Shown here: in pieces, positions 1 to 29,890 of the stretch
Layout of the letters: each line of letters starts with the position of its first letter
Position numbering within the stretch: position 1 is the first letter of the stretch
Source: a virus
Reading direction: 5' to 3' (one strand)
IMG/VR virus record: IMGVR_UViG_3300030106_002217
Coordinates: 47,762 to 77,651 of that record
Length of the DNA stretch: 29,890 bases
Notes under the pieces: model-generated
Seen by the model: only the letters and a program-made list of their open reading frames with translations
Told to the model about the DNA's origin: nothing
The model's database searches: none
Made by a program: the position numbers and the translations under genes

Positions 1-291
1 ACACGGAACTTTTAATTCTTCTAGCTTATCGACCAAAGCATTATGGTCTAGTGGATACTCATCTATATCAAGAGCACCGAACTTACATTTGTTATGTTCG
101 TTGATAGGTATTGCACCAACACCTTTCTTGCCATCAATATGTCCTTGTAATAATTCTAATGTTAGTGGTTGTCTTACGATAAATGATTTGGCTTTCTGTT
201 TGCCATTCATTCTTTGGTTGGAAACTTCCGTCTGACCATGTGCACCACTAAAACCTTCAAACGCAAGTAATAATTCTTCTGTTAAATTCAC
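1..291 (-). CDS. Archaeo-eukaryotic-type primase (TOTE/AEP-like), N-terminal part
   Basis: This is the first 97 codons of a gene that runs off the left edge. The start is a GTG with GGAG five bases upstream; the other nearby GTG is out of frame. The protein begins MNLTEELLLAFEGFSGAHG. It later reads GVGAIPINEHNKCKFGALDIDEY, given here only to name the motifs: a Gly-rich strand followed by the acidic LDID motif. That arrangement resembles the catalytic D-x-D of AEP-fold primases of the TOTE conflict-system type common in phages. It would make primers for phage DNA replication. It is the last gene of the leftward replication block and lies beyond a terminator, so expression needs read-through or its own promoter. 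The call rests on motif resemblance in a partial protein. Confidence 0.6.
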   Translation of the reverse strand, partial: MNLTEELLLAFEGFSGAHGQTEVSNQRMNGKQKAKSFIVRQPLTLELLQGHIDGKKGVGAIPINEHNKCKFGALDIDEYPLDHNALVDKLEELKVPC

Positions 292-300
292 TCTTCACTC

Positions 301-345
301 CAAAAATAAAAGAGCCGTACAAGTGGAGGATTAGACTTGTACGGC
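301..345 (-). terminator. Rho-independent terminator after the SSB-like gene
   Basis: A perfect 10-bp stem (GCCGTACAAG at 314-323 with CTTGTACGGC at 336-345) encloses a 12-base loop. On the minus strand it is followed by CTCTTTTATTTTT, a U-rich tail. It lies just past the stop of the gene ending at 355 and before the primase start at 291. Confidence 0.85.
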
Positions 346-354
346 CCACGATAT

Positions 355-1137
355 TTAAAACGGTACTTCGTCCTTATCTGATGAAGCCATCTCATCAGCT
401 GACGCAGCAGCCATCTTAACTTCCCCCTTACTTACACTTTGATACATAGCACGAGCTTCTAGCATCATACTCTCTATCTCTGGTGTAAGTTCATTTACAC
501 GATCCAACTTGTAATTGTACCACGAACCTTGGTCATTCTTCTCCAAGATTGTAGTTATATTCCAAGCCGTTCCGTAAATCGGCATAGCATTACCAGAAGG
601 TAATCTTATGCTATTCTTTAATGTATTCCATCTACGAGACACTTTTAACTGTGTCTTCTTCATATCAAGAACACTCGGTGCAATCGTTCCATCAGCAGAT
701 TGTGCGATCACTAAATGCTGGTGTGCTCGGACTAACTCATTACCGTTTGGTAACATTTCTATACTACCATCACGAGTTGTCATAGCTATGTCTTTATCGT
801 CTGCTGGAAGCTCTTTTACAAACCCACCACCAGATGATCTTAACATAAACTCCAAGAACTTCTTCTCGAAGAAACAAGGAACAACAAGAACACCTTCATC
901 TGCCTTATACACTTCTTGTGTAACGGTATTGAAGATGTCGCCTTGCTCAGCGCCTTTAATATACAGAGGATCATCCTTCTGTAACTGTGGAGATAATGCT
1001 TGGATAATCCTAATAAAAGGTATCTGCATATCTTCCGTTGTGATGTTCTCAAGACCAGCACCAGAGTCTGCTTCTAGCATTTTATCTAACTCTGATACCA
1101 CCACATCTGTAGCCTTTTTCTGTGCAATCTGGTTCAT
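355..1137 (-). CDS. Putative single-stranded DNA-binding protein (SSB-like acidic tail)
   Basis: A 260-residue protein with no motif I can assign in its body, but its last residues are SDKDEVPF. This closely resembles the acidic tip (DDDIPF type) by which bacterial and phage SSB proteins recruit replication partners. A low-complexity Ala/Ser/Glu linker precedes the tip, also as in SSBs. A strong AAGGAGGT ribosome site lies before the ATG, whose A overlaps the upstream stop (TAATG). A terminator follows directly. High expression, a position between replication genes and the tail together suggest ssDNA binding. The fold itself is not recognised, so the function is an inference. Confidence 0.5.
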   Translation of the reverse strand: MNQIAQKKATDVVVSELDKMLEADSGAGLENITTEDMQIPFIRIIQALSPQLQKDDPLYIKGAEQGDIFNTVTQEVYKADEGVLVVPCFFEKKFLEFMLRSSGGGFVKELPADDKDIAMTTRDGSIEMLPNGNELVRAHQHLVIAQSADGTIAPSVLDMKKTQLKVSRRWNTLKNSIRLPSGNAMPIYGTAWNITTILEKNDQGSWYNYKLDRVNELTPEIESMMLEARAMYQSVSKGEVKMAAASADEMASSDKDEVPF

Positions 1138-1706
1138 TACTGACCTCCTTTTATCTTAGCACGGTTGCCCTGGTATACACCAAATAGATCAAAGTCTATT
1201 TCTTTACCACTTTCAATTCTATTTTTAACCCAGGTTTTTAAAGTCATTGGATGCACATGCTGTTTCTTTTGTGGTGCAAAACCTTTTTGCTCCAGGTCTG
1301 CAACTACAACACCAGCTTGATTATCTTGACCCATACTGAAGCTAACAACAACTTCGTTCTTGATAAGATCGCCTTCTCCAATATCTCTTAAATATTGGAA
1401 CGCTTCTTGTTTCTTAGTTTCGGGTATCCTCGCAGAAACAAACTTATCTACCGTAACTTTGTTGCCATCTACTTGTAGACTTTCAACACCCATAGTCTGC
1501 ATTATCGAAGGAATGTCTTCCTCGTCTACTGCTCTCTTCTTGTCTTTTAAGTCTTTAAGTTGTGCTTCGGTATCTTTAATCTGTTGATCCAAGTCTACGG
1601 ATCTACGGATTAGTGACGACAGATCTTTAGTGTCGCCTTCTCTGACTTTATTAAATGCTTGAGGGTCAGCTGCCTCTTGCTCGAATAGTGAATACACATC
1701 ACTCAT
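1137..1706 (-). CDS. Conserved phage protein with N-terminal coiled coil, unknown function
   Basis: 189 residues. Residues 25-65 are rich in charged heptads (QIKDTEAQLKDLKDKKRAVD) and should form a coiled coil. The remainder is a mixed alpha/beta domain ending in a basic segment (GNRAKIKGGQ). AGGAG precedes the ATG, and the stop overlaps the next start by one base (TAATG), so translation is probably coupled to the SSB-like gene. Proteins with this layout occur next to replication genes in marine phages, but no biochemical role is known to me. A role as replication accessory factor would be a guess from position. Confidence 0.6.
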   Translation of the reverse strand: MSDVYSLFEQEAADPQAFNKVREGDTKDLSSLIRRSVDLDQQIKDTEAQLKDLKDKKRAVDEEDIPSIMQTMGVESLQVDGNKVTVDKFVSARIPETKKQEAFQYLRDIGEGDLIKNEVVVSFSMGQDNQAGVVVADLEQKGFAPQKKQHVHPMTLKTWVKNRIESGKEIDFDLFGVYQGNRAKIKGGQ

Positions 1707-1752
1707 CTTTCTCTCCTTCTACGTTAAAGTTTATGCTCTTCAGCGGTTAATC

Positions 1753-1781
1753 GAAGGTATAGTTTAAAGTATTATACCTTC
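1753..1781 (-). other. Stem-loop over the 3' end of the small RHH gene
   Basis: GAAGGTATA (1753-1761) pairs with TATACCTTC (1773-1781), a perfect 9-bp stem with an 11-base loop. It covers the last codons and stop of the gene ending at 1772. No U-run follows on the minus strand, so it is not a classical terminator. It could stabilise the mRNA or mark a processing site. Confidence 0.35.
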
Positions 1782-1963
1782 TCGTCAACAAGTCTTTTTT
1801 TTGGAACTCTAACAGTAGTTTCCGCTTTTAAAGACTCGTATTCTTTCTCAGTTAAATATGTAATCGTTGCACCAACAGTTCTAAAGTTTTCTTTAGCCAT
1901 CTTGTTTAGTTTCTCCCAAGTTGCTATTGGTACTGCAATCGACTTCCACTTATCTGTATCCAT
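1772..1963 (-). CDS. Ribbon-helix-helix DNA-binding protein (Arc/CopG-like)
   Basis: 63 residues. A short strand (KSIAVPIAT) is followed by two helices (WEKLNKMAKEN, GATITYLTEKEYESL) and a basic tail. This is the pattern of the RHH fold, which dimerises and inserts its paired strand into the DNA major groove. AAGGAG lies 6 bases before the ATG. It is the first gene of a leftward unit that also carries the coiled-coil and SSB-like genes. A promoter, three copies of an ACATAA motif and a leader hairpin lie upstream, so autoregulation is likely. The RHH call is from pattern, not a database hit. Confidence 0.6.
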   Translation of the reverse strand: MDTDKWKSIAVPIATWEKLNKMAKENFRTVGATITYLTEKEYESLKAETTVRVPKKRLVDEKV

Positions 1964-1983
1964 TTTAATCTCCTTATCTCATC

Positions 1984-2036
1984 GGGGTGGTAATGATTAA
2001 ATTTTTAAGGCAAAATTTAAGAAAGGAAACCACCCC
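1984..2036 (-). promoter_or_regulatory. Nested leader hairpin upstream of the RHH gene
   Basis: GGGGTGGT (1984-1991) pairs with ACCACCCC (2029-2036). Inside it AAATTTT (1999-2005) pairs with AAAATTT (2012-2018). The structure sits in the 5' leader of the minus-strand transcript, just before the AAGGAG of the RHH gene. It could control translation or serve as a binding site. Confidence 0.45.
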
Positions 2037-2057
2037 AACTCGACTTTTCTTTACAAG

Positions 2058-2100
2058 ACATAAGAATCTCAACATAAGTATTTTGTTGTTATTGTTATGT
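2058..2100 (-). promoter_or_regulatory. Repeated ACATAA motifs, candidate operator
   Basis: ACATAAG occurs at 2058-2064 and again at 2072-2078, 14 bases apart, and its inverse TTATGT at 2095-2100. The set covers the start of transcription predicted from the promoter at 2108-2137. Such repeats directly before an RHH gene suggest an autoregulatory operator; this is an inference. Confidence 0.4.
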
Positions 2101-2107
2101 TCAGTTT

Positions 2108-2137
2108 TTTTTACCATAAAAATATTTTGAATGTCAA
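2108..2137 (-). promoter_or_regulatory. Sigma70-like promoter for the RHH/coiled-coil/SSB unit
   Basis: On the minus strand a perfect TTGACA (2137-2132) is followed after 18 bases by TAAAAA (2113-2108), four of six matches to TATAAT. It lies in the gap after the nuclease gene and reads leftward. Confidence 0.55.
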
Positions 2138-2147
2138 CCATAAAATC

Positions 2148-2600
2148 TTATTTTTTCTTATATAATAGTTCGCCCATCATGTTTTGGCTATATTCTAGTG
2201 CCATTTGAAAATGAGTTCCTTCTTTTCCATCTGATGGATTACGAAAATCATTCTTTGTCAAACTCAGTGATCTATTGCTTATGAATGATTCCACTGGAAA
2301 GAACAACACGGATTCTATATCCAGTGCAGCCAGTGCTATTATATCACAATCTTTTCTAGTGTAACATCTTCTGTCTTTGCCTTTTGATATACCAAAATAA
2401 TATTTACCTTCATCACTTTGTAATACTGTTTTAACTTCTACTCTTTGTGCTACTATTAATCCTTCTCCACCAACCACGGCTATATCAACACCGTCTTGTT
2501 TTATTAAAGATGCCGCGTAACCCATCATTGACAACTTAAATACTGTTAAGCTCTCACCTGCATTACCCACTATCTTCTCGGCTCTTACACCTTTAACCAT
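2148..2600 (-). CDS. PD-(D/E)XK nuclease, Holliday-junction-resolvase-like
   Basis: 150 residues. An N-terminal helix carries a Glu (GNAGESLTVFKLSMMGY). Then come GVDIAVVG with the catalytic Asp and RVEVKTVLQ with the E-x-K. This order (E, D, E-x-K) is the PD-(D/E)XK core found in archaeal-type Hjc resolvases and related phage endonucleases. It would cut branched or recombination intermediates before packaging. AT-rich DNA follows the gene. Its start overlaps the end of the helicase gene by 16 bases, so the two are probably made together. A restriction-type or repair nuclease of the same fold is an alternative. Confidence 0.65.
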   Translation of the reverse strand: MVKGVRAEKIVGNAGESLTVFKLSMMGYAASLIKQDGVDIAVVGGEGLIVAQRVEVKTVLQSDEGKYYFGISKGKDRRCYTRKDCDIIALAALDIESVLFFPVESFISNRSLSLTKNDFRNPSDGKEGTHFQMALEYSQNMMGELLYKKK

Positions 2601-4039
2601 TCTAATATCCTTTCTCCTAGTGTTATGTTTGCTAATTTGTTTTTGTTCACTAATGTTTTTACAATGTGAACATCAACAGTATTCGGACATACCAGGTCAA
2701 CATATAACACTTTATTCTGTTGCCCTACCCTATGTGCTCTATCCTCTGATTGAACACGAGACTCCAAATTAAAATCATTTGAATAATAAATCACATTCTT
2801 CGCGGCATGAAGTGTCAAACCCATACCACCTGTTTGTGGATTACTTACAAAGAACCTCGTGGGATCAGCCGAATCTTGAAACCTCGCAATAGCATTGTCT
2901 CTATCTGCCATAGTCGTGTCGCCAAAATAGGTAACCACGGAACTCGCACCATAGATTTGTGCTAACTTGCTTTGTATTTTTAAGATGTCATGTCTGAACC
3001 TTGACCATATAATAACCTTGCCTTCCATCTCTTCTATGACTTCAAGTAATACGTCTAACCTATTGTTCTCTATCTCTTTTGTTTCGCCATCATCTGTAAT
3101 CAGATAGCCACATAACAACTGTTGTAATCTCAAAAGCCGTGTCATAACTTCTGGAGTTGTGACCATCTCTCCACTTTCGAGAAGTGCTACTGATGTTTTC
3201 TTGATACTTTGATAGTATCTCTCTTGCTCCATTGTCAGATCAACTTGCCTGGTTGTATATATCTTCGGAGGCAAATCCAATGCCTCATCTTTCGTAACTC
3301 GGAACGAGTGTGGCTCAACTTTCTTTTTCAGTTCGTCCAGGTTCTTATACCCTATGATCTGATTGAACTGATGTGATCCCATCTTCACATTTTTAATCAC
3401 GGCATATCGTCCTTGAAACGACCAATACGATTCAAACCCCAAAATTTTTTTACTCATAAATAAACATTGTGAGTATAAATCAAGAGGCGACTTGGTTATC
3501 GGAGCACCCGTCAGTATTCTTTTGTACCTTGCTCCTTCAGCAAATTTTATTAGCGCCTTGGTTCTCTTCGCCTTGATATTCTTGATTGTGGTTGACTCAT
3601 CAACGGCAAGTAAAAAGGTACTTCTGTGGGTAAACATCTCCAAAAACTGAAACACTTTCTTTGAGGCAAAAGCCTCAACATTGACGAGTAGTATTCGTAA
3701 ATGTCTTCTTGCTTCCCCACCCACGGAGCTTTTTAAGTCTGCTTGTTCTCGTTTGTTAAGCGTTGACTTCCATGTGTATACCCTCGGAACTATATCATCT
3801 GTTAGATGTGCAGGTATTTCATTGTTCTTCCAATTCGTATACACACCTTTTGGTGCTACAACAATCGCAGTATCTATTTTACTATTCGAATAAAGCCAAG
3901 CAATATTATCAATCAATACCTTTGACTTACCGCACCCCATCTCCATAAAGTATGCAAAGTTTTCTTTGTCATAACTTTTATGGAGAGCATCTTCTTGATG
4001 CTTGTAGGGTTTGGTTTTGTAAGGAAAGACCACACTCAT
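2585..4039 (-). CDS. SNF2-family DEAD/DEAH-type helicase
   Basis: 484 residues with both RecA-like lobes. Q-region YKHQEDAL is near residue 12, Walker A MGCGKSK near 34-40, motif II VDEST near 146-150 (DEST instead of DEAH), and motif III LTGAPI near 177. In lobe 2 there are VIIWSRF, GGMGLTLHAA and the arginine-finger motif QSEDRAHRVGQ typical of SNF2 translocases. It would use ATP to move along duplex DNA, probably in replication or recombination. ATGA overlap couples it to the small gene upstream, and it overlaps the nuclease gene by 16 bases. Such helicases are very common in phages next to nucleases. Confidence 0.9.
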   Translation of the reverse strand: MSVVFPYKTKPYKHQEDALHKSYDKENFAYFMEMGCGKSKVLIDNIAWLYSNSKIDTAIVVAPKGVYTNWKNNEIPAHLTDDIVPRVYTWKSTLNKREQADLKSSVGGEARRHLRILLVNVEAFASKKVFQFLEMFTHRSTFLLAVDESTTIKNIKAKRTKALIKFAEGARYKRILTGAPITKSPLDLYSQCLFMSKKILGFESYWSFQGRYAVIKNVKMGSHQFNQIIGYKNLDELKKKVEPHSFRVTKDEALDLPPKIYTTRQVDLTMEQERYYQSIKKTSVALLESGEMVTTPEVMTRLLRLQQLLCGYLITDDGETKEIENNRLDVLLEVIEEMEGKVIIWSRFRHDILKIQSKLAQIYGASSVVTYFGDTTMADRDNAIARFQDSADPTRFFVSNPQTGGMGLTLHAAKNVIYYSNDFNLESRVQSEDRAHRVGQQNKVLYVDLVCPNTVDVHIVKTLVNKNKLANITLGERILEWLKV

Positions 4040-4254
4040 GTCGTAACCTTGTGTGGTCTCATCTCTCTTACCCTTAACTCATTCTGTAGCTTACCTATGA
4101 AGTCAACCATGTGCCTTCTTTCCGTTGCTACTTCAGAAGCATAAGGATAGTAGTCCAAATTATTTTCGGCATCAAATTTTTCTAACAACAACCTGGTGCT
4201 CTTGATACATAACTTAATCTCTTTTTGAGATAGTTTCATGTGAGACTGAGCCAT
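4036..4254 (-). CDS. Small protein of unknown function
   Basis: 72 residues, charged and mostly helical (KEIKLCIKSTRLLLEKFDAEN, then MVDFIGKLQNELRVREM). No domain is recognised. It is joined to both neighbours: its start shares one base with the stop of the ParB-like gene and its end overlaps the helicase start by four (ATGA). A helper of either neighbour is possible but unsupported by motif. Confidence 0.6.
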   Translation of the reverse strand: MAQSHMKLSQKEIKLCIKSTRLLLEKFDAENNLDYYPYASEVATERRHMVDFIGKLQNELRVREMRPHKVTT

Positions 4255-4991
4255 TAGCGAGACTCACGATACGTTTTTAATCGGATCTTCCTATCGGCTC
4301 CCGTATTATGGTTATATAATTTTTCTATATTAATTATAAAATCATTACGACTACCTTGGTTTTTTAGCTTCGAGGAGAAATGTCTCAACTTATTCTCGAA
4401 GATACTCCAAACAAAATCGGGATCTCTCATCACTGATATCATTGCATTGACAAAAGACTTCTTTCTAAAATGCTCAAAATATTCTCCTACTTTAATAATT
4501 GCAGAAGCCGTATCTTTTGCATGTTCCAGATCATGCACAACAAAATTTCCTAGCTTGAAATCCTCCAGGTCTTGTTGGCTACGATAACCCTTACCATTCA
4601 ACATGGCTATTGAATCCGTTATAGAAAAACCATACGTTCTGGTAAACCATTCCATGGTCTCATACTCTTTTGCTCCGAGTTTTACATGGCTCATCATGTA
4701 CTCTTGCATAGTCCACTTTCGATTTACTGAATTTAATTTTCGTATATCGTTCAACTTGAGACCCTCTTTTATAATATACTGCACGGGTAATCCCAATACC
4801 TTATATGCTTCTAGTCTATGTTGACCATCACATACTTCCATCTTCTCATTAACAATTATAGGTATTGCTAAATCTTTCGTTTCTATTTCGTTAGATAATT
4901 CTCTAACATGCTTATTAACTACTTCTCTATTACCCACGATATAGGTAAATTGATCGTAATCTGTCGTTGAATATATTCTATTATTCGGCAT
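4254..4991 (-). CDS. ParB/sulfiredoxin-like domain protein
   Basis: 245 residues. The N-terminal half carries IIVNEKMEVCDGQHRLEAYKVLG with the GQHR motif of the ParB/Srx fold, a nucleotide-binding or nuclease fold that uses CTP in true ParB proteins. The C-terminal half is helical, basic and not recognised (a possible DNA-binding part ends in DRKIRLKTYRESR). There is no partner ParA, so chromosome-type partition is unlikely. Phage members of this fold are often predicted nucleases or gene regulators. It follows the RHH gene with only a TAAATG junction, so the two are probably co-expressed. Confidence 0.7.
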   Translation of the reverse strand: MPNNRIYSTTDYDQFTYIVGNREVVNKHVRELSNEIETKDLAIPIIVNEKMEVCDGQHRLEAYKVLGLPVQYIIKEGLKLNDIRKLNSVNRKWTMQEYMMSHVKLGAKEYETMEWFTRTYGFSITDSIAMLNGKGYRSQQDLEDFKLGNFVVHDLEHAKDTASAIIKVGEYFEHFRKKSFVNAMISVMRDPDFVWSIFENKLRHFSSKLKNQGSRNDFIINIEKLYNHNTGADRKIRLKTYRESR

Positions 4992-5342
4992 TTATTTTCC
5001 TCCAAAAATTCTATTTTGTTCTTCTAGCCTATCTAGTTGTTCTTCACATGGCTCAGGACAACCACAGTTATCGCCACATATAATAGTTCTACTTTTTAAA
5101 GTATCTCGAACCATCAAAGCAACTGTCGCTGCAATAGTTCTATTATCTTGCTTGGCTATTCTCTTTATCTGCTCGTATACTGAAACACGGACATTTAAAG
5201 ATTTGAAGCCTACATCTTCCTCATCAAGATCATAGACCTCCTCGGCATCTTCACTTACTTTGCTTCTGGGAATGATGCCATCAACGTAATCTCCGACTTC
5301 CTCTTCGATACCCTTTTCCCAGAGCCTTTTCGTACCTCCCAT
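4992..5342 (-). CDS. RHH protein with a C-terminal cysteine cluster
   Basis: 116 residues in three parts: an acidic N-terminus (DAEEVYDLDEEDVG), an RHH-like segment near residues 47-83 (KSLNVRVSVYEQIKRIAKQ, then TIAATVALMVRDTL), and a tail with CGDNCGCPEPC near residues 90-100. The clustered Cys residues could bind zinc or an iron-sulfur cluster. This would make the regulator metal- or redox-sensitive; the idea is inference. AGGAG lies before the ATG. It is the first gene of the ParB/helicase/nuclease operon, and a 16-bp palindrome lies 26 bases upstream of the start, a likely binding site. Confidence 0.6.
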   Translation of the reverse strand: MGGTKRLWEKGIEEEVGDYVDGIIPRSKVSEDAEEVYDLDEEDVGFKSLNVRVSVYEQIKRIAKQDNRTIAATVALMVRDTLKSRTIICGDNCGCPEPCEEQLDRLEEQNRIFGGK

Positions 5343-5367
5343 AATATCTCCTATAAATAGTTAGTTG

Positions 5368-5406
5368 TACTTATATATAAGTAATACATGGGATAGCATA
5401 AGTCAA
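5368..5406 (-). promoter_or_regulatory. Candidate promoter and palindromic operator of the RHH-ParB operon
   Basis: A perfect 16-bp palindrome TACTTATATATAAGTA occupies 5368-5383. A minus-strand TTGACT (-35-like) lies at 5406-5401. No -10 box at ideal spacing is clear. The palindrome would overlap the initiation region, as expected for repression by an RHH dimer. Confidence 0.45.
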
Positions 5407-5439
5407 GAGAGGATACCATAAAAATTTATATTTATTTAT

Positions 5440-5471
5440 TTGACACAATGTTTTTTATCTGATAGTTTAAT
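5440..5471 (+). promoter_or_regulatory. Candidate plus-strand promoter for a small RNA
   Basis: A perfect TTGACA lies at 5440-5445. TAGTTT follows at 17 bases and TTTAAT (five of six) at 20 bases. It is back to back with the minus-strand signal at 5401-5406, and no plus-strand gene follows before a plus-strand terminator. Confidence 0.35.
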
Positions 5472-5474
5472 AAT

Positions 5475-5560
5475 TGCATAGAATCCTTACTATGTAGTTG
5501 CGAAAAGGGAAGAGCTAGGAATTTTTTTTATTAATTTTGTTTCGTTTCTAGCTCTTTTTT
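5475..5560 (+). ncRNA. Candidate small RNA with two stem-loops
   Basis: The first stem-loop pairs TGCATAG (5475-5481) with CTATGTA (5490-5496, one G-U). The second pairs AAGAGCTAGGAA (5510-5521) with TTTCTAGCTCTT (5545-5556, one G-U) and ends in six T (5555-5560), the form of a plus-strand terminator. The second hairpin also covers the stop codon of the minus-strand gene ending at 5548, so it may instead serve that gene. No known RNA family is recognised. Confidence 0.35.
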
Positions 5561-5742
5561 ATGCACTCATCTAAGATAATATTATGATATGCAGGTTGTT
5601 CCTTGGCTCGATAACGAAGAAGTCTTAACTGACATTCCTTCCTTGTCTGAAACTCCCAATCAAACATATGGGTAAAACATTCTTGCTTTGCTCTCCCATC
5701 TGCAATCCACACACTACATATTAATGCTACTGCTTTAAACAT
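5548..5742 (-). CDS. Small cysteine-containing, probably exported protein
   Basis: 64 residues. The N-terminus MFKAVALICSVWIADGRA is hydrophobic and could be a signal peptide. Four Cys (about residues 9, 22, 37, 60) could form disulfides outside the cytoplasm. The middle is rich in Arg and Glu (RKECQLRLLRYRAKEQ). Similar short Cys-bearing proteins with a hydrophobic start recur in marine phages, with no known function. The start overlaps the upstream zinc-ribbon gene by eight bases and has AGGAAAAAG before it. Confidence 0.55.
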   Translation of the reverse strand: MFKAVALICSVWIADGRAKQECFTHMFDWEFQTRKECQLRLLRYRAKEQPAYHNIILDECIKKS

Positions 5743-5953
5743 CTTTTTCCTCCAATATCGGACTTGATCTAATGGCTAAGTCCTTCGCCACTTTTGTTCT
5801 TCTTTTGCCACAAGCCATGCACTTGTGAACCTCGACTACTTCTAAGTTCTCGAATTTTACTCCGATCTTTCTCATTGCAGCCTGGCACTTGGAACACTTT
5901 AATTTGTCTTCAAATCTCATTCTTGTTCCGTTACTGTAAAACACATTGGACAT
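5735..5953 (-). CDS. Small zinc-ribbon protein
   Basis: 72 residues with two Cys pairs, CSKC near residues 20-23 and CMAC near 45-48, the four-Cys pattern of a zinc ribbon. A basic stretch (GKRRTKVAK) follows. It may bind nucleic acid or a host protein. Its AAGGA ribosome site lies inside the 3' end of the upstream gene, with which it overlaps by 37 bases in another frame. Confidence 0.65.
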   Translation of the reverse strand: MSNVFYSNGTRMRFEDKLKCSKCQAAMRKIGVKFENLEVVEVHKCMACGKRRTKVAKDLAIRSSPILEEKDV

Positions 5954-6072
5954 TGATATAATCCTTTCAGTTCTATTCGTTTAAGTGCGATCTTACATCT
6001 CTCGCACATAAAAACTTTTGGTGGTTCTTCTGATGAACCATCTTCTGTTAGTATTGTTTGATCACGATCCAT
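5917..6072 (-). CDS. Very small zinc-ribbon protein (51 residues)
   Basis: The frame reads MDRDQTILTEDGSSEEPPK, then VFMCERCKIALKRI and LYQCPMCFTVTEQE. Two C-x-x-C pairs 15 residues apart form a zinc-ribbon pattern, like the gene downstream. AAGGAG lies 7 bases before the ATG. It is the first gene of a leftward group with the second zinc-ribbon and the Cys-rich exported protein. The clear ribosome site and motif support a real gene despite its length. Confidence 0.7.
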   Translation of the reverse strand: MDRDQTILTEDGSSEEPPKVFMCERCKIALKRIELKGLYQCPMCFTVTEQE

Positions 6073-6153
6073 GATTATCTCCTTTTGTTAATATTAATTC
6101 ATACATAGTGTTTCTCCCATATTTTTTTGTTTGATAAAATTTTTTAAAAATAG

Positions 6154-6303
6154 GTGTAGAAAGTGTAGAAACGTAGAAAACACTCTGTAACCCTTGGTGA
6201 CACTAGATGTCTTTTCTACACTTTGGTTACACTTTCCACACTTTAAAGCCGACCGCGTCATATTTTCGGCTTTGCTCTTGCAAAAATATGGTAGAAACTC
6301 TAC
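6154..6303. repeat. GTGTAGAAA motif array and GC-rich hairpin in front of terS
   Basis: GTGTAGAAA is found at 6154-6162 and 6163-6171, with a variant at 6172-6180. Inverted copies are TTTCTACAC at 6213-6221, a weaker one at 6224-6232, and TTTCCACAC at 6233-6241. GTAACC (6187-6192) is inverted as GGTTAC (6225-6230). A perfect 8-bp hairpin follows (AAAGCCGA 6245-6252, TCGGCTTT 6266-6273), then GTAGA-AAC-TCTAC at 6291-6303. The whole fills the divergent gap between the zinc-ribbon operon and terS. It could be a terminase recognition site, an origin or an operator. Confidence 0.6.
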
Positions 6304-6312
6304 TATGGGGTC

Positions 6313-6810
6313 ATGGCACTTACTAATCGTCAGAAAACTTTTTGTAAATATATTGTTGAAGGAACGTATTCTAACTCCGAGTGTGCCAGAAAGTCTGGTT
6401 ACTCTGAAGGTCAAGCTCGTAAAACTGCGAGTTTGCTTCTTAATGGTAGAGATTTTCCTCTGGTAACTGAATATATTAAAGAACTTCGTGAAGCTAGAGA
6501 AAGAAAGTATGGTGTAACTCTCATGGGTCAACTCAAAAGGTTTGCAGATCTGTCGAAAGGTGCAGAAGAATCTGGACAGTTCTCGGCAGCCGTCAATGCA
6601 GAAAAGTATAGGTCTGCACTTGGTGGTCTTGCTATTGATAAAAGAGAGACTCATGTTACACATAATTTAGATAAACTTTCTCGTGATGAAATTGTTGCTA
6701 GACTTTCTGAACTTCGTAAAAACTACCCCTCTGCGTTCATTGACGGAGATTTCAAAGTGGTTGAAGAGAGAAAGGGGAAAGTAAAAGCTCTCTCCAACCT
6801 GGGCAAATAG
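6313..6810 (+). CDS. terS: Terminase small subunit
   Basis: 165 residues. The N-terminus NRQKTFCKYIVEGTYSNSECARKSGYSEGQARKT, read as motif halves, is the helix-turn-helix of small terminases that bind phage DNA. It is followed by a helical oligomerisation region (VTEYIKELREARERKYGV, then LMGQLKRFADLSKGA) and a tail. The length suits the family. It would recognise the packaging site and hand the DNA to the large subunit. It is a plus-strand island among minus-strand genes, about 7 kb from terL. The start is an ATG with only GGGG before it. A TTGCAA/TACTAT pair 17 bases apart ends just before the ATG, so the mRNA may be nearly leaderless. Confidence 0.8.
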   Translation: MALTNRQKTFCKYIVEGTYSNSECARKSGYSEGQARKTASLLLNGRDFPLVTEYIKELREARERKYGVTLMGQLKRFADLSKGAEESGQFSAAVNAEKYRSALGGLAIDKRETHVTHNLDKLSRDEIVARLSELRKNYPSAFIDGDFKVVEERKGKVKALSNLGK

Positions 6811-6865
6811 CAATTCCCGATATTGCTCCGTGCAATCCAAGGATAATTTAAACAACATATAGATG

Positions 6866-7051
6866 TCAATCCTCTTCTGAATTATATACAATCTTTTCAG
6901 TTCCGTCTTTTTGTATTTCTGTGAGACACACATCATAACCTTTTTCTCTCCAATTATGATAATCCATTTGTGCTAGGCTAAAAGTTTTGTAGTAGTCATC
7001 ATTACCATCAACCCAAACTATGTATCTCCAACCATTTTTATAATCGTCCAT
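6866..7051 (-). CDS. Small acidic protein of unknown function
   Basis: 61 residues from ATG at 7051, chosen because GGAG lies seven bases upstream; an in-frame TTG two codons earlier lies too close to that site. The sequence has an aromatic-rich core (NGWRYIVWVDGNDDYY, then YHNWREKGYDV) and an acidic end. Its start overlaps the end of the methyltransferase gene by 14 bases. No domain is recognised. Confidence 0.55.
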   Translation of the reverse strand: MDDYKNGWRYIVWVDGNDDYYKTFSLAQMDYHNWREKGYDVCLTEIQKDGTEKIVYNSEED

Positions 7052-8147
7052 TTTCAATCTCCTTCTTTATTGCTAATCCAATTAACTTTGCATTTTGTGG
7101 TACGATAGCGTTACCCAATGCTTTCAACCTATTGGCTCTATCTTTCTGATTGACAACTATTCTTGGGACTCCTCTAGGTTCGTCCAACCAATAGGATACC
7201 CCATCAACCACTCCGTCCAATCGCAATTCAACCTTCCGTCTCCTTCCGTTTGATACATCTTCATTCCCAAGTCCATCTGTCTTCCCTTCTCCACTCGGTT
7301 CTCCCAAAAGTCCTTGTTGCCGTTGTAACTGTGCTTCTTCAGACTTGATGTCGGTGTTGGATAATTCCACTCTTCCATTCTTGGTGGTCGAAGAGTTACT
7401 CCGTTCATCATGGCTTGAGCTTCTGCTTCTGTCAGTTCTCCGTTCTCTACTTTCCTTCTGAACATCATTGTCTGACCTTCCGAGGCATGACCGAAACCTT
7501 TTGTTGTCGGTGTCGGATACATCTCCATTGTCTTGGGGTCTACTTGCTCTCTCAAATTGCTCGGTCTCTTGCGACCCTTTCTGTGTCCCTCTTGCATCTT
7601 CTTCGTTGCCTCTGCACTTCTCGGCGGCAAAGAATCCATAGTCGTGGGGGTCGCCCAAGTTTCTACAAATAATCCATAATCTTTCTCGTTTGTGTCTAGC
7701 TCCGATTGCACTAGACGGAAGTACAAATGTCCTCGTGTGGTAGTTGAGGCTTTCCATTGCAAAGAGTACCTCGTCAAGTCCCAATGAGAGGTGTCCATAA
7801 ACATTTTCGAAAACGCAATAAGTGGGTCTGACTTGTTTAATAAGTTTATGCAAGTACGGAAAGATGTGGCGAGGGTCTTGCGTTCCACCCCTTTTGCCAC
7901 TTGTTGAGAATGGTTGACACGGATATCCTGCCGTGAGGATATCTGGTCGTTCTGAAATAAATCTTGTTGGGTCATGTGCTATCTCCTTAACATCATTATA
8001 AATTGGAATACCTGGAAAGTTTTTGGCAAGAACTTTCTGACAAAACTTGTCTGTGTCGCAAAAAGCGATTGGCTCTGATAACTCTGCCATAGAAAAACCT
8101 ACGGCAAAGCCACCAATACCACTACATAAATCTAAATGCTTGAGCAT
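7038..8147 (-). CDS. dcm: DNA (cytosine-5) methyltransferase
   Basis: 369 residues from ATG at 8147, preferred over the upstream in-frame ATG at 8177 because AAGGAG lies seven bases before it and its A overlaps the upstream stop (TGATG). Motif I is DLCSGIGGF (6-14), motif IV GYPCQPFS with catalytic Cys at 77, motif VI FENV (113-116), motif VIII ARHKRERLW, and motif X RANRLKALGNAIVPQ near the end. The target-recognition region (about 180-300) is unusually hydrophilic. It transfers methyl groups from AdoMet to cytosine C5, probably shielding phage DNA from host restriction. No restriction partner adjoins it. A second gene lies inside it in another frame. Confidence 0.92.
   Translation of the reverse strand: MLKHLDLCSGIGGFAVGFSMAELSEPIAFCDTDKFCQKVLAKNFPGIPIYNDVKEIAHDPTRFISERPDILTAGYPCQPFSTSGKRGGTQDPRHIFPYLHKLIKQVRPTYCVFENVYGHLSLGLDEVLFAMESLNYHTRTFVLPSSAIGARHKRERLWIICRNLGDPHDYGFFAAEKCRGNEEDARGTQKGSQETEQFERASRPQDNGDVSDTDNKRFRSCLGRSDNDVQKESRERRTDRSRSSSHDERSNSSTTKNGRVELSNTDIKSEEAQLQRQQGLLGEPSGEGKTDGLGNEDVSNGRRRKVELRLDGVVDGVSYWLDEPRGVPRIVVNQKDRANRLKALGNAIVPQNAKLIGLAIKKEIENGRL
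7157..7975 (-). CDS. Gene within the methyltransferase gene, alternative frame (W/Y-P-T-P-T repeat protein)
   Basis: A 272-codon frame lies wholly inside the methyltransferase gene on the same strand. Its ATG at 7975 has AAGGAG seven bases upstream, a site formed by methyltransferase codons Lys54-Glu55. The protein has three spaced motifs, WATPTT (107-112), YPTPTT (153-158) and YPTPTS (205-210), and near its end WLMGYPIGWT (256-265). I recall a widespread phage protein family with exactly these marks (WPTPTA repeats, then EWLMGFPIGWT near the end), usually called hypothetical or methyltransferase-associated. It is therefore likely translated. A function tied to methylation is plausible but unproven. 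Confidence 0.6.
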   Translation of the reverse strand: MTQQDLFQNDQISSRQDIRVNHSQQVAKGVERKTLATSFRTCINLLNKSDPLIAFSKMFMDTSHWDLTRYSLQWKASTTTRGHLYFRLVQSELDTNEKDYGLFVETWATPTTMDSLPPRSAEATKKMQEGHRKGRKRPSNLREQVDPKTMEMYPTPTTKGFGHASEGQTMMFRRKVENGELTEAEAQAMMNGVTLRPPRMEEWNYPTPTSSLKKHSYNGNKDFWENRVEKGRQMDLGMKMYQTEGDGRLNCDWTEWLMGYPIGWTNLEESQE

Positions 8148-8362
8148 CAATAATCTCCTTCTTCGTATGTATCCCATACTAAAACAAGAGTGTCGTTTTT
8201 TATTTCATCTATAAATTTTTTCTTTGCTAATTCTTTTGCTTCTTCTGTAAGCTCTGAAAATCCTTTTAAATGAACTCCACTATCTATATAAACATCAATA
8301 CCTTTAGACTTTTCAAAATATCCATCTGGGATATTAGTTTTAAATTTTATTTTCTCTTTCAT
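8147..8362 (-). CDS. Small protein of unknown function
   Basis: 71 residues, with a strand-rich first half (KIKFKTNIPDGYF, then GIDVYIDSGVHLKG) and a helix (SELTEEAKELAKKKFIDEI) before an acidic end. AGGAG lies before the ATG. The stop overlaps the methyltransferase start (TGATG), so the two are coupled. It begins 15 bases after the tRNA in the same transcript. No family is recognised. Confidence 0.6.
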   Translation of the reverse strand: MKEKIKFKTNIPDGYFEKSKGIDVYIDSGVHLKGFSELTEEAKELAKKKFIDEIKNDTLVLVWDTYEEGDY

Positions 8363-8377
8363 TTTTACTCCTATTAT

Positions 8378-8451
8378 TGGAGAGGGTAGAGGGATTCGAA
8401 CCCTCGTAAATGGTTTTGCAGACCATCTCCTAACCTCTCGGACATACCCTC
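8378..8451 (-). tRNA. tRNA-Cys (anticodon GCA)
   Basis: The 74-base minus-strand sequence folds as a full cloverleaf. The acceptor stem is GAGGGTA/TACCCTC, the anticodon stem ATGGT/ACCAT with loop CTGCAAA (anticodon GCA), and the T arm GAGGG-TTCGAAT-CCCTC. The discriminator base is U, an identity element of tRNA-Cys, and CCA is encoded. It lies between two small genes in the leftward operon and must be cut out of the mRNA. Confidence 0.95.
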
Positions 8452-8453
8452 GA

Positions 8454-8861
8454 TTATAATTCTGCTTCGAAATTGCACTCGCCTTTTTCTTTTACACATT
8501 CCAAGATTTGTTCGCCTAACCCAAGTCTTGCATACCATTCTAAATAATGCTTTACCCCTTGTTCGGTAAACTTTTTTGTTGGTAAATTTTCTGAAGCATG
8601 AGCTTCATTTAAATAATCAACTAACATCTTGTTATTGTATCCGTTATTTTCATCAAAAAATTTATTTAGTGTTTCTAAAAGTGAGCCTAAATATTGCTTG
8701 CATTTCTTGATACCTATTTCTATTTTCGGTAAATCTTCCTCAGTAAAATAGTAGTTTAGAAATCTTGCATCTCCTTCTACTCCAAAATAATCTGCATCAT
8801 TGCTTGATTGAACTGCAAACCAAAACTTACCTTCAATATCTCCGTTGTAATATCTACCCAT
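8454..8861 (-). CDS. Conserved phage/plasmid hypothetical protein
   Basis: 135 residues starting MGRYYNGDIEGKFWFAVQ. This opening (G-R-Y-Y-x-G-D-I-x-G-K-F) with following SSNDADYFG resembles a family I know from phages and plasmids without known function. Then a helical middle (IEIGIKKCKQYLGSLLETL) and an acidic C-terminus follow. The next gene upstream ends in a one-base overlap with its ATG. No catalytic motif is visible. Confidence 0.65.
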   Translation of the reverse strand: MGRYYNGDIEGKFWFAVQSSNDADYFGVEGDARFLNYYFTEEDLPKIEIGIKKCKQYLGSLLETLNKFFDENNGYNNKMLVDYLNEAHASENLPTKKFTEQGVKHYLEWYARLGLGEQILECVKEKGECNFEAEL

Positions 8862-9067
8862 TATTTATTCTCCTTTTTATTAAAATATTCGCCTAACATT
8901 CTTAACCACTTGTAATGTCCCTCTTCTAAATCATCTGTGCCTATTTCACTCGGACAAATATCTTTGTCCATTCTGATAAAGTTTTCGGAATAATATCTCT
9001 CTTCGTCTTTAATCAAGTCATTATATAACTGATTAAATACTTTTTTTGATGGCTCAAATCTTATCAT
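8861..9067 (-). CDS. Small protein of unknown function
   Basis: 68 residues, acidic and helical (FEPSKKVFNQLYNDLIKDEERYY as first part, then EEGHYKWLRMLGEYFNKKENK in the tail). AGGAGG lies before the ATG, and its stop shares one base with the next ATG. No domain is recognised. Confidence 0.6.
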   Translation of the reverse strand: MIRFEPSKKVFNQLYNDLIKDEERYYSENFIRMDKDICPSEIGTDDLEEGHYKWLRMLGEYFNKKENK

Positions 9068-9292
9068 TTATTTTCCTCCTTTATTTGCAGATATAAATAG
9101 AAAGCCACCTCCGTTGCCTTCTTCATCTCTTGATACCTCAACTTTAATTGTTTCATAACCCTTCTTTTTCATAACAAAAGTTGGGAAATAACTGTCGGTG
9201 CTATCACAATAAACAAACTCTACATTTGATATTGCGAACCCCTTAAGTTGTCCGTAGTATTTAGTACCCCACATTTTTTCAGTTTCTTGCAT
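9068..9292 (-). CDS. Small protein of unknown function
   Basis: 74 residues from ATG at 9292 (MQETEKMWGTKYYGQ), chosen because AAAGGAG lies five bases upstream; an ATG at 9346 lacks such a site. The core is strand-rich (GFAISNVEFVYCDS, FPTFVMKKKGYETIKVEV), ending with GNGGGFLFISAN. No domain is recognised. It is followed directly by the next small gene (stop and start adjacent). Confidence 0.55.
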   Translation of the reverse strand: MQETEKMWGTKYYGQLKGFAISNVEFVYCDSTDSYFPTFVMKKKGYETIKVEVSRDEEGNGGGFLFISANKGGK

Positions 9293-9329
9293 AACATCTC
9301 CTTTCATTCTGTTGTTGCAATATTCAAGA

Positions 9330-9352
9330 TTAGGCACGGAAACCATGCCTAA
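9330..9352 (-). other. Intergenic stem-loop
   Basis: TTAGGCA (9330-9336) pairs with TGCCTAA (9346-9352), with partial further pairing inside (GG/CC). It lies between two small minus-strand genes. There is no U-run, so a weak attenuator or processing site is more likely than a terminator. Confidence 0.3.
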
Positions 9353-9361
9353 CTTTGATTA

Positions 9362-9544
9362 TTACTTTTTAAAAATTCTTTTAAGTTCTCGTAATCTTTC
9401 GCAATTAAATCCTACATCTTCTGTATCCATTTCTTTTGCTCCCAGACATTCCTCCCACTCTGTAATTAAATCTTTCAAGCAATCAATGAAGTGTTCTTCA
9501 TTGTTAAAACTTGAGTTTTTTTCTAAATTTATTTTAATCGTCAT
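9362..9544 (-). CDS. Small acidic protein of unknown function
   Basis: 60 residues. After MTIKINLEKN it is helical and acidic (EEHFIDCLKDLITEWEECLG), ending in a basic helix (ERLRELKRIFKK). Overlap ATGA with the upstream gene indicates coupled translation. No domain is recognised. The opening MTIKINLE resembles MTIIKIDIEEDL of the gene at 9737-9904, suggesting a possible duplication. Confidence 0.55.
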   Translation of the reverse strand: MTIKINLEKNSSFNNEEHFIDCLKDLITEWEECLGAKEMDTEDVGFNCERLRELKRIFKK

Positions 9545-9744
9545 ATGTTTTCTTCCTCTATATTTTCTAATATTAATTGCTCTGCAATCTTAACAACAAA
9601 GCCACCTTTCCAAGTAAGTCCATCAACTTCATAAAGTTTTTTACCTATTTCCTGGTATGCTTGGTCGTTTGTCATGCCCTTGTCATTGAGGAAGATATCT
9701 AAATCTTCCCCAACTCTTTCGACTAATTTTAAAAGCCTAGTCAT
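9541..9744 (-). CDS. Small protein of unknown function
   Basis: 67 residues, helical (MTRLLKLVERVGEDLDIFL, QAYQEIGKKLYEVDG, GFVVKIAEQLILENIEEEN). It has AGGAG-type spacing before its ATG, overlaps the upstream 55-residue gene by eight bases and the downstream gene by four. No domain is recognised. Confidence 0.55.
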   Translation of the reverse strand: MTRLLKLVERVGEDLDIFLNDKGMTNDQAYQEIGKKLYEVDGLTWKGGFVVKIAEQLILENIEEENI

Positions 9745-9904
9745 CTTTTTCTCCTATTCTACATTGAATACCCCAATGTATGGTTTTGTTAGAATATTTA
9801 TCGAGTATCCCTAGTTCTTTTGCTTTTCTCATAAAAAGTTTATTAACAAAATCATATTCTAAATCTGTTAAATCTTCTTCTATGTCTATTTTAATAATGG
9901 TCAT
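9737..9904 (-). CDS. Very small protein (55 residues), unknown function
   Basis: The frame reads MTIIKIDIEEDLTDLEYDF and continues with KLFMRKAKELGILD, ending IQCRIGEKDD. It fills what would otherwise be a 156-base gap. It joins its neighbours by the usual overlaps: ATGA with the stop of the gene upstream, and eight bases with the gene downstream. These overlaps and the charged, well-formed composition support it as a gene. Confidence 0.6.
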   Translation of the reverse strand: MTIIKIDIEEDLTDLEYDFVNKLFMRKAKELGILDKYSNKTIHWGIQCRIGEKDD

Positions 9905-10401
9905 TTTTTCCCTCTTTCGTTAAATATTTTAGATATTTTTTTATTAACTTTTTCTTCAACTGCTTTGATGTAATCGCTTTCAGTAAAACCCTTAACTCCC
10001 CAATCTGAATAATCCATATAATTTGAACCATCTTTTGGAACAATTTCAAAACCAGTTTGTCCATGATAGATTTCAACTTTGCCAACCCATCTAATTTTAC
10101 TCTCAACTTCTTCTAAACTGCTTTTAACTGCAACACTTTCGCCCTCTGCATCTGTGCCTAAAACTAAAGCCTTGCCCATCAAAGGTGCAACATGTCCATT
10201 ATCATATGTAAATTCAAAGCAATAATTTTCTTTTGTTAATAAGCCTTCGTCATCAACATATAATGTGTCTTCATTTCTAAAACCATAAACTGCATCAAAC
10301 CCCCTTTGCGAATTTATGAGTTTATTAATGGTTTGATAATCTCCGTTGTAATCAACAACGGAAACTATTTTGTTTATTGGGTCTATTAAATATGCTTTCA
10401 T
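9901..10401 (-). CDS. DUF3846-like protein
   Basis: 166 residues from ATG at 10401 (MKAYLIDPINKIVSVVDYNG). This start has GGGAG upstream and forms an ATGA overlap with the small gene before it; an ATG ten codons earlier is less likely. Features of DUF3846 are the opening LIDP, the middle TLYVDDEGLL, and PLMGKALVLG near residues 83-92. This domain is found in phages and mobile elements and has no known biochemical role. The rest (KIRWVGKVEIYHGQTGFEI) is unassigned. Confidence 0.65.
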   Translation of the reverse strand: MKAYLIDPINKIVSVVDYNGDYQTINKLINSQRGFDAVYGFRNEDTLYVDDEGLLTKENYCFEFTYDNGHVAPLMGKALVLGTDAEGESVAVKSSLEEVESKIRWVGKVEIYHGQTGFEIVPKDGSNYMDYSDWGVKGFTESDYIKAVEEKVNKKISKIFNERGKK

Positions 10402-10562
10402 GCTCTGCTCCCTTTTTTTAATTGTTCCCACTTATGCTTTTTAATAATGCTTAAAATCTCGTCTTTGTTTGAACATTCTTTATTTAAAAACATTCCAACA
10501 ATAGCATCACTAGACAAGCCATTTTTGACTTGTCTAATAATTGCGTTTTTCTTCTTAGGCAT
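10398..10562 (-). CDS. Very small basic protein (54 residues), unknown function
   Basis: The frame reads MPKKKNAIIRQVKNGLSSD, AIVGMFLNKECSNKDEILSI, IKKHKWEQLKKGSRA. GGAGG precedes the ATG. The stop overlaps the DUF3846-like start (ATGA), and its start overlaps the upstream gene by eight bases. The basic helical make-up could suit DNA binding, but no motif proves it. Confidence 0.6.
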   Translation of the reverse strand: MPKKKNAIIRQVKNGLSSDAIVGMFLNKECSNKDEILSIIKKHKWEQLKKGSRA

Positions 10563-10842
10563 ATTCCCCTCCAAATTCTATAACCTCTCTTTTTTTGCAG
10601 TTCGGTATTTTAATAAATTTAATTGGTAAATCTGAAAATGCCCAAACCCTACCTTGAAAGATTAATTTATTCTCTCTTAAAAATTTTATAGCTTCATGCT
10701 TAAATTGGTCTCCGTATCCGTATTGATAAGGCAATCTATAAACCTTGCTATCCTTGGTGCTTTCAATCTGTGCAGAAAAATAACTATTTCCGTAAGTTTT
10801 GTCTCTCCACTCTTTAGCAGTTACAATAATATCTATTGCCAT
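10555..10842 (-). CDS. Conserved phage hypothetical protein
   Basis: 95 residues, MAIDIIVTAKEWRDKTYGNS then YFSAQIESTKDSKVYRLPYQ. A strand-rich small domain of this pattern (a T/N-x-Y-F/H opening with aromatic Y-G-Y-G-D) recurs in marine phages with unknown role. The C-terminus is basic then acidic. Its ATG is nested in the 3' end of a 40-codon gene upstream. Confidence 0.6.
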   Translation of the reverse strand: MAIDIIVTAKEWRDKTYGNSYFSAQIESTKDSKVYRLPYQYGYGDQFKHEAIKFLRENKLIFQGRVWAFSDLPIKFIKIPNCKKREVIEFGGEYA

Positions 10843-10955
10843 TTTTTCCCCCTTACATATTCTTTTGTTTCTTCTTGCTCTTCAACAATGATTTGTAAAA
10901 CATACAAACCACTTAAAAACCATTCTTGGTTTTTTAAATATTCTTGCTCTTTCAT
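10833..10955 (-). CDS. Very small acidic protein (40 residues)
   Basis: The frame reads MKEQEYLKNQEWFLSGLYVL then QIIVEEQEETKEYVRGKKWQ. AAAGG precedes the ATG, and the stop overlaps the next gene by ten bases. It is the first frame after a minus-strand promoter at 10996-11024. It might be a true peptide or mainly a leader that couples translation of the next gene. Confidence 0.5.
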   Translation of the reverse strand: MKEQEYLKNQEWFLSGLYVLQIIVEEQEETKEYVRGKKWQ

Positions 10956-10981
10956 TTTATAACCTTTCTGTTAAAATTAAA

Positions 10982-11010
10982 TTAAGCCTTAATTATTTAT
11001 CCCATATAAT
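10982..11010 (+). promoter_or_regulatory. Plus-strand promoter for the nuclease gene
   Basis: A perfect TATAAT lies at 11005-11010 with TTAAGC (three of six) 17 bases upstream. The nuclease start follows 22 bases after the -10 box. It overlaps the divergent minus-strand promoter, so the two should compete. Confidence 0.45.
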
Positions 11011-11024
11011 CTTATAAAGGTCAA
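10996..11024 (-). promoter_or_regulatory. Minus-strand promoter for the small-gene operon
   Basis: TTGACC (11024-11019) is followed after 17 bases by GATAAA (11001-10996), four of six matches. It reads into the run of small genes from 10955 down to the methyltransferase. Confidence 0.5.
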
Positions 11025-11032
11025 GCGATAAA

Positions 11033-11449
11033 ATGAAAGAAAAACAATTTTTTTTGAATATAAAAAAGCAGTTACCACCAAATACTTTTATACAAAAAAT
11101 TGAAAATAAATTTAATAGTGGTTTTACTGATGTAATAATAATTAATAAAAAACTACCATTATTTATTGAGTTAAAATCGCCAACAAAAGGAAACAAATTT
11201 AAGGTTGAATTGTCCCAAATATCAACGCATTTGAGGATACAAGCCAATAATTATGTTTCTTTTTTCTTGGTTCGACACCCTTCAACCTCGCTTCTATATT
11301 TGTTTGAAGGTGGTTTGCTCTGCAAGTTTCTTGCGTCCCAACCTTGCAACCCTTCTCTGTCCCCCCAGACCGAAGGATTTTTGGTGCGTGGTGCGTTGAA
11401 CATAGTCCTGGCACTTGCAAATCAAAGAGTGGAACAGTTGCAGAAATAA
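11033..11449 (+). CDS. PD-(D/E)XK (VRR-NUC-like) nuclease with repeat-derived tail
   Basis: 138 residues. The core is NSGFTDVIIINKKLPLFIEL followed by KSP, that is D-x12-E-x-K, the PD-(D/E)XK active site, then HLRIQANNYVSFFLVRHP and LYLFEG, as in short VRR-NUC proteins of phages. It would cut structured DNA. From about residue 92 on (LCKFLASQPCNPSL) the sequence loses family character and coincides with a diverged copy of the hairpin repeat found nearby. The stop itself is inside hairpin copy A. The only ribosome signal is AAAGG 12 bases before the ATG. It is a lone plus-strand gene among minus-strand ones. Confidence 0.65.
   Translation: MKEKQFFLNIKKQLPPNTFIQKIENKFNSGFTDVIIINKKLPLFIELKSPTKGNKFKVELSQISTHLRIQANNYVSFFLVRHPSTSLLYLFEGGLLCKFLASQPCNPSLSPQTEGFLVRGALNIVLALANQRVEQLQK
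11299..11336. repeat. Diverged hairpin-repeat copy inside the nuclease tail
   Basis: TTTGCTCTGCAA followed by TTTCTTGC matches the inner part of copy A (ATTGCTCTGCAA then TTTCTGC), with GAAGGTGG in place of GAAGTG. The inner stem TTGC/GCAA is kept; the outer 11-bp stem is not. Confidence 0.4.
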
Positions 11450-11479
11450 CGAAGTGATTGCTCTGCAAATTTCTGCAAC
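11437..11479. repeat. Hairpin repeat copy A
   Basis: A perfect 11-bp stem GTTGCAGAAAT (11437-11447) / ATTTCTGCAAC (11469-11479) encloses a 21-base loop AACGAAGTG + ATTGCTCTGCAA. On the minus strand the loop holds a small inner hairpin TTGC-AGA-GCAA. It covers the stop of the nuclease gene. Confidence 0.75.
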
Positions 11480-11524
11480 TTTTACCACGGAAGGCATCTG
11501 CGATTTTAAAAAAAATTTCTTGAC

Positions 11525-11567
11525 ATCGCAAAGGAAACGAAGTGGTTGCATTGCAATCCTTTGCGAT
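11525..11567. repeat. Hairpin repeat copy B
   Basis: A perfect 11-bp stem ATCGCAAAGGA (11525-11535) / TCCTTTGCGAT (11557-11567) encloses a 21-base loop AACGAAGTG + GTTGCATTGCAA. It has the same size and loop as copy A but a different stem. On the plus strand it ends in TTTTT, so it could stop transcription from the nuclease gene. TTGAC lies directly before it. Confidence 0.75.
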
Positions 11568-11616
11568 TTTTGCCTTCAGACACGCACAACGCAAAAAAAT
11601 CCAGAGCTGCTGCACC

Positions 11617-11642
11617 AAAAAAAAGAGAGCCGAAGCTCTCTT
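11617..11642 (-). terminator. Rho-independent terminator with UUCG loop
   Basis: On the minus strand AAGAGAGC-TTCG-GCTCTCTT is followed by an unbroken T run. It lies just beyond the stop of the gene ending at 11663. Confidence 0.92.
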
Positions 11643-11662
11643 GATTTTGGTTCTCCTCCTTT

Positions 11663-12103
11663 CTACCATGAAGCACGATAATGAACACCTCTTGGCTCGA
11701 TATATAAATCGTATTTCTGTTGCATCTCCAGACCTTCCTTCAAGAACTCAATAGCTTTTTCAAAACAACTAATCGCATAGTTTTTTTCTGGCTCGTTGTA
11801 ATAACCGAACTCGGTTGAGTTCCCAAAGAAGAAGCCAGAGTGGTCAAGTTTTAAATTATCGTTGCGAATGGCATCAATAATTTCTTCTAAGTCTTTTTGT
11901 GTTAACTGAATTTCCTGGCAGTTATCTTCACCCTTTGCGAACTTATCAACAATAAAGCCGTGAAGGTCGGCGTGCTTACGCCAATAACCAAGGTCAACTT
12001 TATAATCTGAAATGGCATATTTGCCATCTAACTTCGGTTGAGGAAGTTCCTCGTGATAAGGTGAGTTATATTGCTCACCTCTTAAATACATATCTAAACC
12101 CAT
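11663..12103 (-). CDS. Conserved phage protein (MGLDMYL family), unknown function
   Basis: 146 residues starting MGLDMYLRGEQY. The pattern continues with VDLGYWRKHADLHGFIV near 36-52, then CQEIQLTQKDLEEIIDAI, HSGFFFG near 89-95, and it ends YRASW. This is a family I recognise in many phages; it is sometimes misannotated as phosphoglycerate kinase and has no established role. It forms its own unit with a good promoter (12140-12168), AAAGGAG before the ATG, and a strong UUCG terminator, so it is probably well expressed on its own. Confidence 0.75.
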   Translation of the reverse strand: MGLDMYLRGEQYNSPYHEELPQPKLDGKYAISDYKVDLGYWRKHADLHGFIVDKFAKGEDNCQEIQLTQKDLEEIIDAIRNDNLKLDHSGFFFGNSTEFGYYNEPEKNYAISCFEKAIEFLKEGLEMQQKYDLYIEPRGVHYRASW

Positions 12104-12139
12104 AATTTTTCTCCTTTCATTTTAAAATTATGCTCTTCC

Positions 12140-12168
12140 ATTATATCCCATGCAGTCCCATAATGCAA
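12140..12168 (-). promoter_or_regulatory. Sigma70-like promoter for the MGLDMYL-family gene
   Basis: TTGCAT (12168-12163) and a perfect TATAAT (12145-12140) are 17 bases apart on the minus strand. Transcription would start about 30 bases before the ATG at 12103. Confidence 0.75.
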
Positions 12169-12218
12169 CCAAAACATTTCACGAAGCGTGAACTGCAACT
12201 CGAAAAAAAATTCTTGAC

Positions 12219-12270
12219 ATCGCAAAGGAAACGAAACGAAGTGAAGTGGTCGCTTGCGATCCTTTGCGAT
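12219..12270. repeat. Hairpin repeat copy C
   Basis: The outer stem ATCGCAAAGGA / TCCTTTGCGAT is identical to that of copy B. The 30-base loop is longer because ACGA and AGTG units are doubled. The inner hairpin is TCGC-AA-GCGA instead of TTGC-NNN-GCAA, so both sides changed together. The flanks (A-run then TTCTTGAC before, TTTTTG after) also match copy B. Confidence 0.75.
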
Positions 12271-12296
12271 TTTTGTCTGCAAGCCTTCGCCAGAAG

Positions 12297-12326
12297 AAAA
12301 AAAAGAGAGTGCCGAAGCACCCTCCT
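12297..12326 (-). terminator. Rho-independent terminator with UUCG loop
   Basis: On the minus strand AAGGAGGGTGC-TTCG-GCACTCTCTT forms a stem with two G-U pairs, followed by eight T. On the plus strand these G-U pairs become A-C mismatches, so the structure is specific to the minus strand. It serves the gene ending at 12349. Confidence 0.85.
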
Positions 12327-12348
12327 TCTCTTTCCGTGGTCGTGGAAA

Positions 12349-12639
12349 CTATATATAATCTGCAAAGGGATCACGACCAGTTATCTCCTTCTCTGCTTTT
12401 AATGATAGCTTTGGATCATATGGCTCGACATATATGTTTGCCTTTACACAACCATAGTAATCGACATAGTATGATGAACCTCTTTCGAACTTACCACCAA
12501 ACAATCTTTCCCATTCCTTTTTCGCTTTGCGAATGTCTCTGGTTTTGAATTGCTTTCCTCTGCCAATACTATCGACAGTTTCTGTATCAATAACATATTT
12601 AAAATTATAATCGAATGATTGTTTTTTCTTACCCATCAT
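12349..12639 (-). CDS. Small protein of unknown function
   Basis: 96 residues beginning MMGKKKQSFDYNFKYVIDTE. A basic first half (KTRDIRKAKKEWERLFGGKF) is followed by a strand region with YYVDYYGCVKANIYVEPYDP. GAGGAG lies four bases before the first ATG and seven before the second, so translation may begin at 12636. It overlaps the upstream gene by 11 bases and is followed by a terminator. No domain is recognised. Confidence 0.6.
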   Translation of the reverse strand: MMGKKKQSFDYNFKYVIDTETVDSIGRGKQFKTRDIRKAKKEWERLFGGKFERGSSYYVDYYGCVKANIYVEPYDPKLSLKAEKEITGRDPFADYI

Positions 12640-12838
12640 AATGCTCCTCTAAAAAGTCCTTCATTACTTTGGTTGATGATGTGTAAAGAGAACCATTCTC
12701 GTAATACACATTCTCGTTAATAAAGTGTGCAAGATGACCACCACAAATATTGCCCTCATTGTAAGCCTTAAGAATAAACTCGGCAAGATCAATATCTTCT
12801 AAATCATCCCACTCTTTGCTTTGCGAATCTACTGTCAT
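12629..12838 (-). CDS. Small acidic protein of unknown function
   Basis: 69 residues, acidic, helical in its first half (DLEDIDLAEFILKAYNEG), then GGHLAHFINENVYYENGS. AAAGGAAA lies before the ATG, beyond a terminator that ends the coiled-coil gene, so expression here may depend on read-through. No domain is recognised. Confidence 0.6.
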   Translation of the reverse strand: MTVDSQSKEWDDLEDIDLAEFILKAYNEGNICGGHLAHFINENVYYENGSLYTSSTKVMKDFLEEHYDG

Positions 12839-12852
12839 TTTATTTCCTTTCT

Positions 12853-12883
12853 AAAAAAATAGTGAGGACATTTCTGTCCCCAC
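12853..12883 (-). terminator. Rho-independent terminator with GAAA loop
   Basis: On the minus strand GTGGGGACA-GAAA-TGTCCTCAC forms a nine-pair stem (one G-U), followed by TATTTTTTT. It lies just past the stop at 12891. Confidence 0.9.
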
Positions 12884-12890
12884 TTCCCAA

Positions 12891-13217
12891 CTATTCGTTG
12901 GATGCTTTTGGTGTTGGATTCTCAAGGTTGTAAACCTTTGTCTTGAGTTCAACGATTTGCTCTTGCAAACCCTTGACTACTGACTTCTTGTAAACGGCAG
13001 AATCATCACCGATAATCTTGGAAACTATTGTATCCACGACCACTTGTGCGATTGCAGTTTCATCTAAGTTTTCAACTTGAGATCTGATATCATCGACATC
13101 ATTACGAAGATCTTGAACCACATAAGAGTTGTCAACACACTCGTTGACTTTCTCGTCAATGACTTCTTCGATCTTGTCCGTAATAAAAGATTCGATAGTT
13201 TCGCCAATATCACTCAT
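12891..13217 (-). CDS. Acidic coiled-coil protein, probably strongly expressed
   Basis: 108 residues from ATG at 13217 (MSDIGETIESFITDKIEEVI). The start is set by AAGGAGGTGAT, a full-length match to the 16S rRNA tail; an ATG six codons earlier precedes that site and is ignored. Repeated hydrophobic heptads (VQDLRNDVDDIRSQVENLD and LQEQIVELKTKVYNLEN) indicate coiled coils. With an extended -10 promoter and its own terminator it is set up for high expression as the first leftward transcript from the divergent region. The function is unknown; an early host-takeover protein is a guess. Confidence 0.7.
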   Translation of the reverse strand: MSDIGETIESFITDKIEEVIDEKVNECVDNSYVVQDLRNDVDDIRSQVENLDETAIAQVVVDTIVSKIIGDDSAVYKKSVVKGLQEQIVELKTKVYNLENPTPKASNE

Positions 13218-13242
13218 ATTATCACCTCCTTTCATCTATAAG

Positions 13243-13269
13243 ATTATATCAAAATAATCCCAGAGTCAA
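13243..13269 (-). promoter_or_regulatory. Extended -10 promoter for the coiled-coil gene
   Basis: TTGACT (13269-13264) and TATAAT (13248-13243) are 15 bases apart, and TGA precedes TATAAT, giving an extended -10 box that tolerates the short spacer. It reads leftward from the divergent intergenic region. Confidence 0.7.
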
Positions 13270-13359
13270 GCATATTGCCTACAATATTTTTTGATACTAG
13301 ATATCAGTTTTTATGATGCTCGGTCTGTCTGTCCTTGCAACCCAAAAAATCACTCTTGG

Positions 13360-13522
13360 AAAAAGAATCTAGATTCGCAGAAATTTTCTCAAAGAAAATT
13401 TAGATTCACAAGCTAGAATAAAATAACAATAAAAATAACTAAAATTTTTATTTTATTCTAGATTGGGAAGCGTAATCTATCGACCACTTGGGAGATAGAT
13501 TCTGCGAATCTAGATTCTTTTT
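13360..13522. repeat. Cloverleaf-like set of inverted repeats before terL
   Basis: A perfect 23-bp inverted repeat (13360-13382 with 13500-13522, core GAATCTAGATTCGCAGAA) encloses three further hairpins: ATTTTCT/AGAAAAT (13383-13399, loop CAA), CTAGAATAAAATAA/TTATTTTATTCTAG (13413-13461), and TCTATC/GATAGA (13476-13499). Together they form one closing stem with three arms. The motif TAGATTCGC or close variants occurs twice direct and twice inverted. It lies in a 424-base divergent region with no gene. It could be an origin, a packaging site or a structured RNA. Confidence 0.75.
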
Positions 13523-13568
13523 TAGGGGTTACTTACTACAAAACTACACGACAAACAAAAACAAGAGA

Positions 13569-13591
13569 GGGGGGAGGGGTAGAATGGGGGG
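13569..13591 (+). other. G-rich tract upstream of terL
   Basis: Six G, A, four G, TAGAAT, six G lie in AT-rich DNA about 70 bases before terL. It might form a G-quadruplex or be a strand-specific protein site. Nothing else is recognised in 13523-13659 apart from a weak TTGATA/TATTAT pair. Confidence 0.5.
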
Positions 13592-13659
13592 TACAAACAT
13601 ACACATAGTCATACATATGCAGGGTTGATAAATTCATTTGGATATATTATCGTTGGGAC

Positions 13660-15138
13660 ATGTCACTAGATGCGTTACCCAAAGAGGTGTTACAAGAAGT
13701 ATTTCTGCTAGAACAACAGAAAAACAAACTGGACACCCGTGAAAAAGCACAAGAAAATTTTTTGGATTATGCCCAACATGTATATGAAGGTTTTATCGTT
13801 GGGCGACATCATAAAATTATTGCAGAAAAATTGGAGCTAATCGCACAAGGCAAACTTAAGAGACTGATTGTAAACATGCCACCAAGACACTCGAAGTCAG
13901 AGATGGCATCTTATCTCATGCCCTCGTGGTTCTTGGGACGTAATCCAAAACTCAAGATTATCCAAGCCACGATGAATACAGAGCTTGCCGTAAGGTTTGG
14001 TCGTAAGGTCAGAGACTTGATTGCCGATCCAGTGTACACGGAAGTTTTTCCAGAAACCGATTTGAAGCAAGACAGTCAAGCAGCGGGTCGTTGGGAGACA
14101 AGTGCTGGTGGCGAGTATTTTGCAGCTGGCGTTGGTGCGGCAATGACTGGTCGTGGTGCAGACTTGTTGATTATTGATGACCCACACTCGGAACAAGATG
14201 CACTGTCCTCGGTTGCTTATGATAATACATACGAGTGGTACACATCGGGTCCGAGACAGAGATTACAACCTGGGGGAACCATCATCATTGTGCAAACAAG
14301 ATGGTCAAAGAAAGACCTCACGGGCAGATTAGTCCAGGCTATGGCGAAGGATACCATGTCTGATCAATGGGATATTGTAGAGTTCCCAGCGATTCTACCG
14401 AATGATAAAATTTTGTGGCCCGAGTTTTGGAACAAGGACGAGTTGTTAAAAGTCAAAGCGTCATTGTCACCTATGAAATGGAACGCCCAGTGGCAACAGA
14501 ATCCGACATCTGAAGAAACGGCAATGATCAAAAGGGAGTGGTGGACTCCGTGGGAAGAGAAAGAAGTGCCGAAGTTAGATTATATTTTGCAGTCATATGA
14601 CACGGCATACAGTAAAAAGGAGACAGCAGACTATTCTGCAATTACAACTTGGGGTGTATTTGAGCCAAAAGTCAACGGACAACAGCATTTAATTATGCTT
14701 GATGCGAAGAAAGGGCGCTGGAGTTTTCCAGAGTTGAAGGAGATTGCGATAGAAGAAAACGAATATTGGGAACCAGATATGATGCTTATCGAGGCAAAAG
14801 CCAGTGGTCAACCCTTGGCAGATGAACTGAGAATGATGAATTTACCAGTTTTGACTTTCAGTCCAGGCAGACGCAAAGGGGGTAACTTAGACAAAACGAC
14901 AAGAATGCACATTGTTTCTCCTATTTTCGAATCTGGAAAAGTGTGGTATCCTAGTGGAGAGAAGTTTGCAGAAGATGTAATAGAAGAAGTTGCATCTTTT
15001 CCAAATGGCGATCATGATGACTATTGTGATAGTATGACAATGGCAGTTATGAGATTTAGACAAGGTGGGTTTATCTCACTGGATGGCGAAGACGAAGGAG
15101 AGGACTGGTTTCCTCGATCAAAAAGGGAGTATTACTAA
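13660..15138 (+). CDS. terL: Terminase large subunit
   Basis: 492 residues. The ATPase lobe has a Walker A-like loop PPRHSKS (74-80), Walker B LLIIDD (169-174) and the coupling motif IIIVQTRW. The nuclease lobe starts with the RNase H-like QSYDTAYS (Asp at about 314), followed by MLIEAKASG and DHDDYCDSM acidic motifs. It translocates DNA into the procapsid through the portal and cuts the concatemer. The length is usual for the family. The ribosome site is weak (GGGA). The small subunit lies 7 kb away on the same strand. Its stop shares a base with the next ATG (TAATG). Confidence 0.95.
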   Translation: MSLDALPKEVLQEVFLLEQQKNKLDTREKAQENFLDYAQHVYEGFIVGRHHKIIAEKLELIAQGKLKRLIVNMPPRHSKSEMASYLMPSWFLGRNPKLKIIQATMNTELAVRFGRKVRDLIADPVYTEVFPETDLKQDSQAAGRWETSAGGEYFAAGVGAAMTGRGADLLIIDDPHSEQDALSSVAYDNTYEWYTSGPRQRLQPGGTIIIVQTRWSKKDLTGRLVQAMAKDTMSDQWDIVEFPAILPNDKILWPEFWNKDELLKVKASLSPMKWNAQWQQNPTSEETAMIKREWWTPWEEKEVPKLDYILQSYDTAYSKKETADYSAITTWGVFEPKVNGQQHLIMLDAKKGRWSFPELKEIAIEENEYWEPDMMLIEAKASGQPLADELRMMNLPVLTFSPGRRKGGNLDKTTRMHIVSPIFESGKVWYPSGEKFAEDVIEEVASFPNGDHDDYCDSMTMAVMRFRQGGFISLDGEDEGEDWFPRSKREYY

Positions 15139-15488
15139 TGCCAAAGAAACTTAAAAAAGGATCAGACATAATGGATTTTGACAGTATGTTAAATTCACAA
15201 CTCGGTAAGATGATGGGTCTTACAGAAAAAGATAGACCAAAATTCGAAAAAAGAAAAAAGATAAAGCCTAAAGTCAAAAAGCCAAAGAAAATGAGCAATG
15301 GCGGTAGTAATAAAATGATAAACGAGCCAGAATTTAAAGACTTAAGAAAAGCGTTGAGAAAAGTAGAGATAGGATTAACAAACATTCCGAAAAGTCAACG
15401 CGGTAAAGGAATGGGTAAAAAAATACGAAACATGAGAAAAAATCCTATGATGAAAAATCGTGGGGGAACATTTAAGGGGACGTATTAA
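15138..15488 (+). CDS. Small very basic protein with FKG(T/V)Y tail
   Basis: 116 residues, rich in Lys and Met (FEKRKKIKPKVKKPKKMSNGG), suited to nucleic-acid binding or packing inside the head. It ends MKNRGGTFKGTY, nearly the same as the next gene's MKNRGGTFKGVF, and similar to the end of the protein at 24300-25247. It is locked between terL and the next gene by one-base TAATG overlaps, so it is expressed late with the head genes. No catalytic motif is seen. Confidence 0.65.
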   Translation: MPKKLKKGSDIMDFDSMLNSQLGKMMGLTEKDRPKFEKRKKIKPKVKKPKKMSNGGSNKMINEPEFKDLRKALRKVEIGLTNIPKSQRGKGMGKKIRNMRKNPMMKNRGGTFKGTY

Positions 15489-15943
15489 TGCCAAAAAAAG
15501 GTGAGTCTCCGTACAAAAGAACAATGGGTTTGGATGTCCCACATCCTTTTGCCAAAGAAATTGAGAAGAAAAAGCCTAAAGGTAAACCTAGAGGCAACCC
15601 AAAAGGTAGACCAAAAGGAGCTAAAAACAAAACAAAGCCACCTAGAAAAATTGTATTACCTACTGGTAGAGCGATGGATGAGGCTATTACAAAAATCCAA
15701 CAGCAGTTGTTAATAGAAAAAGATAAACTTAAAAAAAGCAACGGAGGCACTATGAATAAGCAGTCCCAATTAGGTGCTAGAATTATGTACACTATTGATC
15801 GTATAAATAGAGATAAGAGTCTTTCAAAACCACAGAAAAGAGAGATATTAAAAAAAGGATTGAAGGGCATACGCAGAATTAAAAATATGAATATGGGTGG
15901 TGTTATGAAAAACCGTGGTGGAACTTTTAAAGGAGTGTTTTAA
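15488..15943 (+). CDS. Basic protein with AT-hook-like segment and FKGVF tail
   Basis: 151 residues. Residues 27-55 are KKPKGKPRGNPKGRPKGAKN, a G-R-P-K-G type AT-hook-like stretch likely to bind the minor groove of AT-rich DNA. A helical region (RIMYTIDRINRDKS) and NMGGVMKNRGGTFKGVF follow. The tail shares MKNRGGTFKG with the gene before. Its last codons supply AAAGGAG as ribosome site for the next gene. It may be a DNA-condensing virion or packaging accessory protein; this is inferred from composition. Confidence 0.65.
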   Translation: MPKKGESPYKRTMGLDVPHPFAKEIEKKKPKGKPRGNPKGRPKGAKNKTKPPRKIVLPTGRAMDEAITKIQQQLLIEKDKLKKSNGGTMNKQSQLGARIMYTIDRINRDKSLSKPQKREILKKGLKGIRRIKNMNMGGVMKNRGGTFKGVF

Positions 15944-16179
15944 TGTCAGACGAAGCAGATAGAAGAAGAACGTACAGAGAATTAGAGAAGCGTGGACAAC
16001 CAACGCCTGGAAAATATTACTATAAGCGAAAGCCTACAGAGTATTCACCAAAGAAAAAGATAAAACCAAAAGTAAAACAACTGGATTTATTCAAGAAGAA
16101 GGCGGGTGGATTTACCGTGACAAACCGTTTCTCAGATATTATGCTACCAGAGAAGAAAAGAACAACAAGGATTACTTGA
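15943..16179 (+). CDS. Small basic protein of unknown function
   Basis: 78 residues, basic (RKPTEYSPKKKIKPKVKQLD and the tail EKKRTTRIT). The stretch KKKIKPKVK is shared with the protein at 15138-15488 (KRKKIKPKVK), suggesting common origin of these small genes. The stop overlaps the next ATG (TGATG). No domain is recognised. Confidence 0.6.
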   Translation: MSDEADRRRTYRELEKRGQPTPGKYYYKRKPTEYSPKKKIKPKVKQLDLFKKKAGGFTVTNRFSDIMLPEKKRTTRIT

Positions 16180-19100
16180 TGTCTACATCTATTGGCGGAA
16201 AAGATTACAACCCACAAACACTTGATCAAACTGTTACTGATTTAAAACGGATTGGAAAAGGGTTACTGGTCGGTGAAACAGCAGACATTTTGGGTCTGCC
16301 AGCAGACCTACTTGGTTTGTACTATGACGTTAGATATGGTGAAACACCAGAGGGAATACAAAGTCTAATTGACGTAGCGGGCTCCGAGGCACTTGCAAAG
16401 AGATTTATGGGTGAGGATTTTCCAGAGTTTGGTATGAACTTGGAAAGTGCAGGTCGAGTCATGGCACCTGGAGCTTTATTAGCAAAAGGTATTGCAACAG
16501 CGAGATTAGCTGCAAGAGGTGGAGATATGTTTCCGCCTTCAAACAACAGTGCAGGCTATGCTCTAGCAACAGTAGGTGATGGTGCAAAGGTAGATGTTGT
16601 TGAAGAAGTTCCAGACACTATTGGTGAGCGCCTCTTTATGACACAAGCCGATGAGGGTGGACAAGCTAAGAAGATAAGACAAGATGATGAAAAGTTTTTT
16701 GAAGAGGGTCTTAATGTAGATGTAGAGGCTTCTTTAAATCCAGATAGAACTATTTTTTCTAATTTATTAAACGAGTTAGAGAAGATAGGTAAGACTTCTT
16801 CTAGGTTAAGTATCCTAGAACCAAGGATGATTCCTAAAAGAGTCAACGGACAAATAGTAAAAGATGCGACTGGTAAAGTTGTAAAAGAACCAGGTCCGAG
16901 TTTAATAAGAGGCATTGATTTTAAACAACAGCCAACGGGCAGAGAATTATTAGCGTATTTTACAAATGATCTTAAGCCAGAGTTTTCTAAAAAATTTGGT
17001 GGTATGGGATTAAAAGATAGTGGCGGTAGTGGCTTACAAAGTAGATTAGGCAAAGAAGCAGTAGAAACTGGTTTAATCCGTTATCTAGAGAACAACCCAG
17101 ACAAAGTTATTACTAAAGAAGAACTTATCAATGCAGCTAGTTTATTTAAGCCAAACATTAAAATGTCTGTGTATTCAAAAAATGAAGAAGCCTCTCTTGC
17201 AGAACAAAAAAAGAATTTAATAAATTCAATGGTAGGATTATCAGACAGTGATCCTAGAAAAGCAAAAATAGTTGACGCAATAAAAATTATACAAGAAAAA
17301 ATAGATAATTACAGTGCTCACAACCCTTGGACACATGACGGAATACAGATGATAAAAGTTCAAGACTTAGGGTCCGTACAAAATCCTCAAACAGCAGGTA
17401 AATTAAATTCAAATAATCAAAGTTTAGTTCGTACAGACAATGTTACTTTTTTATTTTCTGGGGACAAAGGCTTTGAAACTTTCATGGGAAAGTCAGTTGA
17501 TAAGGCAAGTTCAAATGAAATTGATAGAAAAATAAATGAAATTGATGACTATTTCAAAGCGATGGGTGAGACAACATCTTTAAAAAAGTTAGGGCTGGGT
17601 AATAATCATGGATATGCCATACCAAATTATTTTGGTCATGTAAGAGGAACTGCAATGGTTACAATAGATCCAGCAACAGGCAAAGAGTATAAAACACTTT
17701 CTATCAATGAAATACAGTCAAACCAAGCAGGCAAAAAAGAAAAAAGAGTAAACGCTGAAGATGCTAAATTAATGGCTGAATTAAATAGATTGAATGAGAA
17801 AAGAAAAAATGTCCCAGGTTTAAATGATGCAGAACAAGCAAAGTATAATAGACTAAAAAAGAAGACCGAAGACAGTGTTATCGGAACTCCTAAAGTTTTA
17901 ACGAATAAAACAAGAATGGATGCCTTAAAGATTGTAGAAGAGGATAGAAAACTAGGAACTGGTTTTGTTAAATTTGCAGAAGAAAAAGACATATTACAAA
18001 AAGACTTCGATAAAAAAACCACAAAAATGGAAACTCTAGAAAGAGAATTTAGTAAACTAAATGATGGCGTGGGTGGTTTAAAAAGAGCTTTGTTTAAGAC
18101 AGATGAGTCTCTCAATCGTGACCGTATTCTTTTATCTGACTTTAGAAAAGCAAAAGCAAAAATTATTGAGGATCTAGAAGCAGCTACAGACATCCCAGCT
18201 TCACGCTTGGGACGGTCATATGGCACTCCTATTGGGATTGATCGAGAAGAAAAAATGCCAAAAGTTTTGGCTTCTTTGTTTTTTAGAAATCACGATAATT
18301 ATGGTGAGCATTTAGCAGGTGGTAGAGGTTTTGACTCTTTTGATATAGCCACAATTTTAGATAACAAAAATCCTCTGGAAGGAAAATTCTTTGGACCTAG
18401 AAGTCCAATAAATCTTGGTAATCCAGAAAACCTAGATGAATTAAAAGAGTTAAAACAAATCGCTAAAACAAAATATGGCACAGAAGGTAACACAGATATA
18501 CTTCAAGATGTTTTTGCTCTTAAAGACAATGATTTAAATTATGATTTTAAATTAAGCAACTATCCTCATGCACAAGGAGCTTTTCCAGAAAGGCGTGTTG
18601 ATATAACTGATATTGGTATGTTAAGAGAACATTATGAAGACATAGGACAATTATACGATAATGATCTGATCTCTGAATCGACTTATAAATTATACGCTCA
18701 AAAACCACCTACTTATGAAGATTATATAGAGATAAAAAGAAAAGTAGATCCAGATTATTTTATGGATAAAGATAATGTTAAAGCCACAATATCTCATTTA
18801 GTTAATGACAGAGAGAGAAAAATAGAAGCAGGCTATGCGAACTCTTTGATTTTTAACAAAGTAATGAATGATCCAGAGGTAACAAAACTTTTAGAGTCTG
18901 ACAATGTAGTGGAGATAAGAGATAGGCTCGAAGCCTTAAATAAGCAACAAAGATTAAATGCAGAACAAGGTATTCCACAAGACAATGCTAGTTACTACGC
19001 AGAACTAGACAAAATAAAAGATGACTTAAAAACAGATTTTGGAGTTCAGATGACAGACTTCGGAAGTAGTGGACAAGATTTTGCTCTTGTAGATTATGGT

Positions 19101-20147
19101 GCGATTGGCAAAGCATTTAAAAAAGCGGCAAGTGAAGTTTATGATGAGTTTAGAAAAACTGAAAAAAAGATACCTATGATTAGTCAAAGAAATTATGGGG
19201 AGCTTGTTAGAGGTGGATTTAAAAGACCTTCTCTTCTTACTAATTTAATGGGACAAAAGTACAAAAAAGGTGCTTTTACCAAAGACAGTTTTGATAAAGT
19301 ATTAGGAACAAAAAAATATAAAGATTCTCACATACGTCAAGCATATAGTGACTTTATACATAGAAATTTTCAAACAGATATAACTTTTTTAGAATCTGCG
19401 ATTGCTAAAAAAGGACTGACTCAGTTTAATAAAGATAAAAAATATTTAGAGAATCAAATACTAGAGGCACAAGCTCTTCAACAAGATTCTTTTGTTCAAC
19501 TAGAAGAGTTTAATAAAAAAAGAGACCTAGATAAAATATTAGATAACTTAAGAGATAAACTACCAGAAAACTTAAAAAAATCTTTAGAAGAAATTATTAA
19601 ACACCAAAAATTTGGAGATAGCACTAACTTAGAAAAATTTCTTGCAGGCCCTCCAGTATTAGAATACGGACAAATGACAGAACTTATGGTGCATAATGTT
19701 ATAAAAAAAGCAAAAGACATGGGTTTTGAAAGAGTGCATTTCCCATCTATGGACGCTTATGATGACATGGGACAGAGACAATATCTTGGATCAGGCGTAA
19801 AAAGAATACAGTATGGTGATGCAGAAAACAAAACAGCTTATGACTTTTCGATTGGCAGACCTTTGACAAAAGCTCTGAAGAAATATGGAAAAGGATATAT
19901 AACACAAGCAGAAGTTATTGGTAAAAAGAACCCAGTTGTTTCCTCAACTGGAACTGTTCTTGGGGGAGGCACTGGTCAACAAGGCATAGCACGGATAGGA
20001 AAAAAACAAACAAGAGCAAATGCGTTTGACGAAGACCTCCATAGAATAGTAGACTTAACAGTAGATGAGGCGAGTAAGAAAGCAGATTTAAAGATACCAA
20101 GAATGGCAAAAGGTGGTATACTAAGTAAATTTAGAAAGGTAAGTTAA
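16179..20147 (+). CDS. Giant polyvalent-type protein, probable virion-injected protein
   Basis: 1322 residues from ATG at 16179; an in-frame TTG just before it is less likely. Around residues 480-515 it has IPNYFGHVRGTAMVTIDP then LSINEIQSNQ, resembling the EIQSD-bearing module of large polyvalent phage proteins. Around residue 1186 VHFPSMDAYDDMG and later AYDFSIGRPLTKALKKYGK resemble the partner segment of that module. The long middle is charged and helical. Such giant proteins are usually packaged and enter the host with the DNA. It lies directly before the portal gene and overlaps it by one base. The domain match is by eye and no enzyme activity is claimed. Confidence 0.55.
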   Translation: MSTSIGGKDYNPQTLDQTVTDLKRIGKGLLVGETADILGLPADLLGLYYDVRYGETPEGIQSLIDVAGSEALAKRFMGEDFPEFGMNLESAGRVMAPGALLAKGIATARLAARGGDMFPPSNNSAGYALATVGDGAKVDVVEEVPDTIGERLFMTQADEGGQAKKIRQDDEKFFEEGLNVDVEASLNPDRTIFSNLLNELEKIGKTSSRLSILEPRMIPKRVNGQIVKDATGKVVKEPGPSLIRGIDFKQQPTGRELLAYFTNDLKPEFSKKFGGMGLKDSGGSGLQSRLGKEAVETGLIRYLENNPDKVITKEELINAASLFKPNIKMSVYSKNEEASLAEQKKNLINSMVGLSDSDPRKAKIVDAIKIIQEKIDNYSAHNPWTHDGIQMIKVQDLGSVQNPQTAGKLNSNNQSLVRTDNVTFLFSGDKGFETFMGKSVDKASSNEIDRKINEIDDYFKAMGETTSLKKLGLGNNHGYAIPNYFGHVRGTAMVTIDPATGKEYKTLSINEIQSNQAGKKEKRVNAEDAKLMAELNRLNEKRKNVPGLNDAEQAKYNRLKKKTEDSVIGTPKVLTNKTRMDALKIVEEDRKLGTGFVKFAEEKDILQKDFDKKTTKMETLEREFSKLNDGVGGLKRALFKTDESLNRDRILLSDFRKAKAKIIEDLEAATDIPASRLGRSYGTPIGIDREEKMPKVLASLFFRNHDNYGEHLAGGRGFDSFDIATILDNKNPLEGKFFGPRSPINLGNPENLDELKELKQIAKTKYGTEGNTDILQDVFALKDNDLNYDFKLSNYPHAQGAFPERRVDITDIGMLREHYEDIGQLYDNDLISESTYKLYAQKPPTYEDYIEIKRKVDPDYFMDKDNVKATISHLVNDRERKIEAGYANSLIFNKVMNDPEVTKLLESDNVVEIRDRLEALNKQQRLNAEQGIPQDNASYYAELDKIKDDLKTDFGVQMTDFGSSGQDFALVDYGAIGKAFKKAASEVYDEFRKTEKKIPMISQRNYGELVRGGFKRPSLLTNLMGQKYKKGAFTKDSFDKVLGTKKYKDSHIRQAYSDFIHRNFQTDITFLESAIAKKGLTQFNKDKKYLENQILEAQALQQDSFVQLEEFNKKRDLDKILDNLRDKLPENLKKSLEEIIKHQKFGDSTNLEKFLAGPPVLEYGQMTELMVHNVIKKAKDMGFERVHFPSMDAYDDMGQRQYLGSGVKRIQYGDAENKTAYDFSIGRPLTKALKKYGKGYITQAEVIGKKNPVVSSTGTVLGGGTGQQGIARIGKKQTRANAFDEDLHRIVDLTVDEASKKADLKIPRMAKGGILSKFRKVS

Positions 20148-22540
20148 TGGCAAGAGAACCAATGCAAATAGCACCAATGGTGGATAAAAGTGTGGGAGCT
20201 GGTGGAACAGTTGAACCAGAAGCCGATAGTTTACAAGTTGAATTAGATGATGTTGGTGAAACATTACCAGAGGGTATAGAGCTCGACACTGGCGAACAAA
20301 TGGAAGTTATGGCAGAACAGTATGACCATAATGCTAATCTTGCAGAAGTTATGGAAGATGGTGTTTTAGCTTCTCTTGCTTCTGATTTACAAGCAAAAGT
20401 CAAAGAAGATTTAGAATCAAGGTCAGATTGGGAAGAAGCCATAGCCAAGGGACTTAATTTACTTGGTATAAACTATGAAGACAGAAGCGATCCGTTTCTT
20501 GGTGCAAGTGGTGTAACACATCCGTTATTGTCAGAAGCTACAACACAGTTCCAAGCACAAGCCTACAAAGAAATGTTACCAAGTGGTGGCCCAGTAAAAA
20601 CACAAATACTCGGCGTTCCAACAAAACAAACAGAAGATCAAGCACAAAGAATTAAAGACTACATGAACTATCAAATAACAGAGGTCATGGAAGAATACGA
20701 CCAAGACACTGATCAAATGCTTTTCTATTTGCCACTCACTGGTTCTACTTTTAAAAAAGTTTACTTCGATCCAACCAAACAAAGAGCTGTATCTAAGTTT
20801 GTACCAGCAGAAGATTTGATTGTTCCTTACTCTGCTTCTGATATAAGAACTTCAGAAAGAGTGACACACATGGTAAGAATGAGTTATAATGAAATTCGTA
20901 AATTACAAGTGGCTGGAGTATACAAAGATGTGGAGTTATCTAGTTCAGATACTGGAGAAGATGAAGGATCTATCCAAGAAACAACTAACGAGCTTCAAGG
21001 ATTATATCCAAATTATTCAGATGATAGTTACACCTTACTTGAAGTTCATGTGGACTTGGACTTGGAGGGTTTTGAAGATCTGGATAGTCAAGGGCAGCCT
21101 TCGGGTATTATGCTCCCTTATATTGTTACCATTGATCAAAATTCTGGCGAAGTTCTATCAGTGGTTAGAAACTTTAGAGAGCAAGATCCGTTAAAAAGAA
21201 AGAGGCAATATTTTGTACATTTTAAGTTTTTACCAGGTTTTGGATTTTATGGTTTTGGATTATTACATACAATCGGTGGTTTGTCTCGTGCAGCCACATC
21301 AATATTAAGGCAGTTAATCGATGCAGGCACTTTATCAAATCTTCCAGCTGGTTTCAAAGCGAGAGGTGTTCGTATTCGTAATGATGACGATCCTCTTAAT
21401 CCTGGTGAGTTCAGAGATATCGATGTCCCAGGTGGAGATCTCAAAAATTCAATCATCCCATTGCCATATAAAGAACCATCTGGCACACTAGCACAACTTT
21501 TAGGGGTTATTGTTGACTCTGGTAGACGCTTTGCACAAGTTGCAGACGCAAAAATTAGTGATGTAAACTCACAAGCACCAGTAGGAACGACTGTAGCGTT
21601 GATTGAACAAGGCTCAAAAATTATTTCAAGCATACATAAGCGTTTACATTACGGACAAAAACAAGAATTTAGAATGTTGGCAGAGATTTTTTCGGAAAAT
21701 CCTATACCTTATCCGTATTTTGTAGGTAATGTTGCACCACAAATCATGGCAAATGACTTTGATGGACGTATAGATGTGCTTCCAGTAAGTGATCCAAGTA
21801 TTTTTTCTATGGCACAGAGGCTATCTTTGGCACAAACACAGTTACAATTAGCACAAGCTGCACCAAATTTACACAATCAATACGAAGCGTACCGAAGAAT
21901 GTACGATGCACTAGATATTAAGAACATAGATGGCATATTACCACCGCCACAACCACCTGCACCAGTGGATCCAGCAACAGAAAATGCTAATTCTATTAAA
22001 GGTATGCCTTTACAAGCATTTCCACAACAAGATCACGAAGCACATTTAGTGGCACATGCTACGTTTTTAGCAAATTTAGCGTCACAAGCTAATCCTCAAG
22101 GGTACGCTTTACTACAATCACATGTTCAAGAGCATGTTGGTTTGTTAGCAAGAGATCAAGTAACTAAATTTTTTCAACTTGCGATCCAAGATGCTATAGC
22201 AAAAGGTGAACAGCCCGTTCCACCAACTCCAGAAGCTATTGAAGCGGCAATTTCTCAACAAATTGGTGAAATATTGAAGGAAGTTATGCCAGTTATTGAG
22301 CCAGCACAGAAACCAGACCCTCTTGTAGACATAAGGCAGAAAGAATTAGAAAACGATACGGCTGAAATACAAAGAAAGTCTATAAATGACATGATGAACT
22401 TCCAAATTGACCAAGCTAAACTACAACAAGCGTTTGAATTGGCACAACAAAGAAAAGAAACGCAAGAACAGATAGCAGAAGACCGTAATGATGTTAATAT
22501 TTATAGGATAAACACACAGGCTTCTCTGAAAGGAAAGTAA
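20147..22540 (+). CDS. Portal protein, P22-like
   Basis: 797 residues, the size of P22-type portals. It has a long acidic N-terminus, then SDWEEAIAKGLNLLG, the FLGASGVTHPLL segment, DYMNYQITEVMEEYDQDTDQ, LPLTGSTFKKVYFDP and FVPAEDLIVPYSA, all typical of this portal type. A long coiled C-terminal region with Gln/Ala repeats (near 590-790) suits the barrel. It forms the dodecameric ring at the head vertex through which terminase pumps DNA. Its ATG shares a base with the stop of the giant gene. Confidence 0.92.
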   Translation: MAREPMQIAPMVDKSVGAGGTVEPEADSLQVELDDVGETLPEGIELDTGEQMEVMAEQYDHNANLAEVMEDGVLASLASDLQAKVKEDLESRSDWEEAIAKGLNLLGINYEDRSDPFLGASGVTHPLLSEATTQFQAQAYKEMLPSGGPVKTQILGVPTKQTEDQAQRIKDYMNYQITEVMEEYDQDTDQMLFYLPLTGSTFKKVYFDPTKQRAVSKFVPAEDLIVPYSASDIRTSERVTHMVRMSYNEIRKLQVAGVYKDVELSSSDTGEDEGSIQETTNELQGLYPNYSDDSYTLLEVHVDLDLEGFEDLDSQGQPSGIMLPYIVTIDQNSGEVLSVVRNFREQDPLKRKRQYFVHFKFLPGFGFYGFGLLHTIGGLSRAATSILRQLIDAGTLSNLPAGFKARGVRIRNDDDPLNPGEFRDIDVPGGDLKNSIIPLPYKEPSGTLAQLLGVIVDSGRRFAQVADAKISDVNSQAPVGTTVALIEQGSKIISSIHKRLHYGQKQEFRMLAEIFSENPIPYPYFVGNVAPQIMANDFDGRIDVLPVSDPSIFSMAQRLSLAQTQLQLAQAAPNLHNQYEAYRRMYDALDIKNIDGILPPPQPPAPVDPATENANSIKGMPLQAFPQQDHEAHLVAHATFLANLASQANPQGYALLQSHVQEHVGLLARDQVTKFFQLAIQDAIAKGEQPVPPTPEAIEAAISQQIGEILKEVMPVIEPAQKPDPLVDIRQKELENDTAEIQRKSINDMMNFQIDQAKLQQAFELAQQRKETQEQIAEDRNDVNIYRINTQASLKGK

Positions 22541-22541
22541 T

Positions 22542-23024
22542 ATGGATCCCGCCACTATCGGTTTAGCCATTACCGCCGCTTCGAAAGCCTTCGGAGCCAT
22601 AAAGGCTGGATTTGCCGCAGGCCGTGAGATTGAGTCTATGGGAAAAGACCTCTCACGTTGGATGTCCGCGGTTTCAGATGTGGATAATGCCGAAAAATCC
22701 GCGAAAAATGCGTCACCACTGCGAAAATTATTCAAAGGAAAAGAAATAGAAGCGTCTGCTATTGAGGCTTTTACAGCAAAAAAGAAAATGGAAGCACAAC
22801 GACAAGAGCTAAAATCATTTATAAATTTTCACTACGGAGCCAATTCTTGGAATGAGATTTTACATATGGAAAAGGAGATTAGGCTAAAAAGAAAACAGGA
22901 GATCTATGCCAGGCAAGAGCTTATTAGAAAAATCTGGGAATACATAGGTTGGTTTCTCTTGTTTTGCACTATTGTAGGATTTATAATATTATTAGCTTGG
23001 ATGTATAAAGAAAATAGAAGATGA
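22542..23024 (+). CDS. One-helix membrane protein, conserved in marine phages
   Basis: 160 residues. The N-terminus is small-residue rich (DPATIGLAITAASKAFGAIK), the middle highly charged and helical, and the end carries a transmembrane helix (IGWFLLFCTIVGFIILLAW) followed by basic residues. It starts two bases after the portal stop. It is probably a virion or lysis-linked membrane protein. The first 60 codons are richer in C and G at third positions than the neighbours, perhaps a sign of separate origin. Confidence 0.6.
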   Translation: MDPATIGLAITAASKAFGAIKAGFAAGREIESMGKDLSRWMSAVSDVDNAEKSAKNASPLRKLFKGKEIEASAIEAFTAKKKMEAQRQELKSFINFHYGANSWNEILHMEKEIRLKRKQEIYARQELIRKIWEYIGWFLLFCTIVGFIILLAWMYKENRR

Positions 23025-23341
23025 GACAGAAAAAATTACAAGATAAATCTAAATATGCTTCTTACGACATCAATCAGGACGGTGTAGTTAGCGATGAAGA
23101 ATTTGAGCACATGGCAGAAATAAAAAGACTGGAGCATGATTTACGAAAACAAAGAGCACAGAGGCGAATGGCAACTGCCAGTTTGGTTGCAATGGCTGCT
23201 TTTACTGGTGCAATGTTTTTTGTTGATCTCGATAGAGTTAAAGCTCTGGCGGATATTAGTAACCTTTTCTATATTACTGGGGGTGGTATTGTCGCTGCCT
23301 ACATGGGTGCATCTGCTATTATGAATAGGAGTGGAAAATGA
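23021..23341 (+). CDS. EF-hand membrane protein
   Basis: 106 residues. Residues 16-27 (DINQDGVVSDEE) form a full EF-hand loop with ligands at positions 1, 3, 5, 9 and 12 and Gly at 6. After a basic helix (RLEHDLRKQRAQRRM) come two hydrophobic segments (TASLVAMAAFTGAMFFV and LFYITGGGIVAAYMGASAI). It is a calcium-binding membrane protein. Overlaps of four bases (ATGA) with both neighbours place it in a group with the holin, so a part in lysis or lysis timing is plausible. Confidence 0.7.
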   Translation: MRQKKLQDKSKYASYDINQDGVVSDEEFEHMAEIKRLEHDLRKQRAQRRMATASLVAMAAFTGAMFFVDLDRVKALADISNLFYITGGGIVAAYMGASAIMNRSGK

Positions 23342-23745
23342 TACAAGCCTTAATAGGTCCAGCAACAAAGTTGCTTGGAAAATTTATAGAAGATAAAGAC
23401 CAAAAAAATAAACTGGCACATGACCTGGCAACTCTTGCCTCTCGTCATGCCCAGGAACTGGCAAAAGGTCAGATAGCAGCTAATGCCGAACAGGCGAAAC
23501 ACCCCTCAATATTTGTAGCAGGAGCCCGCCCCGCCATAATGTGGATCTGTGCTCTCGGTCTCCTAACTCAGTTCTTTATCATGCCGATTGCTGAATGGGC
23601 GACAGCGATATGGATGCCTGAAATAAGTTTGCCAAAACTAGCCACGGGTGAACTTATGACCTTAACCCTTTCATTATTAGGACTCGGAGGAATGCGGTCA
23701 TTTGAGAAGTCAAAGGGCGTGGCAAGAGAGAACATGAAAAAATGA
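23338..23745 (+). CDS. Holin, GTA three-helix type
   Basis: 135 residues. An amphipathic N-terminal half (LATLASRHAQELAKGQIAAN then EQAKHPSIFVAGARPAIMW) leads into membrane segments (CALGLLTQFFIMPIAEWATA and LMTLTLSLLGLGGM). The A-x-x-x-S-x-F-x-A-G-x-R-P motif before the first helix is typical of the gene-transfer-agent holin family (PF11351 type). It would open the inner membrane at the end of infection. No endolysin is seen nearby in this window. Confidence 0.75.
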   Translation: MIQALIGPATKLLGKFIEDKDQKNKLAHDLATLASRHAQELAKGQIAANAEQAKHPSIFVAGARPAIMWICALGLLTQFFIMPIAEWATAIWMPEISLPKLATGELMTLTLSLLGLGGMRSFEKSKGVARENMKK

Positions 23746-23797
23746 CAATGGATTTGTTCAGACATTTACGAATACACGCTAAAAAAAAGAGGATAAT

Positions 23798-23941
23798 ATG
23801 CCGTTGACAAAAAAAGGAAAGAAGATAATGAAGTCTATGAAAGATCAATACGGCAAGAAAAAAGGGGAGACAGTATTTTATGCAAGCAAAAACAAGGGAG
23901 TTATCAAGGGTGTTGACAGAAAGAAAAAGAAAAAAGGTTAA
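23798..23941 (+). CDS. Very small basic protein (47 residues)
   Basis: The frame reads MPLTKKGKKIMKSMKDQYGK, KKGETVFYASKNKGVIKGVD, RKKKKKG. The pattern K-G-x-x-x-x-x-x-M with VFYASKNKG is one I recognise from small late genes of marine phages, function unknown. GAGGA lies before the ATG. It overlaps the next gene by 62 bases in another frame. Confidence 0.7.
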   Translation: MPLTKKGKKIMKSMKDQYGKKKGETVFYASKNKGVIKGVDRKKKKKG

Positions 23942-24041
23942 GAAAGTTGCAAAGGCTCTTAGTAAAGCCTCTAAACTTCATGCTGGACAAGCAAAAACAT
24001 TGAAAGGTGTACTCGGTGCAAAGAAAAAAAAGAGATCCTAA
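23880..24041 (+). CDS. Very small basic protein (53 residues)
   Basis: The frame reads MQAKTRELSRVLTERKRKKV, KKVAKALSKASKLHAGQAKT, LKGVLGAKKKKRS. The middle KALSKASKLHAGQAKTL is a charged helix of a type found in marine phage small genes. GGAG lies ten bases before the ATG; a GTG at codon 11 is an alternative start. It overlaps both neighbours, so three basic proteins are read in staggered frames over 0.5 kb. Confidence 0.6.
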   Translation: MQAKTRELSRVLTERKRKKVKKVAKALSKASKLHAGQAKTLKGVLGAKKKKRS

Positions 24042-24303
24042 AGTTGGGACTGGTAAAAAACCTAAAGGTTCGGGCAGAAGATTATATACGGATGAGAACC
24101 CTAAAGACACGGTTAGAATTAAATTTGCTACGGAGGCGGATGCCCGAACAACTGTTGCCAAAGTTAAAAGAATCAATAAACCTTTTGCGAGAAAGATACA
24201 AATCCTTACAGTTGGAGAACAAAGAGCAAAGGTAATGGGGAAGTCAAAAGTAGCCAGTATTTTTAAAAAAGGTAAAGAAGCAATAAGGAGAGCAAGAACA
24301 TGA
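24016..24303 (+). CDS. Small basic protein, conserved in marine phages
   Basis: 95 residues from GTG at 24016 (QRKKRDPKVGTGKKPKGSGR after Met), chosen because AAAGG lies eight bases upstream; a GTG at 24007 is worse placed. Then RRLYTDENPKDTVRIKFATE and VAKVKRINKPFARKIQILTV. The opening KKPKGSxRRLYTDENP is a conserved signature of unknown role. It overlaps the small gene before by 26 bases and the next gene by four (ATGA). Confidence 0.65.
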   Translation: MQRKKRDPKVGTGKKPKGSGRRLYTDENPKDTVRIKFATEADARTTVAKVKRINKPFARKIQILTVGEQRAKVMGKSKVASIFKKGKEAIRRART

Positions 24304-25247
24304 CACGGATTAAACAATTTGCAAATGATATGGGTTTATCATACAATGAAGCCAAGAACTTAATTAACAAGGGAAGAAAAAAGAGAGATGGCGGATCAAC
24401 AGTATTGGAGAGTTTTATGCCTATAGAAATAGTACCTAAAAGAAAAACTGACAGAAGTCGTGCAAAAGAAAGAATGAAACAAAAGAACGAGCAACCAAAA
24501 AAGAAGAAGAGATTTAAAGAGTTCGATAATGTTTTACCTGTTAAAGCACAAAAGGGTAAAATTACAAAAATAAACGGCGGCAAAAAAGCAATAGGTGCTC
24601 AGATTAAAAATCTTGGTAGACTAGCAAGAGACGGTAAAATAAGTGTCGATGAAGCTATAAGACAAATGGATGCTATACAAGATAAACTGATGGAGATGCC
24701 AGACAAGAAAAGAAGTAGGGGTGGTGGCTTTGATTTAGGCAAAGAAATTAAAAAGATAGAAGCGTTAGATAAAACACCAGGTGGCAAATCAACAAAGGAG
24801 TTAATGCTTAAAATGATAAAAGATAGCAAAAAGAAACCGATTAAAAAAGCAAACGGAGGATTAAAACCAATACCAGACGATAATCCAGGTTTAAAAGCTC
24901 TTAAAAAGGAAAGACCAGATGTAGTTGCAAAAATGGGATTCAAGAAAAAAGGTGGCATGTTGTCTTTTGACATGGGTGGCATGAACGATATGGAAGATGG
25001 TAGCTACATGGCAAAGATAGAGTCTTTACAAATAGTGCCTACTAAAAAGGAAACTATGGGTTCACCAGGTTCAAGACCAAGACCAGGTAGAGCTCAAAGA
25101 GGCCCAGTGAGAGGTGGTGTACCCTCTCGTAAAAGAAGAAGCATGAAAGAAATGTCAATGAAAAGACCAAAAAGAATGAGTGGTGGTGGTGTAGCCAGAG
25201 GAACTGGTGCAGCTGTCAAAGGAACTGGATTTAAAGGTGTATATTAG
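24300..25247 (+). CDS. Basic virion-associated protein with helical N-terminal domain and FKGVY tail
   Basis: 315 residues. The N-terminus IKQFANDMGLSYNEAKNLIN is a small helical domain like the IF2_N type seen in phage proteins. The middle is Lys-rich with repeated NGG/KGG steps, then SPGSRPRPGRAQRGPVRGG, and the end ARGTGAAVKGTGFKGVY shares its FKG(V/T)(Y/F) tail with two small proteins after terL. The high charge suggests contact with DNA in the head. Function is unknown. Confidence 0.6.
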   Translation: MTRIKQFANDMGLSYNEAKNLINKGRKKRDGGSTVLESFMPIEIVPKRKTDRSRAKERMKQKNEQPKKKKRFKEFDNVLPVKAQKGKITKINGGKKAIGAQIKNLGRLARDGKISVDEAIRQMDAIQDKLMEMPDKKRSRGGGFDLGKEIKKIEALDKTPGGKSTKELMLKMIKDSKKKPIKKANGGLKPIPDDNPGLKALKKERPDVVAKMGFKKKGGMLSFDMGGMNDMEDGSYMAKIESLQIVPTKKETMGSPGSRPRPGRAQRGPVRGGVPSRKRRSMKEMSMKRPKRMSGGGVARGTGAAVKGTGFKGVY

Positions 25248-26467
25248 TGTCTGATATTGGACTAAGTGATGTAGGACAAAGTGACATAGCTTCTTCTGGT
25301 CTTTCGTCTGGTATGCCAGACATGGGCAGTGATTATGACACTGCCTCATTTGACGAAGCCTACGATACAGACGACTTTACCCAAGAGGAAAGAGATTTTG
25401 CCTCTGCTATTGGAGCACAGACTGGTGGTTTTGGAGATGATAACACTGCACAAACAATAGCTAACTTTCTTGCACGACCACAACTTGGATTGAACAGATC
25501 CAATATTATAGGCTCAAGAAACTTTGATCCAACTTTTGCAGCAGCTTTAAACATATCTAGAGGATTGAACCCTGGTGTAGGTAGTCCTTTAGTAAGACCT
25601 TCATACTTATCACCACAAGTACCAGGCGAGTTTATGACTACTCCTTTTGGTGAAGCGGATATGGTTAGACCCATGTTTTTTTCTCAAGGTGAAAAGTTTT
25701 TACAGCAAACATTACCAGAGATTGTTCGATCAGGTCCCATAGCAAGACTTGCAAGAGGCATAGGTAGTATATTTCAAGACGGTCTTAATTTTGCCAAAGA
25801 TGCGACAGCAGGTATTAAACTTCCTAGTTTAAGCACTCTGTTTCCAGACACTGGTGGAGATAGTGAACCTACAGTAAACCGAACAGCAAAGGTAGAAGAG
25901 GAAAAAGAGCCAGAGTTTGTTAGAGAAGATGTTGAAGGAGTTCCTCGATTTGGAACAAGAACTATGGACGAATTACAATTAGTGCCTGACAATGTAGTAG
26001 TGCCAGCAGAAACTTATGGTGGAATAGCAACAATTAATCCAAATAATTTTATGGAGGGTTATAGATCCATTGGAGATGCTTTAAATGATTTACAGTTAAT
26101 ACCTTCAGAGTTTCGAGATGTTCCTACTGATTTAGGTTCTGGTATGCGAATAGCTCCAGGTTCTGGTGCAGATAGATTTAAATTTACAACATCAACTGGT
26201 GCTAACTTACCAGGTCTTAATCCACTGGGGAATATTTTTGATATAATAGATGCTAGAAATCTTGAAAAAGAGGTGGGTAGATTAACTGACGAAGAAAGAG
26301 AGTTTTTAGCAGGTAGAAGAAACAGAATTGTTGGCACTAAACCAGTCTTTATGGGTGGTATTCCGTCAGTAACAACAACTCCTAATTTCTCAGTGCCTGG
26401 TTTTAGATCTAGATCTATGTCAGAAAAAGAAGCAGAAGAAATAAAAAGAAGACTAGGCGTTTCTTAG
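25247..26467 (+). CDS. Probable virion structural protein, unknown function
   Basis: 406 residues from GTG at 25247, which overlaps the preceding stop (TAGTG). The N-terminus is Ser/Asp/Gly-rich (SDIGLSDVGQSDIASSGLSS). The rest is low in Cys and rich in Pro, Asn and Gly, with motifs such as GLNPGVGSPLVRPSYLSP and a charged end (SEKEAEEIKRRLGVS). No domain is recognised. The place between the basic protein and GroES/scaffold points to head or internal virion protein. Confidence 0.55.
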   Translation: MSDIGLSDVGQSDIASSGLSSGMPDMGSDYDTASFDEAYDTDDFTQEERDFASAIGAQTGGFGDDNTAQTIANFLARPQLGLNRSNIIGSRNFDPTFAAALNISRGLNPGVGSPLVRPSYLSPQVPGEFMTTPFGEADMVRPMFFSQGEKFLQQTLPEIVRSGPIARLARGIGSIFQDGLNFAKDATAGIKLPSLSTLFPDTGGDSEPTVNRTAKVEEEKEPEFVREDVEGVPRFGTRTMDELQLVPDNVVVPAETYGGIATINPNNFMEGYRSIGDALNDLQLIPSEFRDVPTDLGSGMRIAPGSGADRFKFTTSTGANLPGLNPLGNIFDIIDARNLEKEVGRLTDEEREFLAGRRNRIVGTKPVFMGGIPSVTTTPNFSVPGFRSRSMSEKEAEEIKRRLGVS

Positions 26468-26670
26468 TGAAAGTCACAGATTTTTTACATAAATACAAAA
26501 AGTCCTTGAATACTCGTATTGAAGATATTAGTATTGCTTTAACAAGTGGTAATGCCTCCGATATGGAGTCATACAAAGCAATGGTAGGTGAAATCCAGGG
26601 TCTAACCTACGCAAAAGACCAATTAAGAACCCTGCTGGAGAAAACAGACGATGACTTTAATAGTACCTGA
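26467..26670 (+). CDS. Small helical protein, conserved next to GroES/scaffold in phages
   Basis: 67 residues from GTG at 26467, again a TAGTG overlap. It reads FLHKYKKSLNTRIEDISIAL, TSGNASDMESYKAMVGEIQG, LTYAKDQLRTLLEKTDDD, a two-helix hairpin. The piece M-E-x-Y-K-x-M-V-G-E-I-Q-G is a signature I recognise in small late phage genes. Role unknown; it overlaps the co-chaperonin gene by 20 bases. Confidence 0.65.
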   Translation: MKVTDFLHKYKKSLNTRIEDISIALTSGNASDMESYKAMVGEIQGLTYAKDQLRTLLEKTDDDFNST

Positions 26671-27076
26671 ATATGTTCTTAGACAAAAAGAAGCTAAGAA
26701 AAAAGCAGACGAAGAAGCAAAAAAATTATCATTAAAAGACAGAGTACCACAACCGACTGGTTGGAGATTACTTGTTATGCCCTACATGGGTAAAGAAACA
26801 ACAGAGGGTGGTGTGCATGTGCCAGATTCTGTAAGAGATAAAGAAGCCAGAGCTACAGTTGTAGCGTATGTGGTTAAAGTAGGCCCACTGGCATATAAAG
26901 ATTTAGACAAATTTGGAGAAGACGGAGCATGGTGTAAGGAGGGCGACTGGATATGTATTGGTCGTTACGCTGGTTCTAGATTCCAGATAGAGGGTGGAGA
27001 AGTGCGTATTATCAATGACGATGAAGTCATTGCAACCATTGTCAATCCCGATGACATTAAATCATACGGAGCTTAA
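26651..27076 (+). CDS. GroES-like co-chaperonin (Cpn10)
   Basis: 141 residues. After a charged helix of about 35 residues comes the Cpn10 barrel: PTGWRLLVMPYMGKETTEGG (the mobile-loop region follows), VHVPDSVRDKEARATVVAYV, VGPLAYKD, CKEGDWICIGRYAGSRFQIE, VRIINDDEVIATI. It would pair with host GroEL to fold capsid proteins, as gp31 does in T4. It stands two genes before the capsid-related proteins. No GroEL is present in view. Confidence 0.85.
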   Translation: MTLIVPEYVLRQKEAKKKADEEAKKLSLKDRVPQPTGWRLLVMPYMGKETTEGGVHVPDSVRDKEARATVVAYVVKVGPLAYKDLDKFGEDGAWCKEGDWICIGRYAGSRFQIEGGEVRIINDDEVIATIVNPDDIKSYGA

Positions 27077-27079
27077 TGT

Positions 27080-27979
27080 ATGCAACAACAACAAAAACAA
27101 GAAGAACTTTTTGAAGAAGTGGAGGTAGAAGATGGTCCAGAAGAAGAGGGGAAGACCCCCCAAGAAACAAGTCAAGTTGTCGGAGATACCGAAGGAACAA
27201 CCGAAGGTGAAGAAGTCACTGGTGAAGACGATCTCTCAGAGTATTCTGAATCTGTTAAAAAGCGTATTTCAAAACTTACGAACCGTTTTCGAGAAGAAGA
27301 GCGACAGAGACAAGCTGCAGTCACTTATGCAGAATCTGTCAAAAAACAAAACGAAGAACTCAAAGCGAGGTTAGATAAATTAGACACTAACTATGTTGGT
27401 GAGTTTGACAATAGAGTAACTGCTCAAGCACAAGCTGCAAAAGAAGCCTATAAAAAAGCATTAGAGTCAGGAGATGCAGATGCTTTGTATGAGGCACAAC
27501 AAAATGTAGCTCGAATAGCCATGGAGGAAGCTAGTCTTAAAAAACTAAAAGCTCAAAGAGAGGAGCAGGCACAAGCTGCAAAAGAAGTTCCAACTCAACA
27601 ACCTCAACAAAAAACACAACCAAAACCAGACCCTAGAGCTGAAAGATGGGCACAAGATAATGAGTGGTTCGGACAAGATCAAACCATGACTTATGCCGCT
27701 TTTGGTGTTCATAAAACATTAATTGAGCAAGAAGGGTTTGACCCAAACACCGAAGACTACTATACTGAACTTGATAAAAGAATGAGAACAGAATTTCCAC
27801 ATAAGTTTTCGGATACGAGAACACAGTCTTCTACTCCTAGAGTTGCATCTGCTGGAGCTACGGCTTCACGATCAACAACAAAAGGAAAGAGAACGGTTAA
27901 ATTAACTCCCTCGCAAATTGCAATAGCGAAGAGATTAGGCGTTCCATTAGAAGAATATGCAAAGCATGTGAAGGAGTAA
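27080..27979 (+). CDS. Scaffold-like protein
   Basis: 299 residues, acidic at first (QQQQKQEELFEEVEVEDGPE), then a long coiled coil near 60-170 (VKKRISKLTNRFREEERQRQ and following), a Gln-rich hinge, the segment RWAQDNEWFGQDQTMTYAAF, and a basic end (KGKRTVKLTPSQIAIAKRLG). This is the usual make-up of scaffolds that guide procapsid assembly, and it lies between portal and capsid genes. GGAG lies eight bases before the ATG. The family call is by composition and order. Confidence 0.7.
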   Translation: MQQQQKQEELFEEVEVEDGPEEEGKTPQETSQVVGDTEGTTEGEEVTGEDDLSEYSESVKKRISKLTNRFREEERQRQAAVTYAESVKKQNEELKARLDKLDTNYVGEFDNRVTAQAQAAKEAYKKALESGDADALYEAQQNVARIAMEEASLKKLKAQREEQAQAAKEVPTQQPQQKTQPKPDPRAERWAQDNEWFGQDQTMTYAAFGVHKTLIEQEGFDPNTEDYYTELDKRMRTEFPHKFSDTRTQSSTPRVASAGATASRSTTKGKRTVKLTPSQIAIAKRLGVPLEEYAKHVKE

Positions 27980-27981
27980 TT

Positions 27982-28464
27982 ATGACTACAAACAGAATTT
28001 CACGAGAAGCCACAAATCGTGCTAATAACACAAGGAGAAAACCTTGGCAACCTCCAGCAAAGTTGGATGCACCCCCAGCTCCAGATGGATTTGAACATAG
28101 ATGGATCAGAACCGCCCTTCGTGGTGAAGATGATAAATCAAATGTCTTTTCCAGAATGAGAGAAGGATGGGAACCAGTTAGGGCAGACGAATACGGAGCC
28201 GAAGCTGCAAAGTATCCAGTTATTGAAGAGGGTAAAAACAAAGGGATAATAGGTGTCGGTGGTTTAATGTTGGCACGAATACCCACAGAAACGGTACAAG
28301 AGAGAACTGAATATTTTCGGGAGCAGACCCGCAATCAAATGACAGCCGTGGATGAAAACTTGATGAGGGAGCAACATCCCTCTATGCCTATCCATAAACC
28401 AGATAGGCAAAGTCGTGTAACCTTCGGTAAAGGAAGCAAAATGAACGCTTCTAATACCGAGTAA
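27982..28464 (+). CDS. Small virion protein conserved before the capsid gene
   Basis: 160 residues: RKPWQPPAKLDAPPAPDG, then HRWIRTALRGEDDKSNVFSR, MREGWEPVRADEY. The set R-x-x-x-x-x-P-x-x-x-x-x-x-Y/F-x-x-R-W with N-V-x-x-R-M-x-x-G-W-E recurs in small proteins next to phage capsid genes. It could be a head-completion or assembly factor. AAGGAG lies before the ATG, two bases after the scaffold stop. Confidence 0.65.
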   Translation: MTTNRISREATNRANNTRRKPWQPPAKLDAPPAPDGFEHRWIRTALRGEDDKSNVFSRMREGWEPVRADEYGAEAAKYPVIEEGKNKGIIGVGGLMLARIPTETVQERTEYFREQTRNQMTAVDENLMREQHPSMPIHKPDRQSRVTFGKGSKMNASNTE

Positions 28465-28480
28465 CTTAAAGGAGCTAAAG

Positions 28481-29101
28481 ATGGCAAATGCCAATGTATC
28501 TTTTGGTCTAAAACCAGTTGGAAAACATGGTTCTAGTCCAGCGACTCAAGGTACGAGTCAATACTTTATTGCAAGTGATGCTTCCGCGATTTTTCAAGGT
28601 TCACCAGTCAGAGCAGAATTAACTGGTGGCACGATTCAGATCGCTACGGCTACTTGTGATGGAGTTCAGCTACTAGGTGTATTCGCAGGCTGTGAGTATG
28701 TGGATGCAACTACTGGCAAGTTAAAGTTTAGCAATACCTGGCCTGGAAGTGGGTCAGCTAATACTAGCTTTGACATCAAAGGGTTTGTGTATGATGATCC
28801 AGCACAGAGATTTATTATCGCAAGTGATGGCACAAACACTGACAGAGCGACAGCAAAAGCTGACATTTTTAAGACAGCTGAAATCGAGGGTGGTACTGGT
28901 GGAAACACTACTACTGGTATTTCTACTGCACAGATAGATATATCTACCGCAGAAGATACAGATACTTCAAACCCATTAATGATTTTAGGTATCCATGAAG
29001 ATGTAACTAATGCTGACCATAGTGCTGCTGGTGTTTCATACATAGTTAAAATTAACAACCATGCGTTAAACTCTTCGGATGTTGACGCTACTGCATCTTA
29101 A
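28481..29101 (+). CDS. Probable head decoration/structural protein
   Basis: 206 residues, strand-rich, with few charges (MANANVSFGLKPVGKHGSSP, SDASAIFQGSPVRAELTGGT, CDGVQLLGVFAGCEYVDATT) and Thr/Ser/Gly-rich loops, suited to a beta-sandwich or barrel on the capsid surface. AAAGGAG lies before the ATG. It is 12 bases from the capsid gene, the usual place for decoration proteins. The exact role is not proven by sequence. Confidence 0.6.
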   Translation: MANANVSFGLKPVGKHGSSPATQGTSQYFIASDASAIFQGSPVRAELTGGTIQIATATCDGVQLLGVFAGCEYVDATTGKLKFSNTWPGSGSANTSFDIKGFVYDDPAQRFIIASDGTNTDRATAKADIFKTAEIEGGTGGNTTTGISTAQIDISTAEDTDTSNPLMILGIHEDVTNADHSAAGVSYIVKINNHALNSSDVDATAS

Positions 29102-29113
29102 GGAGGGTGTAAT

Positions 29114-29890
29114 ATGGCTATTTCAAGAGCACAACTCGCCAAAGAATTAGAGCCTGGTTTAAACGCCCTCTTTGGTATGGAGTATAATAGGTATGAAGGT
29201 CAACATGCAGAAATCTTCGACACAGAGGCATCAGATAGAGCCTTTGAAGAAGAGGTCATGTTAAGTGGTTTCGGAGCAGCGCCTACTAAGCAAGAAGGTT
29301 CTGGTGTCACATTTGATGATGCAAACGAAGCCTACACTTCAAGATATAACCATGAGACTGTGGCAATGGCTTTCTCAATAACAGAAGAGGCTGTAGAGGA
29401 TAACCTTTACGACAAGCTATCTGCTCGTTATACGAGAGCACTTGCAAGGTCAATGGCACATACAAAGCAAGTGAAAGCTGCAAACGTATTAAATAATGCG
29501 TTTACTGCTGGAGCAACTGCTGGTGGTGATGGTAAAGCATTACTAGCAACAGACCACCCATTAACAAATGGTGGGACTTTTGCTAACGAGCCAACTGTTG
29601 CAGCAGACTTAAACGAGACATCTTTAGAAGATGCTTTGATTAAGATTGCAGGCTTTGTAGATGAAAGAGGGTTAATTATCGCTCTAAGAGGTATGAAGTT
29701 AATCATTCCTAGACAACTACAGTTTGTCGCAGAGAGATTATTAAACTCAAATCTAAGACCTGGAACAGCAGATAATGATGCTAATGCTATTAGAAACATG
29801 GGAATGTTACCTAATGGCTATGTCATCAACGATTATTTGACTGACACAGATGCGTTTTTCATTAAGACAGACGCACCAAATGGTCTTAAG
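29114..29890 (+). CDS. Major capsid protein, HK97-type, N-terminal 259 residues
   Basis: The gene runs off the right edge after 259 codons. It starts MAISRAQLAKELEPGLNALF with AAGGAGG upstream. Then EYNRYEGQHAEIFDTEASDR, FEEEVMLSGFGAAPTKQEGS, MAFSITEEAVEDNLYD, ALARSMAHTKQVKAANVLNN, LLATDHPLTNGGTF and LIIPRQLQFVAERLLNSNL. These follow the capsid family common in marine phages and related to Mu gpT-like HK97-fold proteins. It forms the shell with help of scaffold and co-chaperonin encoded just before it. Confidence 0.9.
   Translation, partial: MAISRAQLAKELEPGLNALFGMEYNRYEGQHAEIFDTEASDRAFEEEVMLSGFGAAPTKQEGSGVTFDDANEAYTSRYNHETVAMAFSITEEAVEDNLYDKLSARYTRALARSMAHTKQVKAANVLNNAFTAGATAGGDGKALLATDHPLTNGGTFANEPTVAADLNETSLEDALIKIAGFVDERGLIIALRGMKLIIPRQLQFVAERLLNSNLRPGTADNDANAIRNMGMLPNGYVINDYLTDTDAFFIKTDAPNGLK

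Follow-up and report, generated by a model that had tools for sequence, protein, structure and literature searches.

A frame-shifted gene nested in a phage C5-methyltransferase gene and its putative role as the specificity half of the enzyme

The methyltransferase locus and its nested gene

The window analyzed here is a stretch of 29,890 nucleotides (positions 47,762 to 77,651 of IMG/VR record IMGVR_UViG_3300030106_002217). The record as a whole, 77.7 kb from a marine phage, contains terminase and portal genes of tailed-phage type. On the minus strand of the window lies a C5-methyltransferase (MTase) gene, designated alpha, whose likely start is the ATG at 8147 (MLKHLDLCSG), giving a protein of 369 aa. 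A preliminary description, made from the letters alone, had reported a 272-codon frame wholly inside this gene, an AAGGAG element 7 nt from its ATG, at the spacing also seen at the MTase start, and three W/Y-A/P-T-P-T motifs and WLMGYPIGWT within the frame. We found each of these features in the sequence: the nested gene, beta, is in the +1 frame, its codon 1 begins at MTase codon position 2, it lies fully within 7038-8177(-), and alpha's own ATG has AAGGAG at the same 7 nt (Table 1). Elsewhere in the window are a DNA helicase (2585-4039(-), phrog_62), a ParB-like protein (4254-4991(-), phrog_12305) and, close to the MTase but on the other strand, a terminase small subunit (6313-6810(+), phrog_51).

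Table 1. Features of the alpha/beta locus, in window coordinates
Feature	Position	Strand	Evidence
Alpha, C5-MTase ORF	7038..8147; longest ORF from 8177	-	phrog_363 6.7e-61, PF00145 1.5e-36
Beta, nested +1-frame gene, 272 aa; putative specificity subunit	7157..7975	-	phrog_1008 2.4e-20, purifying selection
Shine-Dalgarno AAGGAG of beta	7983..7988	-	7 nt before ATG
Alpha large catalytic domain, motifs I-VIII, residues 1-163	7659..8147	-	pLDDT mostly >90; M.HhaI alignment over residues 1-161 only
Alpha read-through linker over small-domain DNA, residues 164-334	7146..7658	-	pLDDT mostly 36-56; stop-free, poorly conserved
Alpha motif X, RANRLKALGNAIVPQNA	7092..7145	-	conserved columns in alpha alignment; predicted helices 337-345 and 350-367
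Beta N-terminal domain, residues 1-106, overprinted on alpha motifs IV-VIII	7658..7975	-	codons 101-180 slow
Beta module 1, type M2, WATPTTMDSLPPRSAEATKKMQ..., residues 107-152	7520..7657	-	recurs in 17 loci, varied contexts
Beta module 2, type M10, YPTPTTKGFGHASEGQT..., residues 153-204	7364..7519	-	module clustering
Beta module 3, type M11, YPTPTSSLKKHSYNGN..., residues 205-246	7238..7363	-	type M12 in its place in L072
Beta motif IX-like block, RLNCDWTEWLMGYPIGWTN, residues 248-266	7178..7234	-	invariant E255, M258, G259, P261 (beta alignment)

Alpha has the features of a C5-MTase. Residues P76 and C77 (PCQ) and E114, N115 and V116 (ENV) are invariant in the alpha alignment, and a Foldseek search with the alpha model matched M.HhaI at 6.4e-13 through the large domain only. 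In C5-MTases the large domain comprises motifs I-VIII and X, and the small domain comprises the target-recognition domain (TRD) and motif IX (PMC3404938). Neither a TRD nor motif IX of its own was found in the alpha chain, the M.HhaI alignment ending at motif VIII. Around residues 170-335, the TRD/motif IX region, most of the model has pLDDT 36-56, and the C-terminal motif X helices are folded; alpha is a large polypeptide with motifs I-VIII and X and without IX. The DNA of the first beta module starts at 7657, right where the catalytic domain of alpha stops (7659). Given the division of C5-MTases into a large domain with I-VIII and X and a small domain with TRD and IX, the nested frames split the enzyme at the domain boundary.

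Beta belongs to a widespread phage family, as the preliminary description held, and the phrog_1008 profile was matched by 99/99 members. Both phrog_1008 and phrog_363 carry the label 'DNA methyltransferase'. Pfam and NCBIfam scans of beta returned no useful family, and the beta profile, searched against PDB sequences, gave chance-level matches only. The AlphaFold model of beta alone, from an alignment that left out three rows from annotated phage records, had pLDDT 55 and pTM 0.24, and Foldseek found no fold match for it.

Selection in the overlapping frames

When the MTase was re-coded synonymously with the phage's own codon usage, the nested frame was open in 0 of 20,000 re-codings; the longest open run was 182 codons at the 99.9th percentile and 209 codons at most. 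The homologue set consisted of 82 unique IMG/VR sequences out of 153 loci, in a single phase throughout. All 82 kept the nested frame uninterrupted and had AAGGAG with a 7-nt spacer before it (68 ATG and 14 GTG starts), and the loss of frame or ribosome site in close homologues, named earlier as one of the outcomes that would speak against a second gene, was absent. The Shine-Dalgarno element was spelled AAG-GAG in 83/83 sequences; elsewhere in that part of the gene AAG accounted for 24% of Lys codons and GAG for 24% of Glu codons.

Substitution rates by MTase codon position were obtained from 39 disjoint close pairs. At positions 1, 2 and 3 the rates were 0.033, 0.020 and 0.115 upstream of the overlap and 0.045, 0.035 and 0.153 downstream of it. 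MTase codons 101-180 were slow at all three positions alike. Within codons 181-340, position 3 fell to about 0.01, and position 1, which is the beta wobble position, climbed to about 0.11. Nested-synonymous transitions in these codons numbered 355 per 9,835 available sites where they changed the MTase residue versus 28 per 448 where they were MTase-silent; because MTase-changing transitions occur so freely, amino-acid constraint in the MTase frame is weak there. Nested-synonymous changes in the same codons created no stop in the MTase frame at 2,476 available sites.

Frame-by-frame identities gave the same division beyond this clade. In 74 independent pairs, picked on MTase-only upstream DNA and with blocks aligned via the nested protein, identity in the module region was 79% for beta, 65% for alpha and 64% for the third frame; in relatives, alpha-frame identity across this region equals that of the third frame. 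Over the first 105 codons of beta the same pairs gave 67% for beta, 80% for alpha and 62% for the third frame. A further 275 cross-locus module pairs showed amino-acid identities of 77% (beta), 41% (alpha) and 41% (third frame), with 0.02 stops per 100 codons in the alpha frame versus 4.75 in the third; this set is biased since its pairs were chosen on nested identity, a bias of which the 74-pair set is free.

The substitution pattern, the retained start signals and the re-coding result bear out the earlier view that one stretch of DNA carries two coding frames. Other parts of that view need revision. Only over roughly codons 101-180 of the MTase are both frames conserved; amino-acid conservation in the TRD region is confined to the nested frame. 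The proposed check on synonymous sites of aligned homologues did reveal strongly reduced change at MTase position 3 in codons 181-340, but the protein constraint there belongs to the nested frame alone. Likewise, overprinting describes the N-terminal ~105 codons of beta over motifs IV-VIII and not the module region, where alpha is an unconserved, stop-free read-through. The idea of a new gene simply overprinted on an intact MTase was not borne out, the nested frame in the TRD region being apparently the small domain of the MTase itself. Overprinting has no single direction: the beta N-terminus was laid onto alpha over motifs IV-VIII, and alpha serves as filler across the modules.

Modules, in-frame relatives and distribution

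Beta is built from an N-terminal domain, one to five modules and a final LNPxWVEWLMGYPxGWT block. The modules have a median length of 39 aa, and each starts with a W/Y/L-P-T-P-like motif ('WPTP'). Among 373 modules in 160 betas, types recur at varied positions with varied neighbors; modules of type M2, for example, have six kinds of right-hand neighbor at their 17 loci. Module types also reappear in unrelated phages and prophages with their order shuffled. Clustering was by single linkage, which lumped several related types in the largest cluster (178), so that there are at least as many module types as were counted.

Several actinophages carry the same parts in one frame. Leonard gp5 of a Gordonia phage, a single 519-aa ORF, matches phrog_363 at residues 1-204 and phrog_1008 at residues 300-517 (E 7.5e-60), and its in-frame module LPTPTASERGDCPSERERNTPDL lies within a 54-aa stretch that is 57% identical to the nested beta of L229. 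Tweety gp72 shows alpha- and beta-family matches in one ORF as well, and in the actinophage MTases a RLNAAFAEWMMxLPxGxVT block continues in frame to motif X. Since a single frame of Leonard gp5 encodes the catalytic domain, the modules and motifs IX and X, beta appears to be the small domain (TRD and motif IX) of the C5-MTase. The recurrent modules, from their in-frame position in Leonard, would be exchangeable TRDs arranged in tandem after motif VIII and before motif IX. Beta would also be a smaller, motif IX-bearing polypeptide read from an alternative frame within the large gene, with motif IX assigned by position and in-frame actinophage homologues, not by direct M.HhaI alignment. When the in-frame CheeseTouch protein was compared with M.HhaI by phmmer, it aligned only through motif VIII; the Pfam DNA_methylase model covers the same protein to profile position 316 of 324. 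The preliminary reading of beta was incomplete on function, in that it did not recognize beta as the probable specificity part that alpha lacks.

Other arrangements were also observed. The enzyme is split into overlapping or consecutive ORFs in Vash (gp32/33), Dylan (gp7/6) and Gmala1, and in CheeseTouch and ReT1v-2 only the modules are nested, motifs IX and X staying in alpha. Locus L488 (1303-2863) has three ORFs in series, namely a catalytic ORF, an N-terminal domain with two modules, and modules with motifs IX and X; the last of these contains the counterpart of module 1 of the window. One viral contig (L311) has a tandem pair of beta-like ORFs at 203-994 and 1038-1955. Upstream of the in-frame modules of Leonard (L325, 648-1082) and Tweety (L321, 1101-1499) we detected a nested +1 ORF with an N-terminal domain and two to three modules, and these in-frame MTases may therefore be two-protein enzymes as well. 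In L214, L225 and L210, beta and alpha segments occur within one ORF, through sequencing indels or natural fusions; these and L252, the apparent non-nested exceptions, look like indel hybrids or fragments.

Betas were collected with beta queries and no selection for MTase, the sources being phage records, contigs of viruses and genomes of bacteria, so that the count describes betas and not MTases at large. Of 324 distinct betas, 299 were nested in phase +1, in agreement with the expectation of conservation across phages. Seven were staggered and 11 were in-frame fusions, 9 of which followed the actinophage arrangement. A contig edge truncated 3, the MTase lay next to beta in 3, and 1 overlapped otherwise. 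No beta without an MTase was demonstrated in this set (3 being cut by a contig edge). Hosts and sources included Bacillota, Pseudomonadota, Bacteroidota, Chloroflexota, Acidobacteriota, actinophages and a cyanophage. The pair is also present in the laboratory E. coli phage Bas70 of the BASEL collection (L315). A Roseovarius MAG chromosome (OX638333.1) had five loci (L193-L197) with equal nested-gene match scores, probably related prophages.

Frequent misannotation had been suspected and is indeed common: most records carry the MTase frame only and some the nested frame only. In the records of PMG1 (L317), Cr-LKS3 (L319) and Porphyromonas phage018a (L004; ORF pair at 1239-2267 and 1498-2112), only the nested frame is annotated and the catalytic MTase ORF is absent. 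Annotators have flagged the second ORF, as 'g55 internal gene' in the Shelly record and as 'Mte8-like protein', without assigning a function. A P. larvae phage genomics paper mentions MTases and does not discuss the internal gene, 'Mte8' received only a passing mention in the literature searched, and among papers outside subscription access the search found none that describes these phage genes as a modular enzyme of two subunits, one nested in the other.

The proposed enzyme, its alternatives and its precedents

Three other explanations of the nested frame were weighed. If it were an untranslated by-product of the MTase protein sequence, its similarity among phages could be partly forced, as WPTPT and LNPxWVEWLMGYP of beta are the +1 readings of the MTase motifs VADTD and EPxVGRVADGVP. 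However, no synonymous re-coding left the frame open, substitutions cluster at the beta wobble position and freely alter MTase residues, beta identity is well above that of alpha and the third frame, the Shine-Dalgarno element and start were retained in 82/82 homologues, and other MTases carry the module sequences in frame; we rejected this explanation as having virtually no probability. A role of beta as an independent overprinted protein parked in the MTase gene, such as a restriction-enzyme inhibitor, was also rejected as very unlikely. Fast-shuffled modular arrays would suit an inhibitor of varied host enzymes, and the beta model is without a fold match; yet a beta lacking an MTase was not demonstrated among the 324 distinct cases, in actinophages beta is an in-frame part of the MTase that follows the catalytic domain and precedes motif X, and the part missing from alpha is exactly what beta resembles.

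A programmed ribosomal frameshift could carry translation from the catalytic domain into the beta frame and yield a single-chain enzyme, and both the in-frame chains of Leonard and Tweety and the frame-hybrid ORFs in L210, L214 and L225 are in keeping with this. But a chain made by a single +1 shift would contain motifs I-VIII, the TRD and motif IX and lack motif X, which remains in alpha; in addition, beta has its own Shine-Dalgarno element and start, under selection at synonymous sites, and its N-terminal domain, located 5' of the modules, is itself conserved. These observations make a frameshift highly improbable.

We consider it very likely, on the basis of sequence and structure comparisons, that the two interleaved genes encode a heterodimeric, probably multispecific m5C MTase in which beta is the specificity subunit. 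A single mRNA would serve for separate translation of alpha and beta, with the internal Shine-Dalgarno element used for beta. Alpha is predicted to fold as the large catalytic domain, with motifs I-VIII and the C-terminal motif X bridged by a long unstructured linker, and beta would contribute the small domain, consisting of the overprinted N-terminal domain, swappable target-recognition modules and motif IX. Their assembly would form the DNA-binding cleft, with beta selecting sites and alpha transferring the methyl group. By analogy, one module may recognize one sequence, and the several modules of a beta probably correspond to several specificities, as in the multispecific MTases of Bacillus phages. 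Multiple specificities would shield phage DNA against several host restriction enzymes.

The closest precedent is M.EcoHK31I. This enzyme needs two polypeptides, the larger with motifs I-VIII and X and the smaller with motif IX (PMC3404938, citing Lee 1995); the same paper assigns the predicted TRD to the larger polypeptide and gives one target, YGGCCR. As described, the division of motifs is like that of the window pair. By the same description, M.EcoHK31I differs in its single target and in the location of the TRD, which in the window pair would lie in the nested subunit as one to five swappable modules; window-type pairs, unlike M.EcoHK31I, are found in phages and prophages of many phyla. 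Lee et al. (1995) reportedly described the smaller M.EcoHK31I polypeptide as translated from a different frame within the larger gene. M.AquI (CYCGRG) is a sequential two-subunit C5-MTase whose small subunit consists of the distal variable region and motifs IX and X. It resembles the split forms of Vash, Dylan and Gmala1 in having the catalytic and TRD/IX parts on two polypeptides, but its motif X is in the small subunit, whereas in the window motif X is in alpha and beta is wholly nested.

Tandem target-recognition domains are known from the multispecific C5-MTases of Bacillus phages SPR, phi3T, rho11 and H2 (PMC8936443). These enzymes are phage-borne like the window pair, the likeness being one of layout; they are single chains in one frame, whereas the array in the window is a separate frame-shifted gene. 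The annotated families phrog_363 and phrog_1008 hold the window's alpha and beta, respectively, but their labels are silent on shared DNA or two halves of one enzyme. The actinophage 'DNA methylases' (Leonard gp5 and Tweety gp72) have these modules and motifs IX and X as well, and differ in that a single frame encodes the catalytic domain, some or all of the array, and motifs IX and X.

More broadly, these genes probably represent a very widespread m5C MTase class of phages and prophages, heterodimeric and with a multispecific TRD array encoded out of frame on the DNA of the catalytic subunit, in which specificity would evolve by module shuffling at the cost of a stop-free linker. Because gene callers mostly annotate one frame, annotations, structure predictions and catalogues of specificities lack half of the proposed enzyme. 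If this interpretation is true, reading out methylation specificity would require co-expression of both proteins, and the shuffled modules would constitute a large natural collection of DNA-recognition parts. Two-polypeptide C5-MTases (M.EcoHK31I) and tandem TRDs were known; what differs here is the proposed modular TRD array in a nested subunit, which would be a clear case of overlapping frames placing the two interleaved domains of a single enzyme on separate polypeptides.

Follow-up and report, generated by a model that had tools for sequence, protein, structure and literature searches.

A hairpin element with three covarying arms recurs in one variable locus of a set of marine phages represented here by metagenomic contigs, always in the same orientation, and probably stops transcription between neighbouring genes. 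The window analysed (29,890 bases) is the end of a virus record of 77,651 bases (the 77.6-kb record G000) and contains three copies, A, B and C. The family as a whole comprises 91 copies, 53 of them distinct (identical copies were counted once), in 86 related phage regions. Each copy has an outer stem (P1) and two inner arms (P2 and P3), and the third covarying arm, P2, is the main new structural finding.

The terminase of the window shares 59% identity with that of Pelagibacter phage HTVC027P. Genes on the left of the window run leftward, and terL and the structural genes run rightward from 13660. Hairpins A, B and C and a series of small leftward genes all lie between a rightward nuclease gene and terL (Table 1). 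Copy A overlaps the stop codon of the nuclease (TAA at 11447-11449) and B and C are intergenic, in agreement with an earlier note on this DNA that had placed the hairpins in gaps or gene ends. The same note had described perfectly paired outer stems in A and B, and an inner stem of TTGC...GCAA there that changes to TCGC...GCGA in C. Both descriptions were borne out, with a perfect outer stem in C as well; the outer stem measures 12 bp in A and 11 bp in B and C, and the flanks said to be common to B and C are 97% identical over 33 nt before the element and 89% identical over 28 nt after it. The loop thought to be common to all three copies, AACGAAGTG, is present in A and B; C has a symmetrical expansion instead, and the stretch is not a plain loop, as it includes the third short covarying arm. 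The outer stems of A and B are perfectly paired as claimed and are not wholly unrelated, with 5 of 11 positions identical and both fitting the family consensus TnGCAAAGG. A supposed fourth copy within the nuclease gene had to be withdrawn: it matches part of A, has neither core nor outer stem, and was not reported by the covariance model at E <= 1.

When each window copy was folded as single-stranded DNA, z was in the range -4.2 to -4.3, and not one of 200 shuffles was as good. The covariance model gave E values of 1.7e-12, 4e-14 and 2.6e-9 for the window copies, A and B having been in its building set. Copies A, B and C are not chance structures. Elsewhere the window encodes a SNF2-type helicase (2585-4039), a ParB-like protein (4254-4991), a C-5 cytosine methylase (7038-8177) and a tRNA-Cys (8378-8451).

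Table 1. Features between the nuclease and terL in the window. Positions are those of the window.
Feature	Position	Strand	Remarks
Small nuclease, conserved	11033..11449	+	PD-(D/E)xK, Hjc/RecU-like fold, weak matches; stop codon overlaps copy A
Partial repeat of copy A	11315..11331	+	16/17 nt, inside nuclease frame; not counted as family member
Copy A, three-way-junction hairpin	11436..11480	+	P1 11436-11447/11469-11480; T-run follows
Copy A, inner arms	P2 11449-11455; P3 11458-11461/11465-11468	+	P2 ACGAAGT; P3 TTGC/GCAA
Copy B	11525..11567	+	P1 11525-11535/11557-11567; P2 11537-11543; P3 11546-11549/11553-11556; T-run follows
Ordinary terminator-like hairpin	11623..11642	-	3' end of gene 11663-12103; adjoins copy B
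Accessory gene, family F14	11663..12103	-	Between copies B and C
Copy C	12219..12270	+	P1 12219-12229/12260-12270; T-run follows
Copy C, inner arms	P2 12231-12247; P3 12250-12259	+	Expanded P2, AC GAA AC GAA GT GAA GT; P3 TCGC TT GCGA
Accessory gene, family F13	12349..12639	-	Right of copy C
Accessory gene, family F8	12629..12838	-	
Accessory gene, family F1	12891..13235	-	
Terminase large subunit (terL)	13660..15138	+	Right border of region

Pairing was analysed across the 53 distinct copies. Of 901 pair cells, 97.4% are paired, compared with 79.8% after shuffling and 31-43% in slid versions of the structure. Thirteen of the 17 pairs change on both sides, and 169 both-sided changes stand against 3 one-sided ones, counted over pair cells that are not independent events. 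The view that the structure is selected or maintained is strongly supported by these both-sided changes. Thirty-six copies have P2 as A-C-GRA-G-T and the other 17 as A-T-GRA-A-T (ACGAAGT <-> ATGAAAT), so that its variable pair is C-G or T-A and never anything else; the search pattern allowed any base at this pair, and no mixed pair turned up. By virtue of this covariation within the AACGAAGTG stretch, each copy is a three-way junction. Locus L041 has two copies with the same stem and P3 and a different P2, which suggests that the P2 switch occurred more than once. Longer P2 arms (ACTCC...GGAGT) were found in L012, L099 and L112. By eye, two stacked two-pair steps split by GRA/GRA can be made out in window copy C, L037 and one L041 copy, whereas folding programs give other inner structures for these copies.

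Orthologous copies were compared at different levels of flank identity. At 70-80% identity (13 of 60 pairs), one-sided changes averaged 0.00 of 16 per pair, with about 8.8 expected if unconstrained, and both-sided changes averaged 1.62 per pair; this result likewise supports a selected or maintained structure. At >=90% identity (28 pairs), the one-sided mean was 0.54 and the both-sided mean 0.00, and among the rows listed the one-sided changes at this level involve L099, L134, or L104 compared with L128. Concerted evolution of stems within a genome was rejected, stem similarity being 0.597 within genomes (54 pairs, 23 genomes) versus 0.608 between them (1112 pairs). Template switching in DNA replication can yield paired changes in one step, according to PMC8794818, and covariation alone is therefore no proof of selection for function.

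To delimit the family, the viral collection was searched with TerL, giving 80 loci, and with the nuclease, giving 74. These and the loci found by pattern yielded 136 regions starting at the nuclease, of which 86 remained after duplicate removal. A covariance model, R1, was built from 24 copies, as the earlier note had suggested. A search of 88 sources with R1 yielded 44 matches at E<1e-4, every one of them plus-strand. They include the window and 22 of the 80 TerL loci, many other TerL contigs stopping short of the region. Two longer records had one copy each at E<=0.01. R1 found nothing at E<=1 in the remainder of G000 (L087-L089), and nothing in those parts of HTVC027P, HTVC023P, DSL-LC04 and 023Pt_psg01 (L116-L119) that were searched. 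Among 52 pattern loci checked in the viral collection, 47 had the core in a paired stem, in every case together with a nuclease homolog. The remaining loci, L004, L005, L006, L113 and L249, had no stem and no nuclease, terL or portal homolog. Loci L026, L032, L036 and L159 came up again in pattern scans and stand outside this 52-locus table, and the expanded-P2 copies (window C, L037, one of L041 and the L012 group) miss the pattern and stand outside the 91. For the junction, wobble, stem-likeness, fold-probability, T-tail and G-T counts, the 10 of 86 regions with nuclease identity <46% were left out, giving 76 regions; L071 was additionally left out of the indel-junction count.

When bacterial and archaeal genomes were scanned for the core in its C-G form, 42 loci were found. 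A chromosomal repeat of the host was rejected, as 41 of these loci have outer pairing of <=5 bp and come from scattered taxa. In the exception, L221 from a Prevotellaceae genome, 4 bp pair directly and the palindrome goes on beyond a mismatch. This long imperfect palindrome has an identical 20-nt core and scores 44 bits with R1, and the genome has one further weak match. A blastn search with the element against phage records gave no match, and a literature search, mostly of titles and partial texts, brought up nothing recognised as such an element in these phages.

In the related phages the nuclease and terL are fixed, and the combination of gene families between them (F1-F45, mostly leftward) varies, according to gene calls that are heuristic and include false ORFs. 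Hairpins of the region include the three-armed J, the simpler S, with loops such as GAGTTTGCGA, and the long-loop L. They alternate with ordinary short-loop hairpins (t), frequently in the order hairpin, t, leftward gene. Short stretches similar to the terminator-like hairpin that adjoins copy B are present in phage records. In L072, L073, L077, L078 and L086 the gap between nuclease and terL is only 147-165 bp, with no accessory genes, and no hairpin was found. A second palindrome (CTAGAATAAAATAA...TTATTTTATTCTAG) lies just upstream of terL in the window (13398-13476) and at the same place in relatives L011, L018, L022 and L039, where its outer arms are changed yet paired. In the more distant relatives L070, L080, L082 and L085, repeated TTAACATGTTAA palindromes replace the three-armed element at corresponding places between accessory genes. 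Perfect hairpins of 13-14 bp with 3-nt loops lie inside the nuclease coding sequence of L014, L018, L020 and L022, near the site of the supposed fourth copy.

The position and orientation of the element were examined in relation to transcription. All 91 copies lie between the nuclease gene and terL, on the plus (terL) strand. The left neighbour of the 53 distinct copies is the nuclease in 28 and a minus-strand gene in 25; of the latter copies, 19 have minus-strand genes on both sides, and the next feature is a plus-strand call in 3 and terL in 3. Of the 76 regions, 57 have a hairpin at the stop codon of the nuclease, with a loop of >5 nt in 56. T-tails were scored on 51 of the 53 distinct copies, the remaining two having no stem long enough to an outer G-C pair. 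For copies at the end of the nuclease gene, the plus side scored 2.03 versus 0.85 for the minus side and was higher in 26 of 27 copies; internal copies scored 2.33 and 1.95, respectively, with the plus side higher in 16 of 24 (background, 0.96). Tails are one-sided after the nuclease and two-sided between cassettes. T is most frequent 2-5 bases beyond the outermost G-C pair, and from base 7 onward its frequency is 0-0.26. Together with the overlap of the nuclease stop codon, the T-tail statistics favour plus-strand termination. An A-run also precedes many copies on the plus strand at a constant spacing, about 12-15 nt upstream of the outermost G-C pair (for example AAAAAAGTTCTTGC), as judged from a T frequency of 0.5-0.7 at positions 12-15 on the minus side.

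We put at about even the chance that the elements are plus-strand intrinsic terminators with an ornate head, which shield the nuclease, the cassettes and terL from read-through. In such a terminator the perfect outer stem P1 would bear the three-way junction, with P2 as a two-base-pair arm with a GRA loop and P3 as a TCGC/GCGA hairpin, and a short T-run would follow. Through the first copy, the nuclease mRNA would terminate at its own stop codon. Internal copies would prevent rightward transcription from reading antisense through the small accessory genes, which run leftward, and the last copy would keep rightward transcription out of the late terL operon. With anatomy, orientation, position and T-run observed, we infer termination and, likewise, the reason for the conserved head, which may be a protein-binding site, a 3'-end protector, or a sequence that recombination and template switching have spread and maintained.

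Like intrinsic (rho-independent) terminators, the element has a stable hairpin stem and an overlap with a stop codon, and T is enriched on its 3' side, with a strand bias at the nuclease end; unlike them, it has a three-way-junction head with a conserved core, a moderate T-run and ordinary terminators adjoining it. The lack of hairpins in the five relatives with a short nuclease-terL gap was counted in favour of termination. Against it count the 19 of 76 regions in which the nuclease stop has no hairpin, the modest share of tails above the 95th percentile of background (only 33% at the nuclease end and 50% internally), and the conserved three-way junction, which a terminator does not need. A simple terminator scan (loops of 3-8) did not list A, B or C and listed ordinary terminators nearby, indicating that the phage also uses plainer terminators.

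In the PeSL promoter-terminator cassettes of T4-type phages, stem-loops reportedly recur between small, exchangeable genes of a variable region, and an early promoter is said to be attached to the stem-loop. By description, the repeated stem-loops between interchangeable small genes would make these the closest known arrangement, although the element points against most accessory genes. Promoter-like matches in 10900-13800 numbered 13, versus 8.6 expected, and were not tied to the copies. We therefore regard the element as a form of terminator-like punctuation, with DNA exchange as the bold alternative.

It is unlikely that the element acts as a functional structured RNA, each copy being a plus-strand domain with a role in binding a protein of phage or host, in protecting 3' ends or as the end of a small RNA. 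The three covarying arms, the G-R-A loop and the TCGC/GCGA arm would suit such a domain, and the L012 copy, with its longer P2, keeps the three-way junction in both DNA and RNA folding. In the window copies, however, the junction was not the best RNA structure; the only Rfam 15 match in the window was the tRNA, and a search over 11250-12330 gave two matches only, both far below the gathering score. The 19 distinct copies between two minus-strand genes also speak against this reading. A ribosome site with the GTG start of a small ORF, considered by eye, was set aside.

Folding probabilities were counted against the terminator reading. On the plus strand, the mean probability of P3 was 0.31 with RNA parameters versus 0.47 with DNA parameters, and that of P2 was weak both ways (0.002 and 0.07). 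The minus strand gave higher P3 values in both sets (0.44 and 0.63), which does not favour a plus-strand reading. Folding probabilities give no decision on strand or molecule and in part favour the minus strand. Wobble was rejected as a test of either: the copies contain 5 G-T versus 3 A-C pairs, and G-T makes up 1.1% of stem pairs in J copies versus 2.2% in ordinary short-loop hairpins, the finder for which admits G-T and not A-C.

Integron attC sites have variable stems with a conserved shape and lie in one orientation in an array of small genes. The element shares all these features, but no tyrosine recombinase integrase was found with it (PF00589, 0 of 3 records, which may be incomplete). 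A plus-strand branched single-stranded DNA or cruciform, acted on by a resolvase-like nuclease or by general recombination, would make the copies points of cassette exchange; we consider this rather improbable. PMC4686876 describes a GNA-loop rule for very stable DNA mini-hairpins, in DNA fragments with at least two G-C pairs. The Y-GRA-R of P2 fits this rule, although the closing pairs there are G-C, whereas P2 is part of a junction and has C-G or T-A followed by A-T as its closing pairs. The predicted structure of the nuclease (mean pLDDT 84.4; invariant residues E24, D33, E46 and K48) resembles Hjc and RecU-like resolvases, but the matches are weak (best E 4.3e-3, none at E<=0.001) and the nuclease is kept also in relatives without hairpins. 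Two apparent recombinants, with breakpoints inside copies, suit exchange: L099 copy 421 combines a left arm from one L135 copy with a right arm from the L135 copy that follows, and L178 lacks a segment between two copies that its relatives have. A common core of ~20 nt would, however, permit ordinary homologous deletion. Indel junctions lay within 25 bp of a J/S/L/X hairpin in 7 of 21 cases versus 15% expected, a mild enrichment that leaves 14 of 21 away from hairpins. Neither a tyrosine recombinase nor a Y1 transposase was found in the three records, and the lower wobble content of the copies does not single out DNA. The boldest form, a folding-dependent DNA exchange site of phages in which a plus-strand junction with GNA arms is read by the adjoining nuclease, as an integron-like array without integrase, is a long shot.

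A largely mutational origin, in which palindromes are born and kept perfect by template switching in replication (a mechanism described in PMC8794818) and tolerated between genes, is likewise quite improbable. It would account for the near absence of intermediates (3 one-sided and 169 two-sided cells), but leaves unexplained the single orientation in 91 of 91 copies, the invariant core, the T-run and the restriction to one locus. Mobile palindromes of the REP/MITE kind, offered by the earlier note, are very improbable: the element resembles REP/RAYT in being a short repeated palindrome between genes, and several copies per genome, a common core and the imperfect palindrome in the Prevotellaceae genome speak for mobility, but a randomly mobile palindrome was rejected on its one orientation, its one locus (47 of 47 with the nuclease) and its absence elsewhere in G000, and neither a Y1 transposase (PF01797, 0 of 3 records, which may be incomplete) nor homogenisation of stems within genomes was found.

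The element is a well-supported structured element, with 13 of 17 pairs changing on both sides, that is confined to one variable locus of marine phages. Model R1 and alignment A4 provide a direct means to seek it in infection transcriptomes. If its head is read as DNA, the element would be a rare phage example of gene exchange directed by structure. If transcription does end at the element, it shows how phages of this kind can acquire small genes and leave the adjoining ones undisturbed.

Follow-up and report, generated by a model that had tools for sequence, protein, structure and literature searches.

A covarying four-helix element upstream of terL and its hairpin relatives in a cassette locus of uncultivated marine phages

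Outside the T4-type phages, little is understood of how lytic phages exchange small accessory genes while keeping their transcription programme intact. The locus described here opens this question to direct tests, and we asked what the structured element before its terL is and what it may do there. The window, meaning the whole stretch of 29,890 nucleotides analysed, spans positions 47762-77651 of a 77.6-kb viral contig (G000:C1). It carries terL on the + strand (13660..15138, assigned from search matches), and the genes between 8861 and 13235 all point leftward in the list of open reading frames except for a nuclease gene (11033..11449, + strand). The element, E4 (13360..13522, with no strand assigned), sits at the point of divergence. 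The contig has two terL genes (58% amino acid identity; L086:7157-8611 and window 13660-15138) and two portal genes (52%; L086:11123-13528 and window 20147-22540), is collinear with one circle of its relative G001 plus a divergent repeat, and is probably a chimeric assembly joining two related phages; E4 and its flanks recur in the independent contigs L002 and L003. TerL is nearest to that of HTVC027P/HTVC023P-type phages, the contig encodes a family A DNA polymerase, and most of the evidence presented here comes from metagenomic contigs, the setting being a clade of uncultivated marine tailed phages. The reading that we prefer, to which we give about an even chance, is that E4 belongs to a family of hairpins punctuating a shuffling cassette locus, where it would serve as terminator or insulator and as recombination junction.

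The four-helix element upstream of terL

E4 is a real structure that has been kept by evolution, as judged from its folds, its outer repeat and its covariation in 11 relatives. The initial annotation had described a perfect 23-bp inverted repeat enclosing three hairpins, and the outer stem proved exact to the base (13360-13382 / 13500-13522). The inner hairpins are likewise present, though not with the 7, 14 and 6 pairs reported for them: the first (13381-13401) has 9 bp, the middle one (13405-13469) about 20-26 bp with three mismatches and the third (13474-13501) 8+2 bp. Repeats of TAGATT occur within the element as claimed, an A-run and a T-run lie at its ends, and no open reading frame of at least 60 amino acids runs over it. 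The longest perfect stem before terL measured 23 bp against a maximum of 14 in 1000 dinucleotide shuffles (360 nt). RNA folding of 13350-13530 gave -70.6 kcal/mol (z -12.2) for the + strand and z -9.8 for the - strand, and DNA folding of E4 gave z -13.4 and -11.5; on each strand, that is, folding is about 10-13 standard deviations better than for shuffles. A tRNA-like cloverleaf and a known structured RNA family were both considered as identities for E4 and dropped, since ARAGORN, scanning for tRNA and tmRNA, found no match in it and the Rfam covariance models had none either, their sole match in the window being a tRNA elsewhere. The window has a tRNA-Cys gene at 8378-8451 (- strand). A DNA search with the whole of E4 among annotated phages found nothing related.

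The initial annotation had proposed covariation in relatives as the test of the structure, and there the structure is indeed maintained through compensatory changes. A terL search of viral contigs yielded 80 loci, and an alignment drawn from 16 four-helix contigs, the window and these terL loci comprised 11 distinct sequences. Although the four-helix relatives had been picked by their middle hairpin only, all 11 sequences possess the outer stem. Fourteen pairs changed on both sides across the four helices, with a covariation score of 0.212 compared with 0.064 for shuffled and at most 0.049 for slid alignments, and the outer helix, paired at 100%, showed five two-sided pair changes and not a single one-sided change.

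Nearly every relative whose terL is at least about 80% identical in nucleotide sequence, and for which enough upstream sequence is available, shows a strong hairpin upstream of terL; most of these hairpins end in an A-run and a T-run, and their arm sequences differ. Most relatives near 77% lack a strong hairpin there, and nothing comparable precedes terL in the isolates HTVC027P, DSL-LC04, 023Pt_psg01 and HTVC023P (TerL 53-59% identical). The type of hairpin does not follow the identity of terL: the E4 arms of L004 (terL 95.3% identical) and L005 (94.6%) are unrelated to those of the window, whereas those of L034 (84.9%) are almost the same, and E4 has therefore been exchanged independently of terL. 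Separately, we observed that five loci without the big hairpin (L033, L035, L041, L044 and L049) carry repeated TTAACATGTTAA-type palindromes upstream of terL, which are possibly operator sites.

This distribution bears on the proposal that E4 is a cis-acting DNA site for replication or packaging, such as an origin, a primosome-like single-strand site or pac. Its position at the divergence point and its retention in nearly all of the closer relatives would fit such a site, as would a local GC-skew extremum near terL in G001 and G002. The skew check, suggested by the initial annotation as a sign of an origin, did return an extremum in the right place, but skew tracks the direction of transcription, which changes at the same point, so the check is uninformative. 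Wholesale replacement of the E4 sequence between close relatives, the lack of a strong hairpin in most relatives near 77% and the presence of up to five elements per genome, spread over 2.5 kb among cassette genes, all argue against a fixed site, and we consider this explanation improbable. More generally, the origin, packaging site and late-operon leader RNA originally offered for E4 gained no specific support. Related hairpins also lie far from terL, among the cassette genes, and shuffle together with them.

Between E4 and terL the + strand carries GGGGTTACT (13525..13533), which many relatives keep after, inside or overlapping their hairpin, and a GGGGGGAGGGG run (13569..13579). In some close relatives, L004 and L006 among them, CCCCCACCCCC replaces GGGGGGAGGGG, and L021/L022 carry both. 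A sigma70-like candidate terL promoter, TTGATA-17-TATCGT (13625..13653, + strand), is a weak match (9/12) to consensus only, and similar sequence occurs in relatives; because it lies downstream of E4, E4 is probably outside the terL leader. Promoter-like matches in the region number 13 against 8.5 expected, hardly above chance.

Related hairpins between the nuclease gene and terL

E4 does not stand alone. Three smaller elements lie to its left, all on the + strand: E1 (11436..11480; arm AGTTGCAGAAAT, loop AACGAAGTGATTGCTCTGCAA) overlaps the nuclease gene at its stop codon, E2 (11525..11567) combines arm ATCGCAAAGGA and loop AACGAAGTGGTTGCATTGCAA with a following TTTTT, and E3 (12219..12270) has an arm identical to that of E2 and a longer loop. 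We assign them to class I, the commonest form, defined by a 10-15 bp arm, the loop AACGAAGTGGTCGC-N1-3-TGCGA, the complementary arm and then a T-run. The loop holds two mini-hairpins, AC-GAA-GT and TCGC..GCGA, which covary, C-G becoming T-A in 11 of 47 elements and TCGC/GCGA becoming TTGC/GCAA in three of the 47; L009 and L015 have the variant TCCC/GGGA. Across these 47 elements the covariation score was 0.503 compared with 0.164 and all 12 outer pairs had changed on both sides, though the set had been chosen for having a stem and selection by the loop alone is the fairer test. In that test, 35 distinct viral copies had Watson-Crick arms at 94-100% for each of the first 10 positions, and nine of the 10 cellular matches had no arms.

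A conserved loop with two covarying mini-hairpins, together with the strong RNA fold of E4 and the T-run at the 3' end, might point to a structured non-coding RNA, either regulatory or a phage-encoded small RNA, transcribed from the elements. Rfam, however, offers no match, there is no convincing promoter just upstream of E4, and the outer stems are almost devoid of G-T pairs despite their divergence in sequence, so that a function in DNA or on both strands fits better than one in single-stranded RNA. We accordingly give the RNA explanation a low probability.

In a second form, class II (for example L022), the arm runs on into TCGCAA..TTGCGA around an A-rich loop. Two loci have identical outer arms in the identical place, L030 with a class II and L031 with a class I loop, and this suggests that the core of the element has been exchanged.

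A scan for perfect hairpins showed that most genomes have further copies, at most five altogether, within the approximately 2.5 kb from the nuclease gene to terL, and hairpins of this form were found nowhere else in the 60 kb of G001 and G002. Within the window, E1, E2 and E3 are the only significant + strand matches of the class I covariance model, which has no match in the contig's other 48 kb; a search with the class I consensus among annotated phages likewise found nothing related. The class I strand is that of terL in all 31 copies, and in a wider set of loci, most of them retrieved through the loop pattern, 84 of 84 copies lie on the strand of terL or of the nuclease gene. No contig retrieved by the loop alone lacks both the nuclease and terL. 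Many marine virus contigs have this compact locus, in which a recognisable, strongly covarying boundary element keeps one polarity and lies beside a candidate enzyme, and a covariance model of the element could be used to find cassette loci in uncultivated phages.

We place E4 in this family because of its TCGCAGAA/TTCTGCGA inner arm, its T-run, its position in the same array, an upstream box that it has in common with E3 and the intermediate case of L009 and L015, where a class I-type loop sits inside the terL-proximal hairpin. The box, TGCAACYC-AAAA, precedes 16 of 111 elements compared with 1.5% of random positions and is therefore enriched, yet confined to a minority. The link between E4 and class I is one of architecture rather than of full-length alignment, and on this basis E4 is the largest, terL-proximal member of a previously undescribed family of perfect-hairpin elements.

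Cassette turnover and the likely role of the elements

Near-identical phages differ by gain, loss or replacement of the small genes that the elements flank. In the window, a 146-aa cassette gene (11663..12103, - strand) lies between E2 and E3, and three small leftward genes (12349-12639, 12629-12838 and 12891-13235, - strand) lie between E3 and E4. Compared with the window, L006 has lost the gene at 11663-12103 cleanly, the junction falling inside an element; what remains is one element that has the left flank of E2 on one side and the right flank of E3 on the other. Cassette indels of 400-1100 bp were compared pairwise, and the left break falls at an element in 19 of the 20 cases, although elements cover only 7-19% of the compared regions; the right break falls inside an element in eight of the 20, and several others begin shortly before one. 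These 20 comparisons are related by ancestry and may represent perhaps six to eight independent events.

From the observed structure, polarity, restriction to the locus and shuffling we infer two activities, namely that the elements probably act as transcription stops and as recombination junctions. A long stem followed by a T-run would make an element a transcription stop or insulator, and E4, with its additional A-run, may stop transcription in both directions. Such insulation would let a foreign gene insert while leaving the early/late boundary at terL undisturbed. The same element would offer a patch of common sequence and secondary structure at which co-infecting phages could recombine and thereby exchange cassettes. 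Plain homologous recombination at repeats would, however, give identical junctions with no dedicated role for the structure.

The stem and following T-run are those of an intrinsic terminator, and E4, with the A-run at its other end, resembles a bidirectional Rho-independent one; termination by the elements would follow from this likeness. The elements differ from ordinary terminators in the stems of 20 bp or more in E4 and class II, in their large structured loops with conserved sequence, and in positions that do not follow the 3' ends of genes. The cassette genes occur in both orientations, and 10 of the 31 class I copies have a leftward gene on either side, neither of which would be served by a terminator acting rightward; this speaks against a simple terminator role. 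So does the separate existence of ordinary TTCG-loop terminators, such as that of a leftward gene at 11617..11642 (no strand assigned); our terminator scan was limited to loops of 3-8, so the elements could not be listed by it.

Stem-loops of this kind recall the promoter early stem-loops (PeSLs) of T4-type phages, reportedly treated in Arbiol 2010 (doi 10.1093/gbe/evq006) and Comeau 2014 (doi 10.1093/gbe/evu129). PeSLs mediate gene shuffling (PMC4503421). As with PeSLs, several stem-loops per genome punctuate the small genes of a hypervariable region, and gene-shuffling junctions fall at the stem-loops, the events in our case being partly non-independent. In contrast to PeSLs, class I copies all have one orientation irrespective of the genes, and they have a conserved AACGAAGTGGTCGC..TGCGA internal loop and, in E4, a four-helix form. 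An early promoter coupled to each stem-loop belongs to the PeSL type, and promoter-like matches in our region are close to the number expected by chance. Since the phage is not T4-type, as its TerL and its family A DNA polymerase indicate, and promoter coupling is no more than a possibility here, we suggest that the elements may work like PeSLs and do not claim membership.

The extended start-associated sequences (ESAS) of cluster K mycobacteriophages, inverted repeats of approximately 17 bp before genes and of unknown function (PMC3203893), offer another parallel in that inverted repeats recur before phage genes. ESAS are imperfect, have 4-13 bp spacers, conform to a single consensus within each genome and are linked with start-associated sequences (PMC3203893), whereas the elements described here have perfect arms that vary between copies, loops of 10-120 nt and an association with cassette borders.

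The adjacent nuclease and copies outside the phages

The array is bordered on the left by the nuclease gene, whose product is a 138-aa PD-(D/E)XK protein in which E24, D33, E46 (E46-x-K48), K48 and Q62 are invariant. Its predicted structure (pLDDT 83.5) is closest in Foldseek to RecU and the archaeal Hjc Holliday junction resolvases (E about 0.002) and also resembles the homing endonuclease I-Ssp6803I. With a RecU/Hjc/VRR-Nuc-type fold and conserved acidic residues, sequence profiles alone being weak, the modelled protein appears Holliday-junction-resolvase-like, and it may cleave four-way junctions. Stand-alone VRR-Nuc proteins from phages and bacteria cut four-way junctions (PMC4103454). A functional link between nuclease and E4 is attractive because an extruded E4 would be just such a junction.

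One may then imagine a dedicated exchange system, integron- or homing-like, in which the nuclease cuts extruded hairpins and break repair inserts or swaps cassettes. The overlap of E1 with the nuclease stop codon, the presence of nuclease or terL in every contig found by the loop, the invariant catalytic-type residues and the way in which stems remain perfect as their sequence changes would all agree with this. Against it, the Foldseek E-values are only about 1e-3, and in the distant phages L066-L081 the nuclease adjoins terL with no such hairpins present, so the enzyme may serve packaging or replication instead. We regard such a system as rather unlikely, and give only a slim chance to the more specific proposal that a virus-encoded resolvase-like nuclease acts on cruciform cassette-boundary elements to provide an integron-like function without an integrase.

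The likeness to integrons and attC sites lies in hairpin-separated cassettes, in structure that is kept while sequence varies and in the adjacent gene for a DNA-processing enzyme; the differences are that cassette genes here occur in both orientations and that the neighbour is a resolvase-like nuclease. Neither a tyrosine recombinase (PF00589) nor a serine recombinase was found in the contig, which is possibly chimeric or incomplete, and alignment A1 shows no attC core sites at the hairpin ends. Integron membership was dropped for want of either recombinase, whose absence from the contig also weighs against a dedicated exchange system, as does that of a Y1 transposase (PF01797), the enzyme expected of REP/RAYT or IS200/IS605 elements.

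The elements might alternatively be selfish palindromic repeats, MITE- or REP-like, accumulating in the locus. Dispersed related copies would be expected of such repeats, and one of them lies outside the phages: a Prevotellaceae MAG contig (G009:C236; L150:8054-8149) has a 38-bp inverted repeat (92%) around an identical 20-nt loop, AACGAAGTGGTCGCTTGCGA. The phage copies, however, are confined to one 2.5-kb locus and one strand, their arms differ, and no Y1 transposase accompanies them in the contig, which makes this explanation very unlikely. Hairpin punctuation of a shuffling cassette locus is still the reading that we prefer. The exact AACGAAGTGGTCGCTTGCGA loop in L150 nevertheless means that the element family extends beyond these phages. 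When bacterial genomes were searched throughout for the class I loop, this was the one real case; the other matches were roughly as many as chance would give and had no stems, and relatives of the Prevotellaceae genome gave weak matches only. One relative, G096, has at L154, between genes, a perfect hairpin almost 30 bp long, CCGCAAAGACACAAAGGAACGCAA.., the arms of which resemble the phage arm consensus YGCARAGR.
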